Shown: positions 1-64,000 of the stretch, piece by piece
How the letters are laid out: the number at the start of each line of letters is the position of its first letter
Position numbering within the stretch: position 1 is the first letter of the stretch
The notes under the pieces: generated by a model
The model's input: only the letters and a program-made list of their open reading frames with translations
Told to the model about the DNA's origin: nothing
Databases searched by the model: none
NCBI GenBank assembly: GCA_963205235.1
Contig: CAUJIP010000053.1
Location: 1 to 64,000 of the forward strand
DNA length: 64,000 nucleotides
Origin: Pseudomonadota bacterium
GTDB lineage: Bacteria; Pseudomonadota; Alphaproteobacteria; Rhodobacterales; Rhodobacteraceae
Direction: 5' to 3'
Translations under genes and position numbers: made by a program

Positions 1-1
1 G

Positions 2-1486
2 GACTTCCCCGGCGCGCGGGTGATCCGGCTGGAGCAGAACTATCGCTCGACCGGCCATATTCTCGGCGCGGCCTCCGGGATCATCGCGAAGAACAACGGG
101 CGGTTGGGGAAGACGCTTTGGACTGCGGGAGCCTTGGGCGAGAAGGTCCGCCTCATCGGCCATTGGGACGGCGAGGAAGAGGCCCGCTGGATCGGCGAAG
201 AGATCGAAGGGGTGCAGCGCGGCACCCGTGGGATGGACCCGGTTGACCTGAACCATCAGGCGATCCTTGTCCGTGCCAGCCACCAGATGCGCGCCTTCGA
301 AGACCGCTTTCTGACCATCGGTCTGTCCTATCGGGTGATCGGCGGGCCAAGGTTCTATGAACGTCAGGAAATCCGCGATGCGATGGCCTATTTCCGGCTG
401 GCGGTCTCCCCCGATGACGATCTGGCCTTTGAACGGGTGGTGAACCTGCCCAAACGCGGCCTGGGCGACACGGCGCAGTCGAAGATCAACCAGCTTGCCC
501 GCGCGGCGCAGGTGCCGCTGCTGGACGGCGCTCGGGAAGCTTTGGCAAGGGGTGTCATCGGCGGCAAGGGGGCAAGCCAACTGCGTGCCTTTGTCGATGG
601 GGTGGACCGCTGGCACATGGCCACGCATCACCCGGAATACGACCATATCCGTCTGGCCGAGACGATCCTTGACGAGTCCGGCTATACCGAGATGTGGCAG
701 AACGACAAGACGCCCGAGGCTCCGGGTCGCTTGGACAACCTCAAGGAACTGGTGAAGGCGCTGGAGCAGTTCGACAACCTGCAAGGGTTCCTGGAACACG
801 TCTCTCTCATCATGGACAACGAGACCGAGGGGGCGGAGGAAAAGGTCACCATCATGACCCTTCATGCCGCCAAGGGGCTGGAATTCCCGGTCGTCTTCCT
901 GCCGGGCTGGGAGGATGGGCTGTTCCCGTCCCAGCGTAGCATGGATGAGACGGGGGTGAAGGGGCTGGAGGAGGAACGCCGCCTTGCCTATGTCGGCATC
1001 ACCCGGGCCGAGGAGGTCTGCACGATCAGCTTCGCCAGCAATCGCCGGGTCTACGGGCAGTGGCAGTCGCAGCTTCCTTCCCGTTTCATCGACGAGCTTC
1101 CGGCGGACCATGTCGAGGTCCTGACTGCCCCCGGCCTGTATGGCGGCGGCTATGGGGCGGCGGCGAGTGTCGGGTTCGGGTCGGGGCTGGAAGAGAGGGT
1201 TTCCAAGGCCGACGTCTACAATTCCCCGGGCTGGAAGCGGATGCAGGAAAACGCCACCACCCGCCAGATCCGGCAGCCGCAAGAGGCGCGGCATGTGGTG
1301 ATCGATATGGAGGCTACCTCTCCCTATGTGCTGGGCGACCGGGTCTTCCACCAGAAGTTCGGCTATGGTGAGATCATGGGGATCGAGGGCGACAAGCTGG
1401 ACATCGAGTTCGATCACGCGGGGTCGAAAAAGGTGGTCGCGCGCTGGGTGATCCCGGCGGATCAGGCGGATGAAGTGCCGTTCTGA
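2..1486 (+). CDS. uvrD: UvrD/PcrA-type ATP-dependent DNA helicase, 3' part (5' end outside window)
   Basis: This is the C-terminal part of a superfamily 1A DNA helicase that unwinds DNA with 3'-5' polarity in repair and replication restart. The reading frame is open from base 2, so the start and the Walker A domain lie upstream of the window. Visible SF1 motifs are the LEQNYRST segment near the beginning (motif IV), VTIMTLHAAKGLEFPVVFLP (motif V) and RRLAYVGITRAEE (motif VI, with the arginine finger). The last 60 residues (VLGDRVFHQKFGYGEI onwards) match the small C-terminal Tudor-like domain of PcrA/UvrD, which contacts RNA polymerase. It ends TGA at 1486, followed at once by a palindromic intergenic element. 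Rep is the main alternative, but the C-terminal domain favours UvrD/PcrA. Confidence 0.93.
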   Translation, partial: DFPGARVIRLEQNYRSTGHILGAASGIIAKNNGRLGKTLWTAGALGEKVRLIGHWDGEEEARWIGEEIEGVQRGTRGMDPVDLNHQAILVRASHQMRAFEDRFLTIGLSYRVIGGPRFYERQEIRDAMAYFRLAVSPDDDLAFERVVNLPKRGLGDTAQSKINQLARAAQVPLLDGAREALARGVIGGKGASQLRAFVDGVDRWHMATHHPEYDHIRLAETILDESGYTEMWQNDKTPEAPGRLDNLKELVKALEQFDNLQGFLEHVSLIMDNETEGAEEKVTIMTLHAAKGLEFPVVFLPGWEDGLFPSQRSMDETGVKGLEEERRLAYVGITRAEEVCTISFASNRRVYGQWQSQLPSRFIDELPADHVEVLTAPGLYGGGYGAAASVGFGSGLEERVSKADVYNSPGWKRMQENATTRQIRQPQEARHVVIDMEATSPYVLGDRVFHQKFGYGEIMGIEGDKLDIEFDHAGSKKVVARWVIPADQADEVPF

Positions 1487-1494
1487 GCGGAAAG

Positions 1495-1575
1495 TGTCCA
1501 CGGTGGACAGATTTTGATAGTCCATTGATTGCAATGGCTTACGTGTGGGCGTTTACCGCGGGTTAACATCTTGGA
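1495..1575. repeat. Dispersed gene-end palindrome element, copy 1
   Basis: A perfect 15-bp palindrome TGTCCACGGTGGACA at 1495-1509 starts 8 bases after the uvrD stop. It is followed by a T-rich stretch, then GTTTACC at 1551 and GTTAAC at 1562. The same layout follows phoB (21316) and gph (30105). The start-to-start distance from palindrome to GTTTACC is 56 bases in copies 1 and 3. It may work as a weak terminator or a protein-binding site; the function is not known. Confidence 0.7.
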
Positions 1576-1613
1576 AGGCCCGGTCGGACAAGGCCGCCGA
1601 CTTTGGGCGCAAG

Positions 1614-1680
1614 CCGATTTCTTCGAAGAAATCGGACCGGAGCCTTCAAAGGCTCCGATGCGGAGTTTTCGAAAACTCCG
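1614..1680. repeat. Three consecutive hairpin palindromes between convergent genes
   Basis: Three inverted repeats lie head to tail: a perfect 22-bp palindrome at 1614-1635 centred on TTCGAA, a 7-bp stem with a TTCAAA loop at 1638-1657, and a perfect 20-bp palindrome at 1661-1680 also centred on TTCGAA. They sit between the ends of uvrD and the convergent transporter gene. This suits a bidirectional terminator or a dispersed extragenic palindrome; no T-tract follows directly. Confidence 0.75.
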
Positions 1681-1708
1681 TACGCGCGGAGGGCAGTGGC
1701 GTCCCGTC

Positions 1709-2848
1709 CTACCGCTTGAACCGTTCCAGCAGCGTAACGCCGATCCCGGCGGCAAGGCCCCAGAAGGCAGCGCCGATTCCGAAGGCCGCGATGCCCGAGG
1801 CGGTCACGACCAGCGTCACGGTCGCGGGAAAGCGCCGCTCGGGTGCCGCGAAGGCCCCGCCCAAAGCGCCCATCAGGGGGCCAAGCAGGGCAAGGCCCAC
1901 AAGGGCGGCCACGACCGGCGCGGGCAGGGCGGCGAGAAGGTCAAGCACGGTCGGGCTTAGAAGTCCCAGCACGACCCAGACCCCACCGTAGGCCAGCCCG
2001 ACGATCCAGCGGCGGTCCTTGTCGGGGTGGGTGTCGGGGCCAAGGCAGATAGCAGCGGTGATCGCGGCCATGCTGACGGTATGCGCGCCGAAAAACGCCG
2101 TGACGGTGGAAATCAGGCCGGTTGTCGTCAGGGCGCGGCTGACCGGGGGTTCATACCCGGCGGCGCGCAGGGTCGCAAAGCCGGGCAGGTTCTGCGAGGC
2201 CATGGTGACAAGGTAAAGCGGCAGGGCGAGGCCAAGAAGGACCGGAATGCTGACTTCAGGCATCACGGGAACCAGAACTGGTGCCGCAAGATGAAGGGTC
2301 GAAAAGTCGGCCCCGGTCAGGACGGCCAGCAGAATTCCGGCGGCAAAGGCGGCAAGTGTTGCCATGGCGGGGTTCCAAAGCCGGACCAGCAGAAAGACCG
2401 CCGCCATCGGCAGAACAAGCGCGGGCAGGGTCTGGGCGGCGGTGCCCCCCTTCAGGCAGAAGGGCAACAGAACCCCGGCCAGCATCGCGGCGGCAATCGC
2501 ATCGGGGATGCGGGCGACCAAAGACCCAAGCGGACGGACAAGGCCGGTCGCGGTGATCAGAAGGCCGGTCACGATGAAGGCCCCGACCCCTTGGGCAAAA
2601 CTGATGCCACTTGTCGCGGCAATCAGCGCGGCGCCGGGGGTGGACCAGGCCAGCACCACGGGAACGCGGGTGGTCCAGGACAGCAGCGCCGAGCCGAAGG
2701 CCTTGCCAAGGCTGATCGCCAACAACCAACTGGCTGTCTGTTCCGCGCTTGCCCCCAGTGCTGTGGCAGCGGCCAGCAGGATCGCGACCGAGGCGGCATA
2801 CCCGACAAGGGCGGCAACTGTTGCTGAAGTGATCACCGATACGCGCAT
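1709..2848 (-). CDS. benE: BenE-family benzoate/H+ symporter-like membrane transporter
   Basis: A 379-residue polytopic membrane protein of the BenE family, whose characterised members import benzoate with protons across the inner membrane. The sequence is almost wholly hydrophobic with about 12 predicted helices. It contains the family-like segments STPGAALIA and VRPLGSLVARIPDAIAAAML and a conserved SQNLPGFATLRAAGY region. The ATG at 2848 is chosen because GGAGAG lies about 6 bases upstream and family members begin near this residue; an in-frame ATG at 2959 would add a proline-rich tail running into the sRNA array. The gene lies directly downstream of the CcsR array on the same strand, so read-through from the stress promoter is possible. 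No benzoate catabolic genes are nearby, so the substrate is inferred from family only. Confidence 0.85.
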   Translation of the reverse strand: MRVSVITSATVAALVGYAASVAILLAAATALGASAEQTASWLLAISLGKAFGSALLSWTTRVPVVLAWSTPGAALIAATSGISFAQGVGAFIVTGLLITATGLVRPLGSLVARIPDAIAAAMLAGVLLPFCLKGGTAAQTLPALVLPMAAVFLLVRLWNPAMATLAAFAAGILLAVLTGADFSTLHLAAPVLVPVMPEVSIPVLLGLALPLYLVTMASQNLPGFATLRAAGYEPPVSRALTTTGLISTVTAFFGAHTVSMAAITAAICLGPDTHPDKDRRWIVGLAYGGVWVVLGLLSPTVLDLLAALPAPVVAALVGLALLGPLMGALGGAFAAPERRFPATVTLVVTASGIAAFGIGAAFWGLAAGIGVTLLERFKR

Positions 2849-2906
2849 GCCGCTCTCCGCCAGACTGGGCGGACTATTCCGGGCTGCGCTTGCGGCTGCA
2901 AGGGGA

Positions 2907-2982
2907 AAGGCGGCGACCTCTCTGGGAGGAGGAGGGAGAGGCCGCCGCTTGTGCGGCAATCCTCGGGAGGAGGGAGAGCGCC
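2907..2982 (-). ncRNA. ccsR4: CcsR-type small RNA, fourth copy from ccaF1
   Basis: Two copies of GGGAGGAGG on the plus strand (2924-2932 and 2965-2973) read CCTCCTCCC on the minus strand. The first sits in the loop of a clear hairpin spanning about 2909-2948 (CCTCTC paired with GAGAGG, extended by GGCGGC/GCCGCC). The hairpin around the second is weak, so this copy looks degenerate. Boundaries are estimated from the hairpins. It is the last member of the array downstream of the DUF1127 gene. Confidence 0.6.
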
Positions 2983-2989
2983 GGAAAGG

Positions 2990-3061
2990 GTGGGCGACAG
3001 GGCCAGGGAGGAGGTTGGCACTGTCGCCGGATCAGGCGACCGGGAGGAGGGTGGTCGCCCG
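2990..3061 (-). ncRNA. ccsR3: CcsR-type small RNA, third copy
   Basis: Two hairpins each expose CCTCCTCCC (minus strand) in the loop. One spans 2993-3028 with a perfect 8-bp stem (GGCGACAG/CTGTCGCC) and the motif at 3006-3014. The other spans 3035-3059 with a 7-bp stem (GGCGACC/GGTCGCC) and the motif at 3042-3050. This two-hairpin layout is the hallmark of the CcsR sRNAs of Rhodobacter sphaeroides, which are co-transcribed with a DUF1127 gene and processed from its 3' side. Ends are approximate. Confidence 0.72.
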
Positions 3062-3069
3062 AAGGCTTT

Positions 3070-3085
3070 GGGGTTCAGTGACCCC
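3070..3085 (-). terminator. GC hairpin separating CcsR copies 2 and 3
   Basis: The stem GGGGT/ACCCC at 3070-3085 has a 6-base loop and, on the minus strand, is followed by AAAGCC rather than a T-tract. It may be a partial terminator or a processing signal for the end of the second sRNA. Confidence 0.4.
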
Positions 3086-3091
3086 GAATAG

Positions 3092-3163
3092 GGGCGGCAG
3101 TGCCAGGGAGGAGGAGAGGCACCGCCGCAGGATCAGGTGACCAGGGAGGAGGGCGGTCACCCG
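3092..3163 (-). ncRNA. ccsR2: CcsR-type small RNA, second copy
   Basis: Hairpins at about 3095-3127 (motif at 3106-3114; stem GTGCC/GGCAC plus flanking pairs) and 3136-3161 (motif at 3144-3152; perfect 7-bp stem GGTGACC/GGTCACC) both present CCTCCTCCC in the loop on the minus strand. The stems differ in sequence from those of the other copies while the loops are identical, which points to selection on the loop. Ends are approximate. Confidence 0.72.
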
Positions 3164-3171
3164 AAGTTTGT

Positions 3172-3186
3172 GGGGCACAAGGCCCC
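3172..3186 (-). terminator. GC hairpin separating CcsR copies 1 and 2
   Basis: The stem GGGGC/GCCCC with a 5-base loop lies at the same relative place as the hairpin at 3070-3085. No T-tract follows. Probable processing or partial termination site between sRNA units. Confidence 0.4.
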
Positions 3187-3193
3187 TAATGGG

Positions 3194-3266
3194 GGCGACG
3201 ATGTCCGGGAGGAGGGTGAACATCGCCGCATATCGCCATGGTCCCTGGGAGGAGGGCGGGACCGTG
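3194..3266 (-). ncRNA. ccsR1: CcsR-type small RNA, first copy after ccaF1
   Basis: Hairpins at about 3196-3228 (motif at 3207-3215; stem CGATGT/ACATCG) and 3237-3266 (motif at 3247-3255; 9-bp stem with one G-T pair) carry CCTCCTCCC in their loops on the minus strand. The unit begins within about 10 bases of the ccaF1 stop, so it is probably released from the 3' UTR of that mRNA. In R. sphaeroides this family helps the response to oxidative stress and heat with Hfq. Confidence 0.75.
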
Positions 3267-3273
3267 CGAATTC

Positions 3274-3489
3274 TTATTTGCCGTAGGCCGACTCGCGGGC
3301 GAGTTCCGGGATCGAGAACCGGCTGATGCCAAGATCGTTCAGCTCGCGGTCGGTCAGGTTGTTCAGCTCGGCCACCGTGCGTTCATAGATCCGACGCTGG
3401 CGGATCGCGGTCAGGACGATGTCCTTGACGCTGGAAAACCGGTCGAAAAAGCCCCTGCGGGACATCGTGGTGCTGTTTACATAAGCCAT
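3274..3489 (-). CDS. ccaF1: DUF1127 small RNA-binding protein (CcaF1-like)
   Basis: A 71-residue basic protein, the same length as CcaF1 (RSP_6037) of R. sphaeroides, a DUF1127 protein reported to bind RNA and affect maturation of the CcsR sRNAs. The C-terminal half shows the DUF1127 pattern (YERTVAELNNLTDRELNDLG followed by ISRFSIPELARESAYGK). The start is set at the ATG at 3489 (MAYVNSTTMSRRG), with GAGAGG upstream; the ATG at 3510 would add seven residues. It lies immediately 5' of four CcsR-type sRNAs on the same strand, which strongly supports the assignment. In the characterised locus the unit is driven by RpoHI/RpoHII promoters. Confidence 0.9.
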   Translation of the reverse strand: MAYVNSTTMSRRGFFDRFSSVKDIVLTAIRQRRIYERTVAELNNLTDRELNDLGISRFSIPELARESAYGK

Positions 3490-3570
3490 GACACTCAAGC
3501 CTCTCATCATTCTTTGCAGCGTTTCGTCTTGCTGTTGGGGCTAACATGCGCCTCATGCTGCAGATGCACA

Positions 3571-3577
3571 ATATGGG
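3571..3577 (-). promoter_or_regulatory. Possible heat-shock sigma -10 element for ccaF1-ccsR
   Basis: CCCATAT on the minus strand, within a run of C, matches the CCCATNT core of RpoH -10 elements and lies about 80 bases upstream of the ccaF1 start. No convincing CTTG-type -35 was found at the right spacing, so this is tentative and rests mainly on knowledge of the R. sphaeroides locus. Confidence 0.25.
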
Positions 3578-3738
3578 GGTGCCGCAATGCCGCCATGCAG
3601 CATCCGCATGGCTGACGTCACGGAAATGTCATGCATTTTGAAGCATTTCGCGGAAATTTTGAGCAAATGGTCAACGGGTCTTGCCCTTCTGCGCAAAGAT
3701 CACGACCTTAGGGCAAAGCTTAGGCAGAGGGCGAACAG

Positions 3739-4806
3739 ATGGCGGTGGATCGTGACCAGGTGATGAAGGTATTGGCCGGGGTCGCGCATCCCGGTGGCGG
3801 GGATCTGGTCAGCCGCGATCTGATTCGAGCGCTGGTCGTCGAAGGCGGGGTGGTCCGCTTCGTGATCGAGGCGGCGACACCGGATGAGGCGCGGGCGCTG
3901 GGTGGCGCGCAAGGTGAGGCCGAGGCGCGGTTGAAGGCCTTGCCGGGGGTGACGTCGGTCCAGGTGGTGATGACGGCACATGCGGCCAAGGCCCCGCCGC
4001 CCAGCCTGAAGATCGGCGGGCACCCGACACCGCAGCAGGGCGGGCCGCAGCGGATATCGGGGATCGACCGGATCATCGCGGTGGCATCCGGCAAGGGGGG
4101 CGTCGGCAAGTCGACGGTGGCCTCGAACCTTGCGGTGGCGCTGGCGCGGCAGGGGCGGCGCGTGGGGCTTCTGGACGCCGATATCTATGGGCCAAGCCAG
4201 CCCAAGATGATGGGCGTGTCGAAGCGGCCCTCCAGCCCCGATGGCAAGACCATCGAACCCCTGGTCGCGCATGGCGTGACGATGATGTCGATCGGCCTGA
4301 TGCTGAAAGAGGATGAGGCGGTCGTCTGGCGGGGCCCGATGCTGATGGGGGCTTTGCAGCAACTGCTGGGGCAGGTGGCCTGGGGCAAGCTGGACGTGCT
4401 GATCATCGACCTGCCGCCGGGGACGGGGGATGTGCAACTGACGCTGTGCCAGCGGACGCAGCTGACCGGGGCGATTGTGGTTTCCACCCCGCAGGACGTG
4501 GCGCTGCTGGATGCGCGGAAGGCCTTGGACATGTTCCAGAAGCTGAAGACCCCGGTGCTGGGCCTCGTGGAGAACATGTCGACCTATGTCTGCCCGAACT
4601 GCGGGCACGAGGCGCATATCTTCGGCCATGGCGGTGTGGCGGCCGAGGCGGCAAAGCTCGACCTGCCGTTCCTGGGCGAACTCCCCCTGGCGCTGGATAC
4701 GCGCATCGCTGGCGACAGCGGCACGCCGATTGCGGCGGGCGACAGCCCCTTGGCCGAACCCTATCTGGCACTGGCAAAACGGCTGATCGCGGGCGGGATG
4801 GGCTGA
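3739..4806 (+). CDS. mrp: Mrp/ApbC-family iron-sulfur cluster carrier ATPase
   Basis: A cytosolic P-loop ATPase of 355 residues that carries and delivers [4Fe-4S] clusters to apo-proteins. Residues 1-85 are the N-terminal MIP18/DUF59-like domain (start [13 protein letters not shown]). This is followed by a variable linker and the deviant Walker [12 protein letters not shown] near residue 115. Further on are [12 protein letters not shown], the [12 protein letters not shown] Walker B region and the cluster-binding CPNCG pair near residue 285. It stands alone here, but complex I encoded further along is a major user of [4Fe-4S] clusters and of the related carrier Ind1/NUBPL. Confidence 0.93.
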
Positions 4807-4843
4807 TCTCTTGGCGCAACTTTCATGCTGCGCCTCACCTATC

Positions 4844-5257
4844 TTATGGATTGTCAGCTATAATTGCCACAGCGGCACGTTGGCAGGATTCTGCTACTTC
4901 CAGCACTAGCTCTGCCTTCGATGTGGAATTGATCTCCGTTGTCGAAGTCTTTCGTCCAATGAATTCTTCAACTATGGTTGGCATTCCAGCCGCGGTGTTG
5001 GATGCCATGATTTCATCTAGTGTCATTCCTTGACGCAAGAAGTCCATGGTCAGATCGGCCTGTTCCGACTGATACTGGCACTCTAGCTCTGCGAGAGAGC
5101 TTGCAAATTCTGGCCGATTCAGCTCCAAAACATCTTTCAGCGTTTCTTCAATGAGGTATTCGCGGAAGTCCTCTTGGAGTTTCTGGTCTGCAGACGCGGC
5201 GGTGCTCACAGAAAATACCGCAACGAAGATTGATAGAAATAGTGAACATTGTCTCAA
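4844..5257 (-). CDS. Small secreted protein of unknown function, AT-rich
   Basis: A 137-residue protein starting with a TTG codon (GAGGGG about 7 bases upstream) and a clear signal peptide (SLFLSIFVAVFSVSTAASA). The mature part is acidic and helical with two cysteines and no recognised domain. The gene and its flanks are visibly richer in A+T than the neighbours, and codon use differs (many TCT, ATT and GAA codons), which suggests acquisition from elsewhere. Not recognised; it may be a periplasmic accessory protein or an orphan gene. Confidence 0.6.
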   Translation of the reverse strand: MRQCSLFLSIFVAVFSVSTAASADQKLQEDFREYLIEETLKDVLELNRPEFASSLAELECQYQSEQADLTMDFLRQGMTLDEIMASNTAAGMPTIVEEFIGRKTSTTEINSTSKAELVLEVAESCQRAAVAIIADNP

Positions 5258-5417
5258 GATTGCACCCCTCGGAAAGTTTCAATTCCGAGTTGTGTACCAA
5301 TGGCTTGCATTGGCTTCAAGGCCCTGAAGTTGCTAATGAAGTACCCCTTGTTGTTCGCATACCAACTAGTCGGTGTTCTCCAGGTTGGTCGCGAAGTGTC
5401 GCAGAGGTGACCCCGAC

Positions 5418-5555
5418 ATGACCCATTCCGTTCGCACCTACCATTGGTTCTGGTTCCGCGGCGGTCGTGGTCTGGAAGCTGCGGCCCATTATTGCGCCCT
5501 GATCTCGGGCAGCCGGGTAGAGCGCAGCTTTGCTGCAAATGCCGGTATCAGCTGA
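5418..5555 (+). pseudogene. Truncated duplicate of the VOC/PhnB-like gene
   Basis: The first 35 codons (MTHSVRTYHWFWFRGGRG and on to EAAAHYCALISGS) closely resemble the start of the intact gene at 5635 (MTHSIRTVLWFNGRGIEAAA). Similarity stops after about 105 bases and the frame closes at TGA 5553-5555. This is a remnant of a tandem duplication or an older copy cut off when the AT-rich segment to its left arrived. Confidence 0.7.
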
Positions 5556-5634
5556 GTCCAGCCGCTTTACGCAAAATTGGGCAGGCAGGCGGGCCGAAAT
5601 CGGCTATCTTGACGGCCTGAGGTAGTAGAGCACC

Positions 5635-6087
5635 ATGACCCATTCCATCCGCACTGTCCTGTGGTTCAACGGTCGAGGGATTGAGGCGGCCGCCTTTTAT
5701 TGCAGCCTGATCCCCGGCAGCGGGGTGGCGCGCGCCATGGGCGGCGGCTCGTTCGACGTCGTCGACTTTACCCTTGGCGGGGTGCCCTATCAGATCCTGG
5801 ATGCCGGGCCGATGTTCCCGCAGTCGGAATGCGTGTCGATTGCGGTGCAGACCGATACGCAGGCGGAAAGCGACCGGCTTTGGGCGGCGCTGACGGCGGA
5901 TGGCGGGCAGGAAAGCATGTGCGGCTGGCTGAAGGACCGGTTCGGCGTGTCCTGGCAGGTCTATCCTAAGGCGCTGCTCGACTGGACCCTGAACCCTGAC
6001 AAGGCGATCTCGGAACGGGCGATGGCGGCGATGATGACAATGCGCCGGATCGACATCGCGGTGATCGAGGCCGCAGTCCGGGGCTGA
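5635..6087 (+). CDS. VOC-family protein, PhnB/3-demethylubiquinone methyltransferase-like fold
   Basis: A 150-residue protein of the glyoxalase/bleomycin-resistance (VOC) superfamily, subgroup named after a 3-demethylubiquinone-9 3-methyltransferase domain. Typical features are TVLWFNGRGIEAAAFYCSLIP at the N-terminus, the FTLGGVPYQILDAGP strand and GWLKDRFGVSWQVYPKAL near residue 105. Members are small cytosolic proteins of mostly unknown reaction. The start at 5635 matches the duplicated beginning at 5418. A truncated copy lies just upstream. Direct methyltransferase activity should not be assumed. Confidence 0.85.
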   Translation: MTHSIRTVLWFNGRGIEAAAFYCSLIPGSGVARAMGGGSFDVVDFTLGGVPYQILDAGPMFPQSECVSIAVQTDTQAESDRLWAALTADGGQESMCGWLKDRFGVSWQVYPKALLDWTLNPDKAISERAMAAMMTMRRIDIAVIEAAVRG

Positions 6088-6115
6088 CGGCGCGCGGGCG
6101 GTCGAATCAATCTAC

Positions 6116-6139
6116 TGGGAAATCACGGGAAACGGTGGG
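6116..6139 (+). promoter_or_regulatory. MraZ-box cluster 1 (three TGGG-type repeats, 10-bp period)
   Basis: TGGGAAATCA, CGGGAAACGG and TGGG follow each other at exact 10-bp steps. MraZ of E. coli is known to bind TGGG-type repeats with 5-bp spacers upstream of its own gene. This cluster lies 556 bases before the mraZ start, unusually far. Confidence 0.6.
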
Positions 6140-6237
6140 CTTCTGGTCCTTCGGCGCAAGATTCCGCGTGATTCGGGGGGTTTCAGCGGTCTTCTGGGTG
6201 CCGCAGCTTGCGGTAATGCCCGAATTGACCTGCCCAA

Positions 6238-6262
6238 TGGGAAATCACGGGAACGTCAGGGA
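6238..6262 (+). promoter_or_regulatory. MraZ-box cluster 2
   Basis: TGGGAAATCA, CGGGAACGTC and AGGGA at 10-bp steps. The first 16 bases are identical to cluster 1, so the two probably arose by duplication. It lies 433 bases upstream of mraZ. Confidence 0.6.
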
Positions 6263-6394
6263 CTGTGAGCGGCGCACTAGATATTGGGTCATCGATCCGC
6301 GTCTTAGCCTACAATTTGACAGGCGGTGCCGATTGAAGCCCCAATATCCTGTAATTCGACCCATGCCCCTACAAGATGCTGGTGCTGCGTCCCA

Positions 6395-6424
6395 AAATTT
6401 CCCTTGCTTTCCCATGATTTCCCA
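6395..6424 (-). promoter_or_regulatory. MraZ-box cluster 3, inverted, at the presumed upsM/mraZ promoter
   Basis: On the minus strand TGGGAAATCA, TGGGAAAGCA and AGGGAAATTT repeat with a 10-bp period. The cluster sits just upstream of the expected transcription start of the mraZ leader, where bound MraZ could block RNA polymerase. No strong -35/-10 pair could be fixed by eye in this stretch. Confidence 0.65.
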
Positions 6425-6429
6425 TGCAC

Positions 6430-6649
6430 CTTGAGATCACGACGATGCGATGGGCAATGAACGGCAGGGGCGGCTCAAGACCCCGAATAGGCGTAAGGCA
6501 GGCTTCATACAGGCAGCCCCTTTCATCGGCGAAACAGAGATCCGGCGCGCGAGCGAGCAGACATCTCCCCCAGGTGGCATGCGCAGCTGGACGCCCAGCG
6601 ATGGGACAACGGCGGATCGGGTAGTGGCAGCAACCCGGTCCGCCTTTTT
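6430..6649 (+). ncRNA. upsM: UpsM-like leader sRNA upstream of mraZ
   Basis: In R. sphaeroides the dcw cluster has a long 5' leader from which the abundant sRNA UpsM is made by termination before mraZ. Here the position is the same: a strong Rho-independent terminator ends at 6649, 45 bases before the mraZ start, and the presumed promoter region with MraZ boxes lies about 220 bases earlier. The 5' end is inferred, not seen. Transcripts passing the terminator would continue as dcw mRNA. Confidence 0.6.
6611..6649 (+). terminator. Rho-independent terminator in the mraZ leader
   Basis: An 11-bp stem (6611-6621 with 6634-6644, one G-T pair) closes a 12-base loop and is followed by TTTTT. It is one of the best intrinsic terminators in the window and lies inside the leader of an essential operon, so it must be partly read through. 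Confidence 0.9.
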
Positions 6650-6694
6650 CATTTCATCGCTTCGGGCTTGACGTGGAATTGAAAAGGCCAGGCG

Positions 6695-7198
6695 ATGGCA
6701 GAGGCGTTCAGAGGCGAGTTCTACCAGAAGGTAGACGGGAAGGCGCGGATCTCGATCCCGGCCGCCTTTCGCCGCATTCTGGAAGCCGACGATCCCCAAC
6801 CCAGCGAAAACGCGCGTCCTCGGCTGTACATGGTCTATGGCGGCAAGGGGCGGACCTTTGTCGAATGCTATTCCAAGCGCGGCGCTGACCAGCTGGCCAG
6901 TGACATCGAGGCGATGGACATGGGCTCGCCCGAACGGACGCGGGCGGAGCGCGATCTGATCAGCCGCAGCGTGATGGTGGAAATCGAACCGGATGGCCGG
7001 ATCGTCTTGCCGCAGAAGGTGCGCGAGAAGATGGGCTTCATCGGTGATCTTCCCGCCGGGGCCGAAGCGGCCTTTGCCGGGTTCACCAACCGGTTTCGCC
7101 TGTATCGCCGCGAGGTCTATGAGGCCGAGCTTGCCGAAGACGATGATGATGACATCGACCCGCTGACCCTGGTCGGGCGGCATAAGCGGACGGGGTAG
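6695..7198 (+). CDS. mraZ: Transcriptional regulator MraZ
   Basis: A 167-residue protein with two SpoVT/AbrB-like MraZ domains. The first is near the start ([20 protein letters not shown]) and the second is near residue 90 ([20 protein letters not shown]), each with the conserved D-x-K/R-G-R core. MraZ forms rings and represses its own dcw cluster by binding TGGG repeats; three candidate clusters lie upstream. A short acidic run (EDDDDDID) follows the second domain. The stop is 4 bases before rsmH, the usual order. Confidence 0.96.
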
Positions 7199-7202
7199 CG
7201 CG

Positions 7203-8207
7203 ATGCCGGGTCCGCTGCCAGGCCAGACCTCTGATGCCCCCCATATCCCGGTATTGATCGAGGCAATCCTGCGGGAATGCGCGCCGATCACCGGCGTTTG
7301 GCTGGATGGCACGCTGGGGGCTGGCGGTTACACGCGCGAATTGCTGAAAGCCGGGGCGGACCGAGTGATCGGCGTTGACCGCGATCCTTTGGCCTTGCAG
7401 TTGGCCAAAGACTGGGCCGCGCCCTTTGGCGACCGGTGCCGGTTGGTGGCGGGGACGTTTTCCGACCTTGATGACCTTGCAGGCGAGGCGCTTGACGGCG
7501 TGGTGCTGGACCTTGGTGTCAGCTCGATGCAGCTGGACCTTGCCGAACGCGGGTTTTCCTTCATGAAGGACGGCCCCCTGGACATGCGGATGAGCCAGTC
7601 GGGGCCTTCGGCGGCGGATCTGGTCAACACCTCTGACGAAACCGTGCTGGCCGACATTCTTTACCACTACGGCGAAGAACGCGCCTCGCGCCGGATTGCG
7701 CATGCGATTGTCGCGGCACGAATGCAGGAGCCGATCACGACGACGGCGCGGCTGGCCGAGATCGTGGCGAAATGCCTGCCGCGCCCGAAGCCGGGGCAAA
7801 GCCACCCCGCGACGCGCAGTTTTCAGGCGATCCGCATCGCGGTGAACACCGAGTTCGAGGAACTGGCCGAAGGTCTTGCGGCGGCAGAGCGGGCGTTGAA
7901 ACCCGGTGGCCTTCTGGCGGTGGTGACGTTCCACAGCCTTGAAGACCGGATCGTCAAGCGCTTCTTCCAGCTTGCCAGCGGGCATGAGTCGAACGCCAAC
8001 CGCTATGCCCCGGCGCGGGCGGATACGACGGCGCGGTTCGAAATGGTGACGCGCAAGGCCGTGGCCCCCGATGACGCGGAAGTGGCGCGGAACCCCCGCG
8101 CGCGGTCGGCCAAGCTGCGCGTCGGACGGCGGACCGGGGCACCTGCACTCTCCCTCTCGTCGGCAGAGCTTGGTCTGCCCGAGATCAAACCGAAGGGACG
8201 CCGCTGA
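7203..8207 (+). CDS. rsmH: 16S rRNA (cytosine-1402-N4)-methyltransferase RsmH
   Basis: A 334-residue SAM-dependent enzyme that methylates N4 of C1402 in the ribosomal P site of 16S rRNA. Seen are [10 protein letters not shown] at the N-terminus, the SAM-binding [32 protein letters not shown], and [12 protein letters not shown] near residue 245, all family hallmarks. Length is normal. Formerly called MraW, it is the standard second gene of the dcw cluster. Its TGA overlaps the ftsL ATG by one base. Confidence 0.97.
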
Positions 8208-8560
8208 TGCGCCCGGTGTTGTATATCCTGTCGTTCCTTGCCCTGATCGCGCTGGGATTCTGGGCCTACCGCGAAAACTATGCGACGCAGGCGGCGTTGA
8301 AGGATGTTGAAGGCCTGCGCAGCGAAATCGCGGGTTTGCGCGAATCCCTTGCCGTGCAGCGGGCGGAATGGGCCTATCTGAACCGCCCCGACCGGCTGCG
8401 GCAGTTGGTGGATGCCAACTTCGACCGGCTTGGCCTGATGCCGATGGAACCCAGCCAGTTCGGCACGGCGGCTGCGGTGGCCTATCCCGCGCCGAAAATG
8501 CCCGAAGTCAGCTTTACCACCGATGTTCAGGGCACCATCACCACGGAAGAGGGGCTATAG
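8207..8560 (+). CDS. ftsL: Cell division protein FtsL
   Basis: A 117-residue bitopic membrane protein: a short cytoplasmic start, one transmembrane helix at about residues 4-20, then a periplasmic coiled coil at about 24-55 (LKDVEGLRSEIAGLRESLA) and the LNRPDRLRQLVDANFDRLGL segment typical of alphaproteobacterial FtsL. It scaffolds FtsB/FtsQ and activates FtsWI at the septum. The identity also rests on its place between rsmH and ftsI. The TGATG overlap with rsmH suggests coupled translation. Confidence 0.92.
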   Translation: MRPVLYILSFLALIALGFWAYRENYATQAALKDVEGLRSEIAGLRESLAVQRAEWAYLNRPDRLRQLVDANFDRLGLMPMEPSQFGTAAAVAYPAPKMPEVSFTTDVQGTITTEEGL

Positions 8561-8561
8561 C

Positions 8562-10352
8562 ATGCGCGTGCCGCTTCGCCCGCTTGCCCGGATCCTGCAG
8601 GCCCGTCAGGACGGGGTGAACCCCGACCAGATCGAAAAGGAAAACCTGCGCATCCGGCATGAAGGCATGCGCGAAAAGTCGCGGGGTCGGGCGCAGTTCC
8701 GGCTTTTGATCCTGTGCGTGACCTTTGTCGCCGCCTTTGCCACGATCGGCGCGCGCATGGGCCTGATGGCCGCAACCGAGCCGGTCGAACCCCGGACCAG
8801 CGCGCCGGGGGCCGAGATTGTGGCGGGCAGGGCGGATATCACCGACCGCAATGGCCGCATCCTTGCGACCAACATGACGACGCATTCGCTTTACGCCCAG
8901 CCGAAGGTGATGGTCGACCCCAAGGGCACGGCGGCCAAGCTGGCCGCGATCTTCCCCGAACTTGACGCAGCCGCCCTGGAGCGCCGCTTTACCGACGGAC
9001 GCAGCTTTGTCTGGATCCGCAAGGTTCTGTCGCCGGAACAGATGCAGATGGTGCATGAAATCGGCGATCCGGGGCTTTTGTTTGGCCCTCGCGAAATGCG
9101 GCTTTATCCAAATGGCACCCTTGCCGCACATGTGCTGGGGGGCGCGAGTTTTGGGGCCGAAGGCGTGCATTCGGCGGAAGTCATCGGCACGGCGGGGATC
9201 GAGAAGGCGCTGGATACACGGCTGCGCGATCCGGCCCAGGCGGGCAGTCCCCTGACCCTGTCGATTGACCTTTCGTTGCAGGCGACGGTCGAGGAAGTGC
9301 TGGATGCCGGCATGACCATGCTGAATGCCAAGGGGGCCGCAGCCATCCTGATGGATGCGCGCACCGGCGAGATTCTGGTCATGGCTTCTTTGCCGACGTT
9401 TGACCCGAACGACCGGCCCTCGCCGCTGGTCGACAAGGATGCTGAACCCGGCGACAGCCCGTTGTTCAACCGGGCGGTTCAGGGGGTGTACGAGCTGGGC
9501 TCGACCTTCAAGATTTTCGCCGTGGCGCAGGCGATGGAACTGGGTCTGGTGACGCCGTCGACGATGGTCGACGCCGATGCGCCGCTGATCTGGGGCAAGT
9601 ACAAGATCAAGGAATTCGACGGCCACAACTATGGACCGCTTCTGTCGGTGACGGATGTCATTGCCAAGTCTTCGAACGTCGGCACCGCGCATATCGCGCT
9701 GATGATCGGACCTCTGCGGCAGCAGGCCTTTCTGAAATCGCTGGGCTTTTTCGAGCCGACCCCGGTCGAACTGATCGAAGCGCCGGGGGCAAAGCCGCTG
9801 ATCCCGAAGAAGTGGCCCGAGATCGTGACCATCACCACCTCATACGGCCATGGCATGTCGGCCAGTCCGTTGCATCTTGCAGCGGCCTATGCAGCGATTG
9901 CCAATGGCGGGGTGATGATCAAGCCGACGCTTCTGAAACGTGACGGCGCCACAACCGGCGTGCGGGTGATGAGCGAGGAAACCGCCTCCGAATCCGTCAA
10001 GATGCTGCGCCGCGTGGTGGTCGAGGGTACTGCGACCCTGGGCGAGGTTCCGGGCTATGAAGTCGCGGGCAAGACCGGGACGGCGGAAAAGACCAAGAAG
10101 ACCGGCGGCTATTACGATGACAAGGTGATCAACACCTTTGCCGCGATGTTCCCGGCCTCGAACCCGCAATATGTGCTGATTGTGACGCTGGACGAACCCC
10201 TGGACACGACCATGTCAGAGGATCGCCACACCGCAGGCTGGACGGCCGTTCCCGTCGCCGCCGAGATCATCCGGCGTGTCGCTCCGCTGATGGGACTGCG
10301 CCCCAAGCTTGAACCCCCCGCAACGGATGCGGTAACAGCCGCCAGCAACTGA
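8562..10352 (+). CDS. ftsI: Septal peptidoglycan D,D-transpeptidase FtsI (PBP3)
   Basis: A class B penicillin-binding protein of 596 residues that cross-links septal peptidoglycan. After a cytoplasmic start, one membrane anchor lies around residues 47-65. The pedestal domain begins near GRADITDRNGRILATN. Catalytic motifs are STFK (active serine), SSN and KTGT, in that order. The ATG at 8562, one base after the ftsL stop, is chosen over an in-frame start at 8523 that would overlap ftsL. It acts with FtsW, which is not found in this window. Confidence 0.96.
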   Translation: MRVPLRPLARILQARQDGVNPDQIEKENLRIRHEGMREKSRGRAQFRLLILCVTFVAAFATIGARMGLMAATEPVEPRTSAPGAEIVAGRADITDRNGRILATNMTTHSLYAQPKVMVDPKGTAAKLAAIFPELDAAALERRFTDGRSFVWIRKVLSPEQMQMVHEIGDPGLLFGPREMRLYPNGTLAAHVLGGASFGAEGVHSAEVIGTAGIEKALDTRLRDPAQAGSPLTLSIDLSLQATVEEVLDAGMTMLNAKGAAAILMDARTGEILVMASLPTFDPNDRPSPLVDKDAEPGDSPLFNRAVQGVYELGSTFKIFAVAQAMELGLVTPSTMVDADAPLIWGKYKIKEFDGHNYGPLLSVTDVIAKSSNVGTAHIALMIGPLRQQAFLKSLGFFEPTPVELIEAPGAKPLIPKKWPEIVTITTSYGHGMSASPLHLAAAYAAIANGGVMIKPTLLKRDGATTGVRVMSEETASESVKMLRRVVVEGTATLGEVPGYEVAGKTGTAEKTKKTGGYYDDKVINTFAAMFPASNPQYVLIVTLDEPLDTTMSEDRHTAGWTAVPVAAEIIRRVAPLMGLRPKLEPPATDAVTAASN

Positions 10353-10374
10353 AACGGGCGGCACGGGGATCACG

Positions 10375-11856
10375 ATGGCAGAACGCGCAACACGGCTATC
10401 CGATCTGGGCCTGACCGCGCGGGCCGGACGCGACCCGGCGCTGTCGGGAATCACCGCAGACAGCCGCGCCGTGCGGGCGGGAATGCTGTTCGCGGCATTG
10501 CCCGGTACGGCCACCCATGGCGCAAAGTTCATCCCCGTCGCGCTGGAACAGGGGGCCGTGGCGATCCTGACCGATGCGGCGGGTGCAAAGCTTGCGGCGG
10601 AAATGCTGGCTGACAGCGAGGTGGCGCTGGTCGTGGCCGAAGACCCGCGCGCAGCGCTGGCCTGTGCGGCGGCCCTGTGGTTCGGGGCGCAACCTGAAAC
10701 GATGGTCGCGGTCACCGGCACCAACGGCAAGACCTCTGTCGCGACCTTTACCCGGCAGATCTGGGCCGCCTTGGGGCATGAGGCGATCAATATCGGCACG
10801 ACAGGGATTGAAGGCGCTTGGTCCGCGCCCTCCAGCCACACCACTCCCGATGCGATCACCTTGCAGAAGCTTTTGGCCGCAGCCGCTCAGGGCGGCGTGA
10901 CCCATGCGGCGATGGAAGCTTCCTCCCACGGGCTGGACCAGCGGCGGCTGGACGGGGTGCGACTGGTCGCGGGTGGCTTCACCAACCTGACGCAGGACCA
11001 TCTGGATTATCACGGCACGATGGCGGCCTATTTCGACGCCAAGGCCCAGCTTTTCACCCGACTTTTGCCCGAAGACGGCGTCGCGGTGGTGAACCTTGAC
11101 GGCGCGATGGGCTCTGAAGTCGCGGAACTTGCGCTGGCGCGGGGCCTGCGGGTGCTGACGGTCGGCAAGGGGCAGGGGGCTGACCTGCAAATCGCCGCCA
11201 CCCGGCCCGATGCGACCGGGCAAGAGGTGCGCTATCTTTGGCAGGGCCGCGCGTTCCAGACCCGGCTGGCGTTGATCGGCGCGTTTCAGGCCGAGAACGT
11301 GGCCGTGGCTGCGGGCCTTGCCATTGCCGCCGGTGACGCGCCCGAGGCGGTTCTGGCCGTCCTTCCCCGGCTGACCGGGGTCCGGGGCCGGATGCAACTG
11401 GCCGCAACCCGCCGGAACGGGGCGGCGGTCTATGTCGACTATGCCCATACGCCGGATGCCATTGAAACGGCGCTGAAGGCGCTGCGCCCGCATGTGATGG
11501 GGCGGATCATCGTCGTTTTCGGCGCAGGCGGTGACCGCGATCGCACCAAGCGCCCGCTGATGGGCGAGGCGGCCCGCAAGTATGCCGACGTCCTTTACGT
11601 CACCGACGACAACCCGCGCACCGAAGACCCCGCCAGCATCCGCGCCGCCATCCTTGCCGCTTGCCCCGATGCGAACGAGGTCGGCGACCGGGCCGAGGCG
11701 ATTCTGCGTGGGGTCGATGCCTTGCAACCCGGTGACGCGCTTCTGATCGCCGGCAAGGGCCACGAATCCGGGCAGGTCATCGGCACCGACATCTATCCGT
11801 TTGACGATGTGGAACAGGCCAGCGTCGCCGTGGCCGCCTTGGATGGGGTGATCTGA
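10375..11856 (+). CDS. murE: UDP-MurNAc-L-Ala-D-Glu:meso-diaminopimelate ligase MurE
   Basis: This cytosolic ligase adds meso-diaminopimelate to the peptidoglycan stem peptide using ATP. It has 493 residues with the usual three domains. The ATP-binding loop VTGTNGKTSVATF lies near residue 117, SHTTPDA and the lysine-carbamate region follow, and DNPRTEDP near residue 410 is the signature that selects diaminopimelate over lysine. It starts 22 bases after ftsI and its last base overlaps the murF ATG. Confidence 0.97.
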   Translation: MAERATRLSDLGLTARAGRDPALSGITADSRAVRAGMLFAALPGTATHGAKFIPVALEQGAVAILTDAAGAKLAAEMLADSEVALVVAEDPRAALACAAALWFGAQPETMVAVTGTNGKTSVATFTRQIWAALGHEAINIGTTGIEGAWSAPSSHTTPDAITLQKLLAAAAQGGVTHAAMEASSHGLDQRRLDGVRLVAGGFTNLTQDHLDYHGTMAAYFDAKAQLFTRLLPEDGVAVVNLDGAMGSEVAELALARGLRVLTVGKGQGADLQIAATRPDATGQEVRYLWQGRAFQTRLALIGAFQAENVAVAAGLAIAAGDAPEAVLAVLPRLTGVRGRMQLAATRRNGAAVYVDYAHTPDAIETALKALRPHVMGRIIVVFGAGGDRDRTKRPLMGEAARKYADVLYVTDDNPRTEDPASIRAAILAACPDANEVGDRAEAILRGVDALQPGDALLIAGKGHESGQVIGTDIYPFDDVEQASVAVAALDGVI

Positions 11857-13295
11857 TGGCGCTTTGGACCTCAGCCGACGCAGCGCTTGCCACCGGAGGG
11901 CGGGTGACCACCGACTGGCAGGCCAGCGGGGTTTCCATCGACACCCGGACTTTGCAGCCGGGCGAATTGTTCGTGGCGCTGAAGGATGTTCGTGACGGGC
12001 ATGACTTCGTGGCCGCCGCCTTGGCCAAGGGTGCTGCCGCCGCGCTGGTTTCGCGCATCCCCGATGGCGTGCCCGATACCGCACCGCTGCTGATTGTCCC
12101 GGATGTGCTGAAGGCGCTGGAAGGTCTTGGCACCTTCGCCCGTGCCCGCACCAGGGCCAAGGTCGTGGGCGTGACCGGGTCGGTCGGCAAGACATCGACC
12201 AAGGAGATGCTCCGCGCGATCCTGTCTGGGCAGGGCAAGACCCATGCCGCCGAGGCCAGCTATAACAATCACTGGGGCGTGCCCCTGACGCTGGCGCGGA
12301 TGCCCGACGACACCGACTATGCGGTGATCGAGATCGGGATGAACCACCCCGGCGAAATCGCTCCACTGGCCCGTCTGGCGCACCTGGATGTGGCGATGAT
12401 CACGATTGTCGCCCCCGCGCATCTTGAGGCGTTCGACAGCATCGAAGGCATTGCCCACGAAAAGGCCGCGATCTTCGAGGGGCTGAAACCGGGTGGCACC
12501 GCCGTTTATAACGCCGATCTGCCAACAACCCCGATCCTGCGGGCCAAGGCCTTGGCCATGGGGGCGCATCCGGTGGGCTTTGGCAGCGACGAAACGGCTG
12601 ACTGGCGTCTGGTCGAGGCGCGGATCAGTGATGACGCCACCGTCTGCCGCGCCAACCGGCGGGGCGAGGCGCTGCTGTACAAGGTCTCTTCCCCCGGTCG
12701 CCATTTCGCGTTGAACGCGCTGGGGGCGTTGGCGGTGGCCGAGGCGCTGGGGGCCGATCCGATGATTGCCGCCCATGATCTTGGCCGCTGGGCCCCGCCT
12801 GCGGGCCGGGGGCAGCGCGAAAGGATCACGCTGGATATTGTCGAGGAAACCTTCTTCGACCTGATCGACGATGCTTTCAACGCCAACCCCGCCTCGATGG
12901 CTGCCGCGCTGGATGTGCTGATTGCCGCCAGACCAACCGATGGCATCGGACGAGTCGGCAACGGTCGCCGCATCGCCATTCTGGGCGACATGCTGGAACT
13001 TGGCCTCGATGAAGCCACCCTGCACCGCGACATTGCCCGACACCCGGGTCTGCAGGCCGTGCATCTGATCCATTGCGTCGGCCCCCGGATGCAGGCGCTG
13101 CACGCAGCCTTGCCGCGCGGCCAAAGGGGCGAATGGGTCGAAACGGCAGAAGAGCTTGCCGCGCGCGCCCGGCATCTGGTTGACGCGGGGGATATCTTGC
13201 TGGTCAAGGGCTCCAAAGGGTCGAAAGTCAGTCGTGTCGTTGACGCCTTGCGCAAAATCGGGCAAGCCGCAGCGCCGAAGGAAGGGACCACCTGA
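11856..13295 (+). CDS. murF: UDP-MurNAc-tripeptide:D-Ala-D-Ala ligase MurF
   Basis: MurF, 479 residues, adds D-Ala-D-Ala to the UDP-MurNAc tripeptide in the cytosol. Visible are the N-terminal substrate domain (GVSIDTRTLQPGELFVALK), the ATP loop VTGSVGKTSTKEML near residue 110, YNNHWGVPLTLARMP, and the C-terminal DAFNANPASMAAALD segment. Length is slightly above E. coli MurF. It overlaps murE by one base, and mraY starts immediately after its stop. Confidence 0.97.
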   Translation: MALWTSADAALATGGRVTTDWQASGVSIDTRTLQPGELFVALKDVRDGHDFVAAALAKGAAAALVSRIPDGVPDTAPLLIVPDVLKALEGLGTFARARTRAKVVGVTGSVGKTSTKEMLRAILSGQGKTHAAEASYNNHWGVPLTLARMPDDTDYAVIEIGMNHPGEIAPLARLAHLDVAMITIVAPAHLEAFDSIEGIAHEKAAIFEGLKPGGTAVYNADLPTTPILRAKALAMGAHPVGFGSDETADWRLVEARISDDATVCRANRRGEALLYKVSSPGRHFALNALGALAVAEALGADPMIAAHDLGRWAPPAGRGQRERITLDIVEETFFDLIDDAFNANPASMAAALDVLIAARPTDGIGRVGNGRRIAILGDMLELGLDEATLHRDIARHPGLQAVHLIHCVGPRMQALHAALPRGQRGEWVETAEELAARARHLVDAGDILLVKGSKGSKVSRVVDALRKIGQAAAPKEGTT

Positions 13296-14378
13296 ATGTT
13301 CTACTGGCTGACAGAATTCTCGGACGGCGTAAGCGGTCTCAATCTCTTTCGCTATATCACCTTCCGGGCTGGCGGAGCCTTCGCGACGGCGCTGATCTTC
13401 GGCTTTATCTTCGGGCGGCCCCTGATCGACCTTCTGCGGCGCAAGCAGGGCAAGGGCCAGCCGATCCGCGATGACGGGCCGCAAAGCCACCTTGCCAAGG
13501 CGGGAACGCCGACGATGGGCGGGCTTTTGATCCTGTCGGCGCTCTTGGTGTCCACCCTGCTTTGGGCGCGGCTTGACAATCAATTTGTCTGGATCGTGGT
13601 TCTGGTGACGTTGGCCTTTGGCCTTATCGGCTTTGCCGACGATTTCGCCAAGGTGACCAAGCAGAACACCAAGGGCGTGTCGTCGCGCATCCGAATGGGG
13701 CTGGGCCTGCTGATCGCGGCGCTTGCCTCTTATGCCGCGTCGATGTTCCACCCGGCGGAGCTGACCAACCAGCTGGCCTTTCCGTTCTTCAAGGATGCGC
13801 TGCTGAACCTTGGCGTGTTCTTCGTGCCCTTCGGCATGGTGGTGATCGTCGGTGCGGCCAATGCGGTGAACCTGACCGATGGCCTTGACGGGCTGGCGAT
13901 CATGCCGGTGATGATTGCGGCGATGACCCTTGGCGTGATCGCCTATGTCGTCGGGTCTTCTGCGATTGCCGGTGACCTTGATATCCACGCCGTCCCCGGC
14001 ACGGCCGAGCTTCTGATCTTCACGGCAGCCCTCTTCGGGGCCGGGCTTGGCTTTCTGTGGTACAACGCCCCCCCGGCGGCGGTGTTCATGGGCGATACCG
14101 GGTCCCTTGCCCTTGGCGGGGCCCTTGGTGCCATCGCCGTCTGCACCAAGCACGAGATCGTTCTGGCAATCGTCGGCGGGCTTTTCGTGGTCGAGGCGCT
14201 GTCGGTGATCCTGCAGGTCCTTTACTACAAGCGCACCAAGAAACGCATCTTCCTGATGGCCCCGATCCACCACCATTTCGAGAAGAAGGGCTGGGCCGAA
14301 CCGCAGATCGTGATCCGCTTCTGGATCATCAGCCTGATCCTGGCAGTCGTGGGGCTGGCAACGCTGAAGGTGCGATAG
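13296..14378 (+). CDS. mraY: Phospho-N-acetylmuramoyl-pentapeptide transferase MraY
   Basis: A ten-helix inner-membrane enzyme of 360 residues that makes lipid I by moving phospho-MurNAc-pentapeptide to undecaprenyl phosphate. Hallmarks are [13 protein letters not shown], the catalytic [19 protein letters not shown] and the C-terminal [12 protein letters not shown] with the conserved histidines. It directly abuts murF. A GC hairpin follows its stop, so part of the transcription may end here before the LysM gene and murD. Confidence 0.97.
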
Positions 14379-14416
14379 ACGGCCCTTGGGTCAGTGGCAC
14401 GACGGGATAGGTAGGA

Positions 14417-14440
14417 ACGGCGGGGCTGCGGTCCCGCCGT
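14417..14440 (+). terminator. Hairpin after mraY, terminator-like
   Basis: The stem ACGGCGGG/CCCGCCGT (8 bp, 8-base loop) is followed by TTCGCTATT, a poor T-tract. It lies in the 200-base gap that separates mraY from the LysM/solute-binding gene. A TTGACA at 14492 further along could belong to a separate promoter, but no good -10 was found. Confidence 0.55.
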
Positions 14441-14580
14441 TTCGCTATTGCGGGTGAATGTCGTTTCCTGTCAGCAGGTTCCTAGCGTCGCTTGACACAA
14501 TTTCGTCGCTTTGTGGCAAGAGTTCAGCCCGTTTCTCCCTTCACAAGGCCGCGCAATGACCGATGACTTCAGGGGAAAAA

Positions 14581-15675
14581 ATGCTCACGTCGATGACTCC
14601 AAGGGGCCTTGTGGCCGTGTCTGTTCTGGTGGCCGCGTTGCCGTTTGCCGCTGCGGCGCAGGACGCCTGCACCACCTATACCGTCAAGGACGGTGACACG
14701 CTGGGCGATATCGCGATGTCGGCCTATGGGTCCTATAACTATCAGATGATCTTCAACGCCAACCGCCAGGCCATAGGGGCAAACCCGACAAACCTGCCTG
14801 CGGGTCTGGAACTGATCCTGCCCTGCGAAGACGGACGTCTTACCGCCGACACCGAGTTGAACGCGGTCATCGAGAAGGAAACCGAAGAGCAGGAAGCCGC
14901 GTCGGACCCGAACCGTCCCTACGCGCCCCCGATCAAGTTCGTGACCGCCAATGACTGGAAACCCTTCACCGATGAAAGCCTGGAGGGCGGCGGCATCTAT
15001 GTGCGGATGGCGGCCACTGCGATGAAACGCGGCGGCAACGACGAGAACTACAAGATTTCCTACGTCGACGACTGGGGCTCGCACATCGATGTGCTGCTGC
15101 CGTCCAAGGCCTTCGACACCTCGATCGCCTGGTCGATGCCCGACTGTTCCAAGATCGACATGCTGGGCGAATTCGCGGTGAAGATGTGTACAGAGTTCAT
15201 GTTCTCGGACCCGATTTACGAAGTCGCCTATTCCTACTACACGCTGATCGACAGCCCCTATGCCGGGGCACGGGAATTCAAGGACTATGCCGGGGCCAAG
15301 ATCTGCCGCCCCGAAGGCTGGCCCACCAGTGACCTTGAGGTCGAGGGTCTGGCCGAGCCGGTGGTGACCTTTGTCCACCCGAAAAGCCCGATGGACTGCG
15401 CCGAGATGCTGCTGAACGGCGAGGTCGATCTCTATTCAATCGAGATCGAGACTTCGACCGCCAATTTCGAAGAGCTGGGTGCGACCGACAAGGTCGAACT
15501 GAACCCGGCGCTGGCGACGTTCAACACGCACCATTTCCTTGCGCACAAGTCGAATCCGAAGGCAGCCGAAATCATCGCCATGCTGAACAAGGGCCTGCTG
15601 GAAATGCGCGAGTCGGGCGAATGGTATGACATCGTTGCGACCGGGCTTGCGGAAGCCAACGCGCAAAGCAACTAG
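14581..15675 (+). CDS. LysM-domain solute-binding-like periplasmic protein
   Basis: A 364-residue exported protein joining a LysM peptidoglycan-binding domain to a family 3 solute-binding fold. The signal peptide ends near AAAAQDA. LysM covers about residues 27-75 ([18 protein letters not shown]), and after an acidic linker the binding domain runs from about 115 to the end. The ATG at 14581 is chosen because AGGGGA lies just before it; an ATG at 14563 is possible. It sits between mraY and murD, so the LysM domain may tether ligand sensing to the wall. No ABC permease is nearby, so it may be a sensor or scaffold rather than a transporter part. Confidence 0.8.
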
Positions 15676-15684
15676 CTCGGACTT

Positions 15685-15711
15685 GGGGGAGGGGCTTTCC
15701 CCTTCCCCTTT
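15685..15711 (+). terminator. Hairpin terminator after the LysM gene
   Basis: A 10-bp G/C stem (15685-15694 with 15699-15708, one G-T pair) has a 4-base loop and is followed by TTT. It lies between the LysM gene and murD, so murD may depend on read-through or on its own promoter. Confidence 0.55.
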
Positions 15712-15757
15712 CGCGTGCTCTCCCCTATCCCTGTCACGTCCAAAAGGGGGGCGATGC

Positions 15758-17158
15758 ATGATCCCGGTCAAGGGTTACAAAGGCGCGAAAGTGGCGGTGC
15801 TGGGGTTGGGCCGGTCGGGTCTGGCCACCGCGGCGGCCCTTGCGGCGGGCGGGGCGGAACCCCTGCTTTGGGATGACAGCCCCGAAGCCCGCGCGAAGGC
15901 GGAAGCGGAAGGGTTCACGCTGACCGACCTGACCCGTAACGCCGGTCTTGAGGGGGTCGCGGCGCTGATCACCAGCCCCGGCATTCCGCATCTTTACCCG
16001 GCCCCGCACCCCGTGATCGCCCGTGCGATTGCGGCGGGAATTCCGGTCGACAACGACATCGGCCTGTTCTTCCAATCTGCCGCCGACGATACTTGGGCCG
16101 AGATGGAGGTCCCGCCGAAAGTGGTGACGGTGACCGGATCGAACGGCAAGTCGACGACAACAGCGCTGATCCATCACATCCTGAAGGAAGCGGGGCGGCC
16201 GACGCAGATGGCGGGCAATATCGGCAAGGGCGTCCTGTCCATCGACCCGCCGCAGGATGGCGAGGTGGTGGTGCTGGAACTGTCCAGCTATCAGACCGAC
16301 CTTGCCCGCGCGTTGACCCCGGATGTCGCGGTCTTCACCAACCTTTCGCCGGATCATCTGGACCGTCACAACGGGATGGGCGGCTATTTCGCCGCCAAGG
16401 CGCGGCTGTTCACCCAAGGAGGGCCGGACCGTGCGGTCATCGGGGTGGATGAGGTTGAAGGGCAGTTTCTGGCCGGGCAATTGTCGCAAGGGGCGGCGGA
16501 TGACCGGGTGATCCGGGTATCTTCGGGGCAAAAGCTGGAAGGGTTCGGCTGGGCGGTCTTTGCGCGGAAGGGGTTCCTGACCGAATGGCGCAAGGGGCGG
16601 CAGGTGGCAAGCATCGACCTGCGCGAGATCAAGGGTCTGCCCGGCGCGCACAATCATCAGAATGCCTGCGCGGCCTATGCCGCCTGCCGCAGCCTTGGCA
16701 TCGCGCCAAAGCTGATCGAGGGCGCGCTGCACAGCTTTGCCGGCCTGCCGCATCGCAGCCAGTTGGTCGGCGAACGGGCCGGGGTGCGGTTCGTGAACGA
16801 CAGCAAGGCCACCAACGTGGACAGCGCGGCCAAGGCCTTGCAGGCCTTTCCCAATATCCGCTGGATCGCCGGTGGCATGGGCAAGGACGGCGGGATCGCG
16901 GGGTTGAAGCCGTTCCTCGGATCGGTCGTGAAAGCCTATCTGATCGGCCATTCTGCGCGGGATTTCGCGCTGCAGATCGGCGAGACCCCGCATGAGATCT
17001 GCGAGACGATGGAGTGTGCAGTAGCAAGGGCCGCCGAAGAGGCCGAGGCGGGCGAAGTTGTGCTTTTGGCCCCGGCGGCGGCAAGTTTCGATCAGTATCC
17101 GAACTTCGAGCGGCGCGGCGAAGACTTCACCGCCCGGGTCAAGGCGCTGATCGGCTGA
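15758..17158 (+). CDS. murD: UDP-MurNAc-L-alanine:D-glutamate ligase MurD
   Basis: MurD, 466 residues, adds D-glutamate to UDP-MurNAc-L-Ala. It shows the N-terminal Rossmann start [17 protein letters not shown], the ATP loop [18 protein letters not shown] near residue 125, [10 protein letters not shown], and the C-terminal [17 protein letters not shown]. The start at 15758 has a GGGG run 7 bases upstream and matches family N-termini; an earlier in-frame ATG at 15626 would overlap the previous gene. It is the last dcw gene here: ftsW, murG and murC, which usually follow, are replaced by convergent unrelated genes. Confidence 0.96.
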
Positions 17159-17260
17159 CCGCCCTTGCCCCGTGTCACCGGGCAAGCGTCATTCCAGGGC
17201 AGCGGATGATCGAAGCGCACTTGCACAAAGATCGACCTGTTATCGGCCAGAAATGACCGA

Positions 17261-18094
17261 TCAAGTGCGTTTGTACGGTTGCATGCAAGGCATCGTTGAC
17301 AGGCCGTCCAGCAAGGCCGCGCAAAGTGCCGAGCCGGGGTCTTCCAACCCGTCAACCACATCGAAATGGTGCTTGCCCGGATCGGTGGTCCAGGGGCAGG
17401 ACCATTCTTCCGACAGCGTGCGCGCCTGCATCAGGAAGGCCGGGCGTTCCTGTGCCCCGACCCAGACATGCGCCGACGTGCCGGGCCGCAGCGCCAGACG
17501 CGCGGGGCTTTCCATCGCAGCCTCGGTCGTATCAATCCCCAGCGTTTCATTCATCGTCGTCGCGATCAGCGGCCCAAGTTCGGACAGGGGCGAGATCGGG
17601 ACGACACGGGTCACCGGGGCCGTGATGTCGCTGCATCCCATCCGCGCCGACAGATGCCCGCCTGCGGAATGGCCCGTCACGACAAGCGGGCCGGGTACCA
17701 TCGTCGCGGCAGTCCGGCAGGCCTGGGCGATTTCCTGCGTCATCGCCGAAATCCGCGCCTCAGGCGCAAGGGTATAGCTGGGCATCGCAACCGCAAAGCC
17801 GCGCGCAATTGGGCCGCGTGCCAGATGCGACCATTCCGCCTTGCCGAAGGCCAGCCAATAGCCGCCATGCACAAAGACCACCAACCCCTTGGGTGCGGCC
17901 TCTGGCAAGAAGAGGTCAAAGCGCTGCCGGTCCCCCGGCCCATAGGGCAGGTCAAGCCGCGACCGTGCGCCATGTTCGGCGCGAAAGGCGGTGGCCTTGG
18001 CGGACCAGCGCGGCACAAAGTCGTCGGCACCGGGAATGAAAGCCCCGTTGGCATAGTCGCGGTCGGGGTCGGGCCAGTGGTACGGCATGCTCAT
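17261..18094 (-). CDS. Alpha/beta hydrolase, arylformamidase-like
   Basis: A 277-residue cytosolic hydrolase. The oxyanion motif HGGYW near residue 84 and the nucleophile GHSAGGH near residue 150 resemble kynurenine formamidase and related esterases of the hormone-sensitive lipase group; a late histidine (PGKHHFDVV) would complete the triad. The start at 18094 overlaps the upstream methyltransferase stop (ATGA), so the two are probably translated together. No kynurenine-pathway genes are close, so the substrate is open. Confidence 0.8.
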   Translation of the reverse strand: MSMPYHWPDPDRDYANGAFIPGADDFVPRWSAKATAFRAEHGARSRLDLPYGPGDRQRFDLFLPEAAPKGLVVFVHGGYWLAFGKAEWSHLARGPIARGFAVAMPSYTLAPEARISAMTQEIAQACRTAATMVPGPLVVTGHSAGGHLSARMGCSDITAPVTRVVPISPLSELGPLIATTMNETLGIDTTEAAMESPARLALRPGTSAHVWVGAQERPAFLMQARTLSEEWSCPWTTDPGKHHFDVVDGLEDPGSALCAALLDGLSTMPCMQPYKRT

Positions 18095-18861
18095 GGCTTT
18101 TGTCCTGCAAGATGCGTCGGGCAATGTTCACCCGTGTCCAGAACCGGGATCATCCGTTCCCAGATGCCGATGTTCTGATCGACGAAATCCTGCCCGACCA
18201 CGGCGGCAGCCTTGGCCCCCAGGTCGCCCTTCATCCGCGCCACCTCCCGCCGGGCCTCTTCGCGGTACCAGGCATTGCGCGAGGTGATGCGGATTTCGTG
18301 AAATCCCTGCGCGGCCATGGCGGCACCATAGCGGGCCGGGGTCGCCATGCCGAAATCCAGCCCCTCGGCGGCGATATAGGCGGCCATCTGCGGCGAAATC
18401 ACCTCGACCCCGATCAACCAGTCCGAGGCAAGGAACCAGCCGCCCGGTTTCAGGACCCGCGCGACTTCGGCCATCAGCGCGTGCTTGTCGGAGATGTGGA
18501 CGATGGAGTCCTTGGAAAAGACCACGTCAAACGTGCCGGGAGGAAAGGGCAACGGGCCGGGGGCGACCTTTACCAGACCGACATGGTCAGTCAGGCCCTT
18601 GTCCGCGACCAGATTGCGGGCGTGGGATAGGACGCTGTCTTCGACATCGATCCCGGTCACATAGCCCGCGCCATGGGTCTGGACCAGCGCCACATCGATC
18701 CCGCCCGCGCCGCAGCCAATGTCCAGCACCGCCTTGCCGCGGATATCGTGGCCTTCCAGCACACGCGCAACTTCGGCGGGGCCACCGGGGGACAGGAAGC
18801 CTTCGCCCCAGATGGCCTCAAGCATGGCGATCATTCTGGGCGGATAATGCTCTTCGCTCAT
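18091..18861 (-). CDS. SAM-dependent methyltransferase, phosphoethanolamine N-methyltransferase-like
   Basis: A 256-residue class I methyltransferase. Motif I is VLDIGCGAGGIDVAL near residue 45, the acidic GIDVED follows, and VFSKDSIVHISDK near residue 115 closely resembles the segment typical of phosphoethanolamine N-methyltransferases. The start at 18861 has GGAGG 6 bases upstream. It is the first gene of a two-gene unit with the hydrolase. A role in phosphocholine or betaine formation is possible but inferred from one motif; a methyltransferase for another small amine or quinone is the alternative. Confidence 0.78.
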   Translation of the reverse strand: MSEEHYPPRMIAMLEAIWGEGFLSPGGPAEVARVLEGHDIRGKAVLDIGCGAGGIDVALVQTHGAGYVTGIDVEDSVLSHARNLVADKGLTDHVGLVKVAPGPLPFPPGTFDVVFSKDSIVHISDKHALMAEVARVLKPGGWFLASDWLIGVEVISPQMAAYIAAEGLDFGMATPARYGAAMAAQGFHEIRITSRNAWYREEARREVARMKGDLGAKAAAVVGQDFVDQNIGIWERMIPVLDTGEHCPTHLAGQKP

Positions 18862-19012
18862 CTCGCTCCTCCGAAAGGGCACACCGGCGGGACTACGGGC
18901 CGCACCCCCAAGACTGACCCGCCTTGTCTGCCGGTCGCAACATCTTTTTGCGCCTTCGGGCAGGGAACAGGCGCGCGTCCAAGGGCAGCATCGGTTAAGG
19001 CCCGGCGACCGG

Positions 19013-19052
19013 GTGTCATTCAGATGTTACATTTTCGTCGCAAGACTGTCGC
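19013..19052 (+). promoter_or_regulatory. Tandem Pho box upstream of pstB
   Basis: Four 11-bp direct steps: TGTCAT at 19014, TGTTAC at 19025, CGTCGC at 19036 and TGTCGC at 19047. The first two are close to the PhoB half-site CTGTCAT with 11-bp spacing. It lies 46-84 bases before pstB, where PhoB, encoded in the same cluster, would activate transcription under phosphate starvation. Confidence 0.65.
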
Positions 19053-19097
19053 GAGACCGGCCTAGGTGGTCAAGGTGAAGCTCAGGGCGACAATGGG

Positions 19098-19895
19098 ATG
19101 ACGAACGTGCTGGACGCGGATGTGACGGTTCAGGCCGGAACGGCCAAGATCAGGGCCGAAGCGGTTCAGGTCTATTATGGCCAGAACCACGCCCTGAAGG
19201 ACGTGAATGTGGAAATCCTTGACCGGGCCGTGACCGCCTTCATCGGCCCGTCGGGCTGCGGCAAGTCAACCTTCCTGCGCTGTCTGAACCGGATGAACGA
19301 CACGATTGCCTCGTGCCGGGTTCAGGGCAAGATCACGCTGGAAGGCGAAGACATCTATGACCCCCGCGTCGATCCGGTGCAGTTGCGCGCCAAGATCGGC
19401 ATGGTGTTTCAAAAGCCCAACCCGTTCCCGAAATCGATCTATGACAACGTGGCCTATGGGCCGAAGATCCACGGCCTGACCCGCTCGAAGGCCGAGCTTG
19501 ACCAGATCGTCGAGGATTCGCTGCGCAAGGCGGCCCTGTGGAACGAAGTGAAGGACCGGCTGCACGCTCCGGGAACCGGGCTTTCCGGGGGCCAGCAGCA
19601 GCGCCTGTGTATCGCGCGGGCGATTGCGACCTCACCCGAAGTGCTGTTGATGGATGAGCCCTGTTCGGCGCTTGACCCGATCGCGACCGCGCAAGTCGAG
19701 GAACTGATTGACGAACTGCGCAGCCAGTTTTCGGTGGTGATCGTGACCCATTCGATGCAGCAGGCGGCCCGGGTCAGCCAGAAGACGGCGTTCTTCCATC
19801 TTGGCCACCTGGTCGAATACGGCGATACCGAACGTATTTTCACCAACCCGAAAGACCCAAGGACCGAATCCTACATCTCTGGTCGGATCGGGTAA
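19098..19895 (+). CDS. pstB: Phosphate ABC transporter ATP-binding protein PstB
   Basis: The cytosolic ATPase of the high-affinity phosphate importer, 265 residues. Walker A is [10 protein letters not shown] near residue 53, the PstB-type LRCLNRMND follows, the ABC signature is [14 protein letters not shown] and Walker B is [13 protein letters not shown]. It works with PstS, PstC and PstA, none of which is in the window, although phoU and phoB follow directly. It is preceded by a tandem Pho box. Confidence 0.96.
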
Positions 19896-19905
19896 GGAGC
19901 TTGCC

Positions 19906-20619
19906 ATGCCAGAAATCGGACAACACATCCTTTCGGCTTTTGACCGCGACCTGGAGTCCCTGCAGGGACTGTTGATGCGGATGGGCGGGATGGTCGAAAC
20001 CGCCCTTCTTGAGGCCGCAGAGGCGCTTGATACACGCGATTCCGATCTGGCCGCACGGGTGCGGGCCGGGGATCATGCGATTGATGCCCTGGAAGAACAG
20101 GTCAACACCGGCTGCGCCCGGATTTTGGCGCTGCGCAATCCGGCGGCAAGCGACCTGCGCACGATTCTGGCGGTGATGAAGATTGCCGCAGCGCTGGAAC
20201 GCGCCGGGGATTACGCCAAGAACCTGGCCAAGCGGACGGTGGTTCTGGCGGAAATGCCGGTCGTATCCGGGGCCTCGGCGGCCATCCGGCGGCTTGCCAA
20301 GGCCGTGGTCGAGATGCTGGCCGACGCGCTGGACGCCTATATCCGTCGCGACCTGAAACTGGCCGAAGACGTGCGGCGGCGCGACAAGGACATCGACCAG
20401 ATGTACAACTCGATCTTTCGTGAATTCCTGACCCACATGATGGAGGACCCGCGCAATATAGGGCCCTGCATGCACCTGCACTTTATCGCCAAGAACATCG
20501 AGCGGGTGGGGGATCATGCGACCTCGGTCGCGGAACAGGTGATCTATCTGGTGACCGGCGCGGTGCATCTGGACGAGCGTCCGAAGTTCGACGCGACTGG
20601 TAGCGAGGCGGGAGCCTGA
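19906..20619 (+). CDS. phoU: Phosphate signalling regulator PhoU
   Basis: A 237-residue helical protein with two PhoU repeats of about 100 residues, each a three-helix bundle, with metal-binding patterns such as RAGDYAKNLAKR and RVGDHATSVAEQ (E/R-x-x-D motifs). PhoU links the Pst transporter to the PhoR kinase and keeps the regulon off when phosphate is plentiful. The start at 19906 follows AAGGAG at a 7-base gap. It is 10 bases after pstB and 2 bases before phoB. Confidence 0.95.
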   Translation: MPEIGQHILSAFDRDLESLQGLLMRMGGMVETALLEAAEALDTRDSDLAARVRAGDHAIDALEEQVNTGCARILALRNPAASDLRTILAVMKIAAALERAGDYAKNLAKRTVVLAEMPVVSGASAAIRRLAKAVVEMLADALDAYIRRDLKLAEDVRRRDKDIDQMYNSIFREFLTHMMEDPRNIGPCMHLHFIAKNIERVGDHATSVAEQVIYLVTGAVHLDERPKFDATGSEAGA

Positions 20620-20621
20620 CC

Positions 20622-21314
20622 ATGGCAAAGACCGCGCCGCCACGGGTTCTTCTGGTCGAGGACGAGCCCGCGCAGAGGGCGGTTCTGGCCTATAACCTTG
20701 AGGCCGAGGGCTTCGATGTCATCCAGGCCGACAATGGCGAGGATGCGCTGCTGCTGGTCGCCGAAGAGGCCCCGGATATCATCATTCTGGACTGGATGAT
20801 GCCGAAACTGTCCGGGATCGAGGTTTGCCGCCGTCTGAAGATGCGGCCCGAGACCCGGGGCATTCCGATCATCATGCTGTCAGCGCGGGCCGAGGAAGTG
20901 GACCGGATCCGCGGGTTGGAAACCGGGGCGGATGACTATGTGGTCAAACCCTATTCGGTGCTGGAACTGATGGCACGGGCAAGGGCGCAATTGCGGCGTG
21001 TCCGGCCCTCGACTGCCGGAGTGATGCTGGAGTACGAAGATATCCGGCTGGACCCGGAAAGCCACCGCGCCTATCGCAGCGAAAAGGTGCTGAAGCTGGG
21101 GCCGACCGAATTCAAACTGCTGGTCACGCTGATGGAACGGCCAGGGCGCGTCTTCAGCCGCGAGCAGCTGCTGGATCTGGTCTGGGGGCGGGATATCTAT
21201 GTCGATACCCGGACTGTTGACGTGCATGTGGGCCGATTGCGGAAATCGTTGATGCAGTTCGGGGGCACGGACCCGGTGCGGACGGTGCGCGGCGCGGGCT
21301 ATGCGCTGGGGTAA
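20622..21314 (+). CDS. phoB: Phosphate regulon response regulator PhoB
   Basis: A 230-residue OmpR/PhoB-type response regulator. The receiver domain (about 1-125) has the acidic VEDEP pocket, the phospho-accepting aspartate in IIILDWMMPKLSG and the conserved lysine in DDYVVKPYS. The winged-helix output domain (about 135-230) includes LGPTEFKLLVTLMERPGRV and TVDVHVGRLRK. It would bind the Pho box upstream of pstB. No phoR kinase gene is adjacent. The stop runs into palindrome copy 2. Confidence 0.96.
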   Translation: MAKTAPPRVLLVEDEPAQRAVLAYNLEAEGFDVIQADNGEDALLLVAEEAPDIIILDWMMPKLSGIEVCRRLKMRPETRGIPIIMLSARAEEVDRIRGLETGADDYVVKPYSVLELMARARAQLRRVRPSTAGVMLEYEDIRLDPESHRAYRSEKVLKLGPTEFKLLVTLMERPGRVFSREQLLDLVWGRDIYVDTRTVDVHVGRLRKSLMQFGGTDPVRTVRGAGYALG

Positions 21315-21315
21315 G

Positions 21316-21392
21316 TGTCCACGGTAGACAGGTTTTCGTGCGCTTTGAAATCAGTTGGTTAGCTGTGGACGTTAACGATTTCGCAATATCTT
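21316..21392. repeat. Dispersed gene-end palindrome element, copy 2
   Basis: The palindrome at 21316-21330 differs from copy 1 by one base (TGTCCACGGTAGACA) and starts 2 bases after the phoB stop. GTTAAC follows at 21371, 55 bases after the palindrome start, close to the spacing in the other two copies. It lies between convergent genes. Confidence 0.65.
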
Positions 21393-21428
21393 GACGGCTG
21401 CGCGGGCGGCGATGTGGGAGCCTCCGGC

Positions 21429-21453
21429 GGGGATATTTGGGCAAAGCTGAAAG
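21429..21453 (+). repeat. Dispersed GATATTTGG..AAAG motif, copy 1
   Basis: GGGGATATTTGGGCAAAG and the following CTGAAAG match a motif also seen at 34176-34199, 34202-34223 (inverted) and 63572-63595. All copies are intergenic. Function unknown. Confidence 0.45.
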
Positions 21454-21478
21454 GCCGGTTCGGCTGCCCATCCACGGT

Positions 21479-22792
21479 CTAGTCTGCTGCGAGCAGGCTG
21501 TCGAGCGTGGTCAGGAACTGGTCGACATTGGCCTGCGAGAACGGCAGCGGCGGGCGGATCTTCAGGATATGGCCTTGCGGTCCGGTGGCGCTGATCAGGA
21601 TGCCCTCGCGCCGAAGGTCGTTGACCAGCCGCCCGGCCTTTGCGCCATCCGGCCGGCCATCGGTCAGGATGTCGGTGCCAAGGAACAGACCTGCCGCACG
21701 AGTTTCGCCGATGCTGTCGTGGCGGCTGGAAAGATCGCGCAGGCCTTGGGCGAAGGTCGCGCCGACTGTGGCGGCGTTTTGCATCAGGCCTTCGTCCTGG
21801 ATCACGTCAAGCACGGCAAGACCCACGGCCGCGGCCACGGCATTGCCGCCGAACGTGTTGAAATAGCGCGACTTCGTGCCGAAATCGGCCAATATCTCGG
21901 GTTGCAGGACAAGACCCGCCATCGGGTAGCCGTTGCCCATCGGTTTGCCCAGGCTGACCATGTCGGGGACAAGCCCATGGCGCTGAAAGCCCCACATATG
22001 CCCGCCGGTCCGGCCAAAGCCCGGCTGCACCTCATCGGCGATGAATAGGCCGCCCCTGGCGCGGATCGCTGCGGCAGCCGGGGCAAGGAAGCCTGACGGA
22101 TCAGGGCGGATCCCATCCGAGGAGAAGATCGTGTCGACGATCAACGCGCAGGGTTTGATGCCCTGGGATTGCATCCTGTCGCAGGCGTCAGTGACCGCGG
22201 TGGCAAAGCCTGAGGCGATGCCTTCGGGGTAATTCTCGATCGACGGCGCGGGGATGGGGAACACCGTCGGCCCCGGCGCGACGGCGGGGCCCATCGACAT
22301 GGACATCTCGGCAGTGGCAAGGGTCACGCCATGATAGGCGTTGTCGGTGACGATCACCCCGCTGCCCCCGGTTGCCGCGCGGGCGATGCGCAGGGCCAGG
22401 TCGTTCGCCTCGCTTCCGGTGCAGGTGAACATCACATGACCAAGCTGCGCCGGGAACAGGGCAAGCAGGCGTTCGGCATAGTCAAGGATGCCGTCATGCA
22501 GATAGCGGGTGTGGGTGGCCAATACCCCCGCCTGCGCAGCCATGGCGGCGACCACACGGGGGTGGCAATGGCCGACCGAAGCGACGTTGTTGTAGGTGTC
22601 AAGATAGGCGCGGCCATCACGGTCGTAAAGCCAGACGCCGTCGCCCCGGACGATGTGCAGGGGTTCGGCATAGAACAGCCGGTAAGCCGGACCAAGCAGG
22701 CGCGCCCGGCGGGCGATCCGGGCCTCATCCTGGGGTGCCAGGGGGACGGCCCCGGGAACAAAGGCATTGGGCATCAGGGTGGGGCGGGTCAT
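21479..22792 (-). CDS. Class III PLP aminotransferase / phospho-lyase-like enzyme
   Basis: A 437-residue fold-type I PLP enzyme. Seen are TYNNVASVGHCHPRVV near residue 67, the GSEANDLALR phosphate-binding segment, the IADEVQPGFGRTGGHMWGF strand and the Schiff-base lysine in SLGKPMGNGYP. The sequence resembles the AGXT2-like subgroup, whose mammalian members are phospho-lyases acting on phosphoethanolamine or phosphohydroxylysine. Its start overlaps the end of the kinase gene upstream (ATGA), so kinase and lyase are probably made together and used in sequence. The substrate is not known; an ordinary omega-transaminase is the alternative. Confidence 0.85.
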   Translation of the reverse strand: MTRPTLMPNAFVPGAVPLAPQDEARIARRARLLGPAYRLFYAEPLHIVRGDGVWLYDRDGRAYLDTYNNVASVGHCHPRVVAAMAAQAGVLATHTRYLHDGILDYAERLLALFPAQLGHVMFTCTGSEANDLALRIARAATGGSGVIVTDNAYHGVTLATAEMSMSMGPAVAPGPTVFPIPAPSIENYPEGIASGFATAVTDACDRMQSQGIKPCALIVDTIFSSDGIRPDPSGFLAPAAAAIRARGGLFIADEVQPGFGRTGGHMWGFQRHGLVPDMVSLGKPMGNGYPMAGLVLQPEILADFGTKSRYFNTFGGNAVAAAVGLAVLDVIQDEGLMQNAATVGATFAQGLRDLSSRHDSIGETRAAGLFLGTDILTDGRPDGAKAGRLVNDLRREGILISATGPQGHILKIRPPLPFSQANVDQFLTTLDSLLAAD

Positions 22793-23820
22793 GGGCGAGG
22801 CCTTTCGCAGGCGGTAAGGAGGGCATCGGCAAGCCGCGCCGGATCGGCCTTGCGCAAGGCCAGAAGGCCGGTCTCGGCCGAGGGCGCGTTGCGCAGGATA
22901 TAGGCGGCGTTTTCAGGATACCGCGCGGCACGCCACCCGGCGATGGTCAGCGTGGTCAGCATGCGCGCGGTTATCAGGTCGGGCAACAAAGCGATTTCAG
23001 CCGGCAAAAGCGGCAGGCGGGCGTGATAGGCGGTGACCAGCGGCAAAAGCAGCAAAAGCGGTGCCTCGGGATCGACAAGGTACGAGGCCGCGACCGCAAG
23101 GTCGCAGATGCGCGGGGTGCGGACCATGTCGCCGAAATCAAGGATGCCGGTGATCGCATCGGGGGCGTCCGGATCGGCAAGAAGGTTGTGCGGGTTGAAA
23201 TCGGCATGGACGACCTGGGTCGGCAGGCGGGTCAGCGCCGGGGCGATGCGGGATTGGAAATGGGCCGAAAAGGCGCGGACGTCCGATTGCAGCCGGTCAG
23301 GAAGGCTGGCAAGCAGCGGGCCAAGCGCGGCGAACTGGCGGATATCCCACAAAAGGACATGGTCGTCAGACGGATGCGAAAAGCCGCGCAGCGCAATGGT
23401 AAGCCGTGCCAAGGCATCGCCCGTGGCGCGGGCCAGCGCGGGCGTGCGGGGCAATTTCGCAAGCGGCGTGCCGGGGCACCAGGTCAGCAGGCGAAGCGCG
23501 CCGTCCGGTGTGGCAAGGATCGTCTGGCCATCGCGGGTCGGCACCACCCGGGGGGTCGGCAGGCCAGGATCGGCGCTGGCGACATGCAACAGCGCCTGCG
23601 TCTGGAATTCGGTCATGCCCAGCGGTTCAGCCGAATTGGCAAGCTTGAGCGTGAAGCTGCCCGACGCCGCATCGACCCGGAAATTGAGGTCGCGTTCCGA
23701 GGTCAGCGGGGCAAGCGTTCCGGTAATGCCCCAATGGTCCCGGACAAGCCCGGCAAGGGTTTCGGCAGGCACCGAGGGCGGTGGCAGGCTAAGCAGGCTT
23801 CCGGCGGGGTCTTGGGTCAT
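22789..23820 (-). CDS. APH/homoserine kinase II-like phosphotransferase
   Basis: A 343-residue aminoglycoside-phosphotransferase-fold kinase. The N-lobe includes RDLNFRVDAASGSFTLKLAN with the ATP-binding lysine. The catalytic loop is VVHADFNPHNLLAD near residue 205, and the metal-binding aspartate is in GILDFGDMVR. This pattern fits small-molecule kinases such as hydroxylysine kinase rather than antibiotic resistance. It is the first gene of a pair with the class III enzyme at 21479-22792. Confidence 0.83.
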   Translation of the reverse strand: MTQDPAGSLLSLPPPSVPAETLAGLVRDHWGITGTLAPLTSERDLNFRVDAASGSFTLKLANSAEPLGMTEFQTQALLHVASADPGLPTPRVVPTRDGQTILATPDGALRLLTWCPGTPLAKLPRTPALARATGDALARLTIALRGFSHPSDDHVLLWDIRQFAALGPLLASLPDRLQSDVRAFSAHFQSRIAPALTRLPTQVVHADFNPHNLLADPDAPDAITGILDFGDMVRTPRICDLAVAASYLVDPEAPLLLLLPLVTAYHARLPLLPAEIALLPDLITARMLTTLTIAGWRAARYPENAAYILRNAPSAETGLLALRKADPARLADALLTACERPRP

Positions 23821-23841
23821 GGTCTAAAGCTCTTGCCCGGA

Positions 23842-24843
23842 TCAGCCGCCGGTATGGCTCATGTGGCGGGTCATCTGGCCTTTCACGGCCTGGCGGGAGT
23901 AGTCGAAATCGTGGCCCTTCGGCTTGCGCGCGATGGCGGCGCGGATCGCCAGTTCCAAGGCCGCGTCGTCGGGGTTGGCCCGCAGGGGCGCGCGGAGGTC
24001 GGCCATGTCTTCCTGACCAAGGCACATGTAAAGCTCGCCCGTGCAGGTCAGCCGCACCCTGTTGCAGCTTTCGCAGAAATTATGGGTCAGGGGCGTGATG
24101 AAGCCGACCTTCTGGCCGGTCTCTTCGATGCGGACATAGCGCGCGGGGCCGCCGGTGCGTTCGGTCAGATCGGTCAGGGTGAAGCGGTCGGCAAGGCGCG
24201 CGCGCAGGTCTTTTAGCGGCCAGTATTGGTCTAGCCGGTTCGCGGTCATGTCCTCGCCCATCGGCATCACTTCGATGAAGGTCAGGTCGTGGTCTTCGCG
24301 GGCGCACCAGTCAATAAGCGGGAAAAGCTCATCCTCGTTGAAGCCTTTCAGCGCCACCGCGTTGATCTTGACGCGCAGCCCTGCGGCCTTGGCGGCCTGG
24401 ATGCCGTCAAGCACTTGCGGCAGGCGGCCCCAACGGGTGATTTCGGCGAATTTGGCGGGGGCCAGCGTATCAAGGCTGACATTGATCCGGCGCAGGCCAA
24501 GGTCGGCCAGCGGTTGGGCAAACTTGGCAAGCTGGCTGCCGTTGGTCGTCAGGGTCAGTTCTTTCAGATCGCCGGATTGAAGATGGCGGGACATCGCCTC
24601 GAAAAAGGTCAGGATGCCTTTGCGAACAAGGGGTTCCCCCCCGGTGATGCGCAGTTTCTGCACGCCCATCCGGACGAAGGTGCTGCAAAGGCGGTCAAGC
24701 TCCTCCAAAGACAGCAGGTCCGCCTTGGGCAGGAAGGTCATGTGTTCCGACATGCAATAGGTGCAGCGGAAATCGCAGCGGTCGGTGACCGAGACGCGCA
24801 AATAGCTGATGGCGCGGGCGAAGGGATCGATCAGCGGGGTCAT
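23842..24843 (-). CDS. moaA: GTP 3',8-cyclase MoaA (molybdenum cofactor biosynthesis)
   Basis: A radical SAM enzyme of 333 residues that converts GTP to 3',8-cH2GTP, the first step of molybdopterin synthesis. The N-terminal cluster motif is CDFRCTYC near residue 24. The second cluster is bound by [11 protein letters not shown] and a later cysteine near residues 255-285. The protein ends in the GG pair (MSHTGG) required for activity. The start at 24843 ([10 protein letters not shown]) matches family N-termini; an earlier ATG at 24876 is less likely. No other moa genes lie nearby. Confidence 0.95.
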
Positions 24844-24928
24844 GCGGCAAAGGTAGGCCCCGGCGACTGGCTGCACAAGTGCGTTAGCGGCGATTGCGGG
24901 GGCAAGAGCGGCAGGTTAGGCTTGGGCC

Positions 24929-25402
24929 ATGAAACACCTTGTCCTTCTGCTTTCGCTTGCTATCCCGCTGTCTGGCTGTGGGCTTTTCCAGCCCAAGGAT
25001 GCGCGTGGCCCGGTCACCGGCCCCTCGGTGCTGCCGCCTGCGGTCGAAGGCACGACCATCGGGGGCGACGGGGGGCTTGGCTCGCAAGCGGTGCGGGCCG
25101 AGACGCTGGACACGACCACGGAGGCCGAAAAGGCCGAGGCGCTGGCGACGCCTGCCGCTGCCGGGGAGCAGAAGCTTGGCACAGTCGTCGTCGCCCTGGG
25201 GCCCCCGGCGGAACAGGGGTTGTGGCTGAAAACCGCGTTGGTGACCAAGGTTGTCGAGGGTCGGATCGAAACCGCAGGCGGGAAAAGCCTGACGCTGGAG
25301 CTTCGCCCCGGCACCGGTGGCGCGCTTCTGTCGCTGGCCGGGTTCCAGGCGCTTGGCCTGTCGCTGACCGACCTGCCCGAAGTCACCGTCTTCGCGCCGT
25401 AA
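24929..25402 (+). CDS. Conserved lipoprotein of unknown function
   Basis: A 157-residue predicted lipoprotein. The signal peptide ends in the lipobox LSGC, so the cysteine at about residue 18 would be lipidated. The middle is rich in Ala, Glu and Thr and probably disordered. The C-terminal 80 residues (LGTVVVALGPPAEQGLWLKT onwards) form a compact conserved-looking domain. Similar short lipoproteins occur in Rhodobacterales and are sometimes labelled D-galactarate dehydratase, which the size does not support. It is divergent from moaA. Confidence 0.7.
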   Translation: MKHLVLLLSLAIPLSGCGLFQPKDARGPVTGPSVLPPAVEGTTIGGDGGLGSQAVRAETLDTTTEAEKAEALATPAAAGEQKLGTVVVALGPPAEQGLWLKTALVTKVVEGRIETAGGKSLTLELRPGTGGALLSLAGFQALGLSLTDLPEVTVFAP

Positions 25403-25404
25403 GG

Positions 25405-26091
25405 TCAGGCCCCGTCGGGCAAAAGCCGCGCGGCCTCCTTGCGGGCAAAGGGCTTCAGCCTCTCGCCATGCTGGTCAAGGAAGGCCCGCGTGGCATTGGC
25501 ATCGTGCTTTGACAGATCGCGCAGCCACCAGGCCACGGCCTTCTGGATGAACCAGTCGGGGTCGCTGGCCAGATCGGCGCACCAGCCAAGAACCCGTGCG
25601 CGGATCGCAAGGTCCTGAGCTTTCGGGAAATTCTGCTTGGTCCAGGGCAGGGTCATCACCAAAGCCGCGCGGCGTGTCCACATCTGCGGGCTTTGCACCC
25701 AAGGCTCGACCGCGTCGATCCGCGACGGGTCGGCCACCAGACGCTTTTGCCCGGCGATGCTGGCATGATCGGCGATGGCCCAGGCGTCGAAGTCGGGCAC
25801 CCAGGACTGGATCAGAGCCCAAGCCACGTCATCCGGGCGAATCCTTGCCTGCGTCAGCAGCTTGGCCGCGGCGATCCGGGCTTCGTGGAGGTTGGTCTGC
25901 CAAAGGCCGGCGGCAAGGGCGATCCGGTCGTCAAGCGACAGGTCTGCCCGCCAGCGGTCGGTCAGGACCTCGATGTCCGGCACCGCGATGCCAAGATAGG
26001 GTCGGTCAACCTTGTGATAGGCCAGCATCTCGGCCGCCTTCTGGGAATTCGCCAGGCCCTGAAGCTCGGCAAGGGGGGCTGCGATGTCCAT
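25405..26091 (-). CDS. DNA alkylation repair protein, AlkD-like HEAT-repeat family
   Basis: A 228-residue all-helical protein resembling the AlkC/AlkD HEAT-like DNA glycosylases that remove N3- and N7-alkylated purines. Seen are VDRPYLGIAVPDIEVL near residue 30, SWVPDFDAWAIADH in the middle, and DPDWFIQKAVAWWLRDLSKHD near residue 180, the last being typical of the family. The ATG at 26091 (MDIAAPLAEL) is preferred over 26142. It converges with the lipoprotein gene, with 2 bases between the stops. Confidence 0.82.
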   Translation of the reverse strand: MDIAAPLAELQGLANSQKAAEMLAYHKVDRPYLGIAVPDIEVLTDRWRADLSLDDRIALAAGLWQTNLHEARIAAAKLLTQARIRPDDVAWALIQSWVPDFDAWAIADHASIAGQKRLVADPSRIDAVEPWVQSPQMWTRRAALVMTLPWTKQNFPKAQDLAIRARVLGWCADLASDPDWFIQKAVAWWLRDLSKHDANATRAFLDQHGERLKPFARKEAARLLPDGA

Positions 26092-26186
26092 GTCTGGTCC
26101 CGGCTGAGAGGGGCGGGGTTGCACCCCGGACCCTTGTCGCATTTTTCAGAAGGCAGGTGAAATTCTATTCGATTTGAGCGGTTTAC

Positions 26187-28004
26187 CTACTCAACCGTCA
26201 CCGATTTCGCAAGGTTCCTGGGCTGGTCGACGTCGGTGCCCTTGGCGATGGCGGTGTGATAGGCCAGAAGCTGCGCCGGGATCGCATACAGGATCGGGGC
26301 CCAGATCGGCTCAACCGTGGGCAAGGTCAGCGACTTCCAGGTGCCTTGACCGGCGCTTTCGATGCCGCTTGCGTCCGAAAGCAGAAGCACCTTGCCGTTC
26401 CGCGCCATGACTTCCTGCATGTTCGACACGGTCTTGTCGAAAAGCGCGTCCTTGGGGGCAAGGACGATGACCGGAACAGCGGCATCGATCAGGGCAATCG
26501 GGCCGTGCTTGAGCTCACCTGACGCATAACCTTCGGCGTGGATATAGCTGATTTCCTTAAGCTTCAGCGCACCTTCCAAGGCAAGCGGATACATCGGACC
26601 GCGGCCAAGGAAAAGAATGTCCTGCGCCTTGGCCAGGTCCTTGGCGATCCGGGCAATCGGGTCGGACAATGCCAAGGCAGCATTGATCAGGCCGGGCAAA
26701 GCGCGCAGGGTTTCAAGCTTTTGCGTAAGGTCGGCGGCACTGATCCGTCCCCGATCCTGCGCGGCCTTCAGCGCCATAAGCGCAAGCGTGGTCAATTGGC
26801 AGGTGAAGGCTTTGGTCGAGGCGACACCGACTTCGACCCCGGCCAGGATCGGCAGGGCCAGATCCGACTCGCGCGCGATGGATGAGGTCGGCACGTTGAC
26901 GACCGAGACCACCCGCGCGACCTTGTCCTTCACATGACGAAGCGCGGCCAGCGTGTCGGCGGTCTCGCCGGACTGGCTGACGAAAATCGCCATCGAGGCG
27001 GGAGACAGGACCGGCTCGCGGTAGCGGAATTCCGAGGCGATATCGACATCGGCAGGCAGGCCGGCGACTTGCTCGAACCAGTATTTGGCAACATGGCAGG
27101 CAAAGGATGCCGTGCCGCAGGCAACAAGCGTTACCCGGTCGATCCCTTTGAAATCAAGGTCTTGCGGAAGATTCAAGCGTCCACTTGTCCCGGTGTAATG
27201 CTTCAGCGCATCGGCGATGACGACAGGCTGCTCGGCGATTTCCTTGGCCATGAAATGCTTGTACCCGGCCTTTTCGATCCGGGTTGCATCCAGCGCCACC
27301 TGGGTTACGGGGCGGTTCGCGCGGCGGCCTTCATGGTCGAAGATCTCGACCGAATGGCGCGTGACACGGACCACATCGCCGTCTTCCAGATAGGAAAGCC
27401 GGTCGGTCATCGGCGCCAGGGCCAGCGCATCAGAGCCGATGAAATTCTCGCCCTCGCCATAGCCAACGGCCAGGGGTGCGCCGTGGCGGGCACCGATCAT
27501 CAGGTCGCTTTCGCCGTCGAACAGAAAGCAAAGTGCAAAGGCCCCGCGCAGGCGACTGGCCGTGCGCTGGACGGCGGCAAGCGGATCGTCGCCCTGATCC
27601 ATATGATGGCGGGTCAGGACCACCACCGATTCCGTATCGGTCTGCGATTCGAACTCATGGCCAAGGGCTTGCATTTCTTCGCGAATTTCACGGAAATTCT
27701 CGATGATGCCGTTGTGGACGACGGACACCTTGCCCGACCGGTGTGGATGCGCGTTCGGAACGGTAACGCCGCCATGGGTCGCCCAGCGGGTCTGGCCGAT
27801 GCCACTTTTCCCCGCAAGGGGTTCATGCACCAGAAGGTCGGAGAGGTTGACCAGCTTGCCCACCGCCCGGCGACGATCCAGCCGACCGTGATTCACCGTG
27901 GCGATCCCGGCGCTGTCATAGCCCCGGTATTCCAGGCGTTTCAGGGCCTCGACCAAAAGCGGGGCCACTTCGTGATTTCCCAAGACCCCTACAATACCGC
28001 ACAT
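26187..28004 (-). CDS. glmS: Glutamine-fructose-6-phosphate aminotransferase GlmS
   Basis: This 605-residue cytosolic enzyme makes glucosamine-6-phosphate, the entry to amino-sugar and peptidoglycan synthesis. The N-terminal nucleophile is Cys2 (MCGIVGVLG), and the glutaminase domain includes GKSGIGQTRWATHGG. Two SIS domains follow (VACGTASFACHVAKYW and LGRGPMYPLALEGALKLKE), and it ends LAKSVTVE as usual. It lies 2 bases after glmU, in the same direction. No ribozyme-like leader fits in this gap; control is therefore at the glmU promoter or by other means. Confidence 0.97.
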   Translation of the reverse strand: MCGIVGVLGNHEVAPLLVEALKRLEYRGYDSAGIATVNHGRLDRRRAVGKLVNLSDLLVHEPLAGKSGIGQTRWATHGGVTVPNAHPHRSGKVSVVHNGIIENFREIREEMQALGHEFESQTDTESVVVLTRHHMDQGDDPLAAVQRTASRLRGAFALCFLFDGESDLMIGARHGAPLAVGYGEGENFIGSDALALAPMTDRLSYLEDGDVVRVTRHSVEIFDHEGRRANRPVTQVALDATRIEKAGYKHFMAKEIAEQPVVIADALKHYTGTSGRLNLPQDLDFKGIDRVTLVACGTASFACHVAKYWFEQVAGLPADVDIASEFRYREPVLSPASMAIFVSQSGETADTLAALRHVKDKVARVVSVVNVPTSSIARESDLALPILAGVEVGVASTKAFTCQLTTLALMALKAAQDRGRISAADLTQKLETLRALPGLINAALALSDPIARIAKDLAKAQDILFLGRGPMYPLALEGALKLKEISYIHAEGYASGELKHGPIALIDAAVPVIVLAPKDALFDKTVSNMQEVMARNGKVLLLSDASGIESAGQGTWKSLTLPTVEPIWAPILYAIPAQLLAYHTAIAKGTDVDQPRNLAKSVTVE

Positions 28005-28006
28005 TT

Positions 28007-29359
28007 CTATTGCCCTTTTGCCTTGGCGGCTTTCACAGCCTTTAACTTTTCGAACATTCGGGTTGCGAGGCCCGGTTTGGTGACCTGCCGCGCGCGGCCG
28101 ATGGCGACGGCTTCGGCGGGAACATCCTCGGTGATGACAGAGCCCGAGCCGGTCATTGCCCCGTCGCCAACCGTAACCGGGGCGACCAGCATGGTGTCGG
28201 ACCCGATGAAGGCGCGTTTGCCGATCCTGGTTCGGTGCTTCATCACCCCGTCATAGTTGCAGGTCACGGTGCCCGCCCCGATGTTGGTATGTTCGCCAAT
28301 GTCGGCGTCGCCGATATAGGTCAAGTGACCAACCTTGACCCCTTCATCAAGGATGGCGTTCTTGATTTCCACGAAGTTGCCGACATGCACATCCTCGGCC
28401 AGTTCGGCCCCCGGACGCAGGCGCGCGAAGGGGCCGACGCTGGCGCCACGGCTGATGTGGCAGCCCTCCAGATGGCAGAAGCCTTTAATTTCTGAGCCAG
28501 ATTCGACAGTGACGCCAGGGCCGAAAAGGACATTTGGACCGATGATCGCATCCCGACCGATATGGGTGTCCAGCGCAAAGAACACGGTCTCGGGGGCAGT
28601 CAGTGTGACGCCATTCTCCAGCATCTCGGCACGGGCGCGGGTCTGGAAGGCGGCCTCGGCCTCGGCCAGTTGGGCCCGTGTGTTCACGCCCAGGGTTTCA
28701 GCCTCGTCACAAAGGACGACCCCTGCCGAAAGGCCACGGGCGCGGGCGATTTCGACGATGTCAGTCAGATAGAATTCCTTTTTTGGATTGTTGTCCTTGA
28801 CCTCGGCTGCCAGCGACAAAAGCAGGCTGGCCTCGGCGCAGACGACACCCGAATTGCACAGGGTGATGGCGCGCTCGGCCTCGGTTGCCACGTCGTATTC
28901 CCGGATCGCAAGAAGGTTCGAGTTCTTGGTCAACAGACGCCCGTAACGCCCTGAATCCTTCGCATGAAACCCAAGGATGACGACCGCGTGGCGGGACCGG
29001 GCCTCAAGCATCTTGCGCAGGGTCTCTTCGCGGATGAGGGGCGTGTCCGCATAAAGGACGACGGCTTCGCCTTCGACATCGGCCAGCAGGGGCGCCGCCT
29101 GGGCGACGGCGTGGGCGGTGCCAAGCTGGGGGTCCTGAACGACGCAATCGACGGCTTCGGAATAGGCGGTGGCCGAGGCCGCGACGGCCTGACCTTCGTG
29201 GCCGGTCACGACGACGATGCGTGAGGGCTCAAGGCTGTGGGCGGTGGCCAGCGCGTGATGCAGCATCGGGGCGGCGGCGACGTGGTGCAGGACCTTGGGC
29301 AGGTCGGAGTTCATCCGAGTGCCCTGACCTGCGGCCAAGATGATCACTGAAACCTGCAT
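28007..29359 (-). CDS. glmU: Bifunctional GlcN-1-P acetyltransferase / GlcNAc-1-P uridyltransferase GlmU
   Basis: GlmU, 450 residues, makes UDP-GlcNAc for peptidoglycan and lipopolysaccharide. The N-terminal uridyltransferase domain starts with LAAGQGTRMNSDLPKVLH. The C-terminal left-handed beta helix begins near residue 230, with hexapeptide repeats and the acetyl-transfer site around YIGDADIGEHTNIGAGTVTC. AAGGAAGGG lies 4-12 bases before the ATG. It is first in a glmU-glmS unit, divergent from gph, a gene order common in Rhodobacterales. Confidence 0.97.
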   Translation of the reverse strand: MQVSVIILAAGQGTRMNSDLPKVLHHVAAAPMLHHALATAHSLEPSRIVVVTGHEGQAVAASATAYSEAVDCVVQDPQLGTAHAVAQAAPLLADVEGEAVVLYADTPLIREETLRKMLEARSRHAVVILGFHAKDSGRYGRLLTKNSNLLAIREYDVATEAERAITLCNSGVVCAEASLLLSLAAEVKDNNPKKEFYLTDIVEIARARGLSAGVVLCDEAETLGVNTRAQLAEAEAAFQTRARAEMLENGVTLTAPETVFFALDTHIGRDAIIGPNVLFGPGVTVESGSEIKGFCHLEGCHISRGASVGPFARLRPGAELAEDVHVGNFVEIKNAILDEGVKVGHLTYIGDADIGEHTNIGAGTVTCNYDGVMKHRTRIGKRAFIGSDTMLVAPVTVGDGAMTGSGSVITEDVPAEAVAIGRARQVTKPGLATRMFEKLKAVKAAKAKGQ

Positions 29360-29452
29360 TCTGCCCTTCCTTTATCGTTGCGCCCGTTTTACCCCCGAAA
29401 GTCGGGGTGGCAAGGGGGAGGGCCCTCACGCCACATTACAGGATTGCCGTCA

Positions 29453-30103
29453 ATGCGCTGCGTGGTTTTCGATCTGGATGGGACCTTGGCCGATACTTCG
29501 GCGGATCTGCTGGCGGCGGCGAATGCCTGTCTGCCCGAACCGGTGCTTGGGCCGGGGGATGCCCTGACCGCGTTTCATGGCGGGCGGGCGATGTTGCGGC
29601 TGGGGTTCACCCGGTTGGGGCAAAGCTGGAGCGAGGCCGAGATTGATGCGGCCTATCCGGTGCTGCTGGAGGCCTACCGGCAGGGGATCGCGGTGCATAC
29701 CCGGTTGTATCCCGGCGCGATGGAGGCGGTGGAAAGCCTGCGGCGGGGCGGGTTCAAGGTGTCGGTCTGCACCAACAAACCCGAGGGGCTGGCCGATATC
29801 CTGCTGCGGGAGTTGGGGGTGCGGGAGGTCTTCGGGGCGCTGGTGGGGGCGGATACGTTCCCGGTCAGGAAGCCCGATCCGACCCCCTATCGGGCGGCAG
29901 TTGAACGAGCTGGCGGGGTCGTCGGTCGGTCGATGCTGGTGGGCGATACCGAGACGGATGCGAAGACCGGGGTGGCGGCGGGGGTGCCGGTGGTGCTGGT
30001 CACTTTCGGGCCGGAGGGACGGGGGGTAGAGAGGTTCTTGCCGACCGCTTTGCTGGACCGGTACGAGGATCTTCCGGGGGTGGCGGCGCAGATTCTGGGG
30101 TAA
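29453..30103 (+). CDS. gph: HAD-family phosphoglycolate phosphatase
   Basis: A 216-residue haloacid dehalogenase hydrolase that removes phosphate from 2-phosphoglycolate, the photorespiratory and DNA-repair by-product. Motif I is VFDLDGTLADTSAD at the N-terminus, motif II is VCTNKPEG, motif III includes the lysine in VRKPDPTPY, and motif IV is GDTETDAKTG. The start at 29453 places motif I at residue 3; an upstream ATG at 29378 is unlikely. It is divergent from glmU. Other HAD phosphatase substrates cannot be excluded. Confidence 0.9.
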   Translation: MRCVVFDLDGTLADTSADLLAAANACLPEPVLGPGDALTAFHGGRAMLRLGFTRLGQSWSEAEIDAAYPVLLEAYRQGIAVHTRLYPGAMEAVESLRRGGFKVSVCTNKPEGLADILLRELGVREVFGALVGADTFPVRKPDPTPYRAAVERAGGVVGRSMLVGDTETDAKTGVAAGVPVVLVTFGPEGRGVERFLPTALLDRYEDLPGVAAQILG

Positions 30104-30104
30104 G

Positions 30105-30177
30105 TGTCCACGGTGGACATTTTTAAACTATATAATGAAAACAATAATTTGACGTTTTTCGTTTACCAAATCTTAAC
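30105..30177. repeat. Dispersed gene-end palindrome element, copy 3
   Basis: The perfect palindrome TGTCCACGGTGGACA at 30105-30119 begins one base after the gph stop codon and is followed by TTTTTAAA. GTTTACC lies at 30161, 56 bases from the palindrome start as in copy 1. The stretch between is very AT-rich (including TATATAATG), in contrast to the surroundings. It could both end gph transcripts and hold a promoter for the MFS gene. Confidence 0.7.
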
Positions 30178-30282
30178 ACCTGCCCACGCAGTGAAACCGA
30201 CCCGCGCAACCCGGTCGAATGGGGTGCCAAGGCGGCTTGCCGCTGTTTGACAGTTCCCGCCCTGGTCCCTAGGGTCGCGGCC

Positions 30283-31518
30283 ATGACAGACATTGTTTCC
30301 CCTGCCAAACCGGCAAACCGCCATGCCGTGACATTCGTGCTGATCACCGTGTTTCTGGACATGGTGGGCTTTGGCTTGATCCTGCCGGTTCTGCCCAAGC
30401 TGATCGAGACGGTGGGCAAGGTCGATATCGCCCATGCGGCAGTGATCGGCGGCTGGATGTTCGCGGCCTTCAGTCTGGCGCAGTTTGTCTTTGCCCCCTT
30501 GATGGGCAACCTTTCCGACCGGTTCGGGCGCAGGCCGCTTTTGCTGTTGGCGATTTTCGGGCTTGGGCTTGATTTCATCCTGATGGCACTGGCCCCGACG
30601 CTGGCCTGGCTGTTCGCCGGGCGGATCATCGCGGGGATCTGCGGTGCAAGCTGGATCATTGCTTCGGCCTATATCGCCGATGCGACGGCACCAGACGACC
30701 GGGCAAGAGCCTTTGGACTGATGGGGGCGGCCTTTGGCGTCGGCTTTGTGATCGGACCGGCGATTGGCGGTCTTTTGGGAGAGCTTGGGCCGCGCGTGCC
30801 GTTCTGGGCGGCGGCGGGGGTGTCGCTGATCAACTTTGTCTATGGCTGGTTCGTGCTGCCGGAATCGCTGCCCGCCGAAAACCGGCGGAAGTTCGAGCTG
30901 TGGCGGTCAAACCCGTTTGGCGCGTTCCGGGTGTTTTCGACCTATCCCGGCGTTCTGCCGATGGTGCTGGTCATGGGCCTGTATTTCTTTGGAACCTCGG
31001 TCTATCCGGCGATCTGGACGTTTTGGGGCTTTGCCAAGTTCGGCTGGTCTGAGGCGACAGTTGGCCTGACCTTGGCCGCGTTCGGGCTGATTACCGGCAT
31101 CTTTCAGGGGTTCCTGACCGGGCCTGCGGCCAAGCGGTTTGGCGAATGGAAGACCGCGATGATCGGGCTGATCTGTTCGGTGCTTGTGGTGCTGGGCTAT
31201 GGGTTTGTCGGTTCGCTTATGGCGGTGGTCTTCCTGACGCTGCTGCATGGGCCCGAGGGGTTCGTGCATCCTTTGCTGACCTCGATGCTGACCAAGCGGG
31301 TGCCCGAGGATGCGCAGGGCGAATTACAGGGCGGGATATCGGCGGTCACCAATCTGGCGATGCTGTTCGGAACCGTGTTCTTTGCGTGGATCTTCGGCTA
31401 TTTCTGGGCCGAGGACCGGGCGTGGCGGTCAACCGATGTGGCATTCTGGGTCGCGGCGGGATTTGTCGCGCTGTCGGCGGTCATGTTCATGAGGCTGAAG
31501 GGGTCGGATAAGGCATGA
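30283..31518 (+). CDS. Major facilitator superfamily transporter, TCR/Tet-like
   Basis: A 411-residue, 12-helix inner-membrane exporter. The N-terminal half shows [14 protein letters not shown] in helix 1 and the MFS motif [15 protein letters not shown] between helices 2 and 3, as in TetA-type drug/H+ antiporters. The second half ends in an [10 protein letters not shown] tail. The start at 30283 is preferred over 30247. The last 4 bases overlap the DegT aminotransferase gene. The substrate is unknown; drug resistance should not be assumed from family membership. Confidence 0.85.
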
Positions 31519-32747
31519 GCGAGCGGTTTACCGGAAGTTTCACCCAGCAAGAGCCGATTCCCGAAGCGGGGATCGCGGCGGCGCTGGCGGTCATGCGGCA
31601 CGGGCGGTTGCACCGCTATAACACCGCGGGCGACGAGATTGCCGAAGCGGCGCTTCTGGAAGAGGAATTCGCCGTCTATACCGGCGCGCGGTTCTGTCTG
31701 GGGCTGGCCTCGGGCGGGGCGGCGATGGCCTGTGCCTTGCGCGCCTGCGGGGTGAAAGCTGGCGATCCGGTATTGTCGAACGCCTTCACCCTTGCCCCGG
31801 TGCCGGGGGCGATTGCCAGCCTTGGCGCGCGTCCGGTCTTTGTCGAGGTGACCGAGGATCTGACCATCGATTTTGCGCATCTGGAGGCGCAGGCCAAGGC
31901 GACCGGGGCGAAGGTGCTGCTTTTGTCGCATATGCGCGGTCACGTCTGCGACATGGAGGCGTTGGTGGCCCTGTGCGACCGGCTGGGGCTGCGGGTGATC
32001 GAGGATTGCGCCCATACGATGGGGGCCAAGTGGAAGGATGTGCCGTCGGGTCGGCATGGGGCGATTGGCTGCTATTCCACGCAGACCTACAAGCACATGA
32101 ACAGCGGTGAGGGCGGTCTGCTTGTCACCGACGACGAGGAACTGGCGGCGCGGGCGGTTCTGCTGTCGGGGTCCTACATGCTTTATGCGCGGCATAGGGC
32201 GGCCCCTTCGGCCGAGGTATTTGAGCGGCTAAGGCTGGATATCCCCAATATTTCCAGCCGGATGGACAATCTGCGCGCGGCAATCCTGCGGCCACAGATT
32301 GCGATGCTGGATGACCGGCGCGCGCGGTGGCGGGCCTTGTATCAGGGGATGGAGGCGGGGCTGGCGGGAGTTGCGGGGGTGCATCTGATCCCGCGACCGC
32401 AGGCCGAGGATTATGTGGGGTCGTCGTTCCAGTTCCTTCTTCAGGGATGGGAGCCTGCGCGGGTGGCGCGCTTTGTGGCCGGGGCGGCGGCGCGCGGGGT
32501 CGAGCTGAAGTGGTTCGGCGCGACCGATCCGCAGGGGTTCACCAGCCGCTACGCCCATTGGCGCTATGCCGCGCCCGAGGTTCTGCCGCAGACCGACCGG
32601 GTGCTTGCGGGGCTGATCGACATGCGCCTGCCGCTGACATTTGTGCCGGAAGACGTGGCGCAGATTGCCCGGATCATCGCCGACGAGGTGGCACAGGCGG
32701 CGGCGGCGCGCGATCTGGCACCTGTCGCGGCACCTGTGGCGGACTAA
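31515..32747 (+). CDS. DegT/DnrJ/EryC1/StrS-family PLP aminotransferase
   Basis: A 410-residue fold-type I PLP enzyme of the sugar-aminotransferase family. The Schiff-base lysine is in YSTQTYKHMNSGEGGLLVTD near residue 195, with VIEDCAHTMGAKW before it and FCLGLASGGAAMACAL near residue 60. Family members usually aminate keto-sugars for surface polysaccharides or antibiotics, but no glycosyltransferase or nucleotide-sugar gene is nearby. Its start overlaps the MFS stop (ATGA) and the nuclease gene follows after 3 bases, so it is probably co-transcribed with both. Confidence 0.85.
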   Translation: MSERFTGSFTQQEPIPEAGIAAALAVMRHGRLHRYNTAGDEIAEAALLEEEFAVYTGARFCLGLASGGAAMACALRACGVKAGDPVLSNAFTLAPVPGAIASLGARPVFVEVTEDLTIDFAHLEAQAKATGAKVLLLSHMRGHVCDMEALVALCDRLGLRVIEDCAHTMGAKWKDVPSGRHGAIGCYSTQTYKHMNSGEGGLLVTDDEELAARAVLLSGSYMLYARHRAAPSAEVFERLRLDIPNISSRMDNLRAAILRPQIAMLDDRRARWRALYQGMEAGLAGVAGVHLIPRPQAEDYVGSSFQFLLQGWEPARVARFVAGAAARGVELKWFGATDPQGFTSRYAHWRYAAPEVLPQTDRVLAGLIDMRLPLTFVPEDVAQIARIIADEVAQAAAARDLAPVAAPVAD

Positions 32748-32750
32748 GCC

Positions 32751-33266
32751 ATGGCGCTTTTTGGTCCGGCGCGGCCAATGGGCGGTGTGGCGCGGGTGCT
32801 GTGGCGGCTGATCAGCCTGCGCTTCTGGGTCAAGACCGGGATGGGGCTTGCGGTGTTCGGGCTGGTGGTGGTGCCCTCGGTCGCGGATCTCGTGAATGCG
32901 GTGATGAAGCCTGCGACAAGCGATGAAGGCCCGTGTCGGATCATAAGCGTGGTCGATGGCGATACGGTGACGCTGATGTGCGGCGAAAGCGGGATCGGGC
33001 GGGCGCGGATCGTCGGCTATGACACGCCCGAGAAATACGCGCCGAAATGCGTGGGCGAGTTTCTGGCGGCGGAACGGGCGGGCTGGGCCTTGCGGACGCT
33101 GATCCAGAAGGCGGATCAGATAGAGATCGCTCATCAAGGCAGCGATCAGTATGGCCGGGCGCTGGTTGTGGTGACGCTGGACGGGCTGGACGTGGCGCGG
33201 GCGATGATCCGGGCGGGCCATGCGCGGCAATATGCAGGCGGTTTGCGGGGGAGCTGGTGTCCATGA
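32751..33266 (+). CDS. Membrane-anchored thermonuclease-like (SNase) protein
   Basis: A 171-residue protein with one N-terminal membrane helix (about 25-43) and a staphylococcal-nuclease OB-fold domain. ISVVDGDTVTLMCGE, ARIVGYDTPEKY (arginine and glutamate of the active site) and DQYGRALVVV (second arginine) are conserved, so it is probably an active Ca2+-dependent nuclease outside the cytosol. It overlaps the MBL-fold gene by 4 bases. Three cysteines suggest disulfides. Confidence 0.85.
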   Translation: MALFGPARPMGGVARVLWRLISLRFWVKTGMGLAVFGLVVVPSVADLVNAVMKPATSDEGPCRIISVVDGDTVTLMCGESGIGRARIVGYDTPEKYAPKCVGEFLAAERAGWALRTLIQKADQIEIAHQGSDQYGRALVVVTLDGLDVARAMIRAGHARQYAGGLRGSWCP

Positions 33267-34072
33267 GGGTCCTTCAGGCGGGCAAGCGGTTCTGCGAGAT
33301 CGAGCTTGGCGCGCTGTCAGTGGTTATGCTGCTGGATGGCGAAACCGTGATGCCGGTGGAGTGTTTGCTGCGACCCGACGGGACCGCGCTGGAGGGGGCA
33401 GAGCTGGCTGGCGCGGATATGAGGGACGGCCAGTTGCACCTGCCGGTGCGGGCCTTTCTGGTGCGGGGTCCGGGCGGGTGTCTGTTGATCGACTGCGGGG
33501 CGGGAAAGGCCTGGCACAAGGCCCTTGGGCATCTGGGCACGGCCATGGCCGAAGCGGGAATTGGCGCGCAGGAAGTGACGGCGATTGCCCTGACCCATAC
33601 CCATGTCGACCATGTCTCGGGACTGGTCGGCGCGGATGGCGGTCTGGCCTTCCCAAATGCGCTGCGGGTTCTGGTTGCGACCGAGGAAATCACCGCGTTT
33701 CGTGCCAATCCCCGGCTGATCCCGGCGCAGATGCGGCTGATGCCGCTGGAGCAGGGCGACGGGCCGATGTTTGGCGTCACGGCGGTCAACGCGCCGGGGC
33801 ATTCGACGGGACACATGGCGTTTCTGGTCGAGGGGCGGCTTTTGATCTGGGGGGATCTGGTGCACAACGTCGTGCAATTCGGCCGCCCCGAGATCGGCTG
33901 GAAATATGACGATGATCTGGGCCTTGCCCGCGCATCGCGGCTGGCCTTGATGGAACAGGCGGTCGAGGCAGGCTGGCTGGTTGCAGGTGCCCATCTGCCC
34001 GGTCCCGGGATCGGGCGAATTGAGCGGGCGGGCGGGGCCTATGCTTTCCACCCGGTCACACGCGGGTATTGA
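33263..34072 (+). CDS. MBL-fold metallo-hydrolase
   Basis: A 269-residue metallo-beta-lactamase-fold hydrolase. The metal motif THTHVDHVSG near residue 110, a later histidine in APGHSTGHM and the aspartate in LIWGDLVH give a dinuclear metal site like that of quorum-quenching lactonases and related esterases. The start at 33263 overlaps the nuclease stop (ATGA). The substrate is unknown. A long inverted-repeat element begins a few bases after its stop. Confidence 0.85.
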   Translation: MRVLQAGKRFCEIELGALSVVMLLDGETVMPVECLLRPDGTALEGAELAGADMRDGQLHLPVRAFLVRGPGGCLLIDCGAGKAWHKALGHLGTAMAEAGIGAQEVTAIALTHTHVDHVSGLVGADGGLAFPNALRVLVATEEITAFRANPRLIPAQMRLMPLEQGDGPMFGVTAVNAPGHSTGHMAFLVEGRLLIWGDLVHNVVQFGRPEIGWKYDDDLGLARASRLALMEQAVEAGWLVAGAHLPGPGIGRIERAGGAYAFHPVTRGY

Positions 34073-34078
34073 TCGGAA

Positions 34079-34306
34079 CGCCTGCGGCGTGAAGACTTTT
34101 GTTTCGTCGTCGGGCTTCGCCTCCTCCTCGGGGATGGGGGCGCTTCGCCCCCCAAGGCCTTGCGGCCTTCCCCCCGAGGATATTTTCGGAAGGGAAAGCT
34201 GCTTTCTCTTCTCCAAATATCCCGGGGAGCTCGAGGGGCAGCGCCCCTCGTCAGCCGAGGAGGAGGCGAAGCCCGACGACGAGACGAAAGACTTGCGCCG
34301 AAGGCG
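34079..34306. repeat. Long nested inverted-repeat element
   Basis: Arms of about 50 bases (34079-34131 and 34255-34306) are inverted copies, with a perfect 27-bp core (34105-34131 against 34255-34281). Between them are smaller hairpins (GGGGGCG/CGCCCCC, AAGGCC/GGCCTT, GAGGGGC/GCCCCTC) and two inverted copies of the GATATTT motif (34176-34199, 34202-34223). No reading frame explains it. It lies between convergent genes and looks like a non-coding mobile or extragenic palindromic element, possibly also ending transcription. Confidence 0.8.
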
Positions 34307-34346
34307 CTCAATTTGACAGGCGGGGGCTGACAGGCGGGGGGCGCCC

Positions 34347-34766
34347 TTACTGCGGATAGGGCGAAGTGCCGCCGAGGCTGGCGTTGGTTTCTTCGATCAG
34401 CACGGCGCAGAGGCAGGCCTCGTCGGTGCAGGCGTCGCGGGTGGCGATGAAGCCGGGGTTTGGTTCGGTCGGGTTGGCCATGTCATAGGCGTTTCCGGTC
34501 GCATTCTCGACCGCGTAGACCCAGGCAAGGTCGTTCAGACGGCCCATGCGCCACAGAAGTTCGTCCTTGGCTTCGGCAGAAGCGCAAAGAATCCGGTGCG
34601 CGGGGATCGTCGGGGTGTCGCAACTGATGTCCGACAGGACACCGGGGTAGCTGGCCTCGTAATGGGCGATCCTTTCGGCCACGGCTGCAGCATCGACGGC
34701 GCAGGTCTGGGCAAGGGCAGGCAGGGGAACGGCGGCTGCGAGGATCAGGGTCAGAGGGGTTCGCAT
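34347..34766 (-). CDS. Cysteine-rich secreted protein of unknown function
   Basis: A 139-residue exported protein. The signal peptide MRTPLTLILAAAVPLPALA is cut before QTCAVD. The mature part has six cysteines (including CTDEACLC near the end), which suggests disulfide bonds in the periplasm. AAGGA lies 8 bases before the ATG. It is divergent from the nuo operon, with 293 bases between. No known domain was recognised. Confidence 0.7.
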   Translation of the reverse strand: MRTPLTLILAAAVPLPALAQTCAVDAAAVAERIAHYEASYPGVLSDISCDTPTIPAHRILCASAEAKDELLWRMGRLNDLAWVYAVENATGNAYDMANPTEPNPGFIATRDACTDEACLCAVLIEETNASLGGTSPYPQ

Positions 34767-34963
34767 CTTGTATCCTTGGTAACGGCTTGCCCTGCGAGCA
34801 AGGACGCAACGACAGCGAAGGTCAAGGTCAGGGGAACCGGCCCTTGCCGCTGGCGCCTCATCGGCTTCGATGATTGGTGGTGGTCCGGAAGATCAGCGAC
34901 CGGAATACTGGATTTCCGTCGCTTTCTGCAGCCGCAAAGACCGGTTTTTCCCCCGGCCTTTGG

Positions 34964-34992
34964 TTGACCCCGCCAAGGGCGCAGAGTAAACG
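34964..34992 (+). promoter_or_regulatory. Possible promoter of the nuo operon
   Basis: TTGACC at 34964 and TAAACG at 34987 are separated by exactly 17 bases and lie 68 bases before the nuoA start. The -35 is good, the -10 is weak. The rest of the 293-base gap before nuoA shows no gene. Confidence 0.3.
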
Positions 34993-35059
34993 GGCGAGTG
35001 ACAGGGCGGGCAGGGTCAACTGCCCGTCTGCCCGTTGCCAGCTATCCAAGGAGCCCCTC

Positions 35060-35949
<890 letters not shown>

Positions 35950-35951
35950 TC

Positions 35952-36551
35952 ATGAGTGAAGCCCTGCAGGAACTGGCCGGAATCATCGAGCTGAAGCAGC
36001 CCGAGGCGGTGGTGTCATCGTCGATCGCCGTTGGCGAATTGACGCTGGTCGCGAACCTTGCCCATCTGGAAGCGCTGGTCGAATTCCTGCGTGACGATGC
36101 GTCGTGCCGGTTTTCGTCGCTTGTCGACATCACCGCCGTCGACCACCCCGAGCGCGCCGAGCGCTTTGACTTGGTCTACCACTTTCTGTCGATGTACCGG
36201 AACCACCGCATCCGCGTGAAGGTTGCCGTGCGGCAGGACGAGATGGTGCCCTCGATCCACGAGCTGCATCCGAGTGCGAACTGGTTTGAGCGGGAAGTGT
36301 TCGACATGTTCGGCATCCTGTTCAGCGGGCACCCGGACCTGCGGCGGATCCTGACGGACTATGGCTTCCGCGGTTATCCCCTGCGCAAGGATTTCCCGAC
36401 CACCGGCTATACCGAGGTTCGCTATGACGAGGCCTTGAAGCGTGTCGTCTATGAACCGGTCAAGCTGGTGCAGGAATATCGGCAGTTCGATTTCATGAGC
36501 CCGTGGGAGGGTGCGGAATACGTCCTTCCGGGTGATGAGAAGAAGGGCTGA
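35952..36551 (+). CDS. nuoC: NADH-quinone oxidoreductase subunit C
   Basis: A 199-residue peripheral-arm subunit (30 kDa family) that supports the NuoD/NuoB quinone-binding unit. The signature [12 protein letters not shown] near residue 115 and [20 protein letters not shown] are present. It begins 2 bases after nuoB. Unusually, it is followed by two sulfotransferase genes instead of nuoD. Confidence 0.96.
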
Positions 36552-36624
36552 GAGGATGACCGTGGGTCTGCGCCCGCACCCTCTGCGTTCGAAGGTCGCC
36601 CCGGTATCCCGGAGCGGCCCGCCG

Positions 36625-37497
36625 ATGTTCGTTTTCGGCATCGGAGCAGCGAAGGCGGGCACGACTTGGCTTTATCGCTATCTTCGTGCGCATCCTGAAT
36701 GCCATCTGCGGGGGCACAAGGAACTTCACTATTTCGATGTGATCGAAAAGACCTTGGTGAAGATGGAAGCCAAGCGATTGGAAGTGGAAATCGCGGCCAT
36801 CATGGAAAGACTGCCGCAGATGTCGCCGGATGTACGGGCGAAAAGGTTCGCCGATGTTCTGGACAAGCGGGATTACCATCAGGTCCTGGCGACCTGTTAT
36901 CAGGACAAGAATGCCTATTTCCGCTACATGATGGGAGGATTGGGCAACCAGCGGCTGGTGGCGGACATTACCCCCGACTATGCAGGCGTCTCGGTCGACA
37001 TGCTGCGCAAGATGGCCGCGTCGGCGGATGAGACTCGTTTTGTCTATTTGATGCGCGATCCGGTTGCCCGGTTCTGGAGCCACGTCCGCATGGTAGCAAA
37101 TGGCAAGCTTCTTGAGGGTGAGGATCTGTCCGCCGTTGCCAAGGCAGAGCTGGCACATGCCCTGTCTGGTGAAGAGATCGTTGTCAATGGACACTCCAGC
37201 TATGCCCATGTGCTGGAGAAGATGGAAGCGGCGATTCCCGAGAATCGTCGGCTGGTCATGTTCTATGAAGACTTGATGACACCCGCAGGTCTGCGGAAGC
37301 TTTGCAAATTCCTTGGAATCAAGCCCAAGCTGGCTGATTTCAACGAACGCGCCAATGAAGGGAAGGCAATCGACATGACCTCCGAAGAGCGCGCTGCGGT
37401 GCGGCGGCTCTTGCGTCCGCAGTATGAGGCGGTGGCGAGCCGGTTCCCGGTCTTGCCCAAGGCTTGGCAAAAGACGATGGCCGAGGGCTTCGCATGA
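36625..37497 (+). CDS. Sulfotransferase-family protein, first of a tandem pair inside nuo
   Basis: A 290-residue protein with the PAPS-dependent sulfotransferase fold. The 5'-phosphosulfate loop GIGAAKAGTTWLY is at the N-terminus, and the 3'-phosphate motif [15 protein letters not shown] lies near residue 145. The start is uncertain: ATG 36625 has GGAG 10 bases upstream and puts the loop at the usual place, while ATG 36556, 4 bases after nuoC, would add 23 residues. It overlaps the second copy by 4 bases. The acceptor is unknown, and a role in complex I is not established. Base composition is like its neighbours. Confidence 0.85.
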   Translation: MFVFGIGAAKAGTTWLYRYLRAHPECHLRGHKELHYFDVIEKTLVKMEAKRLEVEIAAIMERLPQMSPDVRAKRFADVLDKRDYHQVLATCYQDKNAYFRYMMGGLGNQRLVADITPDYAGVSVDMLRKMAASADETRFVYLMRDPVARFWSHVRMVANGKLLEGEDLSAVAKAELAHALSGEEIVVNGHSSYAHVLEKMEAAIPENRRLVMFYEDLMTPAGLRKLCKFLGIKPKLADFNERANEGKAIDMTSEERAAVRRLLRPQYEAVASRFPVLPKAWQKTMAEGFA

Positions 37498-38354
37498 TGG
37501 AGGCGGTGAGGCTGGTCTATTGCATTGGGGCGACGAAGGCGGGAACCGGCTGGGTGTACCAGTACCTGCGCGCGCATCCCGAATGCCATCTGCGCACGCT
37601 GAAGGAATTGCATTTCTTTGACACGCTGGAGTTCGGACTGACCGGCAGCCGGGTGCGCAAGCTGCGCGGGAACATGGAAAAGCTGCAGGCATCGCCAGAG
37701 TTGGACCCGACGTCCCGGCGCAAGCTGCGCGATTTTCAGGACTGGGTCCCGGTTGCCGAAAGCGGCGATATGGCGGCCTATCTTGGCTATCTTTCCGCCG
37801 GGCGGGGGGAAAAGCATGTTGTGGGCGACGTGACACCGGCCTATGCGCTGCTGTCGGTTGAAAGCCTGAAGAAGATGCTTGCTGTCGTGCCGGACTCGCG
37901 TTTCGTGTTCCTGATGCGTGACCCGGTCGCGCGGCTGTGGAGCCATATCCGGATGCTTGCCAAGCGCGCGATGAGTGCGGGCGCGGTTGCCGAACAGGTG
38001 GCCGCAGACCTGCTGACGCGGGCTGTTTCCGGGCAGGAGCCGCGGTTGACCGGGTCTGGTGCCTATGATGCGATCCTATCGCGGCTGAAATCGGTGGTGC
38101 CTGCGGGCAAGCTGTATGTCGATTTCTTCGAAGAGGTGGTGCTGACCTCATCGGTGGACCGGCTGTGTGCCTTTCTCGGGATTGCGCCCCACCCTGCGCG
38201 GCTACGTCAGCCGCACAAGGGGATCGCGATCCCGCTTCGCGACGACCAGCGCGCGCGGCTGCGTGACTATCTGGTTCCTCAATACGACTATGTGCGCTCG
38301 GAATTCGGGCGGCTTCCTGCGGCGTGGGAAGCAAGTTTGGCAAAGGGTGCATGA
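37494..38354 (+). CDS. Sulfotransferase-family protein, second of a tandem pair inside nuo
   Basis: A 286-residue paralogue of the preceding gene. [16 protein letters not shown] (5' loop), [17 protein letters not shown] and [16 protein letters not shown] (3' motif) all match, so the pair arose by tandem duplication and then diverged. In the 5' loop the usual TT is TG, which may alter activity. The ATG at 37494 overlaps the stop of copy 1 (ATGA), and its own stop overlaps the nuoD start the same way, so both are locked into nuo translation. Confidence 0.85.
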
Positions 38355-39589
38355 TGGACGGCGATATCCGCGTGAACAGCTATGATGACGGCTCGAAGGA
38401 TTTCGAGACCGGCGAACAGCGCATCCGCAATTTCAACATCAACTTCGGGCCGCAACACCCGGCGGCGCATGGCGTGTTGCGTCTGGTGCTGGAGCTTGAC
38501 GGCGAGATCGTCGAACGGTGTGACCCGCATATCGGTCTGCTGCACCGTGGCACCGAGAAACTGATGGAAAGCCGGACCTACCTGCAGAACCTGCCGTATT
38601 TCGACCGCCTCGACTATGTGGCCCCGATGAACCAGGAGCATGCCTGGTGTCTGGCGATCGAAAAGCTGACCGGGACGGTTGTTCCGCGTCGCGCCAGCCT
38701 GATCCGGGTGCTGTATTCGGAAATCGGGCGGGTGCTGAACCACCTTCTGAACGTGACGACCCAAGCCATGGACGTGGGCGCGCTGACGCCGCCGCTGTGG
38801 GGCTTTGAGGAACGCGAAAAGCTGATGGTGTTCTATGAGCGGGCCTGTGGCGCGCGGCTGCACGCGGCCTATTTCCGGCCGGGTGGTGTGCATGTCGACC
38901 TGACCGACAGCCTGATCGAAGACATCGACGCCTGGGCCGTGGCCTTCCCAAAGGTCCTTGATGATATCGACGGGTTGCTCACCGAGAACCGCATCTTCAA
39001 GCAGCGCAACGCCGATATCGGCATCGTCACGGAAGCCGACATCCAGAAATGGGGCTATTCCGGCGTGATGGTGCGCGGGTCGGGCCTGGCCTGGGACCTG
39101 CGGCGCGCACAGCCCTATGAATGCTATGACGAGTTCGATTTCCAGATCCCTGTCGGCAAGAACGGCGATTGCTACGACCGCTATCTGTGCCGGATGGAGG
39201 AGATGCGCCAATCGACCAGCATCATCCGCCAAGCCTGCGCCAAGCTGCGGGTGGAAAAGGGCGACGTGCTGGCACGCGGCAAGATCACCCCGCCCAAACG
39301 CGGTGAGATGAAGACCTCGATGGAGGCGCTGATCCACCACTTCAAACTTTACACCGAAGGGTTCCACGTCCCGGCGGGTGAGGTTTACGCGGCGGTCGAG
39401 GCCCCCAAGGGCGAGTTTGGGGTCTATCTGGTGGCGGACGGGTCGAACAAACCCTACCGCGCCAAGATCAGGGCTCCGGGGTTCCTGCATCTGCAATCGA
39501 TGGACTACATCTGCAAGGGTCACCAGCTTGCCGACGTGTCGGCGATCATCGGCACGATGGACGTCGTGTTCGGGGAGATCGACCGCTGA
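38351..39589 (+). CDS. nuoD: NADH-quinone oxidoreductase subunit D
   Basis: A 412-residue subunit (49 kDa family) that forms the quinone pocket with NuoB. Family segments are [22 protein letters not shown] near the start, [14 protein letters not shown], and [20 protein letters not shown]. The histidine and tyrosine that contact quinone lie in the QHPAAHG loop and the MNQEHAW region. The ATG at 38351 overlaps the second sulfotransferase stop; a second ATG follows at 38354. Length is normal. Confidence 0.97.
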
Positions 39590-39747
39590 TGCCGGACCTG
39601 ACGATCAACCTTTGGACGCTGATCCTTGGGGCTGCCTCGGGCGCCGCTGCGGTGTTCGGCGCGCGCCGGGGCAATCGTCTTCTTATCGGTGCCGTGATCG
39701 GTGCCGCCACTGCTGTAATCCTGACCTTCGCCAGGGGATATTTCTAA
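39589..39747 (+). CDS. Small two-helix membrane protein between nuoD and nuoE
   Basis: A 52-residue ORF that starts in the TGATG overlap with the nuoD stop and ends 3 bases before nuoE. The product ([16 protein letters not shown] onwards) has two glycine- and alanine-rich hydrophobic segments, about 8-24 and 31-48, split by an ARRGNR turn, so it is probably a tiny membrane hairpin. Its tight fit and high-GC codon use suggest that it is real. Function unknown; a complex I assembly or accessory role is only suggested by place. Confidence 0.65.
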   Translation: MPDLTINLWTLILGAASGAAAVFGARRGNRLLIGAVIGAATAVILTFARGYF

Positions 39748-39750
39748 GCC

Positions 39751-40482
39751 ATGCTTCGCCGTCTTCACAAAGACCAGCCCGCCTCGTTCGAATTCACCTC
39801 GGCAAACCTTGCCTGGGCCAGAGGGCAGATTTCGAAATATCCCGAAGGGCGTCAGGCCAGCGCGGTGATCCCGCTGCTGTGGCGGGCGCAGGAACAGGAA
39901 GGCTGGCTGTCCCGCCCTGCGATTGAGTTTGTCGCCGAGATGCTGGGCATGGCCTATATCCGCGTGCTGGAGGTGGCGACCTTCTACTTCATGTTCCAGC
40001 TGCAGCCGGTCGGGTCGGTCGCGCATATCCAGATTTGCGGAACCACCTCCTGCATGATCTGCGGGGCCGAGGATCTGGTGGCAGTGGCGAAGGAGCTGAT
40101 TGCTCCCGCCCCGCACACGCTGAGCGCCGATGGCAAGTTTTCCTGGGAAGAAGTCGAATGCCTGGGTGCCTGCGCCAATGCGCCGATGGCCCAGATCGGC
40201 AAGGATTACTATGAGGACCTGACCGGGGAAAAGCTGCGCGAGTTGATCGGGCGGTTTTCCAAGGGCGAGGTTCCGGTTCCGGGATCACAAATCGGGCGCT
40301 ATGCGGCTGAACCGGCAAGCGGGCTGACCAGCCTGACGGACCATGAGGCCGGTCGCGCCAAGCACAACGCCTCGGCCGCGCTGGCGGTGGGCATCGGCGA
40401 TACGGTCAAGCGGATCGACGGAACGGAAGTGCCGTTGACGACGCCATGGCTGGGCAAGTCGGCAGGTGCCGCGAAGGAGTGA
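39751..40482 (+). CDS. nuoE: NADH-quinone oxidoreductase subunit E, with C-terminal extension
   Basis: The 24 kDa-type subunit, 243 residues, which binds the [2Fe-2S] cluster N1a. Ligands are in [10 protein letters not shown] and CLGACANAP near residues 93 and 134. The thioredoxin-like core ends near residue 175. The remaining 65 residues, rich in Ala and Gly, are an extension typical of Rhodobacterales and of unknown use. It is followed by an HhH-domain gene before nuoF. Confidence 0.95.
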
Positions 40483-40550
40483 GGAGACAGGCAAAGGACG
40501 ACCAACGGAAGCCGCCCTTGCAAAGGGCATGACGCAGGAGTGCGACGGGA

Positions 40551-41372
40551 ATGAGCAGCACTGGGACTGGAAATACCCCGACCTTGGTCGGATGGATCGC
40601 CGCCATTCTGGTCGGCGCGCTGGTCTATGCCGTGCTGCGCTATCAGGTCGGCTTTCTGACGCCCGCTGCCGTTGCCATTGGAATTGCCGCGACGCTGCTG
40701 GTGATCCTGCTTCTGAGCAGTTCGGGTGGCGCGGTCGAGGAAACCGACAAGCGGGTGCGCAAGATCGTGCCGCAGCCTGAAAAGGTTGTGGTCGAGGCCG
40801 CGCGGCCAGTGATGCCGACCCGGGTGAGTGCGGCCCCGAAAGTCGAGCCCAAGCCGGTGGCCGTTGTTGAACCGCCGGCATCAGTTGGGGCACCGGTGGC
40901 CGCGCCAGCGCCAGCCGAGCCGGTCGCCCTGATGGCGGCACCGGCGGCGGCGGCCGAGCTTGTGGCCAAGCCGGAAGTGGCAGCGCCGAAGGCAGAGGTG
41001 CCCACAGCAAAGCCGAAGGCCGAAGCCAAGCCGAAATCGGCCAAGCCCAAGGCCGAAAAGCCCGCGCCCAAGGCCAAGCCCGCAAAGGCCGAGGGTCTGG
41101 TGCGTCTGACCGCTGCGCGCGGCGGCAAGGCGGACGATCTGAAGGAACTGGAAGGCGTCGGTCCGGCGTTGGAGAAGCTGGTGAATGGCCTTGGCTTTTA
41201 CCACTTTGACCAGATCGCCGCCTGGACTCACGCTGATGTCGCCTTGGTCGATGCCGAGATGAAGAACTTCAAGGGTCGCATCGCCCGCGACCGCTGGGTG
41301 GCGCAGGCGAAGATCATCGTGACCGAAGGGCTTGAGGCGTTCCGGGAACGCGCCAAGACCAACAATTACTGA
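40551..41372 (+). CDS. Membrane-anchored protein with Ala/Pro/Lys linker and C-terminal HhH-like domain
   Basis: A 273-residue protein with two hydrophobic helices (about 9-24 and 34-52), then a long low-complexity linker rich in Pro, Ala, Lys and Val (about 60-185), and a compact C-terminal domain starting DDLKELEGVGPALEKLVNGL. That domain resembles the helix-hairpin-helix unit found at the end of some ribosomal and DNA-binding proteins. Similar genes occur in the nuo operon of other Rhodobacterales. Function unknown. The AKPKAEKPAPKAKPAKAEG stretch could bind nucleic acid or acidic lipids. Confidence 0.75.
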   Translation: MSSTGTGNTPTLVGWIAAILVGALVYAVLRYQVGFLTPAAVAIGIAATLLVILLLSSSGGAVEETDKRVRKIVPQPEKVVVEAARPVMPTRVSAAPKVEPKPVAVVEPPASVGAPVAAPAPAEPVALMAAPAAAAELVAKPEVAAPKAEVPTAKPKAEAKPKSAKPKAEKPAPKAKPAKAEGLVRLTAARGGKADDLKELEGVGPALEKLVNGLGFYHFDQIAAWTHADVALVDAEMKNFKGRIARDRWVAQAKIIVTEGLEAFRERAKTNNY

Positions 41373-41380
41373 GGACCAAA

Positions 41381-41605
41381 GTGCAGCAACGCCAGACCCC
41401 TAGTGAAGCCCGGCGCGCCAGACAGGCGCGGCTTGTGGCTGTGGTTCTGGCGGTGACGATGGCGCTTTGGCTGGGCGGGCAATGGCTGGGCGGCCAGTTG
41501 GGTTGGGAAACGCGCTATGTGTTTCTGTTCGACCTGATTGCGATTGCAGGCTTTGTCTGGGCTCTGGTGGTGACATTTGGGATCTGGCGGGGACGCCAGG
41601 GTTAG
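41381..41605 (+). CDS. Small membrane protein (DUF5337-like) upstream of nuoF
   Basis: A 74-residue protein with a basic cytoplasmic start ([17 protein letters not shown]) and two membrane helices (about 18-36 and 46-68). It matches the size and layout of the DUF5337 proteins found in Rhodobacterales nuo operons; that family name is recalled, not checked. It lies 8 bases after the HhH gene and 10 bases before nuoF. Function unknown. Confidence 0.7.
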
Positions 41606-41615
41606 GAAGACTGAG

Positions 41616-42911
41616 ATGCTTCAGGATAAAGACCGCATATTCACCAACCTTTACGGGATGCATGACCGCAGCCTGAAGGGGGCGATGAAGCGTGGCCATT
41701 GGGATGGCACCGCCGAGATCATCAAGCGGGGCCGCGACACGATTGTCGAGCAGGTCAAGGCGTCCGGGCTGCGGGGCCGGGGTGGCGCGGGCTTCCCGAC
41801 CGGGTTGAAGTGGTCGTTCATGCCGAAGCAGTCGGATGGGCGGCCTTCGTATCTGGTGATCAACGCCGACGAATCCGAACCCGGCACCTGCAAAGACCGC
41901 GAAATCATGCGGCACGACCCGCATACCCTGATCGAAGGGGCGCTGATCGCCAGCTTCGCGATGGGGGCGAACACCTGCTATATCTACATTCGCGGCGAAT
42001 ATATCCGTGAGCGTGAGGCGCTGCAGGCCGCGATTGACGAATGCTATGACGCTGGTTTGCTGGGGAAAAATGCGGCGAAGTCGGGCTGGGACTTTGACCT
42101 GTTCCTGCACCACGGCGCGGGGGCCTATATCTGCGGCGAGGAAACTGCGCTGCTGGAAAGCCTGGAAGGCAAGAAGGGCATGCCCCGGATGAAGCCGCCG
42201 TTCCCGGCGGGCTCGGGCCTTTACGGCTGCCCGACCACGGTGAACAACGTGGAATCCATCGCCGTCGTGCCGACGATCCTGCGCCGGGGGCCGGAGTGGT
42301 TTTCGTCCTTTGGTCGCCCGAACAACGTCGGCACCAAGATTTTCGGCATCTCGGGCCATGTGAACAATCCCTGCGTCGTCGAAGAGGCGATGTCGATCCC
42401 GTTGAAGGAACTCTTGGAACGTCACTGCGGCGGCGTGCGCGGCGGCTGGGACAACATCAAGGCGGTGATCCCGGGCGGGTCCTCGGTTCCGCTGTTGACC
42501 AAGGCGCAATGCGACGACGCGATCATGGATTTCGACTGGCTGCGCGAGCAGCGGTCGGGTCTGGGGACCGCAGCGGTGATCGTGATGGACAAGTCGACCG
42601 ACGTGATCAAGGCGATCTGGCGGCTGTCGAAGTTCTACAAGCACGAAAGCTGCGGCCAGTGCACGCCGTGTCGCGAAGGCACGGGCTGGATGATGCGGGT
42701 CATGGACCGTCTGGTTCGGGGTGAGGCGGAAGTCGAGGAGATCGACATGCTGCTGTCGGTGACGAAGCAGGTCGAAGGTCACACGATCTGCGCCCTTGGC
42801 GATGCGGCAGCCTGGCCGATCCAGGGTCTGATCCGCGCCTTCCGGGATGAGATCGAGGACCGGATCAAGGCCAAGCGCACCGGTCGGGTTTCGGCGGTGG
42901 CGGCGGAATGA
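41616..42911 (+). CDS. nuoF: NADH-quinone oxidoreductase subunit F (NADH-binding)
   Basis: The 51 kDa-type subunit, 431 residues, where NADH gives electrons to FMN and cluster N3. The NADH motif [16 protein letters not shown], the FMN motif [19 protein letters not shown] and the cluster ligands [12 protein letters not shown] with a later cysteine in HTICALGD are all present. The start at 41616 (MLQDKDRIF) follows AGGA. Its stop overlaps the lipoprotein gene by 4 bases. Confidence 0.97.
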
Positions 42912-43291
42912 AACGCGCGCTGCTTCTTCCCCTTCTGCTGGCTGCCTGCGTCAGCGACCCGATTCCGGATTCGGAACGGTTTGATGGCGAATTGGCGGGC
43001 ACGCCGATCGAGGTAGATGGCAAGGTGCTGGTCGCGCAGCAGATGTATGACTGGCCGTCGATGATTGCCCCGGTCAGTGCGGAAACCGGCAGGACGGAAT
43101 ATGTCCAGTCCGGCACGGCGGATACTGTGATCATCTCGGGCAGCCCGGAGGACCGGGGCGCGGCGATCAAGGCTTTGGCGCAGTTCTGCAACCAACCCGA
43201 TCTGACGGCGGATGGGTTTGACACCCAGTATGTCTATAAGGACCCGGCCACGGGTGACTGGTGGTTCGACGGCTTTAGGTGCGAGGGATGA
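42908..43291 (+). CDS. Small lipoprotein, nuo-associated, function unknown
   Basis: A 127-residue predicted lipoprotein. The signal peptide ends in the lipobox LAAC (cysteine about residue 14), so the mature protein would be lipid-anchored. The mature part holds [20 protein letters not shown] and two more cysteines near the C-terminus. ATGA overlaps join it to nuoF and to the next lipoprotein. No domain recognised. Confidence 0.7.
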
Positions 43292-43539
43292 TGCGCGCGC
43301 TGGTCATATCGCCCGTGGTGCTGGCCTGTGCGGCCTGCGTCCAATCGACCCCGGAAACTGGGGCCCGTGCGAATGACCCTGTGCGCGTGTCGAACAACGG
43401 CCAGCCGTTCCAGATGTGGGAAGGTGCTGCGGCGCGTGCGGCGGCGGACGCTTCCTGTGGAGGCAAGGTCAGCACCTCGATCTACGACCGGTTTGATGCG
43501 GGAACGGGCGAATGGGTCTATCCGGAGGGGTGCGCATGA
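43288..43539 (+). CDS. Very small lipoprotein, nuo-associated
   Basis: An 83-residue predicted lipoprotein (signal peptide ending CAAC) with NGQPFQMWEGAAARAAADAS and three mature-part cysteines. ATG 43288 overlaps the previous stop; ATG 43291 is an alternative. After it comes a 107-base gap with a small GGGGG/CCCCC hairpin at 43600-43613. Function unknown. Confidence 0.65.
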   Translation: MMRALVISPVVLACAACVQSTPETGARANDPVRVSNNGQPFQMWEGAAARAAADASCGGKVSTSIYDRFDAGTGEWVYPEGCA

Positions 43540-43646
43540 CAAATAGCGTCACCCTTGGCCGGAACCTGCCGATAGCAGCGGTTTGTCATGGCATATCAAG
43601 GGGGTTTGCCCCCATCTCCGGGCTACGAGCAGCCAAGGAGGCCAAG

Positions 43647-44051
43647 ATGAAAACGACCCTGAAGACCCTGATCCTTTCCGCAGCGCTTGCCAGCCCCGCG
43701 CTGGCGCTGGTGCCGATCAACGAAGAACCGGTGATCCACGACAAGCTGTTGCAAGGCTTTATCGCGGATGCCATCGACGACAATTGCGACACGATGGAGG
43801 CTCGCAAGCTGCGCGCCCTGGGCGAATTGAACGACCTGCGCACCTATGCGCTTGAGGCGGGCTATGACCGCGACGTGGTGAAGGACTTTGTGACCTCGAA
43901 GGACGAGAAGGCCAAGTTCAAGGTCGAAGCCGCCGAGTTCTTGGCCGCGCTTGGGGCCGTGCCCGGCAGTCAGGACGCCTATTGCAAGATCGGCGAAGAC
44001 GAAATCGCCAAGGACAGCCTGATCGGCCAGCTTCTGAGGTCGACGAAATGA
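43647..44051 (+). CDS. Periplasmic protein (DUF5333-like), nuo-associated
   Basis: A 134-residue exported protein. The signal peptide is TTLKTLILSAALASPALA. The mature part, with DAIDDNCDTMEARKLRAL, DFVTSKDEKAKFKVEA and a final IAKDSLIGQLL, fits the pattern of DUF5333 proteins of Rhodobacterales; the name is from memory. AAGGAG lies 7 bases before ATG 43647. It overlaps the DUF3291 gene by 4 bases. Role unknown. Confidence 0.72.
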   Translation: MKTTLKTLILSAALASPALALVPINEEPVIHDKLLQGFIADAIDDNCDTMEARKLRALGELNDLRTYALEAGYDRDVVKDFVTSKDEKAKFKVEAAEFLAALGAVPGSQDAYCKIGEDEIAKDSLIGQLLRSTK

Positions 44052-44569
44052 TGGCACCCGCCACGCACCTGGCCGAGTACAACTTTGGCACCCTGCGTCA
44101 TGGCTGGGATGCCCCGGAAAGTGCAGGGTTCGTGGCGGGGCTTGATCTGGTGAACGGGATTGCCCGGTCCTCAGCCGGGTTTGTCTGGATGGACAGTGAC
44201 GATGCGCCGGGCACCGACGGGGCGGGCGAGGGTGATCTTCTGCCCGAGGACCGCGCGCGGATGGATGAGGACAGCTTTGCCTCGACCCTTTCTGTCTGGC
44301 AGTCCGCCGAAGCGCTGGAGCATTTTGTCTGGAACACGGTTCACCGCCAGTTCTATGGCCGCAAGGCCGAATGGTATGACGCGGTGGGCAATGGCAATCT
44401 GGTCCTGTGGTGGGTGCGCGAAGGCGCCCGCCCCAGTGCTGCCGAGGGCATGGCCCGCTGGCGTCACCGGGAAACCCATGGCGACAGCGACCAGGCCTTT
44501 GGTTGGAAACATCTGAAAGACGCGCAGTTGTGGCGGACCCGCAATTGCGCGCAAGTGGCGGCGGAGTAG
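44048..44569 (+). CDS. DUF3291-family protein
   Basis: A 173-residue soluble protein resembling DUF3291, a ferredoxin-like (antibiotic-monooxygenase-type) fold. AEYNFGTLRHGWDAPESAGF at the start, SSAGFVWM and SVWQSAEALEHFVWNTVH in the middle, and YDAVGNGNLVLWWV are typical of it. Catalytic function is not known. The start at 44048 lies in an ATGA overlap. It is probably co-transcribed with the surrounding nuo genes. Confidence 0.78.
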   Translation: MMAPATHLAEYNFGTLRHGWDAPESAGFVAGLDLVNGIARSSAGFVWMDSDDAPGTDGAGEGDLLPEDRARMDEDSFASTLSVWQSAEALEHFVWNTVHRQFYGRKAEWYDAVGNGNLVLWWVREGARPSAAEGMARWRHRETHGDSDQAFGWKHLKDAQLWRTRNCAQVAAE

Positions 44570-44573
44570 GGCG

Positions 44574-44753
44574 ATGTGCTACGGCAATCTCGATCCGAAA
44601 TTCATGATGCGCGATATCGAAGCGCGGGTGAAACATCTGTCATTCGAACAGGATACGACGAAACAGGCGGCCCCCGTGCCGCAGATGGGCCTGTTGGTCC
44701 GCCTGCGCGCCATTGTGATGGGGCTGCTGCGGAAGGACCGGGCGCATGTCTAA
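44574..44753 (+). CDS. Small cytosolic protein immediately before nuoG
   Basis: A 59-residue ORF with start [20 protein letters not shown] and a hydrophobic, basic C-terminal helix ([18 protein letters not shown]), possibly a membrane-surface amphipathic helix. It begins 4 bases after the DUF3291 stop and overlaps nuoG by 8 bases, so translation is probably coupled. Function unknown. Confidence 0.65.
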
Positions 44754-46755
44754 CTTGAAGAAAATCAGCATCGACGGGATCGAGGTCGAGGTCGATGGTG
44801 CAATGACCATCATCCAGGCGGCCGAGGCGGCTGGGGTGGAAATCCCGCGCTTCTGCTATCATGAACGGCTGTCCATCGCGGGCAACTGCCGGATGTGTCT
44901 GGTCGAGGTTCAGGGCGGCCCGCCGAAGCCCGCGGCATCCTGCGCGATGCAGGTGCGCGACTTGCGCCCCGGCCCGAATGGCGAGGCTCCGGTCGTCAAG
45001 ACCAATTCGCCGATGGTCAAGAAGGCCCGCGAAGGCGTGATGGAGTTCCTGCTGATCAACCACCCGCTGGATTGCCCGATCTGCGATCAGGGTGGCGAAT
45101 GCGACCTGCAGGATCAGGCGATGGCCTATGGCGTCGATTTCAGCCGCTACCGCGAGCCGAAGCGCGCGTCGGAAGACCTGAACCTTGGGCCGCTGGTCGA
45201 GACCAAGATGACGCGCTGCATTTCCTGCACCCGCTGCGTCCGCTTCACGACGGAAGTCGCGGGCATCACCCAGATGGGCCAGACGGGCCGGGGCGAAGAC
45301 AGCGAGATCACCAGCTATCTGAACCTGACGCTGGACAGTAACCTGCAGGGCAACATCATCGATCTTTGCCCGGTCGGCGCGCTGACCTCGAAGCCCTATG
45401 CCTTTACCGCGCGGCCTTGGGAGCTGACCAAGACCGAATCCATCGACGTGATGGATGCGCTGGGGTCGAACATCCGCGTCGACACCAAGGGGCGCGAAGT
45501 GATGCGCATCCTGCCGCGCAACCATGACGGCGTGAACGAGGAATGGATTTCGGACAAGACCCGCTTTGTCTGGGACGGTCTGCGCCGGCAGCGGCTGGAT
45601 ACGCCTTACGTCCGCGAAAACGGCAAGCTGCGGAAGGCTTCGTGGGGCGAGGCGCTGTCGAAGGCCGCCGCTGCCATGAAGGGCAAGAAGGTTGCCGGTC
45701 TGGTCGGCGATCTGGCCCCGGTCGAGGCGGCCTATTCGCTGAAGCTGCTGGTCGAATCGCAAGGCGGCAAGGTCGAGTGCCGCACGGACAACGCCAAGCT
45801 GCCGATCGGCAACCGTTCGGCCTATGTCGGCACGGCAAGCATCGAGGACATCGATACGGCGAAGGTGATCCTGTTGATCGGGACCAATCCGCGGGTCGAG
45901 GCTCCGGTCCTGAACGCCCGGCTGCGCAAGGCCTGGACCAATGGCGCGATGATCGGCCTGTTCGGCGAGAAGGTCGATCTGACCTATGATTACAAGCACA
46001 TGGGCACTGACCGGGCCGCACTGGTGGAACTGGTGGGCCGCGTGACCGAGAAGCCGAACACGCTGGTCATCATCGGCCAGGGCGCGATCAACGAGGCGGA
46101 TGGCGAGGCCGTCCTGTCGCAGGCGATGGCCTATGTGCAAGGCTCGGGCGCGAAGTTCATGGTCTTGCACACGGCGGCGTCGCGTGTGGGTGCGATGGAC
46201 GTGGGGGCTGTGACCGAAGGCGGTCTGGCAGCGGCAACCGAAGGGGCCGAGGTGATCTTCAACCTTGGCGCCGATGAAGTTGAAATCGCGGCGGGGCCGT
46301 TTGTGATTTATCAGGGCAGCCACGGCGACCGGGGGGCAAACCGGGCGGATGTGATTCTGCCGGGTGCGGCTTATACCGAAGAAAACGGGCTCTTCGTGAA
46401 CATCGAAGGCCGTCCGCAACTGGCGTTCCGCGCCGGGTTCGCGCCGGGTGAGGCCAAGGAAAACTGGGCCATCCTGCGGGCACTTTCGGCGGAACTCGGG
46501 GTGCAATTGCCATGGGATTCGCTGGCGGGTCTGCGCTCGGCCCTGATCGCGTCGCATCCGCATCTGGGGCGCATCGACGAGGTTCCGACGAATGACTGGC
46601 AACCGCTGGCAGTGAAAGCCCCGGCCAAGGCGACGTTCCGCAATTCGGTCAAGGATTTCTATCTGACCAACCCGATTGCGCGGGCATCTTCCGTCATGGC
46701 CGAGCTTTCGGCGATGGCCAAGGCGCGTTCGGCGCAGGCGATGGCGGCGGAGTGA
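44746..46755 (+). CDS. nuoG: NADH-quinone oxidoreductase subunit G
   Basis: The 75 kDa-type subunit, 669 residues, carries clusters N1b, N4 and N5. Ligand sets are [15 protein letters not shown] (2Fe-2S), [17 protein letters not shown] (His-Cys3, N5) and [10 protein letters not shown] with a later DLCPVGAL (N4). The rest is the degenerate molybdopterin-oxidoreductase-like domain. Length fits the mitochondrial/alphaproteobacterial form without an N7 cluster. Confidence 0.97.
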
Positions 46756-46762
46756 CCCCGTG

Positions 46763-47167
46763 ATGCATCCCCGCACCTTGCTGGCAACGCTTGGCACCGC
46801 TTCGGCGGCGCTTGGTGCTTGCACCCCGGCGGTAGAGGTGACAGAGGATCGCGGGCGCGAAGCGGTGTATGAGGGGGTCCAGGTGATCCTGCTTGATGAA
46901 GGCCTTGTCAGCTTTTCGGTTGCCATGCGTGGCGCGAAGGATGAGGCCGATGTCGAGGCTTTTGGCCGCTGTGCAGCAGCGCAATATGCGCTGGACAAGG
47001 GGTTTGGGTTCGCGCGGCAAGTGCGGACCATCGTGACGAAGGACGGGCAGGAATGGTACGGGGATGCAGTCTATCTGGTCTCTTCCGCCCTGCCGGAGGG
47101 ACTTCGCACCGTTGACGCCGAAGTGGCGGTGACGGAATGCGAAGAGCTTGGAATACCGACGACGTAA
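46763..47167 (+). CDS. Predicted lipoprotein between nuoG and nuoH
   Basis: A 134-residue protein with a lipoprotein signal (LGAC, cysteine about residue 19). The mature part (VILLDEGLVSFSVAMRGAKD, YALDKGFGFARQVRT) looks like one compact domain of unknown fold. The start at 46763 follows the nuoG stop by 7 bases. Not recognised. Confidence 0.68.
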   Translation: MHPRTLLATLGTASAALGACTPAVEVTEDRGREAVYEGVQVILLDEGLVSFSVAMRGAKDEADVEAFGRCAAAQYALDKGFGFARQVRTIVTKDGQEWYGDAVYLVSSALPEGLRTVDAEVAVTECEELGIPTT

Positions 47168-47196
47168 GGCTGGCGGTTTGAGGATGAGGGACTGAC

Positions 47197-48234
47197 ATGG
47201 ACGGGTTCTTTTCCACGGGGTTCGGATTGGCTGTGCTGATTGCGGCACAAAGCCTTCTGGTCGTGGGTTTCGTGATGATCAGCTTGCTTTTCCTTGTGTA
47301 TGGCGACCGGAAGATCTGGGCCGCCGTGCAGATGCGGCGCGGCCCGAACGTGGTGGGGCCGTTTGGCCTGCTGCAATCGGTGGCCGACGCGCTGAAATAT
47401 GTCGTCAAGGAAATCGTCATCCCGGCTGGCGTTGACCGCCCGGTGTTCTTCCTTGCCCCCATGCTGTCCTTTGTGCTGGCGATCCTGGCCTGGGCAGTGA
47501 TCCCCTTCGATGACGGCTGGGTGCTGGCCAACATCAACGTGGCGATCCTGTTCGTCTTTGCCGTGTCGTCGCTTGAGGTCTATGGCGTGATCATGGGCGG
47601 CTGGGCCTCGAACTCGAAATACGCGTTCCTTGGCTCGCTGCGGTCGGCGGCACAGATGATTTCCTATGAGGTTTCGCTGGGTCTGATCATCATCGGGGTG
47701 ATCATCTCGACGGGCGGCATGAGCTTCTCCTCCATCGTTCAGGCGCAAGAAGGCGACTGGGGCCTCTTCAACTGGTACTGGCTGCCGCATTTCCCGATGG
47801 TGTTCCTGTTCTTCATCAGCGCCTTGGCCGAAACAAACCGCCCGCCCTTCGACCTGCCGGAAGCTGAATCCGAACTCGTCGCCGGGTTCATGGTGGAGTA
47901 TTCCTCGACCCCCTACCTTCTTTTCATGGCCGGCGAATACATCGCCATCTTCCTGATGTGCGCGCTGACCAGCTTGCTGTTCTTCGGCGGCTGGCTGTCG
48001 CCGATTCCCGGACTGGCCGACGGCTGGTGGTGGATGGTCGCCAAGATGTGGTTCTTCTTCTTCATGTTCGCCATGGTGAAGGCGATCGTCCCCCGCTACC
48101 GCTATGACCAGCTGATGCGGATCGGCTGGAAGGTCTTCCTGCCCCTGTCGCTGGGCTGGGTGGTCGTGGTGGCGTTCCTTGCGAAATTCGAAGTGCTGGG
48201 CGGCTTCTGGGCCCGCTGGGCCGTGGGGGGCTGA
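47197..48234 (+). CDS. nuoH: NADH-quinone oxidoreductase subunit H
   Basis: A 345-residue membrane subunit with about eight helices that joins the peripheral and membrane arms and forms the quinone entry channel. Signatures are [14 protein letters not shown] near residue 47 and [20 protein letters not shown] near 210, the acidic loop important for coupling. Length is normal. It is followed by an unusual AT-richer ORF before nuoI. Confidence 0.97.
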
Positions 48235-48236
48235 GG

Positions 48237-48794
48237 GTGCGCGTTAGTCTTATCCTTGCGCTTACGGCGACGACGGCTACGCCCGTACTTGCAGAGACTC
48301 CTGATCAGGAGCGCTTGGCGGTTTGCTATGAAGCGCGGGATTGGAACTGCGCCTTTGATGGTCTGGCGACTTTGTTTGAGACGCCAGATTACGTCGAGGG
48401 CTGCCATGCCGACGACACGCCCGAAGGATGTGGCTATGAGGGTCTAATGATCTTTGTTTCCGGCATTGGTGCAGCAGAAAAGTCGAGCGCATCTGATCGC
48501 CGCGTGATCGCCGAACGCGCGCTTGCAGTGATGAATTCGATGAGCGACGGCGAGATCGAGGCGGAAGGTGAAATCCATTTTAGTGCCCTGCGCTACGACG
48601 CATGCAAAGCGGTAGATGATAAGGCTTGTATGGCGGAAAGCATCAGCCTGATGCGGATCGCAATTGCGAACGGCTACGGCGATGACGATTGGATCCGCGA
48701 AATTGATGGGATGCTGAGTGAAGAGGGCGTCCGATACCCGCTTGATCTTGCGCAAGTCATGAACGAGGTCGTCGGAATGGAGAAGCAGGAATGA
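48237..48794 (+). CDS. Secreted protein of unknown function between nuoH and nuoI
   Basis: A 185-residue protein starting with GTG, with a signal peptide ([17 protein letters not shown]). The mature part is acidic, helical and has six cysteines, with a repeat-like arrangement ([31 protein letters not shown]) that recalls Sel1/TPR-type helix pairs. The codon use is visibly less GC-rich than nuoH and nuoI, so it may be a later insertion. It starts 2 bases after nuoH and overlaps nuoI by 4 bases. Confidence 0.65.
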
Positions 48795-49285
48795 GCAACA
48801 TCGACTGGACCCGTGCCACCAAGTATTTCCTGCTGATGGATTTCATCAAAGGCTTCGGCCTTGGGATGAAATACTTCTTCCGCCCGAAATCGACGCTGAA
48901 CTACCCGCATGAAAAGGGGCCGCTGTCGCCCCGCTTCCGCGGTGAACATGCGCTGCGCCGGTATCCGAACGGCGAAGAACGCTGCATCGCCTGCAAGCTC
49001 TGCGAGGCGATCTGCCCGGCGCAAGCCATCACCATCGACGCCGAACCGCGTGACGACGGCTCCCGCCGCACCACGCGCTATGACATCGACATGACCAAGT
49101 GCATCTACTGCGGCTTCTGCCAGGAGGCCTGCCCCGTGGATGCCATCGTCGAAGGCCCGAACTTCGAATTCGCCACCGAGACGCGGGAAGAGCTGTTCTA
49201 CACCAAGGAGAAACTCCTTGAGAACGGCGCCCGTTGGGAGGCCGAGATTGCCCGCAACCTTGAACTTGACGCGCCGTACCGCTGA
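48791..49285 (+). CDS. nuoI: NADH-quinone oxidoreductase subunit I
   Basis: The 23 kDa-type subunit, 164 residues, with two [4Fe-4S] clusters N6a and N6b. The ligands are [16 protein letters not shown] and [16 protein letters not shown], each CxxCxxCxxxCP. The N-terminal amphipathic helix ([14 protein letters not shown]) docks it on the membrane arm. It overlaps the previous ORF by 4 bases and a CMD-family gene follows. Confidence 0.97.
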
Positions 49286-49289
49286 TCCC

Positions 49290-49703
49290 ATGACCGAAGA
49301 CTTCACCAAGATGTTCGCCGCGATGATGGAGCAGGGCCAGAAGATGGCCGCTGCCTTCGCTCCGGCCATGGAGAACGTCGATGTGAAGGCGTTCGAAAAG
49401 CTGTTCCCGGCGATGCCGAAAGAGCTTTTGGAAATGTGGTTCGGAAAGACTTTCAATCCCGAAGGTCTGGACGCCCGCACCCGGTTTCTGGTGACCATCG
49501 CGGCGCAGACCGTGCTGGGGCCGCTGGGCGAGCCGCAGTTGCGGATGACGATCAAGAATGCTTTGGCCGCTGGGGCCACCAAACGCGAGGTCGCGGAAGT
49601 GATCTGGCAGATGTCGATGTTCGGCGGCGTTCCCGCCATGCAGAAGGCGCTTGAAATCGCGCAAGCCGTCTTCACTGAGATGCCAGAGGAGAAAGACGCA
49701 TGA
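49290..49703 (+). CDS. Carboxymuconolactone decarboxylase-family protein inside nuo
   Basis: A 137-residue helical protein of the CMD family. [38 protein letters not shown] and [14 protein letters not shown] follow the family pattern. No cysteine is present, so it lacks the CxxC pair of the AhpD-type peroxidase subgroup. It begins with a Met/Lys-rich helix ([18 protein letters not shown]). The ATG at 49290 is 4 bases after nuoI, and the end overlaps nuoJ by 4 bases. Its role at complex I is unknown. Confidence 0.82.
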
Positions 49704-50308
49704 CCGTCTTCGCATTCGCCTTCTACATGTTCGCCGTGATCACGGTGCTGTCGGGCCTGATGGTCACGCTAAGCCGCAACCCGGTGCATTCGGTGCTGTG
49801 GCTGATCCTGGCATTCCTTTCCACCTCGGGCCTGTTCGTGCTGCTGGGCGCCGAGTTCGTGGCGATGCTTCTCGTCATCGTTTACGTCGGCGCGGTGGCG
49901 GTGCTGTTCCTGTTCGTGGTGATGATGCTGGACATCGACTTTGCAAGCCTGAAGGGCGAAATGGCGCGGGCCATGCCGTTGGGCCTGCTGATCGGCGTCG
50001 TCCTGTTGATGCAGATCGCCATCGGTGTCGGCGTCTGGACCGTGGCGGATGGGGCCGATGGCCTGCGTCAGGCCGTGGCCCCGGCGGAAATCGAGAACAC
50101 CCGCGCCTTGGGCAAGCTGCTCTATGACCGCTATTTCCTGCTGTTCCAGCTTGCCGGCCTGATCCTGCTGGTCGCCATGATCGGGGCGATCCTGCTGACG
50201 CTGCGGCACCGCAAGGACGTCAAACGGCAGAACGTGCTGCACCAGATGTGGCGTGACCCCGCGAAGGCGATGGAGTTGAAGGACGTCAAGCCGGGGCAGG
50301 GGTTGTAG
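49700..50308 (+). CDS. nuoJ: NADH-quinone oxidoreductase subunit J
   Basis: A 202-residue membrane subunit with five helices. [20 protein letters not shown] contains the pi-bulge helix 3 region that moves during turnover. It overlaps the CMD gene (ATGA). Its TAG lies inside the left arm of a 22-bp inverted repeat, an odd arrangement for an operon interior. Confidence 0.96.
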
Positions 50309-50362
50309 GGTGGGCAATCTGCCCACGTTCTGAGACGATGGTGGGCAGATTGCCCACCCTAC
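50305..50362. repeat. 22-bp perfect inverted repeat between nuoJ and nuoK (REP-like)
   Basis: Arms 50305-50326 and 50341-50362 are exact reverse complements with a 14-base spacer. Each arm is itself almost palindromic (TGGGCA/TGCCCA). The GTAGGGTGGGCA start resembles repetitive extragenic palindromes known from many bacteria. In RNA it would make a very stable hairpin between nuoJ and nuoK. Confidence 0.85.
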
Positions 50363-50397
50363 GAAAACAGGCCAACGCGCCCAAGAGGGACCAGACG

Positions 50398-50703
50398 ATG
50401 ATCGGACTTGAACATTACCTGACGGTGGCTGCGGCCCTCTTCGTCATCGGGATCTTCGGGATCTTCCTGAACCGGAAGAACGTGATCGTCATTCTGATGT
50501 CGATCGAACTGATGCTTCTGGCGGTGAACATCAATCTTGTCGCCTTCTCGTCCTTCTCGGGGGACCTTGTGGGGCAGGTCTTCACCATGTTCGTTCTGAC
50601 CGTCGCCGCCGCCGAGGCTGCCATCGGCCTTGCCATCCTCGTCGTCTTCTTCCGCAACCGCGGGACGATCGAGGTGGAAGACGTCAACGTGATGAAGGGC
50701 TGA
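50398..50703 (+). CDS. nuoK: NADH-quinone oxidoreductase subunit K
   Basis: A 101-residue, three-helix Mrp-type antiporter-like subunit. The membrane glutamates needed for proton transfer are in [13 protein letters not shown] and [12 protein letters not shown]. The start at 50398 (MIGLEHYL) matches family N-termini. It follows the inverted repeat and precedes nuoL by 4 bases. Confidence 0.97.
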
Positions 50704-50707
50704 GGCG

Positions 50708-52963
50708 ATGGAAACCGCACTGGTAATCAGCAGTTTTTCGACAAGCCCTGTCATTGTCCTTTTTGCACCCCTGATCGGGGCCCTGATCTGCGGCTTCGGC
50801 TGGCGCTTTATCGGCGAGAAGGCCGGTCAGGTCATCACCACGGCGATGATCTTCCTGGCGGCGGCGCTGTCGTGGCAAATCTTCCTGACCTTTGACGGCG
50901 AGACGCAAGCCATCCCGCTTCTGGACTGGATCGCGTCGGGGACCCTCCATTCGGAATGGGCGATCCGGCTGGACCGGATGACGGCGATCATGCTGGTGGT
51001 GGTGAACACCGTGTCGGCCTTGGTTCACCTTTATTCCTTCGGCTACATGGCGCATGACGACAACTGGCATGAGGGCGAGGCTTACAAGGCCCGCTTCTTC
51101 GCCTACCTGTCGTTCTTTACCTTCGCCATGCTGATGCTGGTGACCTCGGACAACCTGGTGCAGATGTTCTTTGGCTGGGAAGGTGTGGGCGTCGCGTCCT
51201 ACCTTCTGATCGGGTTCTACTATCGCAAGCCTTCGGCCAATGCGGCGGCGATCAAGGCGTTTGTCGTCAACCGCGTCGGCGACTTTGGTTTCGCGCTGGG
51301 GATTTTCGGGCTTTACTACCTGACCGACAGCATCAAGTTCGATGATGTGTTCGCTGCCGCCCCGGCGCTGGCGGAGACCAGCCTGCATTTCCTGTGGGCG
51401 GACTGGAACGCGGCGAACCTGATCGGGGTGCTGCTGTTCATCGGGGCCATGGGGAAATCGGCGCAGCTGATCCTGCACACCTGGTTGCCGGACGCGATGG
51501 AAGGCCCGACCCCGGTGTCGGCGCTGATCCACGCCGCGACCATGGTCACCGCCGGGGTGTTCCTGGTTTGCCGGATGTCGCCCCTTTATGAATACGCGCC
51601 GGATGCGGCGTCGATGATCGTGGTGATCGGGGCGTTGTCGGCTTTTGTCGCGGCGACCATCGGTCTGGTGCAGAACGACATCAAGCGCGTCATCGCCTAT
51701 TCCACGATGTCGCAGCTTGGCTACATGTTCGTGGCCGCGGGCGTTGGCGTCTATTCGGTGGCGATGTTCCACCTGTTCACCCACGCCTTCTTCAAGGCGA
51801 TGCTGTTTCTTGGCGCGGGCTCGGTCATCCATGCGACGCACCATGAACAGGACATGCGCAACTATGGCGGCTTGCGGAAGAAGATCCCGCTGACCTTCTG
51901 GGCAATGATGATCGGCACGCTGGCCATCACCGGCGTCGGCATCCCGCTCACCCATTACGGCTTTGCCGGGTTCCTGTCGAAAGACGCGGTGATCGAGAGC
52001 GCTTGGGTCGGGTCAAGCTTTGCCTTCTGGCTGTTGGTCGCGGCGGCCTGCATGACCAGCTTCTACAGCTGGCGGCTGATGTTCCTGACCTTTTTCGGCA
52101 CCAACCGCGCGCATGGGCATGATGACCATGGGCACGATCATGGGCATGGCCACGATGCGCATGGCCACGACGACCACGGGCACCACGAACCCCATGAAAG
52201 CCCCGCCGTCATGCTGATCCCGCTTGGGGTACTGGCGCTTGGCGCGGCTTTCTCGGGCATGATCTGGTACAACAGCTTCTTCGGCGATGATGCCAAGATG
52301 CGCGATTGGTTCGGGATGGAGCCTGCGGCAGAACATGCCGAGGCCGCGACCGAGGAAGCCGCAACGACCGAAGCAGTTACGACCGAAGCAACCGCCACCG
52401 AGGAAGCAAACACCGAGGCCGCACCGACTGAGGAAGCCACGACCGAAGTCGCGACGACCGAGGCGGCAACGACCGAGGGTGATCATACCGCCTTGGTCGC
52501 CGGGGCTGCGCCGCAGGGTGCGATCTTCATGGGGCCGGAAAACCACCGGATCCACGAGGCACATGACGCGCCGAAATGGGTCAAGGTCTCGCCCTTCATC
52601 GCAATGCTGATCGGTTTCGCGCTGGCATGGCTGTTCTACATCAAGAACCCCAGCCTGCCGGGCCGTCTGGCCGCGCAGCAGCGTCCGCTGTACCTGTTCC
52701 TTCTGAACAAGTGGTACTTCGACGAACTTTACGACGTGATCTTCGTCCGCCCGGCCAAATGGCTTGGCAACTTCCTGTGGAAGAAGGGCGATGGCAAGGT
52801 CATCGACGGGACGTTGAACGGGGTGGCGATGGGGATCATCCCGTTCTTCACCCGCCTCGCTGGCCGCGCGCAGTCGGGCTATCTGTTTCATTATGCCTTC
52901 GCGATGGTGCTGGGGATTGTTGCCCTGGTCACCTGGATGACGGTCTTCGGCGGCGCGAAGTAA
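50708..52963 (+). CDS. nuoL: NADH-quinone oxidoreductase subunit L with His-rich and Thr/Glu/Ala-rich insert
   Basis: The largest proton-pumping subunit, 751 residues, longer than usual (about 600-700). The core has [16 protein letters not shown], the [20 protein letters not shown] proton-channel segment and the long lateral helix at the C-terminus. Between helices there is an extra segment: a histidine-rich run at about residues 467-497 ([20 protein letters not shown]) and a repetitive TTEA-type stretch at about 540-595. Such insertions sit in loops outside the pump core. The His run may bind metal; this is inference. Confidence 0.95.
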
Positions 52964-52976
52964 GGGGCGCGGCACC

Positions 52977-54512
52977 ATGGAAAACCAGCTTCTCTCGATC
53001 ATCACCTTCCTGCCGCTGGTTGCGGCGGCGATCCTGGCCCTGTTCATGCGTGGCGATGACGCTGCGGCACAGAACGGCGCGAAGTGGCTTGCGCTGTTCA
53101 CCACAAGCGCGACCTTCGTGATATCGCTTTTCATCCTGTTCCGGTTCGACCCGTCGAACACCGGATTCCAGTTCGTGGAAGAGCGGCCCTGGATCCTTGG
53201 CCTGTCCTACAAGATGGGCGTTGACGGGATTTCCGTCCTGTTCGTGATGTTGACGACGTTCCTGATGCCGCTGACCATCTGGTCCTGCTGGGGTGTGGAA
53301 AAGCGCGTCAAGGAATACATGATCGCGTTCCTTGTACTGGAAACGCTGATGCTTGGCGTGTTCTGCGCGCTGGATCTGGTGCTGTTCTACCTGTTCTTCG
53401 AGGCAGGCCTGATCCCGATGTTCCTGATCATCGGCATCTGGGGCGGCAAGGACCGCATCTACGCGGCCTTCAAGTTCTTCCTTTACACCTTCCTCGGCTC
53501 GGTCCTGATGCTGGTCGCGATGATCGCGATGTATCTGGACGCAGGGACGACGGATATCGTCAAGCTTCTGGCGCATGACTTCGGGCATGAGACGTTCAGC
53601 CTTCTGGGATTCCAGGTCGTCGGCGGGTTGCAGACCATGCTGTTCCTCGCGTTCTTCGCCTCGTTCGCCGTGAAGATGCCGATGTGGCCCGTTCACACCT
53701 GGTTGCCCGATGCCCACGTTCAGGCCCCGACCGCGGGCTCGGTCATCCTGGCGGCGGTGCTGTTGAAGATGGGCGGCTACGGCTTCCTGCGGTTCAGCCT
53801 GCCGATGTTCCCGGTCGGGTCCGATGTGATGGGGCCGATGGTCCTGTGGATGAGCGCGATTGCCATCGTCTATACCAGCCTTGTGGCGCTGGCGCAGTCG
53901 GACATGAAGAAGCTGATCGCCTATTCATCGGTCGCCCACATGGGCTATGTCACCATGGGGATCTTTGCGGTGAACCAGCAGGGCGTCGATGGTGCGATCT
54001 TCCAGATGATCAGCCACGGCTTCATCTCGGGTGCCTTGTTCCTTGCGGTCGGCGTGATCTATGACCGGATGCACACCCGCGAGATTGACGCTTATGGCGG
54101 CCTTGTGAACCGGATGCCTGCCTATGCGCTGATCTTCATGTTCTTTACGATGGCGAACGTGGGCCTTCCGGGCACCAGCGGATTTGTCGGCGAATTCCTG
54201 ACGCTGGTCGGGATCTTCCAAGTCAACACCTGGGTGGCCGCCGTGGCAACCAGTGGCGTGATCCTGTCGGCGTCCTATGCGCTGTGGCTGTATCGCCGCG
54301 TCGTGTTCGGCGCGCTGATCAAAGAGGCCTTGAAGACGATCACCGACATGACCGCCCGCGAAAAGGCGATCTTCTCCCCGCTGATCGTGATGACGCTGGT
54401 TCTAGGCATCTACCCCAGCCTTGTGACCGATATCATCGGGCCGTCTGTCACTGCCCTGATCACTGATTACCACGATGCCCTGCCGGTTTCGGCAGCGCTC
54501 GTCACGAACTAA
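52977..54512 (+). CDS. nuoM: NADH-quinone oxidoreductase subunit M
   Basis: A 511-residue antiporter-like membrane subunit with about 14 helices. It shows [40 protein letters not shown] and the lysine/glutamate proton path residues of the family. It starts 13 bases after nuoL and is followed by nuoN after 11 bases. Length is normal. Confidence 0.97.
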
Positions 54513-54523
54513 GGACCGAGACC

Positions 54524-55960
54524 ATGACCTCTGCAGATTTTCAGACCGTTCTGCCCGAGATCCTGCTTTCGGGCTATGCGATGGCAGCGCTGCTTGCCGC
54601 CGTCTACACCACCAAGGACAAGCTTGCACCGACGCTCGTCTGGGCGACTGCCGGGCTTTTCGTGGCGATGGCGCTGTATATTGGCGTGGGCGGTGTTGGC
54701 GAGCGGACGGTGTTCGCGGGCCTTTTCACCGACGATCCCTTCGCGCGCTTTGCCAAGGTGACGATCCTGCTGTCGGCGGCGGCTGTTCTGGTGATGAGCC
54801 AGGATTACATGACCCGGCGCGACCTTCTGCGATTTGAATACCCGATCCTGGTGACGCTGGCCGTTGTCGGCATGATGGTCATGGTCTCGGCCGCTGACCT
54901 CATCACACTTTACATGGGGCTGGAGCTGCAGTCCCTGTCGCTTTACGTGGTCGCGGCGATGCGGCGGGACAGCGCGAAATCGTCCGAAGCCGGCTTGAAG
55001 TACTTTGTCCTTGGGGCGCTGTCGTCGGGTCTGCTGCTGTACGGCGCATCGTTGGTCTATGGCTATGCGGGCACCACGCAATTCGCAGGCATCCTGACCA
55101 CGGTGCAGGACGGCGTGCCGCTGGGGCTGCTGTTCGGTCTGGTGTTCATGCTGGCTGGCCTTGCGTTCAAGGTCAGCGCTGCCCCCTTCCACATGTGGAC
55201 GCCGGATGTTTACGAAGGCTCTCCGACCCCGGTGACGGCATTCTTTGCGACCGCCCCGAAAGTGGCCGCGATGGCACTGATCGCCCGCCTTGTGCAGGAC
55301 GCCTTTGGCGGCGTTCCGGGGCAGTGGGGCCAGGTTCTGGCTGGTCTGTCGGTCGCCTCGATGTACCTTGGCGCGGTGGCGGCAATCGGTCAGCGCGACA
55401 TCAAGCGGCTGATGGCCTATTCCTCGATCGCGCATATGGGCTTTGCGCTGATCGGTCTGGCTGTGGGCACGGCTTACGGTGTGCAGGCGACGCTGATCTA
55501 CATGGCGATCTATGTCACGATGAACGTCGGAACCTTCGCCTTCATCCTGTCGATGGAACGCGACGGTCGCCCGGTGTCCGACATCGCGGGCCTGAACCAG
55601 TTTGCCAAGAAAGAACCGTTGAAGGCGCTGGCGATGCTGGTGCTGCTGTTCAGCCTTGCCGGGGTGCCGCCGATGGTGGGCTTCTTCGGAAAGTTCTATG
55701 TCCTGAAGGCCGCTGTCGATGCGGGCATGGTCTGGCTGGCCGTTGCAGGTGCCATCGCAAGCGTGATCGGGGCCTTCTATTACCTGCGTCTGGTCTACTT
55801 CATGTACTTCGGGGCCGAGCAAGAGCCCGTCGACAGCCGCATGGGTCTGGTGCAGTCCCTGATGCTGGTTGGTGTGGCGGCGATCATGGTGCTTGGTGTG
55901 GTCAACCTCTTTGGGCTTGAGCCGATCGCGGCTTCGGCGGCAGAAGCGCTTGTCCGCTAA
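54524..55960 (+). CDS. nuoN: NADH-quinone oxidoreductase subunit N
   Basis: The last antiporter-like subunit, 478 residues. Signatures include [36 protein letters not shown] and [20 protein letters not shown]. It closes the nuo operon. The birA reading frame begins within its last codons, so transcription probably continues into birA-coaX-rnj, an order common in Alphaproteobacteria. Confidence 0.97.
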
Positions 55961-56699
55961 GGACCTTGGGGCAGGGCAGATTGTCCTGCCCGAAACCGAC
56001 AGCACCAATGCCGAAGGCTTTCGGCGCGCTGTCGAATTGACCGGGCCGACCTGGATCATCGCTGGTCTGCAGACGCAAGGACGCGGGCGGCGGTCCCGGC
56101 CTTGGGCCAGTCCGTTGGGCAACTTCTACGGCACTTTGGTCTTGAAGCCTGCCGAACCCCCCGAAGCCGTGGCGCTGCGGTCCTTTGCGGCGGCGCTGGC
56201 CTTGCGGGATGCGTGCGTGGCCTTGACCGGGCTGCCGGGGGCCTTTGCGCTGAAATGGCCGAATGACGTGCTGCTGAATGGCGGCAAGCTGGCGGGGATC
56301 CTGCTGGAAAGCGCGGGGCTTGGGCAGTCCAAACCGGTCCTCTGCATCGGGATCGGCGTCAACCTGATCGCGGCCCCCGATGCTGCGATGGTGGAACCCG
56401 GCGCGACGCCCCCGGTTTCGCTTTTGGGTGAGACCGGGCTTCGTGTGACACCCGAGGCGTTCCTGGACGCGCTTGCCCCGGCCTATGCGCATTGGGAGGC
56501 GACCCTGACCGACCAAGGCTTCGCCCCCCTGCGAGAGGCTTGGCTTTCCCATGCCGCCCGTTTGGGTGAGGTGATCAAGGCGCGGACCGGAACCCTGACC
56601 CGGGAAGGCGTATTTGAAACCATCGACGCCACGGGCAATCTGATCCTGCGGATGTCCGACGGACGGGTTGCCATTCCTGCCGCCGAAGTGTTCTTCTAA
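55950..56699 (+). CDS. birA: Biotin--[acetyl-CoA-carboxylase] ligase BirA
   Basis: A 249-residue ligase that attaches biotin to the carboxyl carrier protein. [15 protein letters not shown], the biotin/ATP loop [37 protein letters not shown] and the small C-terminal SH3-like domain are present. There is no N-terminal helix-turn-helix, so it is a ligase only and not a repressor. No ATG fits; TTG at 55950, inside the end of nuoN, is the likely start and gives MSAKDLGAG. Confidence 0.9.
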
Positions 56700-56719
56700 G
56701 CCAAGCGGAGGGTCAGCCC

Positions 56720-57493
56720 ATGCTTCTCGCCATCGACTGCGGCAATACCAATACCGTCTTCTCGATCTGGGACGGCGCGCGGTTCCTTGCCACCTGGCGC
56801 ATTGCGACCGACCACAAACGTACGGCGGATGAATATTTCGTCTGGCTCTCCAGTCTGATGCTGCTGACCAAGACCGAAGCCAAAGTGACCGAGGCGATCA
56901 TTTCCTCGACCGTGCCGCGCGTGGTCTTCAACCTGCGTGTCTTGTGTGACCGCTATTTCGGGTGCCGCCCGCTGGTTGTGGGTAAACCCGATTGCCGCTT
57001 GCCTGTCGCCCCGCGTGTGGATACCGGCACGACGGTTGGGCCGGACCGGCTGGTCAATACGGTCGCCGGATTTGACCGCCATGGCGGCGATCTGATCGTC
57101 GTGGATTTCGGCACGGCCACCACCTTCGACGTGGTTGATCAGGACGGTGCCTACGTCGGGGGGGTGATCGCCCCCGGTGTGAACCTGTCGCTGGAAGCCT
57201 TGCATATGGCCGCCGCCGCCCTGCCGCATATCGATGTGGCAAGGCCGTCGAAGGCCATCGGGACGAATACGGTGGCCTGCATGCAATCGGGTGTATACTG
57301 GGGCTATGTCGGTCTGGTCGAAGGCATCGTGCGGGAAGTCCGCCGCGAACGGGACCGCCCGATGAAAGTTATTGCGACCGGGGGCCTTGCCTCCCTTTTC
57401 GCGCAGGGAACCGAGCTATTTCATTCCATAGAGGACGATCTGACCATGCACGGCCTCGTCCTGATCAACGCCTTCAACAAGGAAACCCCATGA
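56720..57493 (+). CDS. coaX: Type III pantothenate kinase CoaX
   Basis: A 257-residue ASKHA-fold kinase that phosphorylates pantothenate, the first step of CoA synthesis. The phosphate loop DCGNTNTVFSIW at the N-terminus, DTGTTVGPDRLVNTVAGFDR near residue 96 and the catalytic aspartate in VDFGTATTFDVV are typical. Type III enzymes are not feedback-inhibited by CoA. It sits between birA and rnj and overlaps rnj by 4 bases. Confidence 0.96.
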   Translation: MLLAIDCGNTNTVFSIWDGARFLATWRIATDHKRTADEYFVWLSSLMLLTKTEAKVTEAIISSTVPRVVFNLRVLCDRYFGCRPLVVGKPDCRLPVAPRVDTGTTVGPDRLVNTVAGFDRHGGDLIVVDFGTATTFDVVDQDGAYVGGVIAPGVNLSLEALHMAAAALPHIDVARPSKAIGTNTVACMQSGVYWGYVGLVEGIVREVRRERDRPMKVIATGGLASLFAQGTELFHSIEDDLTMHGLVLINAFNKETP

Positions 57494-59166
57494 GCGCGAA
57501 CCGCCTGATCTATCTTCCTCTCGGCGGTGCCGGTGAGATTGGGATGAACTCCTATGTCTATGGCTATGGGCCGAAGGGGAAAGAGCGGCTGATCCTTGTC
57601 GATCTTGGGGTGGCGTTTCCCGACATGGACACCTCGCCCGGGGTTGATCTGATCCTGCCCGATATCGGCTGGCTTGCCGACAAGCTGGACCGGCTGGAAG
57701 CGATCTTCATCACCCACGCGCATGAAGACCATATCGGCGCGCTGGCGCCCCTGTGGCCCCAGCTGGAAAAGAAGGTCTATTGCCGCCGCTTTACCGCGAC
57801 CATCGGTCGGCTGAAGTTCGAAGAGGCTGGACTGCCCGTCGACCAGATTGTTGTGGTCGAGCCGCGCCCTGCCACGGTCGAAGTCGGGCCGTTCAAGGTG
57901 CAATTCGTGCCGGTGTCGCATTCGATCCCGGAATCTTCGGCATTGGTGATCGACACGCCCGCAGGCCGCATCTTCCATTCTGCCGATTTCAAGATCGACC
58001 ACAACCCGGTGGTCGGCGAAGCCTGGGACGATGCCCGCTTTGCCGAGATCGTGGCCGAACGCCCGGTCAAGGCGATGACCTGCGATTCAACGAACGTCTT
58101 TTCCACGCATGAGGGGCGGTCCGAAAGCACATTGGGCGAGCCCCTGACCGAGTTGATCCAGGCGGCGACGGGGATGGTTGTCGCGACCACCTTCGGCTCG
58201 AATGTCGCACGCCTGAAGACCTTGGCCGAGGCGGGACGCGCGGCGGGCCGGACGATCTGTGTGCTGGGTCGGTCAATGAAGCGGATGCTCTCTGCCTCCG
58301 TGGAAGCGGGGGTTCTGTCGGGCTTCCCACTGACGGTCTCGCCCGAAGAAGCGCTGGAAGTGCCGCGCCGCAATCTGATGGTGCTGGCAACCGGGTCTCA
58401 GGGCGAACGCCGCGCCGCCAGCGCGCAGCTTTCGCGCGGCAAATATCTTGGGCTAGAGATGAAAGAGGGCGACACCTTCCTCTTTTCCTCGAAGACCATC
58501 CCCGGCAATGAACGCGACGTGCTGCGGATCTGGAATGCCTACTCGGAAATGGGCGTCAATGTCGTGGATGACCAGGCGGGCAAGTACCACGTCTCGGGCC
58601 ATGCCAACCGTCCCGATCTGGAACATGTGCATCGGCTGATCCTGCCCGACATGCTGATCCCGATGCATGGCGAACACCGGCATCTGCGCGAACATGTCCG
58701 CATCGCGACCGAAGCCGGGATTGCGGCGGCGGTTGCGCCGAATGGCACGATGCTGGACCTGACCGGCGATGTGCCGGAAGTGGCGGAATTTGTGGAAACC
58801 GGGCGGCTTTATCTGGACGGTAGTGCCCTGATCGGTGCCCTTGACGGGGTGGTGCGTGACCGGATCCGAATGGCACTGAACGGCCTTGTGACCGTGACGC
58901 TGATCCTGGACGAAACCGACAAGCCGATGGGCGAGCCCTGGGTCGAACTGATGGGCCTGCCCGCGACCGGGCGCGGAGAGCGGCCGTTGGCTGAAACGCT
59001 GGAAACCGATCTTGACGAGGTGATTGGCAGGCTTGGCCGCAAGGTCATGGCGGATGACGACAAGCTTGAGGAGGAAATCCGCAAGGTCACCCGTCAGGTC
59101 ACGATGGAAGAGATCGGCAAGAAGCCGGAGGTAACGGTCGTCATCAGTCGACTGATGGCGGAATAG
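57490..59166 (+). CDS. rnj: Ribonuclease J
   Basis: A 558-residue metallo-beta-lactamase/beta-CASP nuclease with 5'-3' exonuclease and endonuclease activity in RNA turnover and rRNA maturation. The metal motif is THAHEDHIGAL near residue 74. Further histidines and aspartates are in FVPVSHSIPESSAL and HSADFKIDHNP, and the beta-CASP domain ends in HVSGHANRPDLEHVH. It starts in an ATGA overlap with coaX. Rhodobacter uses RNase J together with RNase E. A long hairpin follows the stop. Confidence 0.96.
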   Translation: MSANRLIYLPLGGAGEIGMNSYVYGYGPKGKERLILVDLGVAFPDMDTSPGVDLILPDIGWLADKLDRLEAIFITHAHEDHIGALAPLWPQLEKKVYCRRFTATIGRLKFEEAGLPVDQIVVVEPRPATVEVGPFKVQFVPVSHSIPESSALVIDTPAGRIFHSADFKIDHNPVVGEAWDDARFAEIVAERPVKAMTCDSTNVFSTHEGRSESTLGEPLTELIQAATGMVVATTFGSNVARLKTLAEAGRAAGRTICVLGRSMKRMLSASVEAGVLSGFPLTVSPEEALEVPRRNLMVLATGSQGERRAASAQLSRGKYLGLEMKEGDTFLFSSKTIPGNERDVLRIWNAYSEMGVNVVDDQAGKYHVSGHANRPDLEHVHRLILPDMLIPMHGEHRHLREHVRIATEAGIAAAVAPNGTMLDLTGDVPEVAEFVETGRLYLDGSALIGALDGVVRDRIRMALNGLVTVTLILDETDKPMGEPWVELMGLPATGRGERPLAETLETDLDEVIGRLGRKVMADDDKLEEEIRKVTRQVTMEEIGKKPEVTVVISRLMAE

Positions 59167-59176
59167 CCGCTTTACG

Positions 59177-59229
59177 CTTCCCTGCGGGCGCTTCTCGCTG
59201 AGGTTCAGCGAAGACCGTCCGCAAGGAAG
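59177..59229. terminator. Long hairpin between convergent rnj and rhlE
   Basis: An outer stem of 11 bases (59177-59187 with 59219-59229, one mismatch) encloses a perfect 7-bp inner stem TCGCTGA/TCAGCGA (59195-59211). There is no T-run on either side. It is a plausible bidirectional terminator or RNA-stabilising structure. Confidence 0.5.
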
Positions 59230-59243
59230 GGATGAGCGTTGCC

Positions 59244-60920
59244 TTAGCCTTCGGTGCCGGTGGCTGCCTCGTCGGCGTCATCGGTTTTCGACGGCTTGAT
59301 CGCAAAGCTGCGCAGGATGAAATCCGGCACATGTTCGCCCATGCCGATCACGGCGGGGCCAAGGTCGCGGTCGCGGCGATAGTCGCGACGGTCATCGCGC
59401 TGCTCACGCCGGTCGCCGGAGCGTTCATTTGAACGGTCGTTGGTACGATCATTCGGGCGTTCGGTCGCGCGTTCTGCGGGCCGCTCTTCACGACGCTCGC
59501 GGCTTTCGCCACGGTCGCGACGTTCGCCGCGTCCCTCATTGCGCCGCTCAGTGCTGCGCTCGTCCCGGCGTTCCTCGCGCCGCTCTTCGCGGGCTGGTTC
59601 TTCACGGACTTCGGCCACAGGTGCGGCCACAACCGGTTCCATCGAGGCCACTTCGTCATGTGGCTTGACCGGGCGGTCCCGACCCTTGCCGCGTTCGCGA
59701 CTCTTTGCCCCCCGGTCTTCACGCGGGCGGTCGGCGCGATCCGGGCGACCTTCACCCGAATCCGGCACATAGCCTTCGGGAAGGGCACCGCGCGGGATTT
59801 CCGACTTGATCAGGCTTTCGATGGCCTTCAGGTATTTCTCGTCTGACGGGACCGAGATCGTATAGGCCTTGCCCAGACGCCCGGCCCGGCCCGTGCGGCC
59901 GATGCGGTGGACATAGTCTTCGGGGTGCGAGGGCACGTCAAAGTTGAAAACATGGCTGACCGCCGGGATATCCAGCCCGCGCGCGGCCACGTCAGAGGCG
60001 ACCAGAAGGTGCAAGCTTCCGTCGCGGAAGCCGTCCAGCGTCTTGGTGCGGACCGACTGGTCAAGGTCACCATGGATCGGGGCCGCGTTGAAACCATGCG
60101 ATTTCAGCGACTTCGCCACCACGTCCACATCCATCTTGCGGTTGCAGAAGATGATGGCGTTGGTGCAAGCCTCGCCCTCGGCCTTGATCAGCGCGCGCAG
60201 GACGGCGCGCTTGTCGGCGAAGCTGCGGTCCTTGCGGACGGGCTTCACCTCGATCAGGCTTTGCGTGATGGTCAGCGAGGCGGTGGCCTGCCGGGCAACC
60301 TCGATGCGGGCCGGGTTGTTCAGGAAGGTGTTGGTGATCCGCTCGATTTCCGGGGCCATGGTGGCCGAATAGAACATCGTCTGGCGGGTGAACGGGGTCA
60401 GCTGGAAGATGCGCTCGATATCCGGGATGAAGCCCATGTCGAGCATCCGGTCGGCTTCGTCCACCACCATGATCTGCACGCCGGTCAGAAGAAGCTTGCC
60501 GCGTTCGAAATGGTCCAGCAGGCGACCGGGGGTGGCGATCAGCACGTCGACGCCACGGTCGATCAGCTTGTCCTGTTCGCCAAACGCGACGCCGCCGATC
60601 AGCAGGGCCTTCGTCAGCTTGGTGTGCTTGGCATAGATGTCAAAGTTTTCGGCCACCTGGGCGGCGAGTTCGCGGGTCGGCGCGAGCACAAGGCTGCGCG
60701 GCATCCGGGCACGGGCGCGGCCCTGACCGAGAAGCGTGATCATCGGCAGCGTGAAGCTGGCCGTCTTGCCGGTGCCAGTCTGGGCGATCCCCAGCACATC
60801 GCGGCCTTGCAGCGCGTGCGGGATGGCCTCTGCCTGAATCGGGGTGGGGGTCTCGTAGCCTGCCTCAGTGACAGCCTGCAGCACGCGCGGGTCCAGCGCG
60901 AGGTCGGAAAATTTGGTCAT
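59244..60920 (-). CDS. rhlE: DEAD-box RNA helicase, RhlE-like, with long arginine-rich tail
   Basis: A 558-residue ATP-dependent RNA helicase. In order: the Q motif (PTPIQAEAIP), motif I AQTGTGKT, Ia PTRELAAQ, II DEAD, III SAT, and HRIGRTGRAG (VI). The core ends near residue 375. The remaining 180 residues are charged and repetitive, rich in Arg, Glu and Asp with RRDERSTERRNEGRGERRD-type runs, which favours RNA binding or condensates. The ATG at 60920 (MTKFSDLALD) has AGGACG upstream; an earlier ATG at 61034 is unlikely. The relatives DeaD and RhlB are alternatives. Confidence 0.93.
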   Translation of the reverse strand: MTKFSDLALDPRVLQAVTEAGYETPTPIQAEAIPHALQGRDVLGIAQTGTGKTASFTLPMITLLGQGRARARMPRSLVLAPTRELAAQVAENFDIYAKHTKLTKALLIGGVAFGEQDKLIDRGVDVLIATPGRLLDHFERGKLLLTGVQIMVVDEADRMLDMGFIPDIERIFQLTPFTRQTMFYSATMAPEIERITNTFLNNPARIEVARQATASLTITQSLIEVKPVRKDRSFADKRAVLRALIKAEGEACTNAIIFCNRKMDVDVVAKSLKSHGFNAAPIHGDLDQSVRTKTLDGFRDGSLHLLVASDVAARGLDIPAVSHVFNFDVPSHPEDYVHRIGRTGRAGRLGKAYTISVPSDEKYLKAIESLIKSEIPRGALPEGYVPDSGEGRPDRADRPREDRGAKSRERGKGRDRPVKPHDEVASMEPVVAAPVAEVREEPAREERREERRDERSTERRNEGRGERRDRGESRERREERPAERATERPNDRTNDRSNERSGDRREQRDDRRDYRRDRDLGPAVIGMGEHVPDFILRSFAIKPSKTDDADEAATGTEG

Positions 60921-61307
60921 AAGCGTCCTATGAATGCGGTATCGGACCGCATGGATGATGGGACGCATGTTTCCGGGCGCCCCGGCGTCGCGACCCCTTT
61001 GGCCGCCAAGGGCGCATAGCGGAAAAGCACGCAAGGGTCAAGGCGGCCTTGGTCTGAAGGGGCGAAGGCGCGCGCCTGGCCCCTGATTTCCTCAGTGGGC
61101 AAGCCTTGGGCGCATTCACAGCGGTCTTGGGATCGGCGACAGACCGTACGGCATAAACCAAAGGGTCGCTTCCGTCTGACAACACTTGCGCTTATGGCGC
61201 GCATGTCCACAACCTGCAAGAAGGATCGGGAAATCTGCAGGCAGGCCGCTGGTACCCCATACCGCAAAAAGCCTGCCATCCTGATTGCTGGTGCGAAAGT
61301 CCGCGAC
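60921..61307. other. Intergenic region between divergent rhlE and PepSY genes
   Basis: A stretch of 387 bases without a convincing gene. The only clear structure is a hairpin at 61058-61084 (AGGGGC/GCCCCT around the palindrome AGGCGCGCGCCT). It probably holds both promoters and the 5' leader of the helicase gene, but no strong promoter was identified by eye. Confidence 0.5.
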
Positions 61308-61907
61308 ATGCCCATAGAACGCCTGCTTCGAACGCTTCACTCGTGGCTTGGTCTTTTCATCCTGCCTTGGGTCATCATGGCCGGGCTGACTGGCCTATAT
61401 ATGAACCATGAAAGCCTGGTCCTTTCGGTCTTTCCCCAAGGTGATGTCAGTGCCAGCCAATTCAGTCCGGGTGGCACGCAACAGACCGACGCTTCGGCTC
61501 GCGCATTGGCAGAAGGGCTGTTTGGACCACTCGGGAATGCCCGTTCGAAGGAATTTCTTGGGCGGCCCGTGGTGGCATTCAAGGACGCGGATGGCAAATC
61601 GGTCATGGTCGACGTTGCGACCGGCCATATCTGGACCAATGACCGCTATGTCGTGACGCTTTATGCCCCGACCGGTGAACAACTGGCCAGCGACCGGAAC
61701 TGGGGCCGCACACTGTCGTCGCTGCATCAACGGGGTTGGGTCGGAACCGTGCTTGGTGTCTGGTTGGCCGATATAACGGCCACCGCGCTGATGGCGTTCG
61801 GGACAACCGGGCTGTTCCTGTTCTTCGCCCCGCGCTTTCGGCGCTGGAAGAACCGGCGGGCGCGGCTGGCTTATCAGCGGCAGGCGGCGAAGTCCGCCGG
61901 AACCTGA
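61308..61907 (+). CDS. PepSY-associated transmembrane protein
   Basis: A 199-residue membrane protein. The first helix (LHSWLGLFILPWVIMAGLTG, about 9-30) carries the HSWLGL start typical of PepSY_TM proteins. A periplasmic PepSY-like domain follows (GRPVVAFKDADGKSVMVDVA, near residue 90). The second helix is about 150-172 and starts after SSLHQRGWVGTVLG, with a conserved histidine. Relatives are often linked to iron-siderophore or flavin/haem reduction, but no such genes are close. The ATG at 61308 is chosen over 61095. Confidence 0.83.
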   Translation: MPIERLLRTLHSWLGLFILPWVIMAGLTGLYMNHESLVLSVFPQGDVSASQFSPGGTQQTDASARALAEGLFGPLGNARSKEFLGRPVVAFKDADGKSVMVDVATGHIWTNDRYVVTLYAPTGEQLASDRNWGRTLSSLHQRGWVGTVLGVWLADITATALMAFGTTGLFLFFAPRFRRWKNRRARLAYQRQAAKSAGT

Positions 61908-61909
61908 TC

Positions 61910-63505
61910 CTAGACCATCATCTCCTTGGTCGCCGTCAGCCTGACCTCGGGATAGTCGCGCACGACGCGGTCGATGTCCCATTGCAACCGGGTCAGGAAG
62001 ACAAGGTCGCCGTCGCTGTCATGGGCGATGTGGCCTTTGTTTACATTGACCAGCTTTTCAATCTCGGCCTTGTCGCCGGAGATCCAGCGGGCGCTTTGGA
62101 AGTTCGAAGGTTCAAAACGGACCGGAAGTGAATATTCCTGTTCGATCCGGCTGGCCAGCACGTCGAATTGCAAGGCCCCCACGACGCCCACGATATAGCC
62201 CGACCCGATCATTGGCTTGAAGACCTTGGCAGCGCCCTCTTCGGCGAACTGGGTCAGGGCCTTTTCCAGATGCTTGGCCTTCATCGGGTCCATCGCGCGG
62301 ATATTCTGCAAAAGCTCGGGCGCAAAGCTTGGGATCCCGGTGAAACGCAGGGTCTCGCCTTCGGTCAGGGCGTCGCCGATCCGCAGCTGCCCGTGGTTCG
62401 GGATGCCGATGATGTCACCGGCCCAGGCTTCCTCGGCCAGCTCGCGGTCGGCAGCAAGGAACAGGACCGGGTTCGTGATCGACATCGGCTTTTTCGACCG
62501 GACGTGATGCAGCTTCATGCCGCGTTCGAAATGACCGCTGGCCAGCCGCACAAAAGCCACCCGGTCGCGGTGTTTGGGGTCCATGTTGGCCTGGACCTTG
62601 AAGACGAAACCGGTGACGGGGGTCTCGTCGGCGCTGACCTGGCGCTCGGCGGCCTTCTGCGGCTGCGGCTCGGGGCCATATTCGCCGATGCCGTCCATCA
62701 GTTCCTTGACACCGAACGAGTTGATCGCAGACCCGAACCAGATCGGGGTCATATGGCCTTCAAGGAAGGACTGGCGATTGAAGGCTGGCAAAAGCTCGCG
62801 CGCCATTTCCAGCTCTTCGTGGAATTTCGCCAGCAGGTCCGCCGGGATATGTTCGGCCAGTTTTGGGTCGTCCACGCCGGAAATCTGGATCGATTCAGCA
62901 ACCTTGTTCCTATCGGCGCGGTCCATGATCTCTAGCCGGTCATGCAAAAGGTCATAGGCCCCGACGAAATCGCGGCCCGTGCCGATGGGCCAACTGGCAG
63001 GGGTTACGTCGATGGCAAGGTTCTGCTGGATTTCGTCGATGATGTCGAACGTATCACGGCTTTCCCGGTCCATCTTGTTACAGAAGGTCAGGATCGGCAG
63101 GTCGCGCATCCGGCAGACCTCGAACAACTTGCGGGTCTGGGATTCGACGCCCTTGGCCCCGTCGATCACCATCACGGCGGCGTCGACAGCGGTCAGCGTC
63201 CGATAGGTGTCTTCGGAAAAGTCGCTGTGGCCGGGGGTGTCGACCAGGTTGAAGCGGTACTGGCGGAAGTCGAAGGACATGGCGCTGGCGGAAACCGAGA
63301 TACCCCGGTCCTGTTCCAGCTTCAGAAAGTCGGACCGGGTGCGCCGCGCCTCGCCCTTGGCACGGACCTGGCCGGCCATCTGGATCGCGCCGCCGAACAG
63401 CAGGAACTTTTCGGTCAGCGTGGTTTTCCCGGCGTCGGGGTGCGCGATGATCGCGAAGGTCCGGCGGCGGGCGATTTCGGGCGGAAGAGGGGCGCGGTTT
63501 GTCAT
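61910..63505 (-). CDS. prfC: Peptide chain release factor 3
   Basis: RF3, 531 residues, is a GTPase that recycles RF1/RF2 from the ribosome after termination. G1 is HPDAGKTTL, the switch region carries RGISVSASAM, G3 is VDTPGHSDFSEDTYRTL and G4 is NKMDRE. Domains II-III follow with VRFEPSNFQSARWISGDKAE near the end. The ATG at 63505 (MTNRAPLPPE) is preferred over 63547. It converges with the PepSY gene, 2 bases apart. Confidence 0.96.
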   Translation of the reverse strand: MTNRAPLPPEIARRRTFAIIAHPDAGKTTLTEKFLLFGGAIQMAGQVRAKGEARRTRSDFLKLEQDRGISVSASAMSFDFRQYRFNLVDTPGHSDFSEDTYRTLTAVDAAVMVIDGAKGVESQTRKLFEVCRMRDLPILTFCNKMDRESRDTFDIIDEIQQNLAIDVTPASWPIGTGRDFVGAYDLLHDRLEIMDRADRNKVAESIQISGVDDPKLAEHIPADLLAKFHEELEMARELLPAFNRQSFLEGHMTPIWFGSAINSFGVKELMDGIGEYGPEPQPQKAAERQVSADETPVTGFVFKVQANMDPKHRDRVAFVRLASGHFERGMKLHHVRSKKPMSITNPVLFLAADRELAEEAWAGDIIGIPNHGQLRIGDALTEGETLRFTGIPSFAPELLQNIRAMDPMKAKHLEKALTQFAEEGAAKVFKPMIGSGYIVGVVGALQFDVLASRIEQEYSLPVRFEPSNFQSARWISGDKAEIEKLVNVNKGHIAHDSDGDLVFLTRLQWDIDRVVRDYPEVRLTATKEMMV

Positions 63506-63571
63506 GCGCGCCCGTATAGGCAAAGCGGCCCGGTTCTGCAACGGCACGCCCTGGGGGCCTGTGGTGCAAGA

Positions 63572-63595
63572 TGAGTATTTGGGCCAAGAGGAAAG
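63572..63595 (+). repeat. Dispersed GATATTTGG..AAAG motif, copy 4
   Basis: GAGTATTTGGGCCAAGAGG and the following AAAG match the intergenic motif seen at 21429, 34176 and 34202 (inverted). Here it lies between the prfC start and the divergent SDR gene. Function unknown. Confidence 0.45.
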
Positions 63596-63658
63596 CGCAG
63601 GTCGGGCTTGTTCACCGGGGCGGGGATGCTAGGCTTGCGGCAACAATCGGAGGGTTCC

Positions 63659-64000
63659 ATGGATCTGGGGATCAGGGGAAAGCGGGCGCTGGTCTGCGCG
63701 TCGTCCAAGGGGTTGGGGCGCGGCTGTGCCGAAGCGTTGGCCGAGGCGGGCGTTGATCTGGTGATGAACGCGCGCGGGGCCGAGGCGTTGGAGTCGGCGG
63801 CGGCAGAGATCCGGGCGCGGCATGGCGTCAAGGTGACTGCGGTTGCCGGGGACATCACGACTGAGGTGGTGCGGGCGGCGGTGCTGGCAGAAGGTCCGTT
63901 CGACATTCTGGTCACCAACGCCGGGGGGCCACCTCCGGGCATGTGGTCGGACTGGAGCCGCGACGATTTCATCAAGGCCTTCGACGGCAACATGCTGACG
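63659..64000 (+). CDS. SDR-family oxidoreductase, 5' part (cut by window end)
   Basis: The first 114 codons of a short-chain dehydrogenase/reductase that uses NAD(P)H. ALVCASSKGLGRGCAEALA is the dinucleotide loop (G-x3-G-x-G type) and TNAGGPPPG corresponds to the NAG motif. The PPPG variant is common in a subgroup resembling 3-oxoacyl-ACP reductases of unclear substrate. GGAGG lies 5 bases before the ATG. The catalytic Tyr-Lys part is outside the window. Confidence 0.88.
   Translation, partial: MDLGIRGKRALVCASSKGLGRGCAEALAEAGVDLVMNARGAEALESAAAEIRARHGVKVTAVAGDITTEVVRAAVLAEGPFDILVTNAGGPPPGMWSDWSRDDFIKAFDGNMLT

Follow-up and report, generated by a model that had tools for sequence, protein, structure and literature searches.

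What is encoded by eight hairpins that share one loop behind a gene for a small DUF1127 protein, and what controls their transcription? We examined such a locus within a 64,000-nucleotide stretch of a Rhodobacteraceae contig (CAUJIP010000053.1, positions 1 to 64,000; hereafter the window); published statements are cited from excerpts of the papers named. We consider it likely that the locus is a minus-strand ccaF1-CcsR stress operon that carries a VtlR/LsrB-type operator and is controlled by an LsrB-like LysR regulator. A first-pass annotation of the same DNA had named the locus and proposed selection on hairpin structure, both of which held; its suggestion of recent decay did not, and it had missed the operator in the promoter region.

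The ccaF1-like gene and the hairpin array

The gene, the array and their flanks are laid out as follows (R1 denotes the covariance model described below).

1709-2848: benE, a BenE transporter gene flanking the sRNA array (span covered by the family match)
2906..2987, minus strand: CcsR unit 4, with a weak-hairpin loop at 2965-2973 and a strong-hairpin loop at 2924-2932 (R1 51.7 bits; fold)
2990..3065, minus strand: CcsR unit 3, loops at 3042-3050 and 3006-3014 (R1 57.1 bits)
3070..3085, minus strand: linker hairpin GGGGT/ACCCC between units 2 and 3, without the loop motif (sequence and fold)
3090..3167, minus strand: CcsR unit 2, loops at 3144-3152 and 3106-3114 (R1 76.9 bits; RF02791 49.4 bits)
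3172..3186, minus strand: linker hairpin GGGGC/GCCCC between units 1 and 2, without the loop motif (read from the sequence only)
3191..3271, minus strand: CcsR unit 1, loops at 3247-3255 and 3207-3215 (R1 61.7 bits; the position-conserved unit)
3277..3489, minus strand: ccaF1-like gene for a 71-aa DUF1127 protein (PF06568, 1.9e-11), stop codon at 3274-3276
3739-4806, plus strand: ParA/NUBPL-type ATPase gene (Mrp/ApbC type), divergent from the ccaF1-like gene

The eight-loop array lies directly 3' of the DUF1127 gene on the same strand, and a protein search gave a match to the ccaF1-like protein in 30 of the 32 genomes of the genus. The loop CCTCCTCCC occurs eight times on the minus strand, from 2924-2932 to 3247-3255; the copies are exact by construction, this being the search string. 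The spacing of the loops inside the four pairs is 40, 38, 36 and 41. In 100 dinucleotide shuffles the mean count was 0.95 and the largest 3, so that none reached 8. Together with the PF06568 match, this bears out the initial description of eight exact loops behind a gene for a 71-residue DUF1127 protein.

We then asked how well the loops are supported by stems, scoring each hairpin separately, as a fixed-register table would mix two registers. Ordered from ccaF1, the stem scores were 6, 12, 11, 11, 10, 10, 6 and 11. The 26 other CCTCCTCCC sites of the genome, none of which lies in a pair, scored 1-7, plus one score of 11 inside a coding frame. Two coding decoys that had been considered as lone sRNAs (L160 and L001) were dropped, both lying inside long reading frames. 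With shuffled flanks, a score of 10 was reached in 0 of 1600 trials and a score of at least 6 in 148, so the metric alone sets apart neither the first hairpin nor the one at 2965-2973. Swapping flanks between window loops gave a mean of 4.5, with 2 of 56 combinations reaching 10, as against a mean of 9.6 and 6 of 8 for the true pairs, indicating that the window stems differ from one another yet still pair. Across the genus, exchanging flanks from one genome to another lowered the mean from 8.5 to 5.6 for 131 hairpins of the first type and from 10.9 to 7.3 for 127 of the second.

Model R1 was built on alignment A2, to which 27 other genomes contributed 54 units; this genome and its nearest relative were excluded. 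Thirteen of its 17 pairs showed at least one two-sided change that keeps pairing (a compensatory change). In the window R1 scored the four units at 76.9, 61.7, 57.1 and 51.7 bits, with a next best score of 12.1. Over the genome it returned the same four units alone at E up to 1, full scoring having covered 150 of the 3031 first-look candidates. A sequence-only version of the model gave the units 59.1, 42.5, 38.3 and 30.0 bits, so that paired structure is worth ~18-22 bits per unit. The compensatory changes and the held-out matches support the claim that structure is under selection, and the covariance-model check proposed alongside that claim left it standing, with units at 51.7-76.9 bits against 20.3 for the best of 26 decoy stretches. 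That the array amounts to chance G/C-rich hairpins is scarcely conceivable. Single loop sites do occur elsewhere in the genome (the 26 mentioned above), but the shuffles and stem controls speak against such an origin, and the held-out model has already refuted it.

Rfam's CcsR1 model, RF02791, matched four times (3190-3272, 3089-3170, 2989-3069 and 2905-2988; E 2.5e-5 to 2.9e-11), at 29.3-49.4 bits. All four scores fall under the gathering score of 65.3, and we therefore file the units as CcsR-type and not as formal RF02791 members; at gathering scores, Rfam gave no match anywhere in the window. The name ccaF1-CcsR1-4 given earlier is nonetheless right in kind. Gene and array together form a ccaF1-CcsR ("CIN1", cuckoo RNA) operon of four two-hairpin units, a kind already known from Rhodobacter.

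The number of units is not diagnostic, because copy number varies widely among relatives. Between 4 and 16 exact loops follow the gene in the 29 of 30 genus loci for which downstream sequence exists (L067 lacks it and so adds no units), and one fetched locus of the family has 26 (L021). At least one close loop pair was found in 298 of 394 family genomes. For first units, the nearest unit of another genome was again a first unit in 27 of 29 cases, and 21 of 125 units had their nearest unit within the same locus. In the window, unit 3 finds its best match in unit 2 (identity 0.80), of which it is perhaps a tandem duplicate, while unit 2 itself has a marginally better match in another genome (0.84).

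The copy nearest benE, unit 4, had been described as possibly decaying. Its hairpin with the loop at 2965-2973 is indeed weak, an inner fold partly burying the loop and leaving a short outer stem alone. The nearest relative (L040, CcaF1 identity 92%) has one unit fewer, a shortened loop on a preserved stem in its second unit, and an altered terminal loop. It carries a counterpart of unit 4 that has the same weak first hairpin and scores 55.8 bits as a unit, and in the window structure adds 21.7 bits to unit 4. As this form is present also in the nearest relative, unit 4 is divergent rather than freshly decaying. We regard decay, or reduction of the unit to a terminator, as unlikely: the stem score of 6, the partly buried loop and the lowest model score of the four units would suit it, but the form has been kept in L040, and the weak hairpin retains the exact loop in both genomes even though the terminal loop of L040 has changed.

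The last strong hairpin (loop 2924-2932) is perhaps the terminator. It is followed only by CTTTCCCCTT, and a pattern scan called no terminator at the array end: the terminator-like pattern occurred three times in 2400-4400, none of them there, and no T-run pattern was found at unit 4. When the 3' region is folded as a whole, the minimum-energy structure does not contain the linker hairpin at 3172..3186.

The promoter region and its operator

Across thirty aligned upstream regions two blocks stand out as conserved: a putative RpoH-type promoter and an element just upstream of it.

3544..3549, minus strand: putative RpoH-type -10, GCATGT (CCATGT in most aligned relatives), with a 16-nt spacer (predicted from the alignment)
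3555..3568, minus strand: a further TGCA-N6-GCAT box, in the stretch that separates the putative -35 from the -10, with an overlap onto the -35
3566..3571, minus strand: putative RpoH-type -35, TTGTGC, conserved in the upstream alignment (predicted sigma assignment)
3585..3599, minus strand: 15-bp box TGCATGGCGGCATTG, the reverse complement of which agrees at 14/15 with the Brucella VtlR motif CAATGCAGCCATGCA
3585-3609, minus strand: the whole operator element, ATGCGGATGCTGCATGGCGGCATTG (upstream alignment)
3588..3609, minus strand: conserved 22-bp operator ATGCGGATGCTGCATGGCGGCA, which contains ATGC-N6-TGCA

The element TTGTGC-N16-CATGT is conserved upstream of ccaF1 in the genus alignment, and a scan of 2400-4400 for consensus sigma-70 promoters found none. 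Within the operator, ATGC-N6-TGCA is the reverse complement of TGCA-N6-GCAT, the LsrB motif of S. meliloti. With transcription assumed to start near 3537, an estimated position, the box centres would fall at about -55 to -66 and -25. This is the usual arrangement for a LysR-type regulator.

The 15-bp box was compared with the reported VtlR-binding motif of Brucella, CAATGCAGCCATGCA (PMC12595884), across 30 genus loci; identity was 14/15 in 27 of them, 13 in two and 12 in one. ATGC-N6-TGCA was present upstream in 28 of 30 genus loci (0.2% of shuffles) and in 45 of 56 family loci (0.1%). At least one TGCA-N6-GCAT was found upstream in 24 of 30 and 37 of 56 loci, respectively, some of these at the first element. 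Among 57 family loci found by protein, 47 matched the 17-mer core at 14 or more positions, compared with 0 of 1140 shuffles. The 17-mer and ATGC-N6-TGCA counts leave out 23 same-genus loci (L069-L091), mostly from the same genomes as L039-L068, and the family count for ATGC-N6-TGCA also leaves out L133 for the same reason, hence 56 loci versus 57.

To whom does this operator belong? One alternative places the operon under RpoHI/RpoHII alone and assigns the palindrome to another regulator such as PhaR. These two sigma factors are named for the R. sphaeroides promoter (PMC10253847), CTGC-N3-GCAG occurs upstream in 49 of 80 named loci, the site of PhaR (the PHB regulator) in R. sphaeroides is described as CTGCNNNGCAG (PMC12542648), and this genome has a PhaR-family gene. 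The window element, CTGCATGGCGG, however, has GCGG where CTGCNNNGCAG has GCAG, and so departs from the PhaR site. The two CTGCNNNGCAG sites of the genome, by a phaR-type gene fragment (L206), have the centre AGT, whereas nearly all ccaF1 loci have AT(G/A) there. Most of these loci also keep the asymmetric CATTG flank, and the VtlR box explains both flank and centre, which PhaR does not. Moreover, the other operator sites of the genus adjoin a LysR gene, not pha genes. PhaR had been considered first as the owner of the operator and was ruled out by centre, flank and neighbouring genes, and we judge the alternative as a whole distinctly unlikely.

A VtlR/LsrB-type operator thus remains our reading, and its distribution makes for a sharp prediction, with two kinds of operator place in the genus. 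We found ATGCNNWTGCTGCATRGCRGCA 51 times over 32 genus genomes, in 31 of which it is present (reversed control, 0): 25 copies by ccaF1 and 26 before a SorY-like sRNA. A LysR gene adjoins 25 of the 26 sRNA-side copies; the contig with the remaining one (G419:C270) breaks off before this can be judged. This genome has one 22-mer copy by the ccaF1-like gene (C53:3588-3609) and a second at C104:18790-18811. The 80 named loci include no named R. sphaeroides record.

A looser pattern matched in 225 of 394 family genomes (reversed control, 0). When 30 of the family operator loci were inspected, CCTCCTCCC loops lay downstream in 29 and a DUF1127 ORF came next in 28, the latter as detected by HMM (28/30; a strict pattern detected 7/30). 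An exact operator copy was absent in 169 of the 394 genomes, including genomes with loop pairs such as G210, in which a LysR gene and a SorY-like sRNA are both present. The sRNA-side operator was seen inside the genus alone; the three second sites fetched from other genera (L316, L317 and L319) were without a LysR match. A class-wide scan of 142 genomes with the 15-mer gave 21 sites in 17 genomes. The 20 sites outside this genome were without CCTCCTCCC loops, and none of them had a DUF1127 gene by the strict pattern, which finds 7 of the 30 family loci above.

An LsrB-like regulator and the sRNA beside it

The second operator copy leads to the gene of the candidate regulator.

G000:C104:17884-18786: LsrB-like LysR gene, 301 aa, adjoining the SorY-like sRNA

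The best PDB relative of its product is 9hh1 (8.4e-71; next, 4.1e-29), which is the LsrB structure of Agrobacterium tumefaciens (PMC11975290). Searched with this protein, the genome gave one match at 1e-40, with 16 of 33 candidates scored, and a match was obtained in 83 of 142 genomes drawn from the whole class. We fetched 28 of its relatives outside the family and found a thioredoxin-reductase signature, CATCDG, just upstream in 25. Downstream on the same strand, CCTCCCTGT was present in 20 of the 28, within about 420 nt in 18; on the other strand and upstream the counts were 0/28 each. Most relatives outside the family have the trxB signature upstream and CCTCCCTGT downstream, like rhizobial lsrB and Brucella vtlR. 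In Rhizobiales the arrangement is trxB-lsrB (PMC11975290) with abcR adjoining lsrB (PMC8844928), and Brucella has trxB-vtlR with abcR2 near by (PMC12595884).

Closer to home the neighbourhood is different. No trxB signature was found within 6 kb of the LysR gene in three genus genomes and one other genome of the family, and in this genome a MurI-like ORF lies upstream. The protein has one cysteine (position 190), and the four cysteine positions of Agrobacterium LsrB are occupied by Val, Val, Val and Ala. Cysteines number zero in 19 of 21 LysR proteins of the genus and in 20 of 27 relatives across the class (27 of the 28 loci; L243 left out). A protein so short of cysteines, with none aligned to those four, is unlikely to sense redox state as its rhizobial counterparts do, and because the redox cysteines are missing we file the regulator of this genome as LsrB-like and not as a redox-sensing LsrB. 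Given the replaced cysteines and the lack of a trxB signature nearby, the evidence favours shared ancestry and a shared operator over a shared redox signal.

The sRNA beside the LysR gene matched SorY at 49.8 bits (E 1.9e-9) and SorX at 42.8 bits (E 1.8e-9), below both gathering scores (111 and 46.6, respectively). The ar15 (AbcR) model gave no match over 385 genomes, its 14 controls included.

Proposed mechanism, loop function and known systems

We propose that the operon is read on the minus strand from its promoter through the DUF1127 gene and the four two-hairpin units to the strong terminal hairpin. As in R. sphaeroides, RNase E would cut the long transcript with the help of the DUF1127 protein, and the two CCUCCUCCC loops of each unit may then pair with mRNA ribosome-binding sites and block translation. 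The LsrB-like LysR, encoded elsewhere in the genome, would bind the VtlR/LsrB-type operator and switch on ccaF1-CcsR and the SorY-like sRNA together, atop the RpoH-type promoter. We infer LsrB-type control of CcsR from the sequence. One LsrB-like activator for both sRNA loci is the simplest reading, and by comparison with relatives of the regulator it would act as a second input beside the stress sigma factors to which expression of CcsR1-4 and SorY has been ascribed (PMC8307010). Brucella VtlR activates three DUF1127 genes and AbcR2, a CUCCC-type sRNA (PMC12595884); Agrobacterium abcR1 is directly activated by VtlR (PMC7486931); and NfeR1, a CCUCCUCCC sRNA of S. meliloti, is activated by LsrB, with the motif at -72 to -60 (PMC10746234).

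The loop had been likened to the anti-Shine-Dalgarno tail of 16S rRNA. The resemblance is plausible, but we found no full GGGAGGAGG complement at a convincing start codon among the 26 such sites outside the locus in this genome. Two of the 26 have an ATG 3-13 nt downstream that opens a frame of at least 60 aa, neither judged a convincing gene start. Targets, if they are mRNA start sites, must therefore use pairing shorter than the full 9 nt. NfeR1 is reported to pair with a start site, and its three loops are functionally redundant seeds (PMC10746234). Could the loops instead mainly bind protein (DUF1127, ribosomal or other RNA-binding proteins) as a sponge? The many identical loops per transcript in the genus and family, the want of GGGAGGAGG at convincing start codons in this genome, and the binding of RNA by CcaF1 (PMC10253847) would all fit. 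Against this, mutating the three NfeR1 loop motifs abolishes ntrB silencing (PMC10746234), and flhR mRNA is reported as a target of CcsR1-4 (PMC8307010). On balance we hold a sponge to be rather unlikely and pairing with mRNA more probable.

The locus adds a member to an sRNA class already described. If the operator is read correctly, the CcsR operon answers to a specific transcription factor as well as to the heat-shock sigma factors, and the recurrence of DUF1127 genes and CCUCCUCCC or CUCCC-type sRNAs as LsrB/VtlR targets in rhizobia and Brucella would be explained. We lean, with some confidence, towards an LsrB/VtlR-type circuit that is ancestral to much of Alphaproteobacteria rather than a rhizobial invention. 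In Rhodobacteraceae a regulator lacking the cysteines would drive the DUF1127-CcsR array through a near-unchanged VtlR box and, in this genus, a SorY/AbcR-like sRNA as well, coupling both translation-blocking systems to one signal. Such a circuit would contradict a 2025 NAR paper, an excerpt of which states that LsrB is unique to Rhizobiales; with two reservations, trxB and the cysteines, the present sequence data argue against that statement. We found no paper joining CcsR or CcaF1 with LsrB or VtlR in a search whose coverage did not extend to the original CcsR, CcaF1 and cuckoo papers, so that absence from print is not established. CcaF1 and LsrB appear together in PMC12501420, where, in the text available, LsrB stands in a reference title only.

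Of the known systems, the closest is ccaF1-CcsR1-4 of R. sphaeroides (RSP_6037; CIN1; RF02791), the published locus having the same make-up (PMC10253847): a 71-aa DUF1127 protein, four two-hairpin CCUCCUCCC units, a terminal hairpin and a putative RpoH-type promoter. The window stems differ from the RF02791 consensus, with all units below its gathering score, and the excerpts of the published description do not mention an LsrB/VtlR-type operator. SorY and SorX of R. sphaeroides (RF02651 and RF02784) resemble the sRNA by the LysR gene, which carries ACCUCCCUGUUGGAC and a terminator stem, although it scores under both thresholds. NfeR1 (ar14, RF02344) of Sinorhizobium meliloti has CCUCCUCCC loops on variable stems and an LsrB box, TGCA-N6-GCAT, in its promoter, as here; it differs in being one three-hairpin sRNA with its own promoter, whereas the window has a 3' UTR cluster behind DUF1127, and the ar14 matches in the window are below the gathering score. 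The last comparison is with the Brucella VtlR regulon and LsrB/VtlR of Agrobacterium. There the DUF1127 targets of Brucella VtlR are not described with CCUCCUCCC arrays in the portions of the literature cited, and the regulator gene here does not lie beside trxB and lacks the four cysteines. The operator is nevertheless the same at 14/15 positions, and in both settings a DUF1127 gene and a neighbouring CUCCC-type sRNA are the targets, those in the present genome being predicted.

Array size and a shortened loop

The biggest CcsR-type array among the loci fetched lies in genome G165 (L021 / L298; G165:C1, ~334949-336520). It was found to hold 26 exact loops within ~1.2 kb and to contain three-hairpin repeats that are near-identical to each other, and the DUF1127 gene ahead of it has the same operator as ccaF1. 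At the ccaF1 locus of the nearest relative (L040, genome G422), the first hairpin of unit 2 has kept its stem, GGTGACC/GGTCACC, with a shortened CCTCCTCCC loop, suggesting that the stem and the loop of a CcsR hairpin can be lost independently.

Other conserved elements and probable PhaR sites

The intergenic stretch at 3588-3738 of the window is common to the ccaF1 side and the divergent ATPase gene, and the blocks TTGACC, GCTCAAA and TCATGACATTTCCGTGAC, further upstream in it, are also conserved in the genus. Elsewhere in the G000 genome, a phaR-type gene fragment lying at an end of contig C15 is preceded by a tandem pair of CTGCAGTGCAG palindromes (L206, 924 and 951), which are probably true PhaR sites of this genome. 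In many genus members, a short frame (..LRTSLLDLAERKLGLFF-like) runs across the conserved core of the SorY-like sRNA (L207 1083-1159 and relatives), and it is probably a by-product of RNA conservation.

DUF1127 genes and the operator

Six DUF1127 matches were found in G000, and of its two exact operator copies, only the one at ccaF1 adjoins a DUF1127 gene. In another genus, the same operator (L316; G307:C10:1489476-1489497) precedes a DUF1127 ORF that had no loops in the 3 kb fetched. We liken this ORF behind an operator to the case of Brucella, in which several DUF1127 genes are driven by VtlR.
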